Shown here piece by piece: positions 1 through 39,219 of a DNA stretch of 39,219 bases; position 1 is the first letter of the stretch; each line of letters starts with the position of its first letter. The translations under genes and the position numbers were made by a program. Under the pieces are notes generated by a model. That model had not been told where the DNA came from, searched no databases, and saw nothing but the letters and a program-made list of their open reading frames with translations. The DNA is from Verrucomicrobiaceae bacterium. GTDB lineage: Bacteria > Verrucomicrobiota > Verrucomicrobiia > Verrucomicrobiales > DEV007. The stretch covers positions 1-39,219 of the forward strand of contig JAAYAT010000269.1 of assembly GCA_012719225.1 (NCBI GenBank), written 5' to 3'.

Positions 1-69
1 AAGTAAGTTGGTGAAGAGGGATTACTGCTAGGAATTTCCTTTTCGTAGGCACGCCGTGTTATTTTGTCG

Positions 70-1059
70 CTAATCGAAGATGGGATAGTAGGTATTAAAA
101 GCCGCTTCGCCGAACTCGGCGGGATCGTTGAAGCGGCGGTTGCGGTCGAGTTGGTCGATCCGGGCCATCTCGGTCTCGCTGAGGGCGAAGTCGTGGAGAG
201 CGATGTTCTCCCGGAGACGGGCGACATTCCCGCTCTTGGGAATGACCGCAGTCCCGCGCTGGATCGCCCAGCGCAGCACGACCTGGGCGGCGGTTTTGCC
301 GAGATCACCGGCGATGGTGAGGACTTCGGGATCCTCGAGGACGGATTCATTCCCCCCGGCCATCCCCAGCGCTACGTAGGAACTCGCCCCGAAGGGAGAG
401 AAGGCGGTCACGGTGATATTTTCCTCCTGACAAAAACGCAGAAGTTTCTGTTGGGTAAGGTAGGGGTGCATCTCGACCTGGAGCACCGAGGGTTGGATGC
501 TCGCATAAGATTGGAGATCGCGGAGGAGTGAGGTGCCGAAGTTCGACACTCCGATTCGTTTGACGAGACCCGCCTCGACGAGCCCCTCCATCGCACCCCA
601 GGTGTCGGCGAGAGGAACGCGGACCGGTTTCATCGCCGGACGCTCCGCCGCCGGATCGAACACCCAACCGGGCGGGTAGCGCTCCGCGAATGGGACGAAG
701 GCCAGCGTCACGGGAAAGTGTATGAGGTAGAGGTCGAGCTCCTCCAGCCCGAGATCGGCGAGATCCCGCTCGCAGGCGGCGCGGACGTGATCGGGATGGT
801 GGTAGGTGTTCCACAGCTTCGAGGTGATCCAGAGATCGTCACGGGAACAGACTCCGGAGGAAAAAACGCGTTTCAGCCCTTCTCCGACCGCAGTTTCATT
901 GCCGTAGTCGCAAGCGCAGTCGAAGTGGCGGTAGCCCAGATCGACGGCGGCGGGGATGAGGTCGGGGAGGACCGCATCGGGAATTTTCCAGGTCCCGAGA
1001 CCGACCGAGGGGACGAGACCGCCGTCGGCCGTGGTGAAATATTCGAGGGAATCGCTCAT
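70..1059 (-). CDS. Aldo/keto reductase, xylose-reductase-like (AKR2-type)
   Basis: NAD(P)H-dependent reductase of carbonyls or sugar aldehydes, 329 aa, cytosolic. The whole AKR tetrad is visible: D47 and Y52 in FDCACDYGNE, K81 in ITSKLWN and H114 in LYLIHFP. IGVSNF, AVIPKSG and RFNDP near the C-terminus are the motifs of yeast xylose reductases and plant mannose-6-phosphate reductases, so this is closer to that AKR2-type group than to the shorter bacterial 2,5-diketogluconate reductases. The start was set at MSDSLEYF, where family homology begins; the frame stays open upstream but that part is arginine-rich and unlike the family. The gene is divergent from the small secreted protein at 1192. 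The substrate cannot be told from the sequence, and no xylose genes are nearby. Confidence 0.9.
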   Translation of the reverse strand: MSDSLEYFTTADGGLVPSVGLGTWKIPDAVLPDLIPAAVDLGYRHFDCACDYGNETAVGEGLKRVFSSGVCSRDDLWITSKLWNTYHHPDHVRAACERDLADLGLEELDLYLIHFPVTLAFVPFAERYPPGWVFDPAAERPAMKPVRVPLADTWGAMEGLVEAGLVKRIGVSNFGTSLLRDLQSYASIQPSVLQVEMHPYLTQQKLLRFCQEENITVTAFSPFGASSYVALGMAGGNESVLEDPEVLTIAGDLGKTAAQVVLRWAIQRGTAVIPKSGNVARLRENIALHDFALSETEMARIDQLDRNRRFNDPAEFGEAAFNTYYPIFD

Positions 1060-1133
1060 GCCGGAACAGAAATAGCGAGTATCGCCCCGCGACGCAAGCC
1101 CGGGGATTTCCTTTCTCGCCCGCCTCATGCCGG

Positions 1134-1163
1134 TTGACGGGATGGCGGCGTCCGTATTACGAT
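1134..1163 (+). promoter_or_regulatory. Candidate sigma-70 promoter for the 1192 gene
   Basis: TTGACG (1134-1139), an 18 bp spacer and TACGAT (1158-1163). The -35 box matches consensus in 5 of 6 positions and the -10 box in 4 of 6. Predicted transcription would start near 1170 and leave a leader of about 22 nt before ATG 1192. No Shine-Dalgarno sequence follows. Confidence 0.4.
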
Positions 1164-1191
1164 GCCACGGAATTCTTCGCACCCACAGAAC

Positions 1192-1497
1192 ATGAAACAT
1201 CTCCCGCTCGCCCTGCTCCTCGCCGCCGCCTTCGCGTTCCTCACCCCCGCCTTCGCCGAAGCCCCGGCGCTGAAGGCCGCCGAAGCGGCCGCGATCGCCC
1301 AGGCGGATCTCGCCTCGCGCGGTCTCGAAGAGACGATCCACATCGTGGAGGTCAATTACAAAAAGGGAACCCTGCTGACCGGTCCCGAATACTGGGAGGT
1401 GCTCTGGAACAAGGAATTCACCGCCCAGACCGAAGGCCGCAACGAGATCGGCCTGCGCATCGCGATGGACGGCACCTACAAACGGGCGGTCCGGTGA
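1192..1497 (+). CDS. Small secreted PepSY-like protein
   Basis: A 101 aa protein with a clear Sec signal peptide (MKHLPLALLLAAAFAFLTPAFA, cleavage after AFA near residue 22). The mature part of about 80 residues, with AEAAAIAQADLASRG, a VEVNYK strand, EYWEVLW and a terminal strand ending TYKRAVR, follows the helix-plus-strands pattern of small PepSY-like domains, which are often periplasmic and inhibitory or metal- or protease-associated. The assignment rests on fold pattern only. ATG 1192 was chosen over ATG 1162 because the hydrophobic signal begins there. It is a single gene lying between a divergent reductase and a convergent secreted protein. Confidence 0.7.
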   Translation: MKHLPLALLLAAAFAFLTPAFAEAPALKAAEAAAIAQADLASRGLEETIHIVEVNYKKGTLLTGPEYWEVLWNKEFTAQTEGRNEIGLRIAMDGTYKRAVR

Positions 1498-1520
1498 GTC
1501 GCCCCGCCTCTTCCTACCGC

Positions 1521-2249
1521 CTACCGCGCGAGAACCTCGATGGTCTCGCGAGTGAGATGGAGAAAGCGTCCGTGGAGTTGTTCCCGTTCGAACTCCTGTA
1601 GCACGCCGTCGGCTTTGTAGTAGCCTTCGAAGCGCTCCAGTTCGTCCGCTTTGACCTGAATCCGCGCGATCGCACCGGGCGTGAGGAATCCGCATTCGCA
1701 GCCCCACGCGAGGAGTTCGTCGACCCACGCCTGGTAGCCGTTCACCACCGGGGTGCGCAAGCCGGGCGAGACCTCGGAGAGCAGCAGGGCGTTCTCCCGG
1801 AGCTCGGCCCGGAAATGCTCCAGATTGGCGATCACCTCGATGGGAAACCGTTCATCGCGGACTTTCTTCCCGGTCCACAGGTGCATGCGGTCGATGAGCT
1901 GGCGATGGATGTAGAGCAGTTCGCGCCCGTAGTTTTCGGTGATGCGATCCTCGACCAGCGCGGAGAGAATCTCGCTGTAGTTGACCGAAAAAACGGCGGC
2001 GACCTGCGGCTCCAGCCCCTCGCCCCGCATCCGAAGTTCGTGTAGATAGAGCTTCTCCTGGATGGCGCTCAGTTTGCGCAATTCCCGCTCCCGCGAAAAC
2101 GAGAGCAGCGGCACCCGACGGATCAGATCGTTGAGCGTGTTGCTGTTCGTCGCCGCCGTCACCGCCATCACGCGCTCTATCGTCTCCGCCCGCAGAAGCA
2201 TGGGACACATCAGGCTCGCGATCACAAAGAGGGGAAGAAAGGTTCTCAT
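1521..2249 (-). CDS. Secreted or periplasmic protein of unknown function
   Basis: 242 aa with an N-terminal signal peptide (MRTFLPLFVIASLMCPMLLRA, likely cut after LRA). The mature protein is mostly charged and helical, with ERELRKLSAIQEKLYLHELRMRGEG and later AIARIQVKADELERFEGYYKADGVL, and only one Cys pair (WGCECGF). I do not recognise a family. The gene is divergent from the SYLF gene across a 168 bp AT-rich spacer. That spacer contains a perfect 11 bp palindrome 20 bp upstream of this start (see 2270-2280), which may be an operator. No enzyme motif is apparent. Confidence 0.65.
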   Translation of the reverse strand: MRTFLPLFVIASLMCPMLLRAETIERVMAVTAATNSNTLNDLIRRVPLLSFSRERELRKLSAIQEKLYLHELRMRGEGLEPQVAAVFSVNYSEILSALVEDRITENYGRELLYIHRQLIDRMHLWTGKKVRDERFPIEVIANLEHFRAELRENALLLSEVSPGLRTPVVNGYQAWVDELLAWGCECGFLTPGAIARIQVKADELERFEGYYKADGVLQEFEREQLHGRFLHLTRETIEVLAR

Positions 2250-2269
2250 GGCGTCTTATTCTGAGCATC

Positions 2270-2280
2270 ATGAGACTCAT
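2270..2280. promoter_or_regulatory. Palindrome ATGAGACTCAT, possible operator
   Basis: Perfect 5-1-5 palindrome in the divergent, AT-rich 2250-2417 spacer, 20 bp upstream of the start at 2249. Its core resembles half of the Fur-like box at 33134-33152 ahead of the bacterioferritin gene; both contain ATGAGACT. The flanks do not extend the symmetry, so this is a weak call. The rest of the spacer has TTGACT (2322-2327) and TATTCT (2343-2348) with a short 15 bp gap, a possible promoter for the SYLF gene. Confidence 0.3.
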
Positions 2281-2417
2281 TTATCATAATTGCAATTCTT
2301 TTTGTATTTACTTAAACTCGTTTGACTAATAATGTTTATGGGTATTCTGTATGCGAAGGAGGCGCTGTTCTGGCGCGTTTGTGCCGTGGGAGCCTCTACG
2401 CACCACCCCAGCTGACG

Positions 2418-3122
2418 ATGAAACCCTTTTCCTTCCTCCTGCTTGCTCTCGCCCTCTGCCTTTTCTCCTCGCCCGACATCGCGGAGGCGGGACCTTTCAA
2501 AAAGTCCGCAGAGAAACTCGATCTCCGGATCCGGCGCGCCTCGGATCGCTTCGTCGCGTTGCAGTCTGAGCCGGGCAAACGCATCCCCGCCGATCTCCTC
2601 GCGCGGGCGCACGGCATCATCATCCTGCACAAGGTCAAGGCCGGACTCGGCATCGGCGGCGAGGCCGGAAACGGTGTCGCGTTGGTGCGGAACAAAACCA
2701 CCGGTGCCTGGAGCGCTCCGGCCTTCATCGCGTCGGCCGAGGGCAGCTACGGTCTCCAGATCGGCGCGCAGGAGTCGGTCATCATCTACCTCCTGATGAA
2801 CGAATCCGCCCTCAAGCCGCTCCTCGGCGGTTCCCTCGATGTCGGGGTCGATGTCGCCGCCACCGCCGGACCGAACGACGCCGGCGGAAAAATCGACACC
2901 ACCACGATACAGGCCCCCATCCTCGTCTACTCCAGCGCCGAGGGTCTCTTCGCCGGAGCCGCTTTCAAAGGGGGTGGCATTCTCCCGGCGAAGAAAAACA
3001 ACGAGATCTACTACGGCCGCGACATGAACGACATTCTCTTCGATTCCGCGGTGCGACCGACCGCGACGGGGCAGCATCTCATCGGCGTGCTTCGGACCTA
3101 CTCGGCCCGGAATCCCTACTGA
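2418..3122 (+). CDS. SYLF (Ysc84-type) lipid-binding domain protein, secreted
   Basis: 234 aa with a signal peptide (MKPFSFLLLALALCLFSSPDIAEA). The mature protein matches the bacterial SYLF/Ysc84 family: an early helix with FKKSAEKLDLRIRRASDRF, then IPADLLARAHGIIILHKVKAGLGIGGEAGNG, AFIASAEGSYGLQIGAQES, a VDVAATAGPND segment and a C-terminal AEGLFAGAAFKGG...YYGRDMNDI. In eukaryotes the SYLF domain binds phosphoinositides; bacterial members are secreted and mostly uncharacterised. The length is normal for the family. ATG 2418 begins the signal peptide and was preferred over upstream in-frame starts. The gene converges with the ABC ATPase, with 10 bp between stops. Confidence 0.88.
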   Translation: MKPFSFLLLALALCLFSSPDIAEAGPFKKSAEKLDLRIRRASDRFVALQSEPGKRIPADLLARAHGIIILHKVKAGLGIGGEAGNGVALVRNKTTGAWSAPAFIASAEGSYGLQIGAQESVIIYLLMNESALKPLLGGSLDVGVDVAATAGPNDAGGKIDTTTIQAPILVYSSAEGLFAGAAFKGGGILPAKKNNEIYYGRDMNDILFDSAVRPTATGQHLIGVLRTYSARNPY

Positions 3123-3132
3123 TTGTCTGTTC

Positions 3133-3867
3133 TTACCATTTCATGACCCGCCCGAGGAACGCGCGCAGCGCCTCGGTCCGGGGGGCTTCAAACAAGGCAC
3201 TCCCCCGCCCCGACTCGACGACCCGGCCGTCGGCCAAAAAAATGGCTTCGTCGGCGCAGGCGCGGGCGAAGCCCATTTCGTGCGTCGAGAGGATGATGCG
3301 CTGACCCGCCTCGCAGAGCTCGGCAACGATGTCGAGGACTTCGGCCTTTTTCTCGGGATCGAGCGCCGAGGTCGGCTCGTCGAGGAGGAGGAGGTCCGGT
3401 TCGTGCGCCATGGCCCGGGCGAGGGCGATGCGCTGCTGTTGCCCGCCCGACAGTTCGCCCGGCATCTTGGTGACGTGATCCTCCATGCCGAAACGCGCCA
3501 CCACCTCGCGGGCGCGGGCCGTGGCCTCGTCACGCGATCGTCCATGCACCCGCACGAGCGGGAGGACGATGTTTTCCAAGGCGCTGAGATGCGGGAAGAG
3601 ATTGAAGGACTGGAAGAGGAATCCGTTGCGGCGGCGGATCTCCAGGCGACCCTCTTCGGTCACGGGCAGAACCCTCCCGTTCCTCGTGATGCTGCCCGAG
3701 CTGGGGGCCTCGAGACTGCCGAGAAGCCGGAGCAGGGTGGATTTTCCCCCACCCGAGGGACCGATCAGTACCACCACCCGCACTTCGTCGGGGAGGGTCA
3801 GGGAGATTCCGTCCACCGCGCGGGTTTCTCCGTAGTGCTTTGTTAGTTCGGTGGTCTCAATGCTCAT
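3133..3867 (-). CDS. Polar amino-acid ABC transporter ATP-binding protein
   Basis: 244 aa, GlnQ/HisP type. All catalytic motifs are intact: Walker A GPSGGGKST (36-44), Q-loop Q86 in FLFQSFNLFPH, signature LSGGQQQR (139-146), Walker B LLLLDEPTSALDP (from 159) and H-loop H196 in LSTHEMGFA. The FQSFNLFPHLSALENI stretch and STHEMGFA are typical of the polar amino-acid uptake subfamily. The start overlaps the end of the upstream permease gene by 11 bp, so the two are translationally coupled. No periplasmic binding protein lies in the operon, so substrate recognition must come from elsewhere. Confidence 0.93.
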   Translation of the reverse strand: MSIETTELTKHYGETRAVDGISLTLPDEVRVVVLIGPSGGGKSTLLRLLGSLEAPSSGSITRNGRVLPVTEEGRLEIRRRNGFLFQSFNLFPHLSALENIVLPLVRVHGRSRDEATARAREVVARFGMEDHVTKMPGELSGGQQQRIALARAMAHEPDLLLLDEPTSALDPEKKAEVLDIVAELCEAGQRIILSTHEMGFARACADEAIFLADGRVVESGRGSALFEAPRTEALRAFLGRVMKW

Positions 3868-4591
3868 AGCGGAAGCGGTTCTCGAGGTGACGGCTCAGCA
3901 GCGAGATGGGAAAGGTGAGGAGAAAGTAGCCGAGGACAAGCGGCAGATAGGCCTCGAAGGTCGCGTAGGTGTTCGAATTCGCCTCCCGCGCCTGCATCGT
4001 GAACTCGTGCATGCTGATGACGAAAAGCAGCGACGAATCCTTGATGAGATTGGCGAACTGTCCCGCCGACGCCGGGAGCACCCGCCGCACCGCCTGGGGG
4101 ATGACGACGTGGCGGTAGGTCTGCGCGGGGGTCAGGCCGATCGCCTTGGCCGAGAGCCACTGCGAACGGGGAATGGACTCCACTCCGGCGCGAAAAATCT
4201 CGGAGAGGTAGGCCCCCGAAAAACAGGACAGGATCACCAGACCCACGCCGAAGCGGCTGTCCCATCCGACCGCGTTGGCGATGAGGTAGTAGCCGATGAG
4301 GATCTGTGTGAGCAGTGGAGTGCCGCGAATCACTTCCACGAAGACACGGCAGAGCAGCGAGGGAATGGCGTGGCCCGAGAGCTGTCCCGCCGTGAGCAAC
4401 ACACCGAGGAGAACGCTGCCGACGAGCGAGGCGGAGGAGATCTGCAAGGTCACCCACCAGCCCGAGAGGAGATTCCAGCGGTAGGGCGCGATCGCCTCCC
4501 AGCGGTAGTCGTGGGTCGCGACGACCCAGATCACGAAACAGAAGGTCGCGGTGAGAACGACCGAGACAAGGAGGCTGACCGCGTTTTTCAC
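3857..4591 (-). CDS. Polar amino-acid ABC transporter permease (HisM/GlnP family)
   Basis: 244 aa inner-membrane permease. An N-terminal TM anchor (about 4-25) is followed by the BPD_transp_1 core with WWVTLQISSASLVGSVLLGVLL, FVEVIRGTPLLTQI (the family signature) and the EAA loop AKAIGLTPAQTYRHVVIPQA, which docks on the ATPase. LIKDSSLLFVIS follows as in GlnP and HisQ homologues. One permease gene implies a homodimeric channel. It lies 12 bp downstream of the CobW-type GTPase and overlaps the ATPase gene, so all three are probably co-transcribed. Substrate is likely a polar amino acid or an analogue, by family. Confidence 0.92.
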   Translation of the reverse strand: MKNAVSLLVSVVLTATFCFVIWVVATHDYRWEAIAPYRWNLLSGWWVTLQISSASLVGSVLLGVLLTAGQLSGHAIPSLLCRVFVEVIRGTPLLTQILIGYYLIANAVGWDSRFGVGLVILSCFSGAYLSEIFRAGVESIPRSQWLSAKAIGLTPAQTYRHVVIPQAVRRVLPASAGQFANLIKDSSLLFVISMHEFTMQAREANSNTYATFEAYLPLVLGYFLLTFPISLLSRHLENRFRYEH

Positions 4592-4603
4592 CGCTCCTCC
4601 GGG

Positions 4604-5731
4604 TCAGACCGTTTCCGCGGTGAGGCGATGGGTGGGCGTCGGCATCCCTGGACGGAAATGCTCGAGATGAGTGACGCGGAAGCAAAGACTCCGCTCGATC
4701 GCGAGGGTCTCCTCGAGCGCCCCCCGCGCGGCTTCCTCGAGGGTCGCGGGATCCACTTCGGCGCGGATGTTGAGCAGCAGTTCCCCGTCTTCGAGCAGCT
4801 CGTAGAGGCGGTGGGAAAGCTCGGGCATCGCGTCGCCGCGCACCAGATTGATCGCGGCGATCTCGTAGGGATCGCCCAGCGGGGTGAGTGTCATCTTGAG
4901 ATGGGCCACTTCCGCCCCGGCGCTTTCGAGCCGGGTCCGCAGGGTCGCGGCGAGAGACTGCAACATTTCGTTGCCGTCGAATTCATCGACCCCGCCGCCC
5001 TCGCACCGGATCTCCACGGTGGCGTTGAGCCAGCCGAGCAGCGCCTCGCCCTCGCCGTAGCGGTCGTAGTCGATCTCGAGGAAGCGGCCCGTGTTCATCT
5101 CGGCGGCGAGGACCGCATCGAACCAGGCCTCGCATCCGGTGCCCTCACGGGCCGAAATTTCGAAAATTTTCGCCTCGGGGAACTCGCCTGCCAGCGCGGC
5201 GACGAGCGCGGCCCGTTGCGCTTCCTCCAGGAGATCGAGCTTGTTCACCACGATGAACTCCGCCTCCTCGAGTTGCTTGCGATAGATGTAGAGGACGTTT
5301 TCGGAGAACTTGCGCCCTTCCGTCAGACCGAGAATCTGCCCCGCCCGGATCGGATCGACGAGGACGCTGAGCGGTGCCACCCGGTAGTCGCCGCCGTAGA
5401 TTTTCTGGAGCGGAAGGGAGACCGTGGCGACGAGATCGGTGCAGCTCCCGACCGGTTCTGCGAGAAAGACATCGGGGCGGTTTGCGTCCGTCAGGGAGGT
5501 CGCCGCGTCGATCAGGGAATTGAAACGGCAGCAGAAACAGCCCCCCGAAATTTCCTCGACCGGGAAACGATTGGAGCGCCCGATCGCCGAGTCGACGAGA
5601 CCGGCCCCCTGGTCGTTGGTGATCAATCCGACCCGTCTGCCGCGTTCGTCGAGATAGCGGGCGAAGCGCTGGATCAAGGTGGTTTTTCCCGCGCCGAGGA
5701 ATCCTCCGATCATGATGTAATGGGCTGACAT
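4604..5731 (-). CDS. CobW/COG0523-family metallochaperone GTPase
   Basis: 375 aa cytosolic GTPase. Walker A GFLGAGKTT lies at 10-18. GGCFCC at 63-68 provides the CxCC metal site (C65, C67, C68) that defines G3E COG0523 proteins. AEPVGSCTDL precedes the second half, and VVNKLDL gives the guanine-specificity NKxD at 163-166. The family delivers Zn, Co or other metals to client enzymes. The C-terminal half (about 215-375) is not the usual CobW_C sequence and lacks a His-rich stretch, so the metal and client are unknown. It sits 12 bp upstream of the amino-acid ABC permease. Members of this kind are often annotated only as 'cobalamin synthesis protein P47K'. Confidence 0.88.
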   Translation of the reverse strand: MSAHYIMIGGFLGAGKTTLIQRFARYLDERGRRVGLITNDQGAGLVDSAIGRSNRFPVEEISGGCFCCRFNSLIDAATSLTDANRPDVFLAEPVGSCTDLVATVSLPLQKIYGGDYRVAPLSVLVDPIRAGQILGLTEGRKFSENVLYIYRKQLEEAEFIVVNKLDLLEEAQRAALVAALAGEFPEAKIFEISAREGTGCEAWFDAVLAAEMNTGRFLEIDYDRYGEGEALLGWLNATVEIRCEGGGVDEFDGNEMLQSLAATLRTRLESAGAEVAHLKMTLTPLGDPYEIAAINLVRGDAMPELSHRLYELLEDGELLLNIRAEVDPATLEEAARGALEETLAIERSLCFRVTHLEHFRPGMPTPTHRLTAETV

Positions 5732-5813
5732 GATGCAACCTGAACGCGTAAAAGCGAAGTTTCAAGAGCGCAGTCCTGACTGCGACCGGCGACACCGACC
5801 CGCACCGGGATCC

Positions 5814-6053
5814 TCAAATCTCGATGACGCGCTCGCGTTCGTTCATCGCGCCGCAGCGCGGGCACTCGGCGAGGTCGTGATCGGTGAGGTCTTCGAAGAC
5901 ATGATCGCAGATCCCGCAGATGACGAAATGCTTGCGGCGCTGGTTTTCGCGGCCTTTTCGGAAAATCTCCGCAGCCACCCACGCGAAGAAGAGCGCACAG
6001 AGGATGCCGACGAGATAGACGGCGATCATTCCATCGAGGGTGACGTGAAACAT
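5814..6053 (-). CDS. Small membrane protein with C-terminal zinc ribbon
   Basis: 79 aa. One TM helix (about 9-29, IAVYLVGILCALFFAWVAAEI) is followed by a basic stretch (FRKGRENQRRK) and a four-cysteine knuckle C46-x2-C49...C64-x2-C67 (CGICDHVF and ECPRCGA). This should be an inner-membrane protein with a cytoplasmic zinc ribbon. The start was placed at MFHVTLDGM; the frame is open upstream but highly arginine-rich. It follows tonB by 47 bp in the same orientation and is probably part of that operon. No family name can be given. A role in assembling or regulating the ExbBD-TonB complex is only a guess from position. Confidence 0.7.
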   Translation of the reverse strand: MFHVTLDGMIAVYLVGILCALFFAWVAAEIFRKGRENQRRKHFVICGICDHVFEDLTDHDLAECPRCGAMNERERVIEI

Positions 6054-6100
6054 GGCGGGGGAAATTCCGAAAGGTACCGTGTACCGTCGTGGGGAAAAGA

Positions 6101-6826
6101 TCAACCCTCGCCGCCGATCTCGATCCAACCCACCTCCACGGCGGGGGCGGGGACGAAGCGCAGGGTCGACTCGATCACCGTGGCCAGTTCCGCCTTTTCC
6201 GACTCCTCCAGTTCGGCCCGCACACCGGTGACCCGGACGCTCCCGTCGGGCGCGATCTCCAGGTCGATGCGCAGGAGCGGCAGGGAGGCCGCGGTGCTGA
6301 GGTAGTCGTCCATGATGGACCAGGGGGCGGTGGGACGATCGACGAGAGAGGGGGCGAATTTCACCCGGATGCTCCGCACGGGGCCGCCCGAGGTCGCACT
6401 GCCCGTCTCGGGCGGGAGCGGTTCGATCACACCCGGGAGCGCCGCCGGATGCGGGGGTGCCTTCAGCTCCAACTCAGTGCGTTGGAAGGCCGGGGTGAAG
6501 CGGACCGGATGATCCTCCAACCGCACCCGCACCTCGCTTTGCGAAGAGGGCGGCAGCAGGAAGATGGTGCGGTCGGAGATGCGCTGCAGAACCGAGCGCA
6601 CCGCCGGATCCGAGGCATCGAGGATGGTGATCGTATCGGGCCGGGGCTCGATCCGGACGGGAGACGGGTAGACCACTTTGAAAAGATAAAAGCCCGCTCC
6701 GTGGACCAGGACGGAAAAGAGGAGGAAGGCGGTGAGGTAGATCCAGCCCCGCTTTTCCCGGGTCCAGAGGAACACCTTGCCCCTTTCTTCCCCCTCGTTT
6801 TCGTCCATTGCCTTTGCCGCAGCCAT
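6101..6826 (-). CDS. TonB-like energy transducer
   Basis: 241 aa, inner membrane with a periplasmic domain. A charged cytoplasmic N-terminus (1-27) leads into one TM helix (28-49) that carries S38 and H42 in SVLVHG. This is the S-x3-H pair that TonB proteins use to contact ExbB/ExbD. A Pro-rich periplasmic stalk follows (LKAPPHPAALPGVIEPLPPE), then a C-terminal alpha/beta domain (about 150-241, IDLEIAPDGSVRVTGV...LRFVPAP) that is diverged but TonB-shaped. Order exbB-exbD-tonB with 3 bp between exbD and tonB supports the call. Which outer-membrane receptor it serves is unknown; none is in the window. Confidence 0.82.
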   Translation of the reverse strand: MAAAKAMDENEGEERGKVFLWTREKRGWIYLTAFLLFSVLVHGAGFYLFKVVYPSPVRIEPRPDTITILDASDPAVRSVLQRISDRTIFLLPPSSQSEVRVRLEDHPVRFTPAFQRTELELKAPPHPAALPGVIEPLPPETGSATSGGPVRSIRVKFAPSLVDRPTAPWSIMDDYLSTAASLPLLRIDLEIAPDGSVRVTGVRAELEESEKAELATVIESTLRFVPAPAVEVGWIEIGGEG

Positions 6827-6829
6827 CGC

Positions 6830-7234
6830 TCAGGGGGATTCCAGTTTGGTGGCGAAAGAGACCTCGAAACCGGCGTTGAGCACCAGCTTGGCGATTTCCA
6901 TGATCGCTCCGTAGTCGACCGTCTCGTCGCCGAGAATGACCACCTGATCCGAGCGCTTGATCGCCTCCTCCAAGCGCGGTGCGAGTCGGGCGAGATCGAC
7001 GCGTTCGTCGTTGAAATAAAACTCGGCCGTTTCGCTGGGAATCAGGGTGATGATGTGGGCGTCCTCCGCCGAGGGCAGCGACGAGGCCGAGCTGGGCAGA
7101 TTGACCGCGACACCGGATTTCAGCACGAGATTGGAGCCGAAGAGAAAAAAGATCAGCAGCAGGAGAATCACGTCCACCAGCGGTGCCGTGTAGAGCATCC
7201 CGACCCGGTCGCTCAGCGTTGATTCCAGCTTCAC
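6830..7234 (-). CDS. ExbD/TolR-type biopolymer transport protein
   Basis: 134 aa, one TM helix (about 17-37) with D21 in APLVDVILLLLIFF, the proton-carrying aspartate of ExbD/TolR. The periplasmic domain ends in the usual DQVVILGDETVDYGAIMEIAKLVLNAGF segment, close to the family consensus 'D..v.yg.vv.vm...k.aGi'. The start is GTG at 7234, chosen because a strong Shine-Dalgarno AAAGGAG (7247-7241 on this strand) lies 6 nt upstream and it gives the standard ExbD N-terminus. It sits 25 bp after exbB and 3 bp before tonB. Confidence 0.92.
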   Translation of the reverse strand: MKLESTLSDRVGMLYTAPLVDVILLLLIFFLFGSNLVLKSGVAVNLPSSASSLPSAEDAHIITLIPSETAEFYFNDERVDLARLAPRLEEAIKRSDQVVILGDETVDYGAIMEIAKLVLNAGFEVSFATKLESP

Positions 7235-7240
7235 GGTAGT

Positions 7241-7247
7241 CTCCTTT
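7241..7247 (-). promoter_or_regulatory. Shine-Dalgarno AAAGGAG before GTG start of exbD
   Basis: AAAGGAG on the minus strand, 6 nt from GTG 7234. It is one of the few strong ribosome binding sites in the window and decides the non-ATG start of the ExbD-type gene. Confidence 0.75.
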
Positions 7248-7259
7248 CCCCTCGAAAAT

Positions 7260-7949
7260 TTACTGCCGGACCTCCTCCGCCCCCTCGCTCCCGCTCACGC
7301 CGACGGGCTGGTCGGGTCGGATCGAAATGATGTCGGAAGGATGGTTCCGCAGGTCGCAGATCGTGTTCACGATTTCGATACCGGCGCTCTCCATGTCGTG
7401 CATGAGACTCTTCGCATAGGCCCGCAGGTGGGAGTAAAAAACAAAGGCGGGGATCGCGACCATGAGACCCGCCGCGGAGGTGATGAGGGCCTCGTAGACG
7501 CCTTGGGAAATCTCCGCCACGGTGGCAAACCCCCCGACCGCGTTGATCTGGACGAAGGTATCGACGAGACCGAGGACGGAGCCGAGCAGACCGATGAGCG
7601 GGGCGATGTAGGCGACCGTGAGGAGCACCGCGAGGTGTTTTTCGAGCTTCGGCACCTCCAGTTGGCCGCTTTCCTGCACGATCTCGCGCAGTTCCGTGCG
7701 GGGCGAGGAATAGCGCCGGATCGCGGAGTGAATGACGCGGGCGGCCGGGCCGGGTGTGGCAGCGCATTCCGAGAGGGCCTCGGCGTAGGCCTTGTTTTTG
7801 ATCAGGTTGCGCAGGCCGAAGAGGAGATCACCGACGTCGATACGAGCGCGGTGGAAGTGAAAGAGACGTTCGAGAAAGATCGCGATGGCGATGACCGAAC
7901 ACCCCAACAGAAGCCACATGAGAGGTCCGCCCTTTGTAATCAAATCCAT
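7260..7949 (-). CDS. ExbB/TolQ/MotA proton-channel protein
   Basis: 229 aa with three predicted TM helices: about 8-27 (GGPLMWLLLGCSVIAIAIFLERL), 105-130 and 145-170. The conserved TM2/TM3 motifs are present: APLIGLLGSVLGLVDTF and the TM3 block EALITSAAGLMVAIPAFVFY. The ExbB pentamer with ExbD converts proton motive force into TonB movement. The gene starts the exbB-exbD-tonB-zinc-ribbon series, 98 bp downstream of the roadblock gene. Whether the spacer carries its own promoter is not clear from sequence. Confidence 0.93.
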   Translation of the reverse strand: MDLITKGGPLMWLLLGCSVIAIAIFLERLFHFHRARIDVGDLLFGLRNLIKNKAYAEALSECAATPGPAARVIHSAIRRYSSPRTELREIVQESGQLEVPKLEKHLAVLLTVAYIAPLIGLLGSVLGLVDTFVQINAVGGFATVAEISQGVYEALITSAAGLMVAIPAFVFYSHLRAYAKSLMHDMESAGIEIVNTICDLRNHPSDIISIRPDQPVGVSGSEGAEEVRQ

Positions 7950-8047
7950 AGGTGAGAGTCGATATTTTCGGCCCCGGCTACGGGGAACAAGTGTGTAACA
8001 CAGGATATCCGGCCCGCCAAGTGATTAGTGGATCGCGGCACCGCCCT

Positions 8048-9421
8048 TCAAAAGTAGAACGGACCAGAGCTGCGAACCTCAGACTCTTCTTCCTCTTCAT
8101 CGATCATTTCCTTGATTTCTCCGGCGAAATCCTCCGCCTCGTCCGCGGAATCGGGCCCTTTTTCCGCTTCCTCGCCGGGATCCTCCAAAAAGTCCGTGAA
8201 AGCCTCCTCCGCCTCGGGCATTTCCGCGTCGGACTCGGCGGATTCCGCCGCGCTTTCGCTTTCGACGACTGCGGGCGCGTCGAATTCAAAAACGGGAGGC
8301 AGTGGCTCTGCGGCCTCGGCTTCTTCGCTGGCGCGGGCCGCGTTGTCTTCCTCCTCTTCCTGCAATTGAAAGAAATCCGGGAGACTCGCCGGAACGTCGG
8401 CTTCGTCCGTCGCCGCATCACCGGCTTCCGGTTCGTCGTCGGCCTCCCCGGCGTCCTCGATTTCCGGATCATCCTCGACTTCCGGTTCGTCCTCGATTTC
8501 TGGATCGTCGGCTTCCAGTTCGAGTTCGAAAACGGAACCCGACGGGGGCAAAAAGGGCGGGGATTCTTCCTCTTCGCCCACTCCCTCCACTTCCTTTTCC
8601 CCGTCGAAGGGAAAATCGACGGCATCCTCGTCCGGCGGGACGATTTTTTCGCGTTCCGCCACGACCTTTTCGCGTTCCGCCGGCAGGGGCACGGACGGTT
8701 CGATCACGATCTCGGGTTCGCCGAAATCGAGCGGTTCGAGGATTCCCCGCGGCTCGGAGATCGGCCTCTTGGCGGAGGACACCGGGTCTTCGGGTGCGAG
8801 TTCGGGTTCAGATTCGGAAAGAGATTCCGCTCCCGATTCGATCTCTTGCTCTTGTTCTTGTTCCCGCTCCGGTTTCGCCTCGGAATCGAGGAGATCTCGG
8901 GCGGCCCGCTGCCGCGCCGCTTCGCGCACGGAACCGAGGCCCGTCCCGACCGCTGCGGGCAGCGGCACCTCGGCCGGCCGGATGTCGTGGAGCAGTCCCG
9001 CGAGTTCCCCCTCGATGTGCCGGGCTTTGTTCCGCACCAATCCGGCGGGTCGGGTCGCCTCGGAGACCCCGACGAGAATGAAGCGGTTCACGATTTCACG
9101 CAGATAAACGAGGCGGTCGCCGCCGAGATGGAGACTCTCCAGCGCACCGGTCTCGCCAAGACGGGAGACGAGGGCGCGCATCGCCCCGCTCGCCCCGGCG
9201 ACGAGGGCCGAGATGACTTCGACGGTGACTTCCTCCTCCGCCGAGATTCCGGCGACGAGGGCCCCGCTGCGATCCACGATCAAGGCGGTCTCCAGACCGG
9301 AATCCTCCGCGAATTCCCGCAGCAGGTCATCGGCGCGGGAGGCGACCTCGTGACTGATCTCCAGGGGGAGGGCCGCCGCGTATTCCTCGCTCTCCGGGCT
9401 GTTGCTGTCTCTACTATCCAT
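8048..9421 (-). CDS. MglB-like roadblock/LC7 protein with long acidic tail
   Basis: 457 aa, cytosolic. Residues about 18-135 form a roadblock/LC7 domain. It has SRADDLLREFAEDSGLETALIVDRSGALVAG, then SALVAGASGAMRALVSRLGE, LHLGGDRLVYLREIVNRFILVGV and a last helix. This is the pattern of MglB, the GTPase-activating partner of MglA. The remaining about 320 residues are low complexity and strongly acidic (EPEREQEQEQEIES; DDPEIEDEPEVEDDPEIED around 8440-8510), with no globular domain visible. It lies 69 bp downstream of the MglA-like gene. A GAP role is inferred from domain and neighbour; the acidic tail is far longer than anything in the usual roughly 160 aa MglB. Confidence 0.82.
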   Translation of the reverse strand: MDSRDSNSPESEEYAAALPLEISHEVASRADDLLREFAEDSGLETALIVDRSGALVAGISAEEEVTVEVISALVAGASGAMRALVSRLGETGALESLHLGGDRLVYLREIVNRFILVGVSEATRPAGLVRNKARHIEGELAGLLHDIRPAEVPLPAAVGTGLGSVREAARQRAARDLLDSEAKPEREQEQEQEIESGAESLSESEPELAPEDPVSSAKRPISEPRGILEPLDFGEPEIVIEPSVPLPAEREKVVAEREKIVPPDEDAVDFPFDGEKEVEGVGEEEESPPFLPPSGSVFELELEADDPEIEDEPEVEDDPEIEDAGEADDEPEAGDAATDEADVPASLPDFFQLQEEEEDNAARASEEAEAAEPLPPVFEFDAPAVVESESAAESAESDAEMPEAEEAFTDFLEDPGEEAEKGPDSADEAEDFAGEIKEMIDEEEEESEVRSSGPFYF

Positions 9422-9490
9422 GGTCGTGACGAAAGGGACGATGGTGACGATTTCCTCGTCGGCATCCGGTGTCCGATGGGAGCGCCGACT

Positions 9491-10144
9491 TCAATTGACG
9501 CCTTCGAAAACCAGTTTCTCGTCCCTGTTTTCCACCTTCATTGTATGCCGCACCGGTGCCCTGAGGGAAGCATGAAATTTCCTGAGGACCTCACCGGTCA
9601 AATGGTCGAGCGTGGCGAAAACCTGGTATCCGCTCGTGGCGCAGGCGAGAAAGGACGGGCCGCGCACCGCGAAAGCCTCGTCGAAATCCTCGGGGCGGGT
9701 CACCCCGGGGCGGTCGCGCTTGTTGTATTGGAACACCACCGGGATGCGGTCGGGCGGGACGTTGTTCCGCAGCAGGGAATCGCGGTAGCCGTGGTAGGCG
9801 CTGAGGTTCTCCCCGTAAGGTTCCTGGGTCGAATCCGCCACGAAAACGATGCCATCCGCTCCGGCGAGTACGGTGCGACGGGTCTCCGCGAGGGACTCCT
9901 GGCCGGGGGCGGTATAGAGTTGGAACCGGGTCCGGTACCCGGCAACCTCGACGGCATGGACCGAGAGAAAATCGAAACAGATCGTGCGGTTCTGCTCGGT
10001 CGCGATGGAGACGAGTTCGCCCCGCGCGTAGGGATCGAGCCGACGGTGGATGTAGCTCAGGTTGGTTGTTTTCCCGCCACCGGCCGGACCGCAATACACG
10101 ATCTTGAATTGAATCTCCCGCGTGTCGTGTCGAACCAGTGCCAT
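9491..10144 (-). CDS. MglA-like small Ras-superfamily GTPase
   Basis: 217 aa cytosolic GTPase of the bacterial MglA group. Seen directly: P-loop GPAGGGKTTN (19-28), switch region with R53 in ATEQNRTICFDF, G3 TAPGQ (78-82, with Q82) and G4 NKRD (141-144). R53 and Q82 fall at the same residue numbers as the intrinsic arginine finger and glutamine of characterised MglA proteins, so GTP hydrolysis is expected to use the MglA mechanism. ATG 10144 gives the classic IQFKIVYCGP start. MglA sets polarity and powers gliding in Myxococcus; its role in this lineage is not established. It lies between two roadblock-type genes, 5 bp from the upstream one. Confidence 0.92.
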   Translation of the reverse strand: MALVRHDTREIQFKIVYCGPAGGGKTTNLSYIHRRLDPYARGELVSIATEQNRTICFDFLSVHAVEVAGYRTRFQLYTAPGQESLAETRRTVLAGADGIVFVADSTQEPYGENLSAYHGYRDSLLRNNVPPDRIPVVFQYNKRDRPGVTRPEDFDEAFAVRGPSFLACATSGYQVFATLDHLTGEVLRKFHASLRAPVRHTMKVENRDEKLVFEGVN

Positions 10145-10149
10145 GTGGA

Positions 10150-12168
10150 TTATTCCTCCAGTTTGATGAGGCTCCTCGCCGAGAGGATGAGTTTTTCCCG
10201 CACTCCCGGCTCGAACGAAGCCGTCTCGTGAGTGACCATCACGCAACACTCCCCTTCGAGGAAAAGGCTCACGATGCCGCGGTCGGTGTGCAGGGTGAAA
10301 GTGCGCGCCTCGGGCAGTCCGGTCAGTTTGGCGAGATTCCGCAGGGTCGCGACCATCTCGCGGGCCTCGCCGCCGATCCGACCGCTGTCCGTCTTCGACG
10401 CCTGAACGAGTTTGCCCGGCGTCGAAAGGGTGCAATTGACGATCCCCGGCAGCCCCACGATGCGGCGCGCCACCATGGAGAGGGTGAAGGTCTCGCTCGT
10501 GGAAAAAATCGCCCGCAGCTCGAGGTCGCGCGGTTCGCCGTCGGCTCCAGTCGAAATCGGTGCGGTCTCCCGCGTCGGCACGGGATGCGCTTCCTCTTGC
10601 CGGAACGTCCGGGCGGGCGTCGCTTCCGGTGGCGCGGTCGGCTCCGGTTCCGAAGCGGAAACCGGTTCCGGGACGGGCTCCGGATCCGGTGTGGAAACCG
10701 GCTCGGGCTCCGGTGCGGGAGCGGGATCCGGGGCACTCTCGGCGACGGGGGTCGGCGACGACTCCGTGAGATCGAGAGGCTCGAAAGCGGGCGTTCCGGA
10801 AAAGGCGGGGATGGGGGAGAGCGGTGGAGTCGCGGCCATTCCAAAACCCGAGAAAGCCTGCGCCGGTGCCTGCGTCTCGGGCGGTTCGGGATTCGACGCA
10901 AAATCCTCTTGTGGTGCTGCCGGAGACGTATCCGCAGGAGTCGCGGCGGCTGACGGATGCGGCTCGGGGTCCGCTTCGAAGGTGAAAAATCCGGTGGAGG
11001 CGGGCGGGGCGGGTTCCATGGGAGCGGAGGTCGGAGAGGGGGCCGGTGGGGCGGCCGGAGAAAACCCGGCGGACGGAGTCTCCGCGCCGGACCCGCTGCC
11101 CTGTTTCAGGAGATTGCCGATGCTCTCGAAGCTCGGAGGCGAAAAGGGTTCGTGATCCGGCGTGGCGTCGTCACTCGCCGGCGATCCGCCGCCCTGGAAC
11201 ATGGCGCCCCACACGCCCTGGTGCTCGTCGCCCGAGCCACCTTCCGCGGGGTCAGCACCGCTTGGCCCGCCGGACGGTTCCGGTGCCTCGCTCTTCGGCT
11301 CCGGGATGTCCCGGTCCGCCTTGGCCTGCTTCGAAAAGAGAGTCGTGAAGGGGTCTTCTTTTTCGAACGGGTGACTTCCCTTGTCGTCCGCCTCGTTCTG
11401 CAGCCCGCTCCCCTTGCCTCCGAAGAGGGCGGAAGAAGAGAGCGACCCGAAGCCGGCGGACTTTCCTCCGGCGAAAGCTTTGTCCCCGCTCTCCGGTTTC
11501 GCGGTCGGTCCCTCGAACCCGGTGGACAGTTCGGCTTGCTTCGGCGGGGCCGCGTCGACCGGAGAATTTCCCTGACCCGAGGGTTGTGCGGGAAAATCCT
11601 CGGCGGAAAAAGGGTTCATCGCCCCCGGCGAACTCTTCGGGGGTGAGAGCGTGTCGGACCCGCTTTTCCGCTCCGCCGCCGGAGAGGTCGGTGACCAGAA
11701 GGGGTTGCCCGAGGCGGCCGACTCGCCGCTGAATCCGGGGAAGGCTTTTCCCGCCGCCGGTGAAAAGCCCGACGCGCCGCTCGTGGCACCGGTATCTCCC
11801 ATCGCGCCGATTTTGGGCGGGAGAGTCACCACCGAATCGTTCAGCGGAGTGATCTCGGCGGCGAAAAGTTCCGGGCAAAGCTGGTAAATGGTCGAGAGCT
11901 TCACGTCGCGGCTGCCGTCCGCGGGCAGCGGAATGCGCAACTCGCGCGTCATCGGGATGCCGCTCTGCGCCGAGATCGCCGGTGGTATGAAGGCGATGAG
12001 TTCGCTGATCAGGAAATCCTGCCCGGGCGGTTCCGGCGCTGGTTTGGCCTCCGCTCCTCCGCGGGTCGCGTTTCCTCCGGCCGATTCTCCCGACATCTCC
12101 GAACCACCGGGAACGCCGCCGATATCGTCTTCATCCGGAGTGAATATGTTGCGAAATGAGAACGACAT
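10150..12168 (-). CDS. Low-complexity protein with roadblock-like C-terminus
   Basis: 672 aa. A short conserved-looking N-terminal segment (about 49-120) has FLISELIAFIPPAI, MTRELRIPLPADGS and LSTIYQLCPELFA. Then come about 420 residues rich in Gly, Ser, Pro, Ala and Glu, with Pro-Glu-Pro repeats (PEPEPVSTPDPEPVPEPV), probably disordered. The C-terminal 125 residues (LRAIFSTSETFTLSMVARRIVGLPGIVNCTL ... ARTFTLHTDRGIVSLFLEGECCVMV ... REKLILSARSLIKL) follow the roadblock/LC7 order of helix, strands, helix, strands and helix, but are diverged. The gene ends 5 bp before the MglA-like GTPase and heads this operon, making it a likely GTPase partner or effector. No known named family was recognised for the N-terminal part. 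Confidence 0.75.
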   Translation of the reverse strand: MSFSFRNIFTPDEDDIGGVPGGSEMSGESAGGNATRGGAEAKPAPEPPGQDFLISELIAFIPPAISAQSGIPMTRELRIPLPADGSRDVKLSTIYQLCPELFAAEITPLNDSVVTLPPKIGAMGDTGATSGASGFSPAAGKAFPGFSGESAASGNPFWSPTSPAAERKSGSDTLSPPKSSPGAMNPFSAEDFPAQPSGQGNSPVDAAPPKQAELSTGFEGPTAKPESGDKAFAGGKSAGFGSLSSSALFGGKGSGLQNEADDKGSHPFEKEDPFTTLFSKQAKADRDIPEPKSEAPEPSGGPSGADPAEGGSGDEHQGVWGAMFQGGGSPASDDATPDHEPFSPPSFESIGNLLKQGSGSGAETPSAGFSPAAPPAPSPTSAPMEPAPPASTGFFTFEADPEPHPSAAATPADTSPAAPQEDFASNPEPPETQAPAQAFSGFGMAATPPLSPIPAFSGTPAFEPLDLTESSPTPVAESAPDPAPAPEPEPVSTPDPEPVPEPVSASEPEPTAPPEATPARTFRQEEAHPVPTRETAPISTGADGEPRDLELRAIFSTSETFTLSMVARRIVGLPGIVNCTLSTPGKLVQASKTDSGRIGGEAREMVATLRNLAKLTGLPEARTFTLHTDRGIVSLFLEGECCVMVTHETASFEPGVREKLILSARSLIKLEE

Positions 12169-12255
12169 GGCACCTGCGTGATTCTGAAAAATTTCCGCTC
12201 GAAAACCTCAAAGAAATGGTTTCTCACGAGTTTATAATTTTTGTAGTGGCTCCAG

Positions 12256-12282
12256 ATTATAATGCCAAAACTAATTAATCAA
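12256..12282 (-). promoter_or_regulatory. Candidate promoter of the roadblock/MglA operon
   Basis: In the AT-rich spacer 12169-12346, the minus strand reads TTGATT (12282-12277), 15 bp and a perfect TATAAT (12261-12256). Transcription would begin near 12249, leaving a leader of about 80 nt before the start at 12168. The spacer is short by 2 bp; a shifted -35 CTTGAT gives 16 bp. Several other TTATAA-like boxes occur in the same spacer, so the exact site is uncertain. Confidence 0.5.
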
Positions 12283-12346
12283 GATATTTTTATAATCTCG
12301 ATAACTTAATTTCGCTCCCGGTAGACGGTCGGACGGATTCGTCTCG

Positions 12347-13750
12347 TCACAGCAGCCACCAGAGCATCAGGACGAGGAGCCCGTTGTTGATGGCGTGGGC
12401 GACCATGGGCGCGATGAGCGAGTCGCGCCATTCGCGCAGCAGCGAAAAGCCGATTCCGATCCCCGCGAGGGCCGGAATGGCGAAAAATCCCTGGGGATGC
12501 AGCGCGGCGAAAATCACGCTGGTGAACAGGGCCGCCGCGAAAAACCGGAAACGTCCCCGAAAGTACCGTTGGAGCGCTCCGCGGAAAAAAATCTCTTCAA
12601 AGAGCGGCGCGAATCCCGCCGCGAGCCCCAGACAGGCGAGCTTCGTCCAGAAGGTGCCGTGATACATCCAGCCCACGATGGGATGGGCTTCGGGTCCGAC
12701 CGGTGCGCCCCCTCCGCCCGACGCCGACCCGGGTCCGTCCCCGCCGCCGGGTGTCAGGAGACCACCGCCGTCTTGAAAATACCCCGCGACGAGCGTCAGC
12801 AGCAGAGTCAGGGAAATCCCGATCGAAGCGATCGCGAGGACTCCGAGATATCCGACCATTCCGGCCCCGATCTCCCTGCCCCACCCTTTTCCCCGGTGGA
12901 GTCCGATCGCCGAGCGAAAATCCGCCCACCGCATCCCCCGCAACCGGGGCCAGCACAGCGGAACCACCACCGCGACAGCATAACCGAGCGGCGAGAGCGA
13001 GCCGGCGAGATACGCGCCGAGCAGGGCACCGGCGGTCATGATTCCCAGATAGAGGGCGAAACATTCGAGCAGCACTCCGCCCGCGCCCCCTCCCGCGACG
13101 AAGGCGTTGGCGCTCTTCCCTTCGCGGAGACGACGGAGGTGCAGGAAAAGGAGAACACCCCCGGCACAAATACCAAAAGCGCCAGCGGCGAAGATCAGCC
13201 CCATCGTTCCCAAGACGACAAAGGCCCGCATCCGAATCGCCTCGTCCTCCGGCGGGTCGGTGAGACCGGGAGCACGCGCCAGATCGGCGAACCAGCCGAG
13301 GTGAGCGCGCAGCTCCTCGCGCAGGTCCTCATCGACACCCTCGGTAACCGCTCTTTTTGTGGCGATGGCGAGATCCTCGGGGACCTGCTCGGAAAAACGT
13401 TCCAGGTACGACGGAATCTCCGGCGAATCCGGCCGCACGAAACATTCCAGAAGAGCGAGCGCGGCGACCGAGTGGTCGTCCCGGGCGAGCGAAGAGAGAT
13501 CGTCGAGCGCCTCCATCGCCGCCTCGGGGTCCAGTTGGAACGTCGCGATGACGACCTGGCCCTGCATTTTCAAAACGGCAAGATCGCCCGCACGATGGAC
13601 CGGCGCCTCGCTCCCGCCCGCGTCTCCCTGTCCCGGCTCCTCGGCCAGCCAATGGAAGGGAAACAGCGCGAAAAGGATCAGTGGCCAGCACCACCACGCC
13701 GCCCGCCGCGGCGGATCGGACGGCGGAAAAGAATCGGGCAAAGACATCAT
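12347..13750 (-). CDS. CPBP-family intramembrane metalloprotease (CAAX protease-like)
   Basis: 467 aa polytopic membrane protein. The abortive-infection/CPBP core is at the C-terminus: E385-E386-x3-R390 (EEIFFRG), H418 in FAALHPQG and H452 in MVAHAINNG, the three motifs that bind the catalytic metal in Rce1-type proteases. About eight TM segments span 175-467. The N-terminal 170 residues contain one early TM helix and a charged soluble domain (HRAGDLAVLKMQGQVVIATFQLDPEAAMEALDDL...) not found in minimal CPBP proteins. A Gly-rich loop (about 328-350) sits between TM helices. Substrates of bacterial CPBP enzymes are mostly unknown. The start MMSLPD has two adjacent ATGs, 13750 and 13747. Confidence 0.88.
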   Translation of the reverse strand: MMSLPDSFPPSDPPRRAAWWCWPLILFALFPFHWLAEEPGQGDAGGSEAPVHRAGDLAVLKMQGQVVIATFQLDPEAAMEALDDLSSLARDDHSVAALALLECFVRPDSPEIPSYLERFSEQVPEDLAIATKRAVTEGVDEDLREELRAHLGWFADLARAPGLTDPPEDEAIRMRAFVVLGTMGLIFAAGAFGICAGGVLLFLHLRRLREGKSANAFVAGGGAGGVLLECFALYLGIMTAGALLGAYLAGSLSPLGYAVAVVVPLCWPRLRGMRWADFRSAIGLHRGKGWGREIGAGMVGYLGVLAIASIGISLTLLLTLVAGYFQDGGGLLTPGGGDGPGSASGGGGAPVGPEAHPIVGWMYHGTFWTKLACLGLAAGFAPLFEEIFFRGALQRYFRGRFRFFAAALFTSVIFAALHPQGFFAIPALAGIGIGFSLLREWRDSLIAPMVAHAINNGLLVLMLWWLL

Positions 13751-13836
13751 CGTCGGGCGAACAGGGTCAAGTCGGTAGGTCTACCCTGTTGTGTCCAGCC
13801 CGCGCGGGAGACGATGGGACCGATGGGAAAATCGCC

Positions 13837-15315
13837 TCACTTGGCGCTCACGTCGTAGCAGACGAGATACTCCTGATCGCGCAGATAGAGCTTGCCGTCG
13901 AGAACGAGCGGATGCGTCCAGACCTTCCCCTTGGGATGACGGTTGGGACTCTGGGGATCGAGCTGGAAGCGACCCTTTTGCTTGTATTCCGTCGGATTCA
14001 CTTCGACGAGTGTGAGGGTGCCGTCGTTTTCATTGAGCGCGTAGATGTGGCCATCGGCGACATGGACGGAACCCTTGAGGGTGAACTGGCCTTTTTCGTT
14101 CCAGACGAGTTCGCCGGTCTCCCAATCCTGACAGATCAGCCCTTTGGCGTCGGAGAACCCGTAGAGGTGTTCGCCCACCTTGATGACACCGCCGTGGTGG
14201 TTGACCATCGTTTTGTTTTCCCACACGTCGGTCGGCTGGTTGTCGCTCCCGATGCGGACGAGCTTGCAACCGACCCCGTAGCCGGAGGAAACATAAATTT
14301 CATTTCCCGAGACGATGGGCGTGGGGATCACGGCGGTCCTGCCGTCCCAGGGAGAGGTCCAGATGACTTTGCCGTCCTCGGCGTTCACCCCGACGAGTTC
14401 CTTCTCGAAGAGTTTGATGTACTGCCGGATGCCGTTGATCTCGGCGGGGACGACGGTGGCGTATTCGGCCTTGCCGGGCTTCAGTTCCGTGGCGGCCCAG
14501 ATCAGATCACCGGTCTTTTTGTCGAGAGCGACCATGCCGGCCTCTTCGCCGCCGGGCGCGAGGACGAGCTTGTCGCCGTCGATGAGGGGCGACTCGGAGA
14601 AACCCCAGCCGCCCATTTTGCCCTGGAAATCCTCGACGAGATGTTTTTTCCAAACGAGTTCGCCCGAATCGGCCTCGAGGCAGAAGACCCCGCCCTTGGG
14701 ATCGATCCCGTAGACGCGGCCATCGGAATAGGTCGGGGTGCTGCGCGGGCCGTTCCCCCAACCGGAGGAGTAGCCTTCCTTGTCATCCTTGGAAACGGCG
14801 CTCGCCCAGATCTCCTTGCCGGTGGCGACATCGACGGCCACGAGGGTGACATCGTCCCCCCTTGTGCCCATAGTGTAGAGGCGTCCGTCGACGATGCTGA
14901 ACCCCGAATAGCCCATGCCGGCCGCGTCGTAGACCCAGAGTTGCTTTGGCCCCGCTTCGGGCCATTCCGTGAGAAGATTGCGGTCGGGCGAGATGCCGTC
15001 CCCGCGCGGGCCCCGGAAGGCGGGCCACCCGGCATCGGCACCGGCGGTGGTGATGGCCACGGTGGAAGTCGCGGCGGTGGCGGCGGTCTCCCGTTTTTCC
15101 ACCGAGGCGAGGTAGGCCTGGTCTTCGAGACTGAGGGAGAGCACTTCGACGAGACCGGTGCGCCCGTCGGCGAGTTTGAGATGCGCTTTGCCATCCTCCA
15201 CCTTGATGAGGTCCGCCTCGATGACTTTACCGGTCGAAGCCTGCTTCCACGTCCGCGCGACCAGGGGCATGGTCATCAAAAGCAGGACACCAACGAGAGG
15301 GAGGGAACGTTTCAT
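13837..15315 (-). CDS. Secreted SHD1-domain plus PQQ-like beta-propeller protein
   Basis: 492 aa with a signal peptide (MKRSLPLVGVLLLMTMPLVA). Directly after it (RTWKQASTGKVIEADLIKVEDGKAHLKLADGRTGLVEVLSLS) is an SLA1-homology-1 (SHD1) domain, frequent in exported proteins of Planctomycetes and Verrucomicrobia. The rest is an 8-bladed-type PQQ propeller like BamB or quinoprotein-like Trp-docking repeats: WPAFRGPRGDGIS, LVAVDVATGKEIW, VFCLEADSGELVWKK, MVALDKKTGDLIW and LICQDWETGELVW. No PQQ-dehydrogenase active-site motif was seen, so it is probably a scaffold. The start at MKRSLP is supported by the signal sequence. The stop lies 86 bp upstream of the CPBP start. Confidence 0.87.
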   Translation of the reverse strand: MKRSLPLVGVLLLMTMPLVARTWKQASTGKVIEADLIKVEDGKAHLKLADGRTGLVEVLSLSLEDQAYLASVEKRETAATAATSTVAITTAGADAGWPAFRGPRGDGISPDRNLLTEWPEAGPKQLWVYDAAGMGYSGFSIVDGRLYTMGTRGDDVTLVAVDVATGKEIWASAVSKDDKEGYSSGWGNGPRSTPTYSDGRVYGIDPKGGVFCLEADSGELVWKKHLVEDFQGKMGGWGFSESPLIDGDKLVLAPGGEEAGMVALDKKTGDLIWAATELKPGKAEYATVVPAEINGIRQYIKLFEKELVGVNAEDGKVIWTSPWDGRTAVIPTPIVSGNEIYVSSGYGVGCKLVRIGSDNQPTDVWENKTMVNHHGGVIKVGEHLYGFSDAKGLICQDWETGELVWNEKGQFTLKGSVHVADGHIYALNENDGTLTLVEVNPTEYKQKGRFQLDPQSPNRHPKGKVWTHPLVLDGKLYLRDQEYLVCYDVSAK

Positions 15316-15384
15316 GACCGGGAAAATCGCAGAACGCGGGGGAAAACGCAAGTCACGTCATCCAAAGTCCCGCATTATCCGGGG

Positions 15385-16236
15385 CTACCGGCTCGTTTCG
15401 CCCGCTCCGCCGGTTCCCCTCGCTTTCCCCGACGGAGGTTCCGCCCGATCCGCCGAGGCCTCGCGCTTTTTCCAGACCTTCACATAATCGACGAGGAAAT
15501 CGGCGGGGAAAACGGTCTCCGGCGTGGGGGCACCCGCCCAAGCGCCGCCGACGGCCAGGTTCACGAGCAGGAACATGGGCTGGTCCGGCACGTGCTCGGT
15601 GACGCGGTAGCGCTCCACCCCGTCGATGTACCAGCGGATCTCTCCTTTTTCCCACTCGATGGCGAAAGTGTGGAAGCCATCGGCAAAGTCGGTTCCTTGG
15701 TATTCGCCGGTGACGGAGAGAGAAGCGCCGCCGGGATTCGCCGGATCGGGCCGGTGCAGGGAGAGGTAAGCCTTGTCGGTCTCGTGCCCGAGGATTTCGA
15801 GAATGTCGATCTCGGGCGGCCAGGCAGGTGGGTCGGGCAGCAGCCAGAAGGCGGGCCAGAGTCCCCTGCCCCGCGGAACCTGACAGCGGATCTCGAAGCG
15901 TCCGTAGGTCTGGGCGAACTTGCCCGAAGTGGACATCATGCCCGAGCGGTAGTCGCGTTTGGCACCGTCGTAAAAGGCGGGCTCGTCCTCGCAGCGTATC
16001 GTGAGGATACCTCCCTCGGTGTGGAAGGCCTTGACGATGTAGGCCTGGAGTTCGTCGTTGCGCACCACCCCCCAAGGATCCTTGGGAGTCCACCTGGAGT
16101 AATCAAGTTTTTCCCCGTCGAACTCGTCGACGAAGGTCAGCTCCCAGATTTTGGAATCGACCGGATCCTGACCCACCAATAAAACGGGAAGACTCGTCAG
16201 GAGGAACAGGGCGATCCGTGGGGAAAATCGATGCAT
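15385..16236 (-). CDS. Secreted glycoside hydrolase family 16 (laminarinase-like)
   Basis: 283 aa with a signal peptide (MHRFSPRIALFLLTSLPVLLVG). GH16 hallmarks are complete: FVDEFDGEKLDYSRWT at the start of the domain, GRFEIRCQVPRGRGLWPAFWLLP, and the catalytic E142-I-D144-I-L-E147 (EIDILE), in which E142 is the nucleophile and E147 the acid/base. Further motifs are FHTFAIEWEKGEIRWYIDG and FLLVNLAVGG. The enzyme should cut beta-1,3 or mixed beta-1,3/1,4 glucans, or related algal or plant polysaccharides, outside the cytoplasm. The specificity cannot be fixed from the motif. The last 25 residues (EASADRAEPPSGKARGTGGAGE) are low complexity. Confidence 0.92.
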   Translation of the reverse strand: MHRFSPRIALFLLTSLPVLLVGQDPVDSKIWELTFVDEFDGEKLDYSRWTPKDPWGVVRNDELQAYIVKAFHTEGGILTIRCEDEPAFYDGAKRDYRSGMMSTSGKFAQTYGRFEIRCQVPRGRGLWPAFWLLPDPPAWPPEIDILEILGHETDKAYLSLHRPDPANPGGASLSVTGEYQGTDFADGFHTFAIEWEKGEIRWYIDGVERYRVTEHVPDQPMFLLVNLAVGGAWAGAPTPETVFPADFLVDYVKVWKKREASADRAEPPSGKARGTGGAGETSR

Positions 16237-16405
16237 TCTGCCGTTACCATACGGCAAAAGAGAATCCCGAAAATACAAAAGTGCGGCAGAGCCCTCTCAC
16301 GACGGCAAGGAAACGGAGAGGGGGCGCCGGGCCGGGGAGCCACCCCACCGCGGAATCGGAAAATCCCCAGCCCGCCAAAAAACATCTCCCCCGCGTTGAT
16401 CGGAC

Positions 16406-16434
16406 TCGACAGCAGGTGCCTGAAAACTTATAAT
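16406..16434 (+). promoter_or_regulatory. Near-consensus sigma-70 promoter, likely giving a leaderless mRNA
   Basis: TCGACA (16406-16411), 17 bp, TATAAT (16429-16434): 11 of 12 consensus bases with ideal spacing. The expected start of transcription, 6-8 nt after the -10 box, falls at 16441, exactly on the GTG that opens the cyclic-nucleotide-binding gene. Confidence 0.75.
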
Positions 16435-16440
16435 CCCGCC

Positions 16441-16947
16441 GTGCAAGAGTACGCCTACATTCACGACGAGGATGACATTCCACCCCCCATGCTGGAGGTC
16501 CCCTTCCTCGAAGCCTTTTCCAAAGAGCATCTCGATCAAGTGCTCCACGCCTCCGCCTTCATCGAATGCGATCCGGGCGACGTCATCATCGCCGAGGGGG
16601 ACGAAGCCTCCCGCATTTTTATCCTGCTCTCCGGCGAAGTCGCGGTGGTCAAAGGCGGCGAACAGCTCGTGACGATGGACCAGACCGGCGACATCTTCGG
16701 GGAACTCGCCGCCCTTGAAGACGAGGTGCGCTCCGCCTCCGTCGTCGCGGTCAAGGATGTCTTCTGCCTCGCGGTGGACCAAAAATTTCTCCAGCACATC
16801 CTTCCGAAAGAGGACAACGCCCCCTTTTACGCCTGCCTCTACGAGTTCATCGCGAAGCTGACGACCAAACGCCTCAAGGCGACGTCGCAGTATCTCGCGA
16901 AGGTGGATCAGGAGTTGCGGGATCTGCGGGCGAAGGCGCGTTCTTAG
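16441..16947 (+). CDS. Cyclic-nucleotide-binding (CAP-like) domain protein
   Basis: 168 aa from GTG 16441. Residues about 20-135 are a cNMP-binding domain: FLEAFSKEHLDQVLHASAFIECDPGDVIIAEGDEASRIFILLSGEVAVVKGG, then DQTGDIFGELAALEDEVRSASVVAVKD. The phosphate-binding cassette is FGELAALEDEVRSAS, with the usual Glu in GEL and Arg in VRSAS. The C-terminal 30 residues form a charged helix (TTKRLKATSQYLAKVDQELRDLRAKARS) with no helix-turn-helix, so this is a stand-alone sensor and not a CRP regulator. The start is inferred from the promoter: GTG 16441 is the predicted transcript 5' end. ATG 16489 would be the alternative and would still keep the domain. No Shine-Dalgarno precedes either. Confidence 0.82.
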   Translation: MQEYAYIHDEDDIPPPMLEVPFLEAFSKEHLDQVLHASAFIECDPGDVIIAEGDEASRIFILLSGEVAVVKGGEQLVTMDQTGDIFGELAALEDEVRSASVVAVKDVFCLAVDQKFLQHILPKEDNAPFYACLYEFIAKLTTKRLKATSQYLAKVDQELRDLRAKARS

Positions 16948-17276
16948 CGGTTAGCTTTTTTGCTGTTTAACGCGGGGCTGGGGGGGCTTCGGCTTTCGGG
17001 CAGGGGTTGGACGGTTGGACGGGAAGGGCGAAAACGATCATCGCAGGTGGTCCGACGGCTCACCGGGACGGTTCGCCCTACCTTTTCGCAAAAGGTGCTG
17101 CGGAATCCGATGGGATCTTCGCAGAGGTGCTTCGGCATTCGGCCTTGGCTTCGGGGCAGAGGTGGGGCGAACCGTCCCCGGTGAACCGACTGGGCATTCA
17201 GACTCCTTCGGTTCGCATCCCGCTAAACCGCTAAACAGCAAAAAAGCTAACCGCTAAACCGCTAAACCGCTAAACA
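16946..17276. repeat. Nested inverted-repeat element (MITE- or REPIN-like)
   Basis: The gene-free stretch 16948-17276 is built of nested inverted repeats. The outer arms are a perfect 24 bp pair, 16946-16969 and 17232-17255 (each reading AGCGGTTAGC...GCTGTTTA on its own strand). Inner arms 17057-17083 and 17160-17187 match at about 25 of 28 positions, and a small perfect hairpin CCTTTT-CGC-AAAAGG lies at 17081-17095. The right end carries an 8 bp tandem unit CCGCTAAA: two copies at 17220-17236 and three at 17251-17276. The left arm overlaps the stop codon of the cyclic-nucleotide gene. No transposase is present; short open frames inside are by-products of the palindromes. Confidence 0.8.
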
Positions 17277-17792
17277 TCACCCGGCTTTCGCGGCGGCGAG
17301 GGCGTCCTGCGCCTGGGTGGTCGGATTGGCTTTGAGGTCGCGCCAGATGATTTTTCCGTCCTTGATGAGGAAGCTCTGGCGCGAGGCGAAGCCCCGGGCG
17401 TTGGCCGGGACGCCGAAGGCGGCGATCACCTCACCGGCTTTGTCGGCGAGAAGGGTGAAGGGAAGCTTGTATTTTTCGGCGAAGGCGAGTTGGTCTTCCG
17501 GGGTGTCGGCGGACACGCCGAAGACCTTGATGCCCGCCTTGGTGACGTCCTCAAAGGCGTCACGCAGGTTGCAGGCCTGTTTGGTGCAACCGGGAGTGTC
17601 GGCCTTGGGATAAAAATAGACGAGGCTGATGCCTTCGGCGAGTTCTTTGCCCAGATCGACGGGGTTGCCTTTCTGATCTACGGTTTTCACGGCCGGAGCA
17701 TCGGCACCGACTTCGAGCGGGGCGGCGGTGGAGAGGGCGGGCGAAAGGAGACCGAAGGTCACGAGCGCGAGGAAGCAAGGGAGTGTTTTCAT
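17277..17792 (-). CDS. Exported peroxiredoxin (Bcp/PrxQ type)
   Basis: 171 aa with a signal peptide (MKTLPCFLALVTFGLLSPALSTAA). The AhpC/TSA fold follows: LEVGADAPAVKTVDQKGNPVDL, LVYFYPKADTPGCTKQACNLRD, in which the peroxidatic Cys is in TPGCT and the resolving Cys lies five residues later (C-x4-C, PrxQ pattern), then FGVSADTPEDQLAFAEKYKLPFTLLAD and RQSFLIKDGKIIW. It reduces peroxides with thioredoxin-type electrons, here outside the cytoplasm, which is unusual as Bcp is normally cytosolic. The start at MKTLPC is set by the signal. The stop touches the right end of the nested repeat element. Confidence 0.92.
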   Translation of the reverse strand: MKTLPCFLALVTFGLLSPALSTAAPLEVGADAPAVKTVDQKGNPVDLGKELAEGISLVYFYPKADTPGCTKQACNLRDAFEDVTKAGIKVFGVSADTPEDQLAFAEKYKLPFTLLADKAGEVIAAFGVPANARGFASRQSFLIKDGKIIWRDLKANPTTQAQDALAAAKAG

Positions 17793-17831
17793 GGTCTCCC
17801 AATGAAACGGTTTCGACCGCAAAACGCAAGT

Positions 17832-17850
17832 CCGCGGATCAGACCCGCGG
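17832..17850 (-). terminator. Hairpin after the SNF2 helicase gene
   Basis: Perfect 6 bp stem CCGCGG with a 7 nt loop, 10 bp beyond the stop of the helicase gene and 40 bp before the peroxiredoxin start. There is no clean U-tract (ACTTGCGTTTTG follows on the minus strand), so it is a weak terminator or simply a hairpin. Confidence 0.35.
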
Positions 17851-17859
17851 AGATCGCTT

Positions 17860-20800
17860 TTATCCGGCGGGCACGGCCTTTTTGGATTCCTTTCGCTCGA
17901 CCTGGCCGTCGCTGAAGAGGAACTTGAGGTCGTCCATCTCGAGATTGCGGGTGAACCCTTCCTCCCCGAGGACACTGGTCATCATCGCGTTTTTCTGCTG
18001 TTGCAGGATGCGGATTTTTTCCTCGACGCTGTCGCGCATGAGGAGACGATAGGCGTTGACCTTGCTCTCCTGTCCGATCCGGTGGCAGCGGTCGATGGCC
18101 TGGTTTTCCACGGCGGGGTTCCACCAGGGATCGTAGAGGATCACGTAGCTGGCCGAGGTGAGGTTGAGCCCGCTGCCGCCCGCCTTGAGGGAGAGGAGGA
18201 ACACTTTCGGGTCTTTTGTCTCCTGGAAATCGCTGATGACTTCGTGCCGGTTTTTGGTCTGGCCGGTGAGGTAACTGTAGGGGCGTTCGCGATCTTCCAG
18301 CTCCTCGCGGATGATGTCGAGCATGGAGACGAACTGGCTGAAGACGAGGACCTTGTGGCCTTCTTCGTGAAGTTGGTCGAGCAGGTAGAAAAGGGCGTTG
18401 AGCTTGGCACTGTCTTCGTAGCGGTGCTTGGCGTCGATCAGCCCGGGGTGGCAGCAGATCTGGCGCAGCCGCATGAGGCCCTGCAGAATGACAAAGCTGT
18501 TCTTGCGCAGGCTCTCGTCGTTTTCGATACCGAGCAGCACTTTCTGGATGCGCTCGAGTTCGGCGCGGTAGAGTTGCTGCTGCACGGACTCCATTTCGCT
18601 GAAGACGTCCTCCTCGATTTTGGGCGGGAGATCGAGGGCGACCTCCCCCTTGGTGCGCCGCAGGAGGAAGGGGCGGAGCCGCGCGGTGAGGCGGGCCTGG
18701 GATTGGCCGTCCTTGCGCTTGTCGAAGTTTTCCCGGAAATATTTGCGGTCGCCGAGGATCCCGGGCATGGCGAATCCCATCAGGCTCCAGACGTCGAGGA
18801 GACGGTTCTCGATGGGTGTCCCGGTGAGGACCAGCCGGTTCTGGCCCTCCAGGGCGCGAGCGGATTTGGCCGCCTTGGAGTCGGGGTTTTTGATCTGCTG
18901 CCCTTCGTCGAGAATGATCCCGAGCCATTGGATTTCCTTCAATTCGTCGGCACAGGTGCGCAACTGGCTGTAGTTGATCACGAGCAGATCGACATCGCGG
19001 CCGAGGCGGTCCACTTCGAGCTCGCTCTTGTTGCGGAGGACCTGGACGCGAATGGAGGGTGCCGCTTTTTTGACCTCATCACCCCAGACATCGAGGACGG
19101 ATTTCGGACAGACGACGAGACTGGGCGGGGCGTCGTCGCCGCTTTGTTCCCGCAGCCAGAGCAGCCAGGTGAGCGACTGGATCGTCTTCCCAAGTCCCAT
19201 GTCGTCGGCGAGAATGCCGCCGAATTGGTTGGTCGAGAGATAGGAGAGGAAGTGGAAACCCTCGATCTGGTAGGGACGCAGATGGACGTTGAGTCCGGGC
19301 GGAATCTCGGGACGCACCTGGAGCTTGAGGCTCTTGGCCCGCTCCGTGATGCGTTTCCAAGCCTTGGCATCGAAGACTTCGCGGGCGGCCGGTTCGGCGA
19401 GTTGGAGGGCGTGGAGGCGGTGGACTTCTCCGGTGAGGTCGAAGGGGTCCAGCCCGATCTTGGAAACCGCGATCTGCTGCTCTTCGCTGAGATTCATTTT
19501 CAGGCGCAGCCAGCCGCCCCGCTCCATCCGGACGAACTGGCCGCGGGCTTGGACGAGGGCGCGGATTTCCTCCTGACTGAGGTCCATGCCGTCCACCTTG
19601 ACGACGACTTTGAGGTCGAACCAGTCGATCTCTTCATCGACCACCTCGAAGGAGACCTGGGCTTCGATCGGGTCCGCTTCGAGGGTGGCGAGATCCTTGT
19701 CGGCGCGGATTTCGATTTCGTCGGGCAGGCTCTCGAGCCATTCGGCGTATTTTTCGGGGAAATTTTTGGTCACACGAGCGCGGTAGCAACCGAGATTGCC
19801 ATCGAAGGTCGGCTGCATCGGGGCGATGAACCGGCCGACGCGCCGCTGCATGGCGCGGTCGTAGCGATAGAGCACGTCGGAGTCTCCTTTCCGCTGGGTG
19901 ACCACTTCCCAGCCCTCGCGCCCGAGAACCTCCTCGCGGGTACCGTCGCGGTTGGTCGCCGTGATTTTCATGATCATGTGCTCGCTCGTCGCACCGGTCG
20001 CACTGGAGGAAATGCTGAGGTCGAAACAGATCTGCAGCGTTTCCTCGCGAATCTTGGCGGTGAGTTCGGGCGGAAGGGAAGAGTCGAGCCGGTAGAGGAA
20101 GGCGACCCCGGATTCGCTCTCGATGACGCTGCGCGGAATGACGACGCGCGGCTCGATCAGGGTCTCGGATTTGATCCAGTGCTCCGGTCCGCGGAAGGTC
20201 CATTCATCGCTCATGTAGAGCGACTCGTCGCCGGGGAGGAGCCGCACCGTGTGGGAGACATCGCGACCCTCGCCGGTGAGGAGCTGCATCTCGTAGTCCT
20301 CGCCCCCCATGCTGTCGGGGCGGCAGGTCCAACGCAGCGGCTTTTCCGCGATGCGGTAGGGAATCTCGTCGAGGTTGACGATGAGCCCCTCCAGTTCGGG
20401 CTGGTGGAAAAGGCGGTTGAGAAAGCGGCAGTTCTCGATCTTGTCGAGGATGAGTCCGCCATCGGTGGATTCGCCCTTGGCGGCGGCGTGGAGGAACTGG
20501 CTCCAGAGAATCTCGGAAGGACCGGCCATGCGGAGACCGCCGTTGGTGTAGCGCTCTTCGAGCCGGGTGAACTGCTCCTCGTCGGCGATGCGCTCGAAGG
20601 CACCGGTCTCCTCGGTGCGGACCATGAGCCGGGCCTCGCGGGTGCTGATGCGCAGGCGGAACTCGACCAGCTCGACCGACTCTTCGGCGGGGCGTTTTTC
20701 AAAAACTTCGACCTGGTAGCGCCATTCGCTCTCTTCGCGACGCTTTTCCCAGGCGGCCATGTGCTCGCGGGTCCACTCGCGATCGGTGATCACTTCGAGG

Positions 20801-21372
20801 AACTCGGGGAAGTCGAAGTTCCCTTTCTCAAAGGCGTGGGCGACGTAGTTCCAGAACTCGAGAATGTCGGTCGGGGGAGTCGGCCAGAGGGTCAACGGAT
20901 CGAAGCTGTCGACGGGCCAGCGGGGATGGAGGCGCACGAGGTCCGAGTCGAAAATCTCGCGCTCGATTTCAAAGCGCCGGTAGCGCCGCTCGATCTTGCC
21001 GAGGTACTCGTCCTCTTCGCCGGTGAGACCGCGACCGAGCTTGTCCTCGATCACCTCGGTGAGGGTTTTCTCCCCGACCTCGTTGGGGGCCTCCGGGAGA
21101 TCGCCTTTGCGGGCGACCTTTTCCAACATGGTCGCGTAGAGAGCGGCCCGACCTGATTCGCTTTTCTCATCCGCCTCGCCGGTCCACTCGTTCCCCTGGA
21201 GCTGGATGCGGGTGCGGCAGGACCAATCCTCATCCTCGATGCGGCCCTGAATGAGGAGATGGTTGCCGAAAATCTGCGTGACGGCCCCTTCGTCGTGAAG
21301 GCGCTGGCCTTCGTTTTTTTCGTCTTGGGAAAATGAATTGAGAAAGTCGAGCGTCGCGCGATCTACGTTCAT
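17860..21372 (-). CDS. SWI2/SNF2-family helicase with long N-terminal region
   Basis: 1170 aa. The C-terminal half is a complete SNF2 ATPase: motif I DDMGLGKT (K729), motif Ia SLVVCPKSVLDVW, motif II LDEGQ (D822), motif III LTGTPIENRLLDVWSL, motif IV VLVFSQFVSMLDII, motif V LLSLKAGGSGLNLT and motif VI DRCHRIGQ (near 1099). The N-terminal 690 residues are acidic with many beta-rich segments and no recognised zinc SWIM motif. This arrangement occurs in bacterial SNF2 proteins thought to remodel protein-DNA or protein-RNA complexes, but no target can be named. The gene is single, not in a restriction or defence island, with 333 bp free upstream. Confidence 0.93.
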   Translation of the reverse strand: MNVDRATLDFLNSFSQDEKNEGQRLHDEGAVTQIFGNHLLIQGRIEDEDWSCRTRIQLQGNEWTGEADEKSESGRAALYATMLEKVARKGDLPEAPNEVGEKTLTEVIEDKLGRGLTGEEDEYLGKIERRYRRFEIEREIFDSDLVRLHPRWPVDSFDPLTLWPTPPTDILEFWNYVAHAFEKGNFDFPEFLEVITDREWTREHMAAWEKRREESEWRYQVEVFEKRPAEESVELVEFRLRISTREARLMVRTEETGAFERIADEEQFTRLEERYTNGGLRMAGPSEILWSQFLHAAAKGESTDGGLILDKIENCRFLNRLFHQPELEGLIVNLDEIPYRIAEKPLRWTCRPDSMGGEDYEMQLLTGEGRDVSHTVRLLPGDESLYMSDEWTFRGPEHWIKSETLIEPRVVIPRSVIESESGVAFLYRLDSSLPPELTAKIREETLQICFDLSISSSATGATSEHMIMKITATNRDGTREEVLGREGWEVVTQRKGDSDVLYRYDRAMQRRVGRFIAPMQPTFDGNLGCYRARVTKNFPEKYAEWLESLPDEIEIRADKDLATLEADPIEAQVSFEVVDEEIDWFDLKVVVKVDGMDLSQEEIRALVQARGQFVRMERGGWLRLKMNLSEEQQIAVSKIGLDPFDLTGEVHRLHALQLAEPAAREVFDAKAWKRITERAKSLKLQVRPEIPPGLNVHLRPYQIEGFHFLSYLSTNQFGGILADDMGLGKTIQSLTWLLWLREQSGDDAPPSLVVCPKSVLDVWGDEVKKAAPSIRVQVLRNKSELEVDRLGRDVDLLVINYSQLRTCADELKEIQWLGIILDEGQQIKNPDSKAAKSARALEGQNRLVLTGTPIENRLLDVWSLMGFAMPGILGDRKYFRENFDKRKDGQSQARLTARLRPFLLRRTKGEVALDLPPKIEEDVFSEMESVQQQLYRAELERIQKVLLGIENDESLRKNSFVILQGLMRLRQICCHPGLIDAKHRYEDSAKLNALFYLLDQLHEEGHKVLVFSQFVSMLDIIREELEDRERPYSYLTGQTKNRHEVISDFQETKDPKVFLLSLKAGGSGLNLTSASYVILYDPWWNPAVENQAIDRCHRIGQESKVNAYRLLMRDSVEEKIRILQQQKNAMMTSVLGEEGFTRNLEMDDLKFLFSDGQVERKESKKAVPAG

Positions 21373-21597
21373 ATAGGAAATGGATAAGGAAAAGGGAGGT
21401 GAAAAGCACGGCAGACCGGAGGGGTGGCGACCTGGCCGGAGGGAGGGAAAATCGTGCCGGCCGGGAAGACGATCAGCCGGGAACGGGGGCCGGTAACTTG
21501 GCCCAGTCTTGAGCGGGCGTCAACCGTTGCGGAGCCATGGGTCGTTTCGAGGGGCGGGTGAAGACGTGGGGGAGGACATTTTTCCCGTCGGGAAAAG
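21373..21597. other. Non-coding stretch between helicase start and rpsF terminator
   Basis: Together with 21598-21705 this makes 333 bp without a convincing gene. It must hold the helicase promoter, but no box pair near consensus was seen. Short open frames on either strand here have proline/arginine-rich compositions and no start context. Confidence 0.5.
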
Positions 21598-21634
21598 AAA
21601 AAGCCTCCCATGGTGCGTGCCAGAGGAGGCTTTT
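21598..21634 (-). terminator. Intrinsic terminator of the pth-rpsF operon
   Basis: The minus strand reads AAAAGCCTCC, a 16 nt loop, then GGAGGCTTTTT followed by CTTTT: a perfect GC-rich stem with a U-tract, 72 bp past the rpsF stop. The stem's A and T runs make it usable in either direction. Confidence 0.82.
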
Positions 21635-21705
21635 GCCGCGATGGCGGGTTTTCGCGGGAGGACGTCCCCCCGCGATGGCCCGCCGACCGGATGCGCGGGA
21701 GGGAA

Positions 21706-21993
21706 TCAGAGGCGGCGGTAGTGCTGCAGCATCACCTGGTCGTTGAGCTTGAGGTGCGTTTCCACCTGGGAGAGGGCGACCGGCGCGGCCTCGAAATGAT
21801 ATTGCACGTAGTAGCCGTGCTTCTGCTTGGCGTGGTTCGGGAAAGCGAACTCCTTGCGGCCGAGGCGCTCGATCTTGTCGAGCTTGGCGCCGTTCGACTC
21901 CAGTTCCTTGGAGATTTTCCCCACCATTTCATCAATGCCTTCGTCCTGTCCCTGGAGTTTGAGGACGTAGATCCCTTCGTATTTGCGTTTCAT
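21706..21993 (-). CDS. rpsF: 30S ribosomal protein bS6
   Basis: 95 aa, normal bS6 length. Family features are MKRKYEGIYVLKLQGQ at the N-terminus, the IDEMVGKISKELESNGAKLDKIERLGRKEFAFP segment and HGYYVQYHFEAAPVALSQVETHLKLNDQVMLQHYRRL at the end. bS6 binds the 16S rRNA platform with bS18. ATG 21993 gives the canonical start; there is no Shine-Dalgarno. It lies 58 bp downstream of pth and is followed by a strong terminator. ssb, rpsR and rplI, its usual partners, are not next to it. Confidence 0.96.
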   Translation of the reverse strand: MKRKYEGIYVLKLQGQDEGIDEMVGKISKELESNGAKLDKIERLGRKEFAFPNHAKQKHGYYVQYHFEAAPVALSQVETHLKLNDQVMLQHYRRL

Positions 21994-22051
21994 GAGAGCT
22001 GTCGTTCGTATGCGATTCAACGATATTTTCCGGTTCGCGGTATGGTTTCAA

Positions 22052-22675
22052 CTAAGCCCGCCGGTTGTATTGGTTCATGGCTGATGCCAAACCCGCGGAA
22101 AGCGCACAATTTACCCCATCTGCGGCAATCGCTAGAACTTTTTCCATTTCGCGCCATTCCTCGGGGGAAAAGCGGCCCAAAACGTGGTCGGTGAGGAGTT
22201 CGTCCGGTGCCGCCGCCCCGATCCCGATGCGCAGGCGGGGGAACTCCTCGGTGCCGAGATACTCCAGCAAGGACCGAATCCCGTTGTGCCCCCCGGCCGA
22301 TCCGCTGGCGCGGAAACGGAGGCTGCCGGGCGGGAGGGAGACATCGTCGTAGGCGATGAGAATCTGGTCGGGGCGGAGGTCGTGGGCGCGCATCAGACGG
22401 GCGACCGCGTTGCCGCTCAAGTTCATGAAAGTGAGTGGCTTGGCCAAAATCAGCCCCCGGCCCTCGCGGGCGGTTTTCGAGCGGAATTTGTGTTCCTTGG
22501 TCCACTTCAGACCGCGCTCCGCCGCCAGTCGATCGACCAACTCGAACCCGATGTTGTGGCGGGTCTTTTCATATTCCGGCCCCGGGTTGCCGAGCCCGAC
22601 GACGAGGCGGATGCCGTCCGGCGGAGCGGGCTCGTCCGGATCGGGGCGCGAAAGAAATCGATCAAACAAATTCAC
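22052..22675 (-). CDS. pth: Peptidyl-tRNA hydrolase
   Basis: 207 aa. It recycles tRNA from peptidyl-tRNA released during translation. Motifs: LVVGLGNPGPEYEKTRHNIGF with the catalytic His, KPLTFMNLSG with the tRNA-binding Asn, YDDVSLPPGSLRFRASGSAGGHNGIRSL with the catalytic Asp and second Asn, and RLRIGIG. The start is GTG 22675 (VNLFDRFLSRPDPDE), which adds about 24 residues before the usual Pth start. No ATG lies between it and LVVGLGNPG, and no Shine-Dalgarno is seen. Upstream in-frame sequence is antisense to metX and was excluded. The pairing with rpsF is the common bacterial arrangement. Confidence 0.94.
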   Translation of the reverse strand: MNLFDRFLSRPDPDEPAPPDGIRLVVGLGNPGPEYEKTRHNIGFELVDRLAAERGLKWTKEHKFRSKTAREGRGLILAKPLTFMNLSGNAVARLMRAHDLRPDQILIAYDDVSLPPGSLRFRASGSAGGHNGIRSLLEYLGTEEFPRLRIGIGAAAPDELLTDHVLGRFSPEEWREMEKVLAIAADGVNCALSAGLASAMNQYNRRA

Positions 22676-22786
22676 GGGGCAAATAAGGCGAACCTTCGCG
22701 GAAGTGCAACGCGCATCCCAGGTATGACATGCAAATCGGTGGCGAGGGCGGAACTTGTGGTTTAGCCTTGCCGCCCGCCGAAATTG

Positions 22787-23962
22787 ATGAGTGAAATCGG
22801 ACAAGTCGAAACCCAATTCCAAACCATCGCCACGCCAGAGGACCCGTTTGTCTTCCGCTGCGGTGCCAGCCTCGCCCATGCCGAACTCGCCTACGAGACC
22901 TACGGGGAGCTGAACGAAACCCGCTCCAATGCGATCCTGCTTTTCCACGCCTTTTCCGGGAGCCAACATGCCGCCGGTTACAATCCGGAGGTAAAGGGCA
23001 ACGCCTTCTGGACTCCGGAGTGTGAAAACGGCTGGTGGAATCCTTTTATCGGACCGGGCAAAGCCCTCGACACCGACCGGTATTTCATCATTTGCGCCAA
23101 CTACCTCGGCGGCTGCTACGGATCGACCGGCCCGGCCAGCGTCGACCCGGCCACGGGACAGCGCTACGGCTCCACCTTTCCGAACATCACGGTGAACGAC
23201 ATTGTCCGCAGCCAGGCGCTCCTCCTCGACGCGCTCGGGATCGTGCGGCTCCTCGCGGTGGTGGGACCATCGACCGGCGGACTCAGTTGCGTGACCTTCG
23301 CGACCCTCTATCCGGAGCGGGTCCGATTGGTCGTACCCCTCGCGACCGGAGTGAAGACCACCGTCCTCAACCGCATCATCCTGCTCGAACAGATCCTTGC
23401 GATCGAGAACGATCCCCGCTTCCAGTCCGGCGAATACTACGAGAGCGGTGCTCCCGAGACCGGGCTCGCCCTCGCCCGCATGATCAGCCACAAGACCTTC
23501 GTCCACCTCGACGCGATCGAGCGCCGCGCCAGCAAGGACGTGGTCCAGTCGGGCGACCGCTTCTCCTGGTATCAGGCCCACGACCACGTCGAGAGCTACA
23601 TGCTCCACCAGGGCAAAAAATTCACGGACCGCTTCGACGCCAATACCTACCTGCGCATCTGCGAGATGTGGAGCCGCTACGATCCCGTGGTCGAAGCCGG
23701 GGCGGAAGACCTCGCGACCCTCTTCGGACGCTCCGCCGCGGCCGGTCATCACTACCTCGTCTTCAGCATCGACGAGGACTATTGCTTTTATCCCGAAGAA
23801 CAGGCCGCCCTCGTGGAGAACCTTCGCGACGCCGGGGTCCCCCATCTCTTCTTCACGGTCCACTCGGAGAAAGGACACGACTCCTTCCTCCTCGAACCCG
23901 ACCTCTACACCCCTCACATCCAGGTGATGTTGCGGAACGCCTGCGAGGATCCCGCGGAGTAA
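22787..23962 (+). CDS. metX: MetX-family homoserine O-acetyltransferase
   Basis: 391 aa alpha/beta-hydrolase-fold acyltransferase of methionine synthesis. The MetX scaffold is present: LAYETYGELNETRSNAILLFHAFSG, then GPGKALDTDRYFIICANYLGGCYGSTGPAS, nucleophile S162 in VGPSTGG, D329 in FSIDEDYCF, H364 in KGHDSFLLE, and DRFDANTYLR. The nucleophile elbow GPSTGG departs from the usual GGSMGGMQ, so acyl specificity (acetyl or succinyl) or substrate could differ. The start is ATG 22787; the adjacent in-frame TTG 22784 is less likely. The gene is divergent from pth with 111 bp between starts. No other methionine genes are near. Confidence 0.85.
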   Translation: MSEIGQVETQFQTIATPEDPFVFRCGASLAHAELAYETYGELNETRSNAILLFHAFSGSQHAAGYNPEVKGNAFWTPECENGWWNPFIGPGKALDTDRYFIICANYLGGCYGSTGPASVDPATGQRYGSTFPNITVNDIVRSQALLLDALGIVRLLAVVGPSTGGLSCVTFATLYPERVRLVVPLATGVKTTVLNRIILLEQILAIENDPRFQSGEYYESGAPETGLALARMISHKTFVHLDAIERRASKDVVQSGDRFSWYQAHDHVESYMLHQGKKFTDRFDANTYLRICEMWSRYDPVVEAGAEDLATLFGRSAAAGHHYLVFSIDEDYCFYPEEQAALVENLRDAGVPHLFFTVHSEKGHDSFLLEPDLYTPHIQVMLRNACEDPAE

Positions 23963-24010
23963 GCGCGACCCGGGGGGCCGGAAAAAAACCGGTGACGCCG
24001 GAGTCGCCGG

Positions 24011-24039
24011 TTGATAAAATCGAGGGCTTGTCCTACGCT
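24011..24039 (+). promoter_or_regulatory. Weak candidate promoter of the Dabb gene
   Basis: TTGATA (24011-24016), 17 bp, TACGCT (24034-24039). The -35 box is good and the -10 box poor (3 of 6). Predicted transcription would begin at about 24046, at the ATG itself, the same geometry as the promoter at 16406-16434. Confidence 0.3.
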
Positions 24040-24046
24040 CGCAGCC

Positions 24047-24349
24047 ATGGTCCGACACAACGTTTATTTCTGGCTCGACCCCTCCCTTACGGACGAGCAA
24101 AAAGCCTCCTTCGAAGACGGTCTGCGCGCCCTCTTCACCATCGACGTCGTCGCGAACGGCCGCTTCGGAAAAGCCGCCGCGACGCCGGTGCGGCCCGTCA
24201 CCCGGAACACCTTCGACTACGCCCTCGTCCTCGAGTTCGACTCCGTCGCGCAGCACGACGCCTACCAAACGCATCCCGATCACGACGTGTTTGTGAAGAG
24301 TTTCAGCGCGTGGTTCAAAGAGGTCCGGGTCTTCGACACGCAATTGTGA
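24047..24349 (+). CDS. Dabb (stress-responsive alpha/beta-barrel) domain protein
   Basis: 100 aa, a single dimeric alpha/beta-barrel domain. The pattern is VRHNVYFWLDPSLTDEQKASFEDGLRAL, a middle segment ending PVTRNTFDYALVLEFDSVAQHDAYQTHPDHDVFVKSF, and the terminal strand VRVFDTQL. H4, the conserved HxVxFxL His, and the DYALVLEFDS strand are diagnostic. The function of stand-alone bacterial members is not established. ATG 24047 gives the standard N-terminus; an in-frame TTG at 24011 is rejected. It lies 84 bp after metX and 61 bp before the alpha/beta hydrolase. Confidence 0.88.
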   Translation: MVRHNVYFWLDPSLTDEQKASFEDGLRALFTIDVVANGRFGKAAATPVRPVTRNTFDYALVLEFDSVAQHDAYQTHPDHDVFVKSFSAWFKEVRVFDTQL

Positions 24350-24410
24350 CGAGTCGCGTTTTTTCGCTTAGACATTTTTCCCGAGACCCGCACATTACCG
24401 GAACCACGAC

Positions 24411-25145
24411 ATGTATTTGGAAATCCTCAACTCAGCGAAAGACCACCTGGACTACGAATTCCACGGGGATCCTTCGGACACTTCGCTCCTCGTGATCATC
24501 GGTCACGGGGTGACGGGCAACAAGGACAGGCCCTGGGCGATCGGGCTGGCCGAAGGCCTCGAGAAAGCGGGATTCAACGCCCTGCGTTTTTCCTTCTCGG
24601 GCAACGGGAAATCGGGTGGAAAATTCGAGGACAGCACCATCACCAAAGAGCTCAAAGACCTCAAGGCCGTCGTCGACGCCGCCGAGGAAGAGGGCTACCA
24701 CCGCATCTGCTACGTCGGGCACAGCATGGGCGCGGTCGTCGGCGTGCTCGCCGCCGTGAAAGACGAACGCATCGAATTGCTCGTCTCCCTCGCCGGCATG
24801 GGCGACACCAAGAATTTCGTCGAGCGTGAATTCGCCGACCAGAAACCCGGCAAAGGCTGCATGTGGGAGGACGAAGCCTGCCCTCTCTCACAGGCCTTTG
24901 TCGACGACATGAACAAGATCGACAACGTCTTCGCCAAGACCGAAAAGGTCGAGGTTCCCTGGCTCATCCTCCACGGGGACGCCGACGATGTCGTTCCCGT
25001 CGACGAAGGGCGGAGAATGTACGCCAGCGCCTACGAACCGAAGGAACTGGTCATCCTCCCCGGAGTCGATCACGTCTTCAGCGGCGACGGACTCGCCCCG
25101 ATGACGGAGGCCGTTATCGCCTGGCTCCGGGAGCACCACAGCTGA
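24411..25145 (+). CDS. Alpha/beta hydrolase, esterase-like
   Basis: 244 aa cytosolic hydrolase. The triad is readable: nucleophile S105 in YVGHSMGA, acid D192 in LHGDADDVVP and H221 in GVDHVFSG. IGHGVTGNKDRPWAIGLAEGLEKAGFNALRFSFSGNGKSGG gives the oxyanion region. It resembles the serine aminopeptidase S33/dienelactone-type hydrolases that are often annotated as OsmC-associated or feruloyl-esterase-like. The substrate is unknown. The next gene starts at 25147, one base after the TGA, so it is likely co-transcribed with the PfkB kinase. Confidence 0.88.
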   Translation: MYLEILNSAKDHLDYEFHGDPSDTSLLVIIGHGVTGNKDRPWAIGLAEGLEKAGFNALRFSFSGNGKSGGKFEDSTITKELKDLKAVVDAAEEEGYHRICYVGHSMGAVVGVLAAVKDERIELLVSLAGMGDTKNFVEREFADQKPGKGCMWEDEACPLSQAFVDDMNKIDNVFAKTEKVEVPWLILHGDADDVVPVDEGRRMYASAYEPKELVILPGVDHVFSGDGLAPMTEAVIAWLREHHS

Positions 25146-25146
25146 G

Positions 25147-26100
25147 ATGAGCCCCCGAGGCGACGCCGGTATCGACCTCCTCGGACTGGGGATGTCGGTG
25201 CTGGACTCGATCCACCTCGTCGACGCCTTTCCCTCCGGCGCGGGCGTCTCCCGCATCCTCGCCTCCTCCATGATGGGAGGCGGCCCGGTCCCCACCGCCC
25301 TCTGCACCGCCTCCCGCCTCGGAGCGCGCACGGCCATCGCCGACCGCATCGGCGATGACTGGCGGGGCGATCGGGTCCACGCCGAGTACGAACGTTTCGG
25401 GGTCGCCACCTCCTTTCTCCGGCGCGAGCCGGGCAAGAGCACCACCCTAGGCGCCGTGCTGGTGCGCGCCGGGGACGGCGAGAGACACCTCCTCTTCGAC
25501 GAAGGCGACTTCACTCCCCTGCCCTCTTCCGAATTGCCGCGCGACATCCTCGCCACCGTCCCCATCCTGCATCTGAACGGACGCCATTGGCCCGCCTGTC
25601 TCGACGCCGCCCGTCTCGTCCGCGAGGGAGCCGGACGGGTCTCCTTCGACGGCGGCGCCCGGCGTTTCCAGCGGCGTCACCTCGAACTGCTGCCCCTCGT
25701 CGACATCCTCATCGTCGCGGCGGACTACGCCCTCCATCTCGCGGAAAGCCCGTCCCGCGAAGACCAGTTCGCGGCCCTCGCCCGCTGGGACGCAGAGATC
25801 GTGGGGATCACCGACGGCGCCGCCGGGAGCTGGTTCCGCCTCCGGGACGGCGGGCGCTTTCACCAACCCGCCTTCCCCGTGGACAAAGTGATCGACACGA
25901 CCGGCTGCGGCGATGTCTTCCACGGCGCGTTCCTCTTTTCCTTCCGGCGAGGAGATTCCCCCCGCGGAGCCGCCCGGTTCGCCAGCGCCGCCGCCGCGAT
26001 CAACGCCACCGCCCTCGGCGGGCGGGGCCACCTCCCCACCCTCGCGGAAGTGACCGAACTCCTTCATCTTCCCGTGGCGCGGTCGGAGGATCGGGTATAG
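25147..26100 (+). CDS. PfkB-family carbohydrate kinase
   Basis: 317 aa ribokinase-fold kinase. The N-terminal PfkB part has LLGLGMSVLDSI and the Gly-rich SSMMGGGPVPTALCTASRLGARTAIADRIGDD. The C-terminal PfkB signature is DTTGCGDVFHGAF, with D256 as catalytic base and TTGCGD forming the anion hole (usually TTGAGD). It probably phosphorylates a sugar or nucleoside hydroxymethyl group; specificity is not readable. The start lies 1 bp after the hydrolase stop. The stop codon TAG (26098-26100) is embedded in the candidate -10 box of the RNase P RNA gene. Confidence 0.9.
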   Translation: MSPRGDAGIDLLGLGMSVLDSIHLVDAFPSGAGVSRILASSMMGGGPVPTALCTASRLGARTAIADRIGDDWRGDRVHAEYERFGVATSFLRREPGKSTTLGAVLVRAGDGERHLLFDEGDFTPLPSSELPRDILATVPILHLNGRHWPACLDAARLVREGAGRVSFDGGARRFQRRHLELLPLVDILIVAADYALHLAESPSREDQFAALARWDAEIVGITDGAAGSWFRLRDGGRFHQPAFPVDKVIDTTGCGDVFHGAFLFSFRRGDSPRGAARFASAAAAINATALGGRGHLPTLAEVTELLHLPVARSEDRV

Positions 26101-26101
26101 A
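26096..26101 (+). promoter_or_regulatory. Candidate -10 box of rnpB inside the kinase stop codon
   Basis: TATAGA at 26096-26101 contains the kinase TAG stop. Transcription from it would start near 26108, a few bases before helix P1 of the RNase P RNA (26112). No good -35 box is visible at 17 bp, so the call rests on the -10 match and position. Confidence 0.4.
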
Positions 26102-26111
26102 TTCCCCGCTT

Positions 26112-26551
26112 GGAACGGGCCGGAGATGATCGCTGTTTCCTTCGGGAGGCAGAGGAAAGTCCGGACACCGCACGGCAGCATGCCCGGTGAAAGCCGGGGC
26201 ACTTCGTCGTAATGGCGGGTGACGGAAAGTGTCGCAGAAAATATACCGCCCTTCGGAGCTCCCCGGAGCGAAGAAGGGTAAGGGTGAAATGGCGAGGTAA
26301 GAGCTCACCGCCCCGAGGGCAACCGAGGGGGCACGACAAACCCCATGCGGTGCAAGACAGAACAGGACAAACGGGCAGCCGGTCCGGTTTGGCGGTTTCG
26401 GCCGCGATATGAGTCCGGGTAATAGTCGCACCTCGCTTCGGCGGGGAGAGGGCTTTTCCTCTTCGGAGGAGGGGTCCGCTAGAGAAATGATCGTCCACCC
26501 CGCTCGACCACGGGCGGAGTGAACAGAATCCGGCTTACGGAGGCCCGTTCC
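26112..26551 (+). ncRNA. rnpB: RNase P RNA (type A)
   Basis: Catalytic RNA of RNase P, which matures tRNA 5' ends. The 5' conserved region GAGGAAAGTCCGGACACC is at 26152-26169, and the 3' partner ACAGAATCCGGCTTA of helix P4 is at 26524-26538. The outer ends pair perfectly: GGAACGGGCC (26112-26121) with GGCCCGTTCC (26542-26551), forming helix P1. The internal GTAAGGGTGAAATGGCGAGGTAAGAGCTC-like block around 26277-26308 matches the conserved P10/P11 region. A T-rich run (26555-26566) follows P1 and should terminate the transcript. The length, about 440 nt, is at the long end for type A. The 5' end is 11 bp from the kinase stop. Confidence 0.95.
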
Positions 26552-26657
26552 AACTTTTTCTTTTTTGCCGTGTTTCCCGCAGCGCCGGAGTGACCGACCG
26601 TCCCGGACGAAGCCGCCCGGCGGGTCACGGGATCCGTTAAGCTTTCCAAACTATGTT

Positions 26658-26686
26658 TTGGCAAAGCGAGGTGGTTTGCGTTACCC
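26658..26686 (+). promoter_or_regulatory. Weak candidate promoter of the oligopeptide ABC operon
   Basis: TTGGCA (26658-26663), 17 bp, TTACCC (26681-26686), ending 7 nt before ATG 26694. The -35 is good, the -10 poor. The geometry again predicts almost no leader. The rnpB terminator region lies 90 bp upstream, so the operon needs its own promoter. Confidence 0.3.
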
Positions 26687-26693
26687 TCCGGCG

Positions 26694-28817
26694 ATGTTCT
26701 GGCTTCGCACGATTGTGTTTTCGTCGCCGCTATTGCTGGTGCTCGGGGGTTCTTGGCTTTTTGACGAGGTCGGAGCGTTGCAGTTGTCGCACGAGAGCGA
26801 GGCGTTCGTCTGCGCCATCGACGAACCGGTCGGATACCTCAATCCGCTCGCACCGTCGACCGGAGTGACGGGCGAGATCACCGATCTGATCTTCGATCCG
26901 CTCCTCATTCGCGACGAGGACCTGAACCTGCGCCCCCACCTCATCGAGAGCTGGACCTCGCGGACGGTGGTCACGGTACGGTGTTCGAGCGAGGAGGCGG
27001 CGGGGGAATCCGAGGCAAAGCTCCGCTCGGGGGAATACCTGCCCGAGGGGATGAAGATGCTCGCGCTGGATCGCACCGGATCGGTCCTCACCGTGGTCTG
27101 CCAGGGCATGGAAACAGGCCTGGAGGAAAAACTCATCGCGGAGTTCGACCCCGCGAATCTCGGTGATTATTTGCTTGTCAGTCTGAAGGTGGATCATTCG
27201 GTCCGCGATTCTTTCGAGGCGTTTTTGAAAGGTTCGGTGGAAAAGACCCAGATTCGCATGATCGAATACGTGGGGGATCGCGAGTTGAACCTCTTTGTGC
27301 GGGGCGATACGGATTTGTTCCTTCGGGAACTGGAGCTGTACTATGAGGCCAATCCCGCTCTCGAACCACACATCGAGGTGATGGGCGAGCGATCCTACAC
27401 GACGGCACGCGAAATGCTCATCGACCTGAAGGAGCGAGTCCGCTGGCACGACGGCGCATCGTTCGACAGCGCCGATGTGATTTTTTCCTACGAGGAGCTG
27501 ACCCGTCCCGATTCTCCCCTGCCGCTCGCATCGAGCTTCGCCTTTGTCGAAAGTGTCAGGGCGCTCACGCCGCTGCGAATCAAGGTGGAATGCCGCGAGG
27601 TGCCGGCGACGATGATGGAGAGCTGGGAGAAACTGCCCGTGCTTCCGTCCCATCTTCTCACCCGCCTCAGCGGACCGGGGGCGCTGGACGCCTTTTTTGC
27701 CAATCCGGTCGGGACCGGACCCTATCAACTCGCCACGAGACGGCGGGACGGGGGGGTCGAGTTGATCGCCAATGAGGGTTATTTTCGCGGTGCTCCGCTG
27801 GAGAAACGCATCGGCTACCGCCACTACCGTTCCCTCGAGTCCATCCTCCTCGCGCTGCGTTCGGACCGGGTCGAAGTGATTGTTCCCGACGAGCGTTTCA
27901 CCGACTGGTCGAACCGCAATTCCGGGGCGGTGAGTGCTCTGCAAGGGGAACCGCGCATCCAGCATTTCGTCGCGTGGAATCTGGAGCGGACGCCCTTCGA
28001 CCGGAATCCGGTGCGGCTCGCGCTGGCCAAGGCGGTGGATTCCGGGGAATTGCTGCGGAATACCCCGACGGAGTTCCAGCAGCCGGTCACGAGTCTTTTT
28101 TATCCCGGAATCCCCTACTGCGACAGCCCCATGGAGCTGCCGCTGCACGATCCCCGCGGGGCGGAAAACCTTCTCGATGCCGAGGGATACAAGCGGGCGG
28201 AGGGCAATGGCCTGCGGAAGGATGGGAACGGCGATGAACTCCAGTTTACTCTCGCGGTGAACGAGGCGAATCCCGAGCATTGTCGCCTCGCCGCCGCCCT
28301 CGCCGAGCAGTGGCTCCAGGTGGGTGTCAGGGTCGAGGTGGAAGAAGTGGAATGGGGGGAGCTTCTCACGGAACGTCTCCTCACGCGGGATTTTGACGCG
28401 GTGTTCCTGAGCTGGGAAGTTCCCTATGAACGCGACCGCTACCGGGTCTGGCATTCCTCGGAGGCAGGACCGGGAGAGGGAAATGTCTCCGGGTTGCGCG
28501 ATCCGGTCGTCGACGAGATTCTCGAAAAACTGCGCCGCGAAGAGGATCCGGATGAGGTGAAGATCTGCACCGCCCGGTTGCAGGAGGCCATCGCCAGACT
28601 CCAGCCCTGTTTTTTCGTCTGTGAAACGGGGCGCATCCTCACGGTCCGCAGCGGAGGGGTCGAGGTCTTCCGGCCCGAGAAGGCGGGAGGAAAGGGGGAG
28701 CGACGACCGCTCGCGATGGAAGAATCGAGGTGGGAAAGAAACCGTCCCTGGTGGGTGCGAGGCGCGACGGGGACTCGCTCCGAAACCGGTCCCGCCTCCC
28801 TGTCTGAGCCTGAATAA
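26694..28817 (+). CDS. Peptide/oligopeptide ABC transporter substrate-binding protein (family 5)
   Basis: 707 aa, exported through an N-terminal hydrophobic segment (about 5-23) without a lipobox Cys. SBP_bac_5 landmarks: EPVGYLNPLAPSTGVTGEITDLIFDPLLIRDEDLNLRPHLIESW, then RVRWHDGASFDSADVIFSYEELTRPDSPL, FANPVGTGPYQLATRRRDGGVELIANEGYFRGAP, RLALAKAVDSGELLR and RLAAALAEQWLQVGVRVEVEEVEW. About 155 residues (88-240) are inserted between LIESW and KERVRWHDG, where the family normally has 20-30; this accounts for the large size (usual about 530 aa). ATG 26694 was chosen at the hydrophobic start. First gene of a tight four-gene operon. Confidence 0.9.
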   Translation: MFWLRTIVFSSPLLLVLGGSWLFDEVGALQLSHESEAFVCAIDEPVGYLNPLAPSTGVTGEITDLIFDPLLIRDEDLNLRPHLIESWTSRTVVTVRCSSEEAAGESEAKLRSGEYLPEGMKMLALDRTGSVLTVVCQGMETGLEEKLIAEFDPANLGDYLLVSLKVDHSVRDSFEAFLKGSVEKTQIRMIEYVGDRELNLFVRGDTDLFLRELELYYEANPALEPHIEVMGERSYTTAREMLIDLKERVRWHDGASFDSADVIFSYEELTRPDSPLPLASSFAFVESVRALTPLRIKVECREVPATMMESWEKLPVLPSHLLTRLSGPGALDAFFANPVGTGPYQLATRRRDGGVELIANEGYFRGAPLEKRIGYRHYRSLESILLALRSDRVEVIVPDERFTDWSNRNSGAVSALQGEPRIQHFVAWNLERTPFDRNPVRLALAKAVDSGELLRNTPTEFQQPVTSLFYPGIPYCDSPMELPLHDPRGAENLLDAEGYKRAEGNGLRKDGNGDELQFTLAVNEANPEHCRLAAALAEQWLQVGVRVEVEEVEWGELLTERLLTRDFDAVFLSWEVPYERDRYRVWHSSEAGPGEGNVSGLRDPVVDEILEKLRREEDPDEVKICTARLQEAIARLQPCFFVCETGRILTVRSGGVEVFRPEKAGGKGERRPLAMEESRWERNRPWWVRGATGTRSETGPASLSEPE

Positions 28818-28826
28818 AAAAAGAAA

Positions 28827-29696
28827 ATGCTGCGCATCGTCCTCCAGCGACTTCTCGTCTCGGTGCTCCGCTTTGCAACGGCGGCTCTCGCTCTCCTCGT
28901 GCTGACAGAGTTCGCCTTTGGTGTATTGGGAGGGTCGGATCGCCATGTCTGGGAGGCGACCTCCTACGGGCCGGTGCCGCCGGAGCTGTCGCCTCGACCG
29001 GTGAGTTGGGCGGGCCTGTTTGAGGAACGTGTCAGGAGGAGTCTGCCGGTGCTCTTGCTCTGCGTCCCGGCGATTTTTCTGATCGGCTACAGTTGGGGGG
29101 TGTTGGGGGCGCGGCTGCGGCGGTTCCACGGGGCCCGGGTGCTCGCAGCACCGTTCGCTCTCTTGGCCTGCGTCCCGGGGTTCTGGTTCGTCGTCCTCGT
29201 CGCGATCCATTCGTATTTCCATTGGGGACGGCCCGGTTTCGCCAACGATCTAGTGGTGGAACGCGGGCCCGACCTGCTCACCTGGTGGCACGCGGCCATC
29301 GTCGCGCTCCCGGCGCTGGTGGCCGGAGCGGGTTGGCAGATTCGGGCGGTCTCCGATATGCTGGAAAAGGAAATGACCGGTGGCTACGTGCGCGGGCTGT
29401 TCCTCGTCGGCTACAGCGAGGAGGACATCTTTTATCGAAACGCTTTCCGGCGCGCTCTCCCGCAACTTTTCGCGGTGAGCAGCGGCACGCTGTCCAGTGT
29501 GGCGGGCAGCCTCGTCTGTGTGGAATACGCCTTCCGCTATCCGGGGATAGGCTCGCTCCTCATCGAGTCAGCCAAGGGGGGGAGCTACGGCGGCATCTTC
29601 CTGAGCGCTCTGGCTCTCGCCGCTCTGATTTCAGGTGGCGTGCTGCTCAGCGAGATCGCGGCCGCCCTCATTCGACCGGAGGGAGCAGACGGATGA
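28827..29696 (+). CDS. Peptide ABC transporter permease (DppB/OppB type)
   Basis: 289 aa with about six TM helices. The first helix MLRIVLQRLLVSVLRFATAALALLVLTEFAFG is the DppB-type anchor. The EAA loop is GYVRGLFLVGYSEEDIFYRNAFRRALPQLFAV, and the C-terminal block SLVCVEYAFRYPGIGSLLIESAKGGSYGGIFLSALALAAL matches 'vE.vF..pGiG.l...a....D'. The long periplasmic loop between TM1 and TM2 is shorter than in E. coli DppB. It starts 9 bp after the binding-protein gene and overlaps the next permease by 4 bp (ATGA). Confidence 0.9.
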   Translation: MLRIVLQRLLVSVLRFATAALALLVLTEFAFGVLGGSDRHVWEATSYGPVPPELSPRPVSWAGLFEERVRRSLPVLLLCVPAIFLIGYSWGVLGARLRRFHGARVLAAPFALLACVPGFWFVVLVAIHSYFHWGRPGFANDLVVERGPDLLTWWHAAIVALPALVAGAGWQIRAVSDMLEKEMTGGYVRGLFLVGYSEEDIFYRNAFRRALPQLFAVSSGTLSSVAGSLVCVEYAFRYPGIGSLLIESAKGGSYGGIFLSALALAALISGGVLLSEIAAALIRPEGADG

Positions 29697-30604
29697 ATCG
29701 ACGCAATTCCAAACTGGCGCGTGGACTGGTCGATGCGTTTTTACGACTCTGGCACATGCGGAACCTGCTGCTGCTCGTGATTCCCTACTTCCTTCTCCTG
29801 GGATGGCTCTTTGTCGGCGGCAGCCGCATGGATACCCGTCCGGCGGCAGTCTATGAAGTGCCGCGCCAACCGGCCTGGGAGAAGCCCGACGCCGAGCACT
29901 GGTTCGGCACCACCGGGAACGGGGCCGATCTTTTCGAACTCAGCCGCCTCGCCATGGCGAATTCCGTGGCGGCCGCGGTGGTCTCGGTTTCGGGCGGGAT
30001 CGCCCTCGCCCTGCTCGTTGCGATGCTGTTCGTCTTTGATCCGGGGACAAGGCGCTTCGCCCTGCTCCAGGCAGCCCGGCGAACGGGTTTCCTGCTGCCG
30101 TCGATGGTCGTGCTGGTGATTCTCACGGGAGGCGGCGGAGGGAGTTTCGGGGTGGTGATTTTCGGGTTTGTCCTCGTGATCGCCTTTCACCTTTGTCCCG
30201 TTCTCGCAGACTGGTTTCAGGAGGGGGAAAAGGGCTTCGATGTGATGGCCGGATACATCCTCGGACTCTCGCGAAGGGAGATCGTGAGGAACCGCGTTCT
30301 GCCCGGCGTCCTCCATCGCCTCATCGGGGTGTTTGCCGTTTGCGTGCCCGTCGTGGTGCTGGCGGAGATGACACTGTCGTTTCTGGGTCTGACAGGCGAC
30401 CGGCTCAATTGCGGTGCGATGATCGCCTCCGGACAGGGACTCCTCATCGAGGCTCCCTGGATGTCGATCTATCCGGGCGTCATGGCCACTGTTGTGGTGC
30501 TCGTCCTCACCCTGCTCGGCTGGGGCGTTTCCGCGAGCCTGCGGACCCGTCTGTCGGCGTCTTCTTTAAAACACCATGGAAACCGGAGTGAACCCTTTGC
30601 TTGA
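29693..30604 (+). CDS. Peptide ABC transporter permease (DppC/OppC type)
   Basis: 303 aa with six TM helices. The OppC-like N-terminal helix is followed by HWFGTTGNGADLFELSRLAMANSVAAAVVSVSGGIALALLV, which matches the HwfGTD.lGrDvfsRl.yg family motif (here TTGNGADLFELS). The EAA loop is GYILGLSRREIVRNRVLPGVLHRL and the C-terminal block VVLAEMTLSFLGLTGDRLNCGAMIASGQGLLIEAPWMSIYPG is canonical. ATGA start/stop overlap with the upstream permease shows translational coupling. Its end overlaps the ATPase gene by 29 bp. Confidence 0.9.
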   Translation: MNRRNSKLARGLVDAFLRLWHMRNLLLLVIPYFLLLGWLFVGGSRMDTRPAAVYEVPRQPAWEKPDAEHWFGTTGNGADLFELSRLAMANSVAAAVVSVSGGIALALLVAMLFVFDPGTRRFALLQAARRTGFLLPSMVVLVILTGGGGGSFGVVIFGFVLVIAFHLCPVLADWFQEGEKGFDVMAGYILGLSRREIVRNRVLPGVLHRLIGVFAVCVPVVVLAEMTLSFLGLTGDRLNCGAMIASGQGLLIEAPWMSIYPGVMATVVVLVLTLLGWGVSASLRTRLSASSLKHHGNRSEPFA

Positions 30605-31481
30605 GATAAAAGAGGTCACGGTGGAGCGCCCCGCCGGCCCCGGAGAGCAACGCATCGGTCTGCGACGCGTTTCCCTGGTGCTTTCCTCCGGAGAAATCGT
30701 TGTTCTGGCAGGCGAAAGCGGGAGCGGGAAATCCCTCCTCGCTCGGCTCATCGCGGGAGTGGCGGGACCAAAGGTAAAGCGCCTCGCCGGGACGATCGAG
30801 ATGGCGGGACGCGATCTCTTCGGCCTGACTCCCCGCGAGTGGCGAAAGATGCGGTGCGGTCCGATTGCGGTGGTGGCGGCAGATCCTGCGGTTCAGTTCC
30901 CGCCGGATGGCACGGTGCGCCAGTGGCTCCGCGATGGCATCCGTAGGGGGGGCCGCGCCGCCGAGTTGCGAGAGGAAAAGGAGTGGAGCGATTATTTTTA
31001 TCGAGTCGGTCTGATGGAGCCGGAGCGCATCCTCCCGCAGTCGCCGGGAGACCTTTCTCCCTTGACCGTGAAACGTCTCCTCGTGATGAGGGCGATGATG
31101 GTGGGGGCGCGGCTTCTCCTTTGCGACGAACCCACCGCAGGCCTCGACGGCATCGCCGCGAATCGCTTCCTCGAACTGCTCGGCCGACTGCGCGAGGAAA
31201 CCGGCATGGGTCTCCTGCTCAGCACGGGGAGTCTGCGCGGAGTGGAAAATTACGCCGATCAGGTCGTCCTCTTGTACGACGGGGCCATCCTCGAATCCGG
31301 ATCGCCCGACCATCTCCTCCGCGAACCACGCTTCGCCTACACCCGCGAGTTCCGCGCTTGTGATTCCCGTCTCGGGGATCTCTCCTGCGATCTGCCGGTG
31401 ATCAGCCGGAGAGCGGTGCGGGACGCCGAAGAGGCGATTCACGAAAAGACCTCATCCCGCGGCGCGGAGACGACCGGATAA
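30576..31481 (+). CDS. Peptide ABC transporter ATP-binding protein, degenerate motifs
   Basis: 301 aa, DppD/OppD type by Walker A GESGSGKS (46-53), Walker B LLLCDEPTAGLD (180-191) and the oligopeptide C-terminal tail (YTREF). Three catalytic elements are altered: the Q-loop glutamine before Asp-Pro is alanine (VVAADPAVQ, A102), the signature LSGGQ is LSPLTVKR (160-167), and the H-loop His is Gly (LSTGS, G218). ATP binding may remain, but normal hydrolysis is doubtful unless a second ATPase pairs with it. No OppF-like partner is in the window. ATG 30576 was chosen; GTG 30588 is possible. By contrast the ATPase at 3133-3867 has every motif intact. Confidence 0.85.
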   Translation: METGVNPLLEIKEVTVERPAGPGEQRIGLRRVSLVLSSGEIVVLAGESGSGKSLLARLIAGVAGPKVKRLAGTIEMAGRDLFGLTPREWRKMRCGPIAVVAADPAVQFPPDGTVRQWLRDGIRRGGRAAELREEKEWSDYFYRVGLMEPERILPQSPGDLSPLTVKRLLVMRAMMVGARLLLCDEPTAGLDGIAANRFLELLGRLREETGMGLLLSTGSLRGVENYADQVVLLYDGAILESGSPDHLLREPRFAYTREFRACDSRLGDLSCDLPVISRRAVRDAEEAIHEKTSSRGAETTG

Positions 31482-31545
31482 TCGGTCGGCGCGTGGCAAA
31501 ACCCCACCGGCTCCCCGACAAATCCGCGAAAAAGGCGGCAGCGGA

Positions 31546-31577
31546 CCGGCGCGTCGGAGCGCTCGGTTGCTTTTTTC
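31546..31577 (+). terminator. Possible terminator of the oligopeptide ABC operon
   Basis: Imperfect stem CCGGCGC with GCGCTCGG (one bulged T), loop GTCGGA, followed by TTGCTTTTTT. It lies 65 bp past the ATPase stop. The GC stem plus T-run is typical, but the bulge weakens it. Confidence 0.45.
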
Positions 31578-31588
31578 CTGCTTCTATC

Positions 31589-31617
31589 TTGGACTTCGCG
31601 CCGTATTGGCCTATCGG
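31589..31617 (+). promoter_or_regulatory. Candidate promoter of the Mrp-type gene
   Basis: TTGGAC (31589-31594), 17 bp, TATCGG (31612-31617), giving a start near 31624 and a leader of about 16 nt before ATG 31640. Each box matches consensus in about half its positions, so this is weak support. Confidence 0.3.
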
Positions 31618-31639
31618 AAAGTGGCAACGCAGCAGAAAA

Positions 31640-32692
31640 ATGATTACGGAAGATTTGGTTCGGGAAACGCTGAAGAAGGTCAATTACCCCGGCTTCAGCA
31701 GAGACATCCTTTCCTTCGGATTGGTCAAACGAATCGACCTCCGGGGCAACGACGTCACCGTTTTCATCAGCCTCGCGACCCGCGACCCCGCCGTGCCGCG
31801 GAGCCTCCACGAAGGAATCGAAGCGGCCCTCCAATCTCTCGACGGCGTGGGTGAGGTCTCGATCGAGTTCGACATCAAAGATCCCCCCGATCCCGTCACC
31901 GGAGGAAATCCCGCAGCCGGTCAGTCGAGCATCCCGGGGGTGAAACACATCATCGCCGTGGCGAGCGGCAAGGGAGGCGTCGGCAAATCGACCGTCTCGA
32001 CGAACCTCGCCATCGCCCTCAGCAAAACCGGGGCGAGCGTCGGCCTCTGCGACTGCGACCTCTATGGCCCCAGCGTCGCGCTCATGCTCGGAGCGAGCGA
32101 CCAGCAGCCCATGGCGACCGAGCGGAACGAGATCGTTCCCATCGAAGCCCACGGCATCAAGGCGATCTCGATGGGGTTTCTCCTGGGCGAGGATTCTCCG
32201 TTGATCGTGCGCGGCCCTCTCGCGACCCGTTACACCCAGCAGTTCCTCCGCCAATGTCTCTGGGGGGAACTTGACTACCTCGTCCTCGATCTGCCTCCCG
32301 GAACCGGCGACATCCAGCTCACCATCGTCCAGACGGTCGCGGTGGACGGCACCGTCATCGTCACAACCCCGCAGGAGGTCGCCCTCATCGACGCCCGCAA
32401 GGCCGCTTCCATGTTCCGCAAAGTCAACGTGCCCATCTTCGGAATCGTGGAGAACATGGCCTGGTTCGAATGTGAGCACGGGGGCAAATACCCCATCTTC
32501 GGCAGCGGCGGCGGTGCCGAGGAAGCGGCCCGTCTCGGGGTGCCTCTTCTCGGACAGATTCCCCTCGACATCGCGACGCGCGAGCGGGCCGACCAAGGGC
32601 AGCCCATCGCGACCCTCGATCCGTCGGAGAACGGGATCTCGGCGGCCTTCGCCGACCTCGCGGGCAAACTGAGCGGAGCCCTGCATCGGTGA
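31640..32692 (+). CDS. Mrp/ApbC-type Fe-S cluster carrier ATPase
   Basis: 350 aa cytosolic. An N-terminal DUF59/MIP18-like domain (1-80, ITEDLVRETLKKVNYPGFSRDILSFGLV) is joined to a MinD-type P-loop ATPase: deviant Walker A SGKGGVGKST (109-118), CDCDLYGPS (138-145), VLDLPPGTGDIQLT and TPQEVALIDARKA. The family carries Fe-S clusters to apo-proteins through a dimeric CxxC motif. Here that site reads WFECEHGGKYPIFG, so C278 is present but the second Cys is glycine (G281). ATG 31640 gives the standard N-terminus; the 49 codons upstream are untypical. The Bfr-Bfd iron-storage pair lies 525 bp downstream. Confidence 0.92.
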   Translation: MITEDLVRETLKKVNYPGFSRDILSFGLVKRIDLRGNDVTVFISLATRDPAVPRSLHEGIEAALQSLDGVGEVSIEFDIKDPPDPVTGGNPAAGQSSIPGVKHIIAVASGKGGVGKSTVSTNLAIALSKTGASVGLCDCDLYGPSVALMLGASDQQPMATERNEIVPIEAHGIKAISMGFLLGEDSPLIVRGPLATRYTQQFLRQCLWGELDYLVLDLPPGTGDIQLTIVQTVAVDGTVIVTTPQEVALIDARKAASMFRKVNVPIFGIVENMAWFECEHGGKYPIFGSGGGAEEAARLGVPLLGQIPLDIATRERADQGQPIATLDPSENGISAAFADLAGKLSGALHR

Positions 32693-32908
32693 CGTTGATG
32701 TGGTGGTCGCGGTATGCACCCCAGCCTGGTCTTGAGAGGGAGCCATCAGAAGACAAAAAGGGATTTTTGGCTTATTCCTATCAGAATTGGTCCTTTTGGA
32801 TCGGCGATGAGAAGAATTTCTGCCGCTTCCACTTGCATCCGCGCGGCGACAGCCAACCCAGCGAGCCGTAACGGCGTTGGAGGCGCCGCCTGCCCCGCGA
32901 TTTTCCTA
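32693..32908. other. Non-coding stretch after the Mrp-type gene
   Basis: First part of a 525 bp gene-free interval. The base composition is mixed and less GC-rich than the genes around it. No RNA gene, terminator or convincing small gene was seen; the open frame at about 32689-32871 has no family features. Confidence 0.5.
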
Positions 32909-33070
32909 GGAGCCTGTCGGACTTAGAACATTCGTGCGAGGGAAGCGGGATTCGAGTCAAAATTTTCATAAGTTCGAGGAGTTTGTGGGAACACAAATGA
33001 CGAGAACGAAGGGAAATTTGGGCCGGAGCCCCGTTTTCCACAGCCGGAGAGGATAAGTCCGACGGGCTCC
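32909..33070. repeat. MITE-like element with 17 bp terminal inverted repeats
   Basis: GGAGCCTGTCGGACTTA (32909-32925) and TAAGTCCGACGGGCTCC (33054-33070) are inverted repeats with a single mismatch, enclosing 128 bp. The length (162 bp), AT-richer interior and lack of a coding region suit a non-autonomous insertion or the remnant of an IS element. No target-site duplication was found in the flanks, so age or type cannot be judged. Confidence 0.5.
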
Positions 33071-33133
33071 CAGCGTCCCACGTCCCGCGAATGGCGTGAT
33101 TCTGTCCGTGAAAAATCCTTGCGCTCTTTTTCT

Positions 33134-33152
33134 AATGCGAGTAAGTCTCATT
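33134..33152. promoter_or_regulatory. Fur-like box upstream of bacterioferritin
   Basis: AATGCGAGT-A-AGTCTCATT is a 9-1-9 inverted repeat with 7 of 9 pairs matching, close to the Fur box form AATGAGAAT-N-ATTCTCATT. It lies 66 bp before the bfr start, where the promoter should be. A role in iron control is inferred. Confidence 0.45.
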
Positions 33153-33217
33153 ATCGCGCGAAATACCACTGAGAGTGTCTCCTTGACCGCCTTGGGTAAT
33201 GACGCCTCAGTTCTGGA

Positions 33218-33700
33218 ATGAAAGGTAATCAAGAAATCATCGACGCCCTCAATGCCGGTCTCACGATCGAGCTCACCGCCATCAACCAATACTTCATCTG
33301 CTCCAAGATGTGCAGAGACTGGGGTTTGCATAAGCTGGCGGACCACTTCTACGAGGAGTCCATCGAGGAAATGAAACATGCGGAAGAAGTCATCGACCGC
33401 ATCCTCTACCTCGACGGCGTTCCCGAGATCGCCCGCTACGACAAGATCCTCGTGGGCGAAAATCCGCAGCAACAGATCAAGGACAGCCACAGCCTCGAAA
33501 CCCGCGGAGTCGCCACCTACAACGAGGGTGTGCGCCTCTGCATCGAGTTGAAAGACGCCGGCAGCCGCGACCTCATGGAACGCATGGTGGTCGAGTCGGA
33601 GGAGAGCATCGACTGGGCCGAGACCCAACTCGATCTCATCAACCGCGTCGGTCTGGAGCGCTATCTGGCCCAGCAATTCGGCGAGGCCGCGGCCGACTAA
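33218..33700 (+). CDS. bfr: Bacterioferritin, with altered ferroxidase centre
   Basis: 160 aa, aligning without gaps to E. coli Bfr numbering. It forms the 24-mer iron store. Present: E18, E51, H54 and E94 of the diiron site and M52 of the heme site (EEMKHAE). Missing: E127 and H130, both serine here (VVESEESIDWAE against RDEEGHIDWLE). Neighbouring E126, E128 and E129 might partly substitute. ATG 33218 has no Shine-Dalgarno. The Bfd-type gene begins 16 bp downstream, the usual store-and-release pair. A Fur-like box lies upstream. Confidence 0.93.
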   Translation: MKGNQEIIDALNAGLTIELTAINQYFICSKMCRDWGLHKLADHFYEESIEEMKHAEEVIDRILYLDGVPEIARYDKILVGENPQQQIKDSHSLETRGVATYNEGVRLCIELKDAGSRDLMERMVVESEESIDWAETQLDLINRVGLERYLAQQFGEAAAD

Positions 33701-33715
33701 CGATCCCACCCCTCC

Positions 33716-34018
33716 ATGCAGACCGATACCTCACCCATCGTCCCGACCTGTCGCTTCGCTCCCGCGCAGCCAGCCGGTGACTTCCTTTGCCATTGCGCGA
33801 AGGTGACGGAGGGCGAGGTCCGGTCGGCGATGGCCTTCGGAATGGTCAAGACGCTGGAGGATGTGATGTCCGTGACGGGAGCGGGGACCGGCTGCCGGGC
33901 CTGCCATTGCCGGATCCAGCGCGTCCTCCAGGGGCTCCCCGCGAAATGCGGCGGACGTTTCGATCTCTGCGGCCAGTGCGGCTGCATCGGGGCGATCTGC
34001 CACTGCGAAGCCGCCTGA
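33716..34018 (+). CDS. Bacterioferritin-associated [2Fe-2S] ferredoxin-like protein with Cys-rich tail
   Basis: 100 aa. The Fer2_BFD domain (about 22-75) binds a [2Fe-2S] cluster with C25, C27, C60 and C63 (FLCHCAKVTEGEV ... GAGTGCRACHCRI). In E. coli Bfd this domain reduces the heme of bacterioferritin to release iron. A C-terminal tail (76-100) adds C78, C85, C88, C90, C95 and C97 (CGGRFDLCGQCGCIGAICHC), which E. coli Bfd (64 aa) lacks and which may bind a further metal. ATG 33716 is 16 bp after bfr; a 20 residue N-terminal extension precedes the domain. The gene converges with L-2-hydroxyglutarate oxidase. Confidence 0.88.
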   Translation: MQTDTSPIVPTCRFAPAQPAGDFLCHCAKVTEGEVRSAMAFGMVKTLEDVMSVTGAGTGCRACHCRIQRVLQGLPAKCGGRFDLCGQCGCIGAICHCEAA

Positions 34019-34046
34019 GAGGGCGATTTGATGTTGTCGTTCCCAC

Positions 34047-35243
34047 CTACCCCTCGATCATCGCCGCGACGTGGCCGCCGATGGCGAGGGAGGCGGTGGC
34101 GGCGGGGCTGGGGGCGTTGAGGAGATGCAGGGCGTGGTCCCGCGCGAGGAGGTGGAAATCCTGCACCAGCTCGCCCTGCGGGGTCATGGCCTGCGCCCGC
34201 ACCCCCGCGCCGCCGGGGGCGAGATGCTCGGGTCGCACCTCGGGAACGAGGCGCTGGAGGGAGCGACAAAAGCGCTCGCGGCTGAAGGACCGCACCAACT
34301 CGGCCATGGCCATGCCGGGATGGCGGCGCAGGAAACGCCAGAGGCCGGGATAGCCGAGGGCGTCGGCGAGGTCGCGCAGGTCGATGTCGCGCGCGCGGTA
34401 GCCTTCGCGGGCGAAGGCCAGGACCGCGTTCGGCCCGGCTTCCACGCCGCCACCTATCATGCGGGTGAAATGGACGCCGAGGAAGGGAAAGGCCGGATCC
34501 GGCACCGGATAGATGAGGTGGCGGCAGAGGTGACGCGCTTCCGGGGCAAGCTCGTAGTACTCGCCGCGAAAAGGCACGATGCGCACTTCGCGACCTGCTC
34601 CGGCCAGCTCGCCGACCCGGTCGCAGTGCAGTCCGGCGGTGTTGACGAGCCATTGGCCGCGGTATTCGCCCCGGGGGGTGGCGGCGACCCATTCCCCGTC
34701 GCCGCCGCCGTGACGGCTCAGGCGCAGGACTTTGGCACCGGTTTCGATCACCCCACCGCGATTCCGGATTTCGGCGGCCATGGCGTCGCAGACCGCGCGG
34801 TAGTCCACGATGCCCTCCTCCGGCACCTGTGCCGCCGCGAGGCCGGCTGCGTGGGGTTCGATGCGCTTCATTTCCTCGGGTCCGACACGGCGGAGACCGG
34901 TCAATCCGTTGGCCGCGCCGCGCCGCAGCAGTTCGTCGAGACGTGGCAGTTCCTCTTCGCTCGTGGCCACCACCAGCTTGCCGCAGATTTCGTGCGGGAC
35001 CTCGTGCCGACGGCAGAAGGCCACCATCTCCCGGATGCCCTCCACCGCCATCCGCGCCTTGAGCGAACCGGGCCGGTAGTAGAGTCCGCAGTGCAACACG
35101 CCGGAGTTGTGGGTGCTCTGATGCCGCCCCACTTCGGGCTCCTTTTCCAAGACGGTGAGTCGCGCCCGTGGGAAGCGCTCCCCCAGTTTCAAGGCCGTGG
35201 CCAATCCGACGATGCCGCCGCCGATGACGAGACAAGAGTTCAT
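34047..35243 (-). CDS. lhgO: L-2-hydroxyglutarate oxidase
   Basis: 398 aa FAD enzyme that oxidises L-2-hydroxyglutarate to 2-oxoglutarate at the membrane. N-terminal FAD site VIGGGIVGLATAL (6-18). LhgO-specific motifs: LEKEPEVGRHQSTHNSGVLHCGLYYRPGSLKARM, the IVDYRAVCDAMA helix, FRGEYYEL, and IYPVPDPAFPFLGVHFTRMIGGGVEAGPNAVLAFAREGY. The C-terminal FAD contact is VLHLLNAPSPAATASLAIGG-like (LHLLNAPSPAATASLAIG). ATG 35243 (MNSCLVIGG) is the standard start. It is the second gene of a pair; the NRAMP-related gene ends 13 bp upstream of it. Confidence 0.93.
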   Translation of the reverse strand: MNSCLVIGGGIVGLATALKLGERFPRARLTVLEKEPEVGRHQSTHNSGVLHCGLYYRPGSLKARMAVEGIREMVAFCRRHEVPHEICGKLVVATSEEELPRLDELLRRGAANGLTGLRRVGPEEMKRIEPHAAGLAAAQVPEEGIVDYRAVCDAMAAEIRNRGGVIETGAKVLRLSRHGGGDGEWVAATPRGEYRGQWLVNTAGLHCDRVGELAGAGREVRIVPFRGEYYELAPEARHLCRHLIYPVPDPAFPFLGVHFTRMIGGGVEAGPNAVLAFAREGYRARDIDLRDLADALGYPGLWRFLRRHPGMAMAELVRSFSRERFCRSLQRLVPEVRPEHLAPGGAGVRAQAMTPQGELVQDFHLLARDHALHLLNAPSPAATASLAIGGHVAAMIEG

Positions 35244-35256
35244 ATAGAGAAATGCG

Positions 35257-36618
35257 TCATCGGGCAAACGCGTCGCGCAGTTCCACCAGGCCGATCCAGC
35301 CAAAGAGCAGGATGACCACGACGAGCGCCAGATTGTGCAGGATGCCGTTGGGCAGGGCGCGGTTCCAGTCGCGGCGGTTGTTCAAGTAGAGCAGCAGGGC
35401 CGCGAGGAAGGGCATGAAGAAGGCACCGATCACCGCGAAGACCACCACCACGGCCACCGGCCTGCCGAAGATCAGCAGCACCAGCGGCGGCCCGGCGAGA
35501 TAGATCAGGTAGCTGCGGTAGGCGCGGGTTTTTTTCAAATCCAGCGGTGCGGATCCGTCCGATGCCGCCTCGGGCGATGGCAGGTTCGCTTCCGTCGCAC
35601 CTCGATCCCTCGGACGCCAAGCCGTCACGAAATCGGCGAACAAATAGGGCACGCCCTGCCAGACCGCGAGCATCGCGGCGAAGACCGCGCACCAGAATCC
35701 GGCGAGGAAGGTCCAGCGACCCGCCGGTCCCAAGACGGTCTCCAAGCGCGCCGCCACCTCCAGTGCCATGCCCGGACCCTGGGCGACCACCGCGTTGCAG
35801 CCCGACGCCACCACGGTCAGGGCCAGGGCGAAGACGAGGGTCACCAAGTAGGCCAGCAGCAGGTCGACGCGCATGGCGCTTTTGCAGCCGGGACCGCTCC
35901 AGTGGTTCTCGCGGATCCAATAGCCGTAGCAAAGCATGGTCATGCTGCCGCCGATGCCGCCGAAGATAGCCAGCACCGACGGCCCCGAACCGGGCGGCAG
36001 CGCGGGCCAGACGAGATGCCGAAGCAGTTCCGGCAGGGACGGGGCCAGTAACACGGCGCAGACCAGCACCGCCGTGACCATGGCACCGACGAGGATTTTC
36101 ATGATCCGCTCGAAAAGGCCGAAGCCGCCCAGCAGCACCAGCGTCGCCGCGACCACCGAGTGGACCACTCCCCAGGCCCACACCGGGATCCGCGGGACCA
36201 GGCTGTGCCCCGCGAGACCGCAGGCGTTGGAAAGCGAACCGCCCACAAAGAAGGTCCACAGCAGCAGATAGAGGAAAAAATAAGCGCTCACCCAGCGCGG
36301 CAAACGCTGTGCGCAGGCCTCGATCACGGTGCTGTCGGTGGCGAGTTGCCAGCGCGCCAGCCCTTCGTTGAGGGCGTATTTCAGCAGGACGCAGGCCAAC
36401 AGGGCCCAGGCCAGCGCGGTTCCGAAGCGCGCCCCCGTGACCGTGGCGGTGATGACGTCCCCCGCGCCGATGCCCGCCGCCGCGACCACCAGGCCGGGCC
36501 CGAGGGTTTTCAGGAAGGAATCTCGCGGCATAAACTGACTGGCTCTTGTGAATTTCCTGTTCGGCCCCGCTGCCCGCTCGTTTCCCCCGGTCGGGGTCGG
36601 AGAGGGGGAATCGCTCAT
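35257..36618 (-). CDS. NRAMP-related membrane transporter with atypical metal motif
   Basis: 453 aa with about eleven TM helices. The order of helices and GPGLVVAAAGIGAGDVITATVTGARFGTALAWALL match NRAMP/MntH. However the TM1 metal motif DPGN reads GAGD (51-54), and the TM6 MPH motif reads MLCYGY (GGSMTMLCYGYW). Metal ligands D and N are therefore lost or moved, while the TM6 Met seems kept. Members of this kind in related bacteria are annotated as Mn/Fe transporters, but the substrate is open. The start ATG 36618 (MSDSPSPTP) gives a polar N-terminus; ATG 36531 (MPRDSFLK) is a reasonable alternative. Co-directional with lhgO. Confidence 0.78.
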   Translation of the reverse strand: MSDSPSPTPTGGNERAAGPNRKFTRASQFMPRDSFLKTLGPGLVVAAAGIGAGDVITATVTGARFGTALAWALLACVLLKYALNEGLARWQLATDSTVIEACAQRLPRWVSAYFFLYLLLWTFFVGGSLSNACGLAGHSLVPRIPVWAWGVVHSVVAATLVLLGGFGLFERIMKILVGAMVTAVLVCAVLLAPSLPELLRHLVWPALPPGSGPSVLAIFGGIGGSMTMLCYGYWIRENHWSGPGCKSAMRVDLLLAYLVTLVFALALTVVASGCNAVVAQGPGMALEVAARLETVLGPAGRWTFLAGFWCAVFAAMLAVWQGVPYLFADFVTAWRPRDRGATEANLPSPEAASDGSAPLDLKKTRAYRSYLIYLAGPPLVLLIFGRPVAVVVVFAVIGAFFMPFLAALLLYLNNRRDWNRALPNGILHNLALVVVILLFGWIGLVELRDAFAR

Positions 36619-36710
36619 CGTGCGGGGCCAAGGTGGTGGCATTGTGCGGCGCTTGCAAGGGGTATCGTGGCGGGCCGGAAGCGTCCCGGCGGTCTCGATG
36701 CGAGTCCGAG

Positions 36711-36739
36711 TTGACTGAGGCCCATTGCACCGTTACTGT
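36711..36739 (+). promoter_or_regulatory. Promoter of the toxin-antitoxin pair
   Basis: TTGACT (36711-36716), 17 bp, TACTGT (36734-36739), followed by the start of the antitoxin at 36752. The -35 matches 5 of 6, the -10 3 of 6. The -10 box overlaps the palindrome at 36736-36748, as expected for autoregulation. Confidence 0.45.
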
Positions 36740-36748
36740 GCAGCACAG
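36736..36748. promoter_or_regulatory. Operator palindrome CTGTGCAGCACAG
   Basis: Perfect 6-1-6 palindrome ending 3 bp before the antitoxin ATG and overlapping the -10 region. This is the usual place for the site bound by a ribbon-helix-helix antitoxin, alone or with its toxin. Confidence 0.55.
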
Positions 36749-36751
36749 CCC

Positions 36752-37012
36752 ATGAAAAACATCACGCTCAAGATCGACGAGGAAACCTACCGGAAAGCTC
36801 GGGTCCGGGCGGCGGAGACAGGCACGTCCGTCAGCGCGGTGGTCCGCAAATACCTGTCCCACTTCGCCTCGGGCGAGGAGAATGACGCGCACGCCAGGCG
36901 CGTGGAATCCCTGCGGCAACTTTACGCCCGGGCCGATGCCCGCGCGACTCCCCGCAAGCGTCCGGTCAAGCCCCTGAGCCGCGATGAAATCTACTCCGAA
37001 CGCCTTCGTTGA
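36752..37012 (+). CDS. Ribbon-helix-helix antitoxin (VapB-like)
   Basis: 86 aa. The N-terminal 45 residues are a ribbon-helix-helix domain: the strand MKNITLKIDEETYRKARVRAAETGTS is followed by the helix VSAVVRKYLSHF. The C-terminal half is basic and flexible (LRQLYARADARATPRKRPVKPLSRDEIYSER), the part that folds onto the toxin. ATG 36752 has the operator palindrome just upstream; an in-frame TTG at 36725 is rejected. It overlaps the toxin gene by 29 bp. Confidence 0.85.
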   Translation: MKNITLKIDEETYRKARVRAAETGTSVSAVVRKYLSHFASGEENDAHARRVESLRQLYARADARATPRKRPVKPLSRDEIYSERLR

Positions 37013-37409
37013 CACCAACGTTCTCGTCTACGCCGCGGACGAACACAGCCCGACCGACCGGAAAACCGTGATCGCACGGGAGTTGCTGCTGAGACCGAAT
37101 CTGCATCTGTCGGTCCAAGTGTTGAGCGAGTTCGTCGCCTCGGCGAGGCACCCGCAAAAATTGAATCTCGCTCCCGAGACGGAGCGCGAGTGGCTCGCCC
37201 AGTGGCTGCGGCTGCCCGTCACGACTCTCACCGCGGAGCTTTTCCTGATCGCGCTGGAAATTCACCTCCGCTACCAGATCTCCCACTGGGACTCGCTGAT
37301 CGTTGCCGCCGCCAACAAGAGCGACTGTGCAGTGCTCTACTCCGAGGATCTCAACGACGGCCAAGATTACGATGGAGTCCGGGTGGTCAATCCGTTTGGT
37401 TGCGACTAA
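36984..37409 (+). CDS. PIN-domain ribonuclease toxin (VapC-like)
   Basis: 141 aa. PIN acidic residues: D10 in AFVDTNVLVYA, the Glu in VLSEFV near residue 48, the Asp in SHWDSLIVAAA near 102, and the terminal YSEDLNDGQ Asp cluster. PIN toxins cleave tRNA or rRNA; the target is unknown here. Translationally coupled to the antitoxin by a 29 bp overlap. It ends 24 bp from the convergent gamma-glutamyltransferase gene. A small, self-contained pair like this is often horizontally acquired, but composition here does not stand out. Confidence 0.88.
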   Translation: MKSTPNAFVDTNVLVYAADEHSPTDRKTVIARELLLRPNLHLSVQVLSEFVASARHPQKLNLAPETEREWLAQWLRLPVTTLTAELFLIALEIHLRYQISHWDSLIVAAANKSDCAVLYSEDLNDGQDYDGVRVVNPFGCD

Positions 37410-37433
37410 AAAGGGAGCCCACGACATGCGAGC

Positions 37434-39146
37434 TCAGTGACCGATCGCCCGGGTGTCCGGCAGGCGCGGGTCGGCGGCGCCCCAGCGCAGCCCGGTGCGC
37501 GGGTCGATGTAGATGGTCTCCGCCTCGCCCTGGGAGCCGCTTTTTTCCACCGGAGTGTGCCCCATCTCGGTCAGCAAGGCCACGGTGTCGCGGGAGAGGC
37601 CGTAGCGCTCGTAGGAGAGTGTGTCCGGCTGCCAGTGATGGGTGACGCGCGAGGCGTCGACCGCGTGCGCCACCGGCATCTCGAAGTCGATGACATTGGT
37701 CACCACTTGCAGCACGGTGTTGATGATAGTGGGTCCGCCGGGACTGCCGGTGACGAGCAGGAGCTTGCCCTCTTGGAAAACGAGCGTCGGCGTCATTGAC
37801 GAGAGCGGACGCTTGCCCGGCGCGATTTCGTTGGCCGGTCCCTGCATCAACCCGGACTGGTTCGGCTCCCCCACCTTGGCGGCGAGATCGTCCATCACGT
37901 TGTTCATCAGCAATCCGGCTCCGGGAATGGTGACCGCGCTGCCGTAGCCGTTGCGGATGGTGTAGGTGTTCGCCACCGCGTTGCCCGCGGCGTCCACGAC
38001 GGAGTAGTGCGTGGTCTCCTCGGATTCGCGCGGACCAAGGCCGGGCCGCACCTGTTCGTCGGGCGTGGCGCGCGCCGGATCGAAGTCCGCCATGCGCCCC
38101 GCCAGATAGTCCCGGTCCAGCATACGCGCCACGGGATTTTCCACGAAGCCGGGATCGCCCAGATACTCGATGCGGTCGCAGAAGGCACGGCGCATGACCT
38201 CGTGGAAGAGATGGAGCTTGGCCGCGGAATTTTGTCCCAGCTCGGCCAGGTCGAAGGGCTCCAACATGGCCAGCATCTGAAACAGGGTCACGCCTCCCGA
38301 GGAGGGCGGCGGCGGGCACACCAGGAGGTGGCCGCGATAGGTCTGGCGCAAAGGCTCGCGCTCGATGGCGCGGTAGCCGCGCAGATCCTCCCGCGTGAGG
38401 GTGCCCCCGTGCTCCGCCATCGCGCGGTCGATGAGGCGTGCCGTCTCACCTTCGTAGAATTCACGTGCGCCCTCCTTCTGAATCCGTGCCAGCGTCGCCG
38501 CCAGCTCCGGCTGCGGCCAGAGCTCGCCCGCCTTCCAGCCCTCGCCGTTCTTGAGATAAATGCGCTTCGACTCGGCGAAGCGCTCCAGCCGCGCCGCCGC
38601 GCGACTGATGGAGGCGACCGCGCCGGGCGTGAGCACATGGCCCTCCGCCAACCGCCGCGCGGGTTCGATCACCTCCGCCCAGGTGACGCGACCCGATCCG
38701 TATTTTTCAAACGCGAGCGCGAAGCCGGCGACCGTTCCCGGCACGCCGCTGGCCCGCCAGCCGAGGCGCGCCGATCCCTCTTCGGTCATCACCTGGCCCT
38801 TCTCGTCCAGAAACATGTCGCGGGTCGCCCCGCCCGGCGCCGCCTCGCGGTAGTCGATCACCGTTTGTCGGTCTCCCTCGGCCAGGTGGATCAGCATGAA
38901 TCCGCCGCCGGCGATGTTGCCCGCGGCCGGGTAGACAGCCGCCAGCGCGAACCCCGTGGCGATGGCGGCATCGATCGCGTTGCCGCCTTTTTCGAGGATC
39001 TCCACGCCCGCCGCCGAGCCCAGTTCATGGACGCTGACGACCATGCCCTTTTCCGCAGGGACCGCGTGTCGGTTTGCCCAAGCCGGTTGCGGACAGGCGA
39101 AAGCGGCGAGGGCAAGGAGGTGGGAGAGAACGCGGCTTGGTTTCAT
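37434..39146 (-). CDS. ggt: Gamma-glutamyltransferase precursor
   Basis: 570 aa, exported by a signal peptide (MKPSRVLSHLLALAAFACPQPAWA). The proenzyme self-cleaves at T378 in EETTHYSVVD to give two subunits; this Thr is then the nucleophile. Other landmarks: EILEKGGNAIDAAIATGFALAAVYP, R100 in DYREAAPGG (the glutamate-binding Arg), PPPPSSGGVTLFQML, MNNVMDDLA (usually NNQMDDF) and the oxyanion GSPGGPTIINTV. It hydrolyses or transfers the gamma-glutamyl group of glutathione in the periplasm. ATG 39146 begins the signal. Bases 39147-39219 and 1-69 hold no gene that I can support. Confidence 0.95.
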   Translation of the reverse strand: MKPSRVLSHLLALAAFACPQPAWANRHAVPAEKGMVVSVHELGSAAGVEILEKGGNAIDAAIATGFALAAVYPAAGNIAGGGFMLIHLAEGDRQTVIDYREAAPGGATRDMFLDEKGQVMTEEGSARLGWRASGVPGTVAGFALAFEKYGSGRVTWAEVIEPARRLAEGHVLTPGAVASISRAAARLERFAESKRIYLKNGEGWKAGELWPQPELAATLARIQKEGAREFYEGETARLIDRAMAEHGGTLTREDLRGYRAIEREPLRQTYRGHLLVCPPPPSSGGVTLFQMLAMLEPFDLAELGQNSAAKLHLFHEVMRRAFCDRIEYLGDPGFVENPVARMLDRDYLAGRMADFDPARATPDEQVRPGLGPRESEETTHYSVVDAAGNAVANTYTIRNGYGSAVTIPGAGLLMNNVMDDLAAKVGEPNQSGLMQGPANEIAPGKRPLSSMTPTLVFQEGKLLLVTGSPGGPTIINTVLQVVTNVIDFEMPVAHAVDASRVTHHWQPDTLSYERYGLSRDTVALLTEMGHTPVEKSGSQGEAETIYIDPRTGLRWGAADPRLPDTRAIGH

Positions 39147-39219
39147 GGCGAAATCAACGCTGGTGGACTCCTATGAAACTTCCCCTTGGATCGTGGTCAA
39201 GGCGAAACCGCCGAAGCAC

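Follow-up and report, generated by a model that had tools for sequence, protein, structure and literature searches.

The nested inverted repeat in the gap between two convergent genes of a Verrucomicrobiaceae genome consists of two superposed repeat families

The systems closest to the octamer arrays described here include the cyanobacterial STRRs; like STRR/LSSR and TAACTGA-type repeats, the arrays are built of 7-8 bp units set head to tail, lie in intergenic DNA at many loci, and carry stops in all frames. The TAACTGA heptamer repeats of Beggiatoaceae, some Cyanobacteria and Bacteroidetes (PMC4679880) resemble the octamer arrays in several ways: both have a short tandem unit whose length is not a multiple of three and have no known mover, both occur as dozens to hundreds of intergenic sets near gene borders, and both place stops in three frames, with sets that overlap the stop codons of upstream genes. 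The octamer arrays differ in their unit, TTTAGCNN, and in a shared core of 8-7-8-8 spacing. They are found at gene starts and gene ends with one outward polarity, whereas the TAACTGA sets in a Beggiatoaceae genome mostly face the start codon (PMC4679880); and TAACTGA repeats span phyla (PMC4679880), whereas the octamer is nearly confined to one genus.

The second component of our locus, a REP, is similar to the GTAG REPs (PMC3733652) and REPINs (PMC3116915) in having GTAG at one end of an imperfect hairpin, in its high copy number and extragenic position, and in forming inverted dimers of both senses with no direct dimers. GTAG repeats have been reported in the superphylum that includes Verrucomicrobia (PMC3733652). 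Nesting has precedents as well: in Anabaena variabilis GTAG-15 and H. neapolitanus CGTC-1, as here, a REP pair lies within a second, longer inverted repeat, but the outer palindrome in those cases is not found without REPs (PMC3733652), whereas our outer arms are gene-edge arrays that mostly occur without this REP. MITEs share with the present structure terminal inverted arms, small size, an intergenic position and absence from relatives; unlike MITEs, it has no common interior and no target duplication was seen, and solitary arms are common. The REP part is a further member of the already known GTAG REP type. Each ingredient of the composite is familiar, but dozens of gene-edge repeats with a fixed direction in one genome are unusual.

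The window analysed here is the whole stretch of 39,219 nucleotides of contig JAAYAT010000269.1 (assembly GCA_012719225.1). In it, a forward-strand gene for a cyclic-nucleotide-binding-domain protein (16441-16947; Pfam PF00027, E 1e-17) converges with a minus-strand peroxiredoxin gene (AhpC/TSA; 17277-17792; Pfam PF00578, E 3e-31), and the nested structure occupies the whole 329-bp gap separating the two. The longest open reading frame of the upstream gene starts at 16231, while homology starts near 16441, homologues beginning at residue ~54-70 of the long frame. The TAG stop of this gene (16945-16947) lies within, and is supplied by, the left octamer array. The peroxiredoxin gene keeps its native TGA stop (17277-17279), and the right array begins 1 bp past it. 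Gene models come from our own codon-usage caller, not a standard annotator, and gene starts are those of a simple caller. The counts below derive from searches of the genome (G000; 4.0 Mb in 443 contigs, short contigs) and from about 670 kb of stretches drawn mostly around repeat matches.

The outer arms (16944-16972 and 17229-17257) are 29 nt long and complementary at 28 of 29 positions (97%), the first 26 bp perfectly. The inner arms (17065-17094 and 17149-17178), 30 nt long, are complementary at 24 of 30 positions (80%). A small perfect 7-bp hairpin, ACCTTTT-CGC-AAAAGGT, read directly and recovered in the fold, lies in the spacer of the REP pair (17080-17096), and a CCGCTAAA tandem of period 8 (7.1 copies, 83%) occupies 17220-17275 at the right end. 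As RNA, 16944-17279 folds at -170.1 kcal/mol compared with -126.2 +/- 5.3 for shuffled sequences (z -8.3, with 0 of 100 shuffles as low). An earlier, sequence-only reading of this DNA had described nested outer and inner arms, a small hairpin, an 8-bp tandem at one end and a left arm that includes part of a stop codon, all of which our measurements reproduce; its inner arms exist too, at 24/30 in place of the 25/28 or so it had counted. The same peptide ends (GRTVP, LNSKKANR) do appear in both orientations, as it had pointed out, simply because the repeats are inverted; it is the TAGC unit that gives many neighbouring genes their stop. We detected no terminator or promoter in the gap, and no terminator-like hairpin followed by a T-run in 16800-17400. 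The structure matched none of the Rfam curated families, the sole match in the whole window being a bacterial class A RNase P RNA at 26112-26555, and a plasmid database returned no match.

Since the outer and inner arms are each dispersed separately elsewhere in the genome, the gap structure is two independent repeat families superposed and not a single element. The sequence-only reading had taken it for one large symmetrical structure, which does not hold, and for a member of a repeat family as opposed to a local duplication, which does: both parts are multi-copy (78 matches for the outer core, 67-75 for the inner REP). Of the identities it had offered, a REPIN suits the inner arms and a structured RNA is in line with the fold, but a MITE does not suit the outer arms. 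It had also proposed searching the arms through this genome and its relatives for copies and empty sites, which yielded two multi-copy families and a short, array-free gap in near relatives.

The outer arms are short octamer arrays, (TTTAGCNN)n. The left arm (16944-16972, forward strand) reads TTAGCGG-TTAGCTT-TTTTGCTG-TTTAACG, with the T-rich strand running inward from the gene. The right arm belongs to a seven-copy array (17220-17275, minus strand) of (TTTAGCGG)n with core TTAGCTTTTTTGCTG, in which the T-rich strand likewise runs inward, from the end of the downstream gene. Allowing up to 3 mismatches, a search for the octamer core TTAGCTTTTTTGCTGTTTAGC gives 78 matches across this genome versus 0 for a reversed-pattern control. 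When aligned, the copies prove to be TTTAGCNN units in runs that share an 8-7-8-8 spacing, indicating descent from one sequence with later variation in unit number. The core is present in several copies each in the same-genus genomes G001, G008, G017, G019 and G021, and in one or two copies in a few others; it is absent from all 13 genomes that we sampled in the order's other genera. Three perfect octamer units in a row, sought in 384 genomes of the class, occur outside the genus in two genomes only, once each. The octamer family is thus nearly confined to one genus. An exact 21-mer gave a single match in a scan of public genomes, to one Psychrobacter contig, likely by chance.

A 187-kb sample (contigs C1-C26) had no arrays among its commonest words; it was chosen without contigs having known matches and is so a biased background. 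In the stretches of the genome surveyed for tandem repeats, periods 7 and 8 account for 91 of 181 intergenic tandem repeats and for 8 in coding sequence, and period-8 arrays number 67 in intergenic versus 7 in coding DNA. The gaps of G000 hold many other, unrelated 7-8 bp tandem arrays (AGGAGCT, CCTAAAA, AAGTAGGA, TGAGGTGT, CTCCTTTC and others). They also hold at least four further hairpin repeat families (for example at L195, L196, L197, L206 and L225), often just past an octamer array: (GTAG)A-GGAACAT-GCCA-ATGTTCC, GTAG-AACGGGTCTCCAGGCCCGTT, GTAGGGACAGGCTA and GGAG-GGGCGCTTTTCTAGCGCCC.

Octamer arrays are placed at gene borders with a preferred direction. Only 1 of 65 arrays in this genome, and 0 of 53 in five congeners, lies inside a called coding region, and the array-bearing gaps comprise 40 co-directional, 16 convergent and 7 divergent ones. 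The 5' end of the T-rich strand is nearer the gene in 55 of 63 arrays (P 1e-9), and the same polarity is seen in five congeners (38 of 50, P 3e-4). Within about 30 bp, this end adjoins a gene 3' end in 32 arrays and a gene start in 12, compared with 6 and 0, respectively, for the opposite orientation. One orientation only is present in 54 of 63 array-bearing gaps; the remaining 9 contain both, all 9 facing inward and none outward, and enclose unrelated content of about 0 to about 400 bp. An outer inverted repeat necessarily arises wherever arrays of fixed polarity occupy the two edges of one gap. Two arms that share a gap resemble each other more closely (mean 0.70) than do arms taken from separate gaps (0.57; P 0.0005, 7 pairs), a hint of local copying from edge to edge and not of independent arrival.

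The direction extends to other 7-8 bp arrays, nearly all of unrelated unit, whose G-rich strand reads away from the nearby gene edge in 16 of 18 cases. In G000 the ~30 bp upstream of start codons are C-rich on the sense strand, with a GC skew of about 0.3 when read outward, and gene starts show on average no sign of purine-rich ribosome-binding sites. The polarity of arrays at gene starts may in part reflect this general C-rich leader of the genome.

With one TAG per unit, an octamer array presents a stop in every frame within 24 bases. Of the 34 gene ends next to an array, 24 have TAG as their stop, as opposed to 96 of 506 genes overall (P 1e-11), and in 21 of the 34 it is the array's own TAGC unit that serves as the gene's stop (list inspected by eye: TAG then C). 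Because a reading frame that enters an array must end there, the TAG excess records how often arrays reached or replaced a native stop and not a preference of the translation machinery.

The inner arms are two copies, in opposite orientation, of a REP with a GTAG tag, GGTAGGGCGAACCGTCCCCGGTGAGCC, arranged as a REPIN-like dimer. Copy 1 (17056-17082, minus strand), found by sequence search and folding, reads GGTAGGGCGAACCGTCCCGGTGAGCCG and carries the GTAG tag and an imperfect hairpin with an internal mismatch, which folds as a 3+4 bp stem with an internal loop; copy 2 (17161-17188, forward strand), found by sequence search, reads GGTGGGGCGAACCGTCCCCGGTGAACCG, has the tag GTGG, and forms a GTAG-inward dimer with copy 1. 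The consensus, AGGTAGGGCGAACCGTCCCCGGTGAGCC, opens with GTAG as the tag and continues into an imperfect hairpin. The inner-arm 16-mer has 75 matches genome-wide at up to 2 mismatches, compared with 7 for a reversed control, and the REP word GTAGGGCGAACCGTC has 67 matches at up to 1 mismatch, compared with 0 in the control. Among 46 sampled copies, 43 are extragenic and the tag is GTAG in 29 and GTGG in 12. REP neighbours within 250 bp form 14 inverted dimers (9 GTAG-inward, 5 outward) and 0 direct ones. The REP is abundant as well in G027 (37 matches), a genome from another family of the same order.

This REP differs from GTAG REPs and REPINs in that its dimer spacers vary from 42 to 214 bp and in that no RAYT flanked by GGTAGGGCGAACCGTCCCCGGTGAGCC was found at 34 Y1_Tnp loci (4 in this genome and 30 in 5 others, ~1.5 kb scanned, the assemblies being fragmented). 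One RAYT-like gene, at L111 (G000:C437:16557), has its own flanking 24-bp inverted repeat, GGGGTCAATCGACAAC, an arrangement seen at a single locus among the stretches drawn and reminiscent of TIR-flanked tyrosine transposases. At L112 (G000:C213, match at 6013-6183) and L329 (G021:C91, match at 140269-140472), the editing domain of leucyl-tRNA synthetase holds a RAYT-like Y1 transposase domain in frame. Its HUH-type motif PNHVHVVL looks intact, it is bounded by inverted GTAGCATGGGC... hairpins, and in the two species the synthetase shows no stop codon across 1057-1068 residues.

We compared the gap with its counterparts in relatives. The convergent cNMP-binding/peroxiredoxin pair is found in seven congeners, and the upstream gene ends in TGA in 7 of 7. 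The gap measures 42 bp in G021 and 575 bp in G017, and in the other five congeners it is 104, 31, 13, 117 and 205 bp long; G021, with a 92% identical protein, is the closest congener with a short gap, which holds neither array nor REP. An octamer array of at least 3 units near the gene was present at 0 of 27 homologous loci scanned. The simplest account would be a gain of the gap material once this lineage had separated from G021, with the point of entry at the upstream gene's end or just within it. Since congeners mostly have a short gap, a native TGA and no array, the insertion appears to be recent, a comparison that covers one gap. In the congener locus L137, the same gap holds a hairpin with T7 after it, the layout of an intrinsic terminator.

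We consider it probable that the structure is a composite, in which two unrelated repeat families accreted in one tolerant gap at a gene border, the 3' hairpin being incidental. The REP pair would have come by single-strand transposition of the RAYT type, acting in trans. The octamer core, with its units of 8, 7, 8 and 8 bases at dozens of sites, would have spread by some copy process, and the arrays would then have lengthened through replication slippage; we identified no enzyme or process for the octamer arrays in this analysis. Both families may persist because insertions are tolerated where two genes meet at their 3' ends. An array at a gene end would be harmless, since TAG every 8 bases stops all three frames and can substitute for the native stop. 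Both mRNAs would carry the hairpin at their 3' ends, where it may have a protective effect or slow transcription; such an effect is more likely to be incidental than to be why the structure is there. The likeness of arms within a gap counts against independent arrival of the arrays, and tolerance alone does not predict that arrays keep one polarity at the start of genes as well as at their end, so that the fixed polarity of the arrays is not explained by this scenario. That the genus instead has dispersed gene-border elements, 7-8 bp arrays with the G-rich strand pointing away from the gene at starts and ends alike, repeatedly overwriting native stops and spread by a dedicated, undescribed copying process, we regard as unlikely.

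The structure could also have been retained for a function in RNA: a single 3' hairpin, shared by the two convergent genes, would act in both directions to terminate or insulate transcription and would stabilise the mRNAs. The convergent gene pair, the very stable fold and the hairpin with T7 in L137 agree with this, and one report hypothesises that REPs act in transcription termination and mRNA stabilisation (PMC3733652). However, no hairpin with a T-run of the terminator kind was seen around the gap, arrays also precede gene starts, sit mostly in co-directional gaps and usually have no partner arm, and other congeners manage without the structure; we find such a role distinctly unlikely. That the whole is one non-autonomous, MITE-like transposon, its terminal inverted repeats being the octamer arms and its transposase being supplied in trans, is improbable. 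Near perfect inverted arms do bound an insertion that relatives lack, and the exclusively inward facing of the 9 paired gaps and the greater likeness of same-gap arms would fit, but most array-bearing gaps have one orientation only and the arms differ in unit number and sequence, unlike terminal inverted repeats. No target-site duplication was seen by eye at 16944/17275, where the left edge falls in a stop codon and the right edge after the TGA, and no carrier transposase is associated. With solitary arms common, and the interiors of paired gaps unrelated and of such varied length, we rejected the outer arms as MITE termini.

We think it highly improbable that the octamer arrays are selected translational stop cassettes marking gene borders, with each strand stopped in every frame, by TAG on one and by TAA on the other. 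Arrays have replaced the stop of many genes, periods 7 and 8 dominate intergenic tandem repeats and are rare in coding sequence, and the comparable TAACTGA heptamer also stops all frames (PMC4679880). Yet stops on both strands need no polarity, and the polarity is strong; most genes of the genome have no array, and most of the class has none at all; the period bias is what one would expect if purifying selection removes repeats that shift the frame in genes; and a genome-wide eubacterial study states that there is no evidence for selection favouring fail-safe additional 3' stop codons (PMC6764699). Growth of the arrays outward from the 3' ends of gene edges by terminal or templated, telomerase-like extension, followed by joining of the two ends, would account for the inward pairs, the polarity at starts and ends and the outward G-rich strand of the other arrays, and this genome has two reverse-transcriptase hits. 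It is nonetheless scarcely credible: G021 has octamer arrays and no RVT_1 hit (95% completeness), a core common to dozens of sites suggests that one sequence was copied, and the general C-rich leaders could yield part of the polarity at starts.

With composite accretion as the probable reading, this locus tells apart two things that together resemble one transposon, and nested inverted repeats can arise without one. A testable puzzle comes with it, in that short arrays of unrelated sequence have one polarity at gene borders in common. The octamer arrays provide a countable case of stop-codon replacement by repeats, from TGA to TAG, and a warning that, in this genus, repeats shape both the calling of genes and the C-termini of their products.
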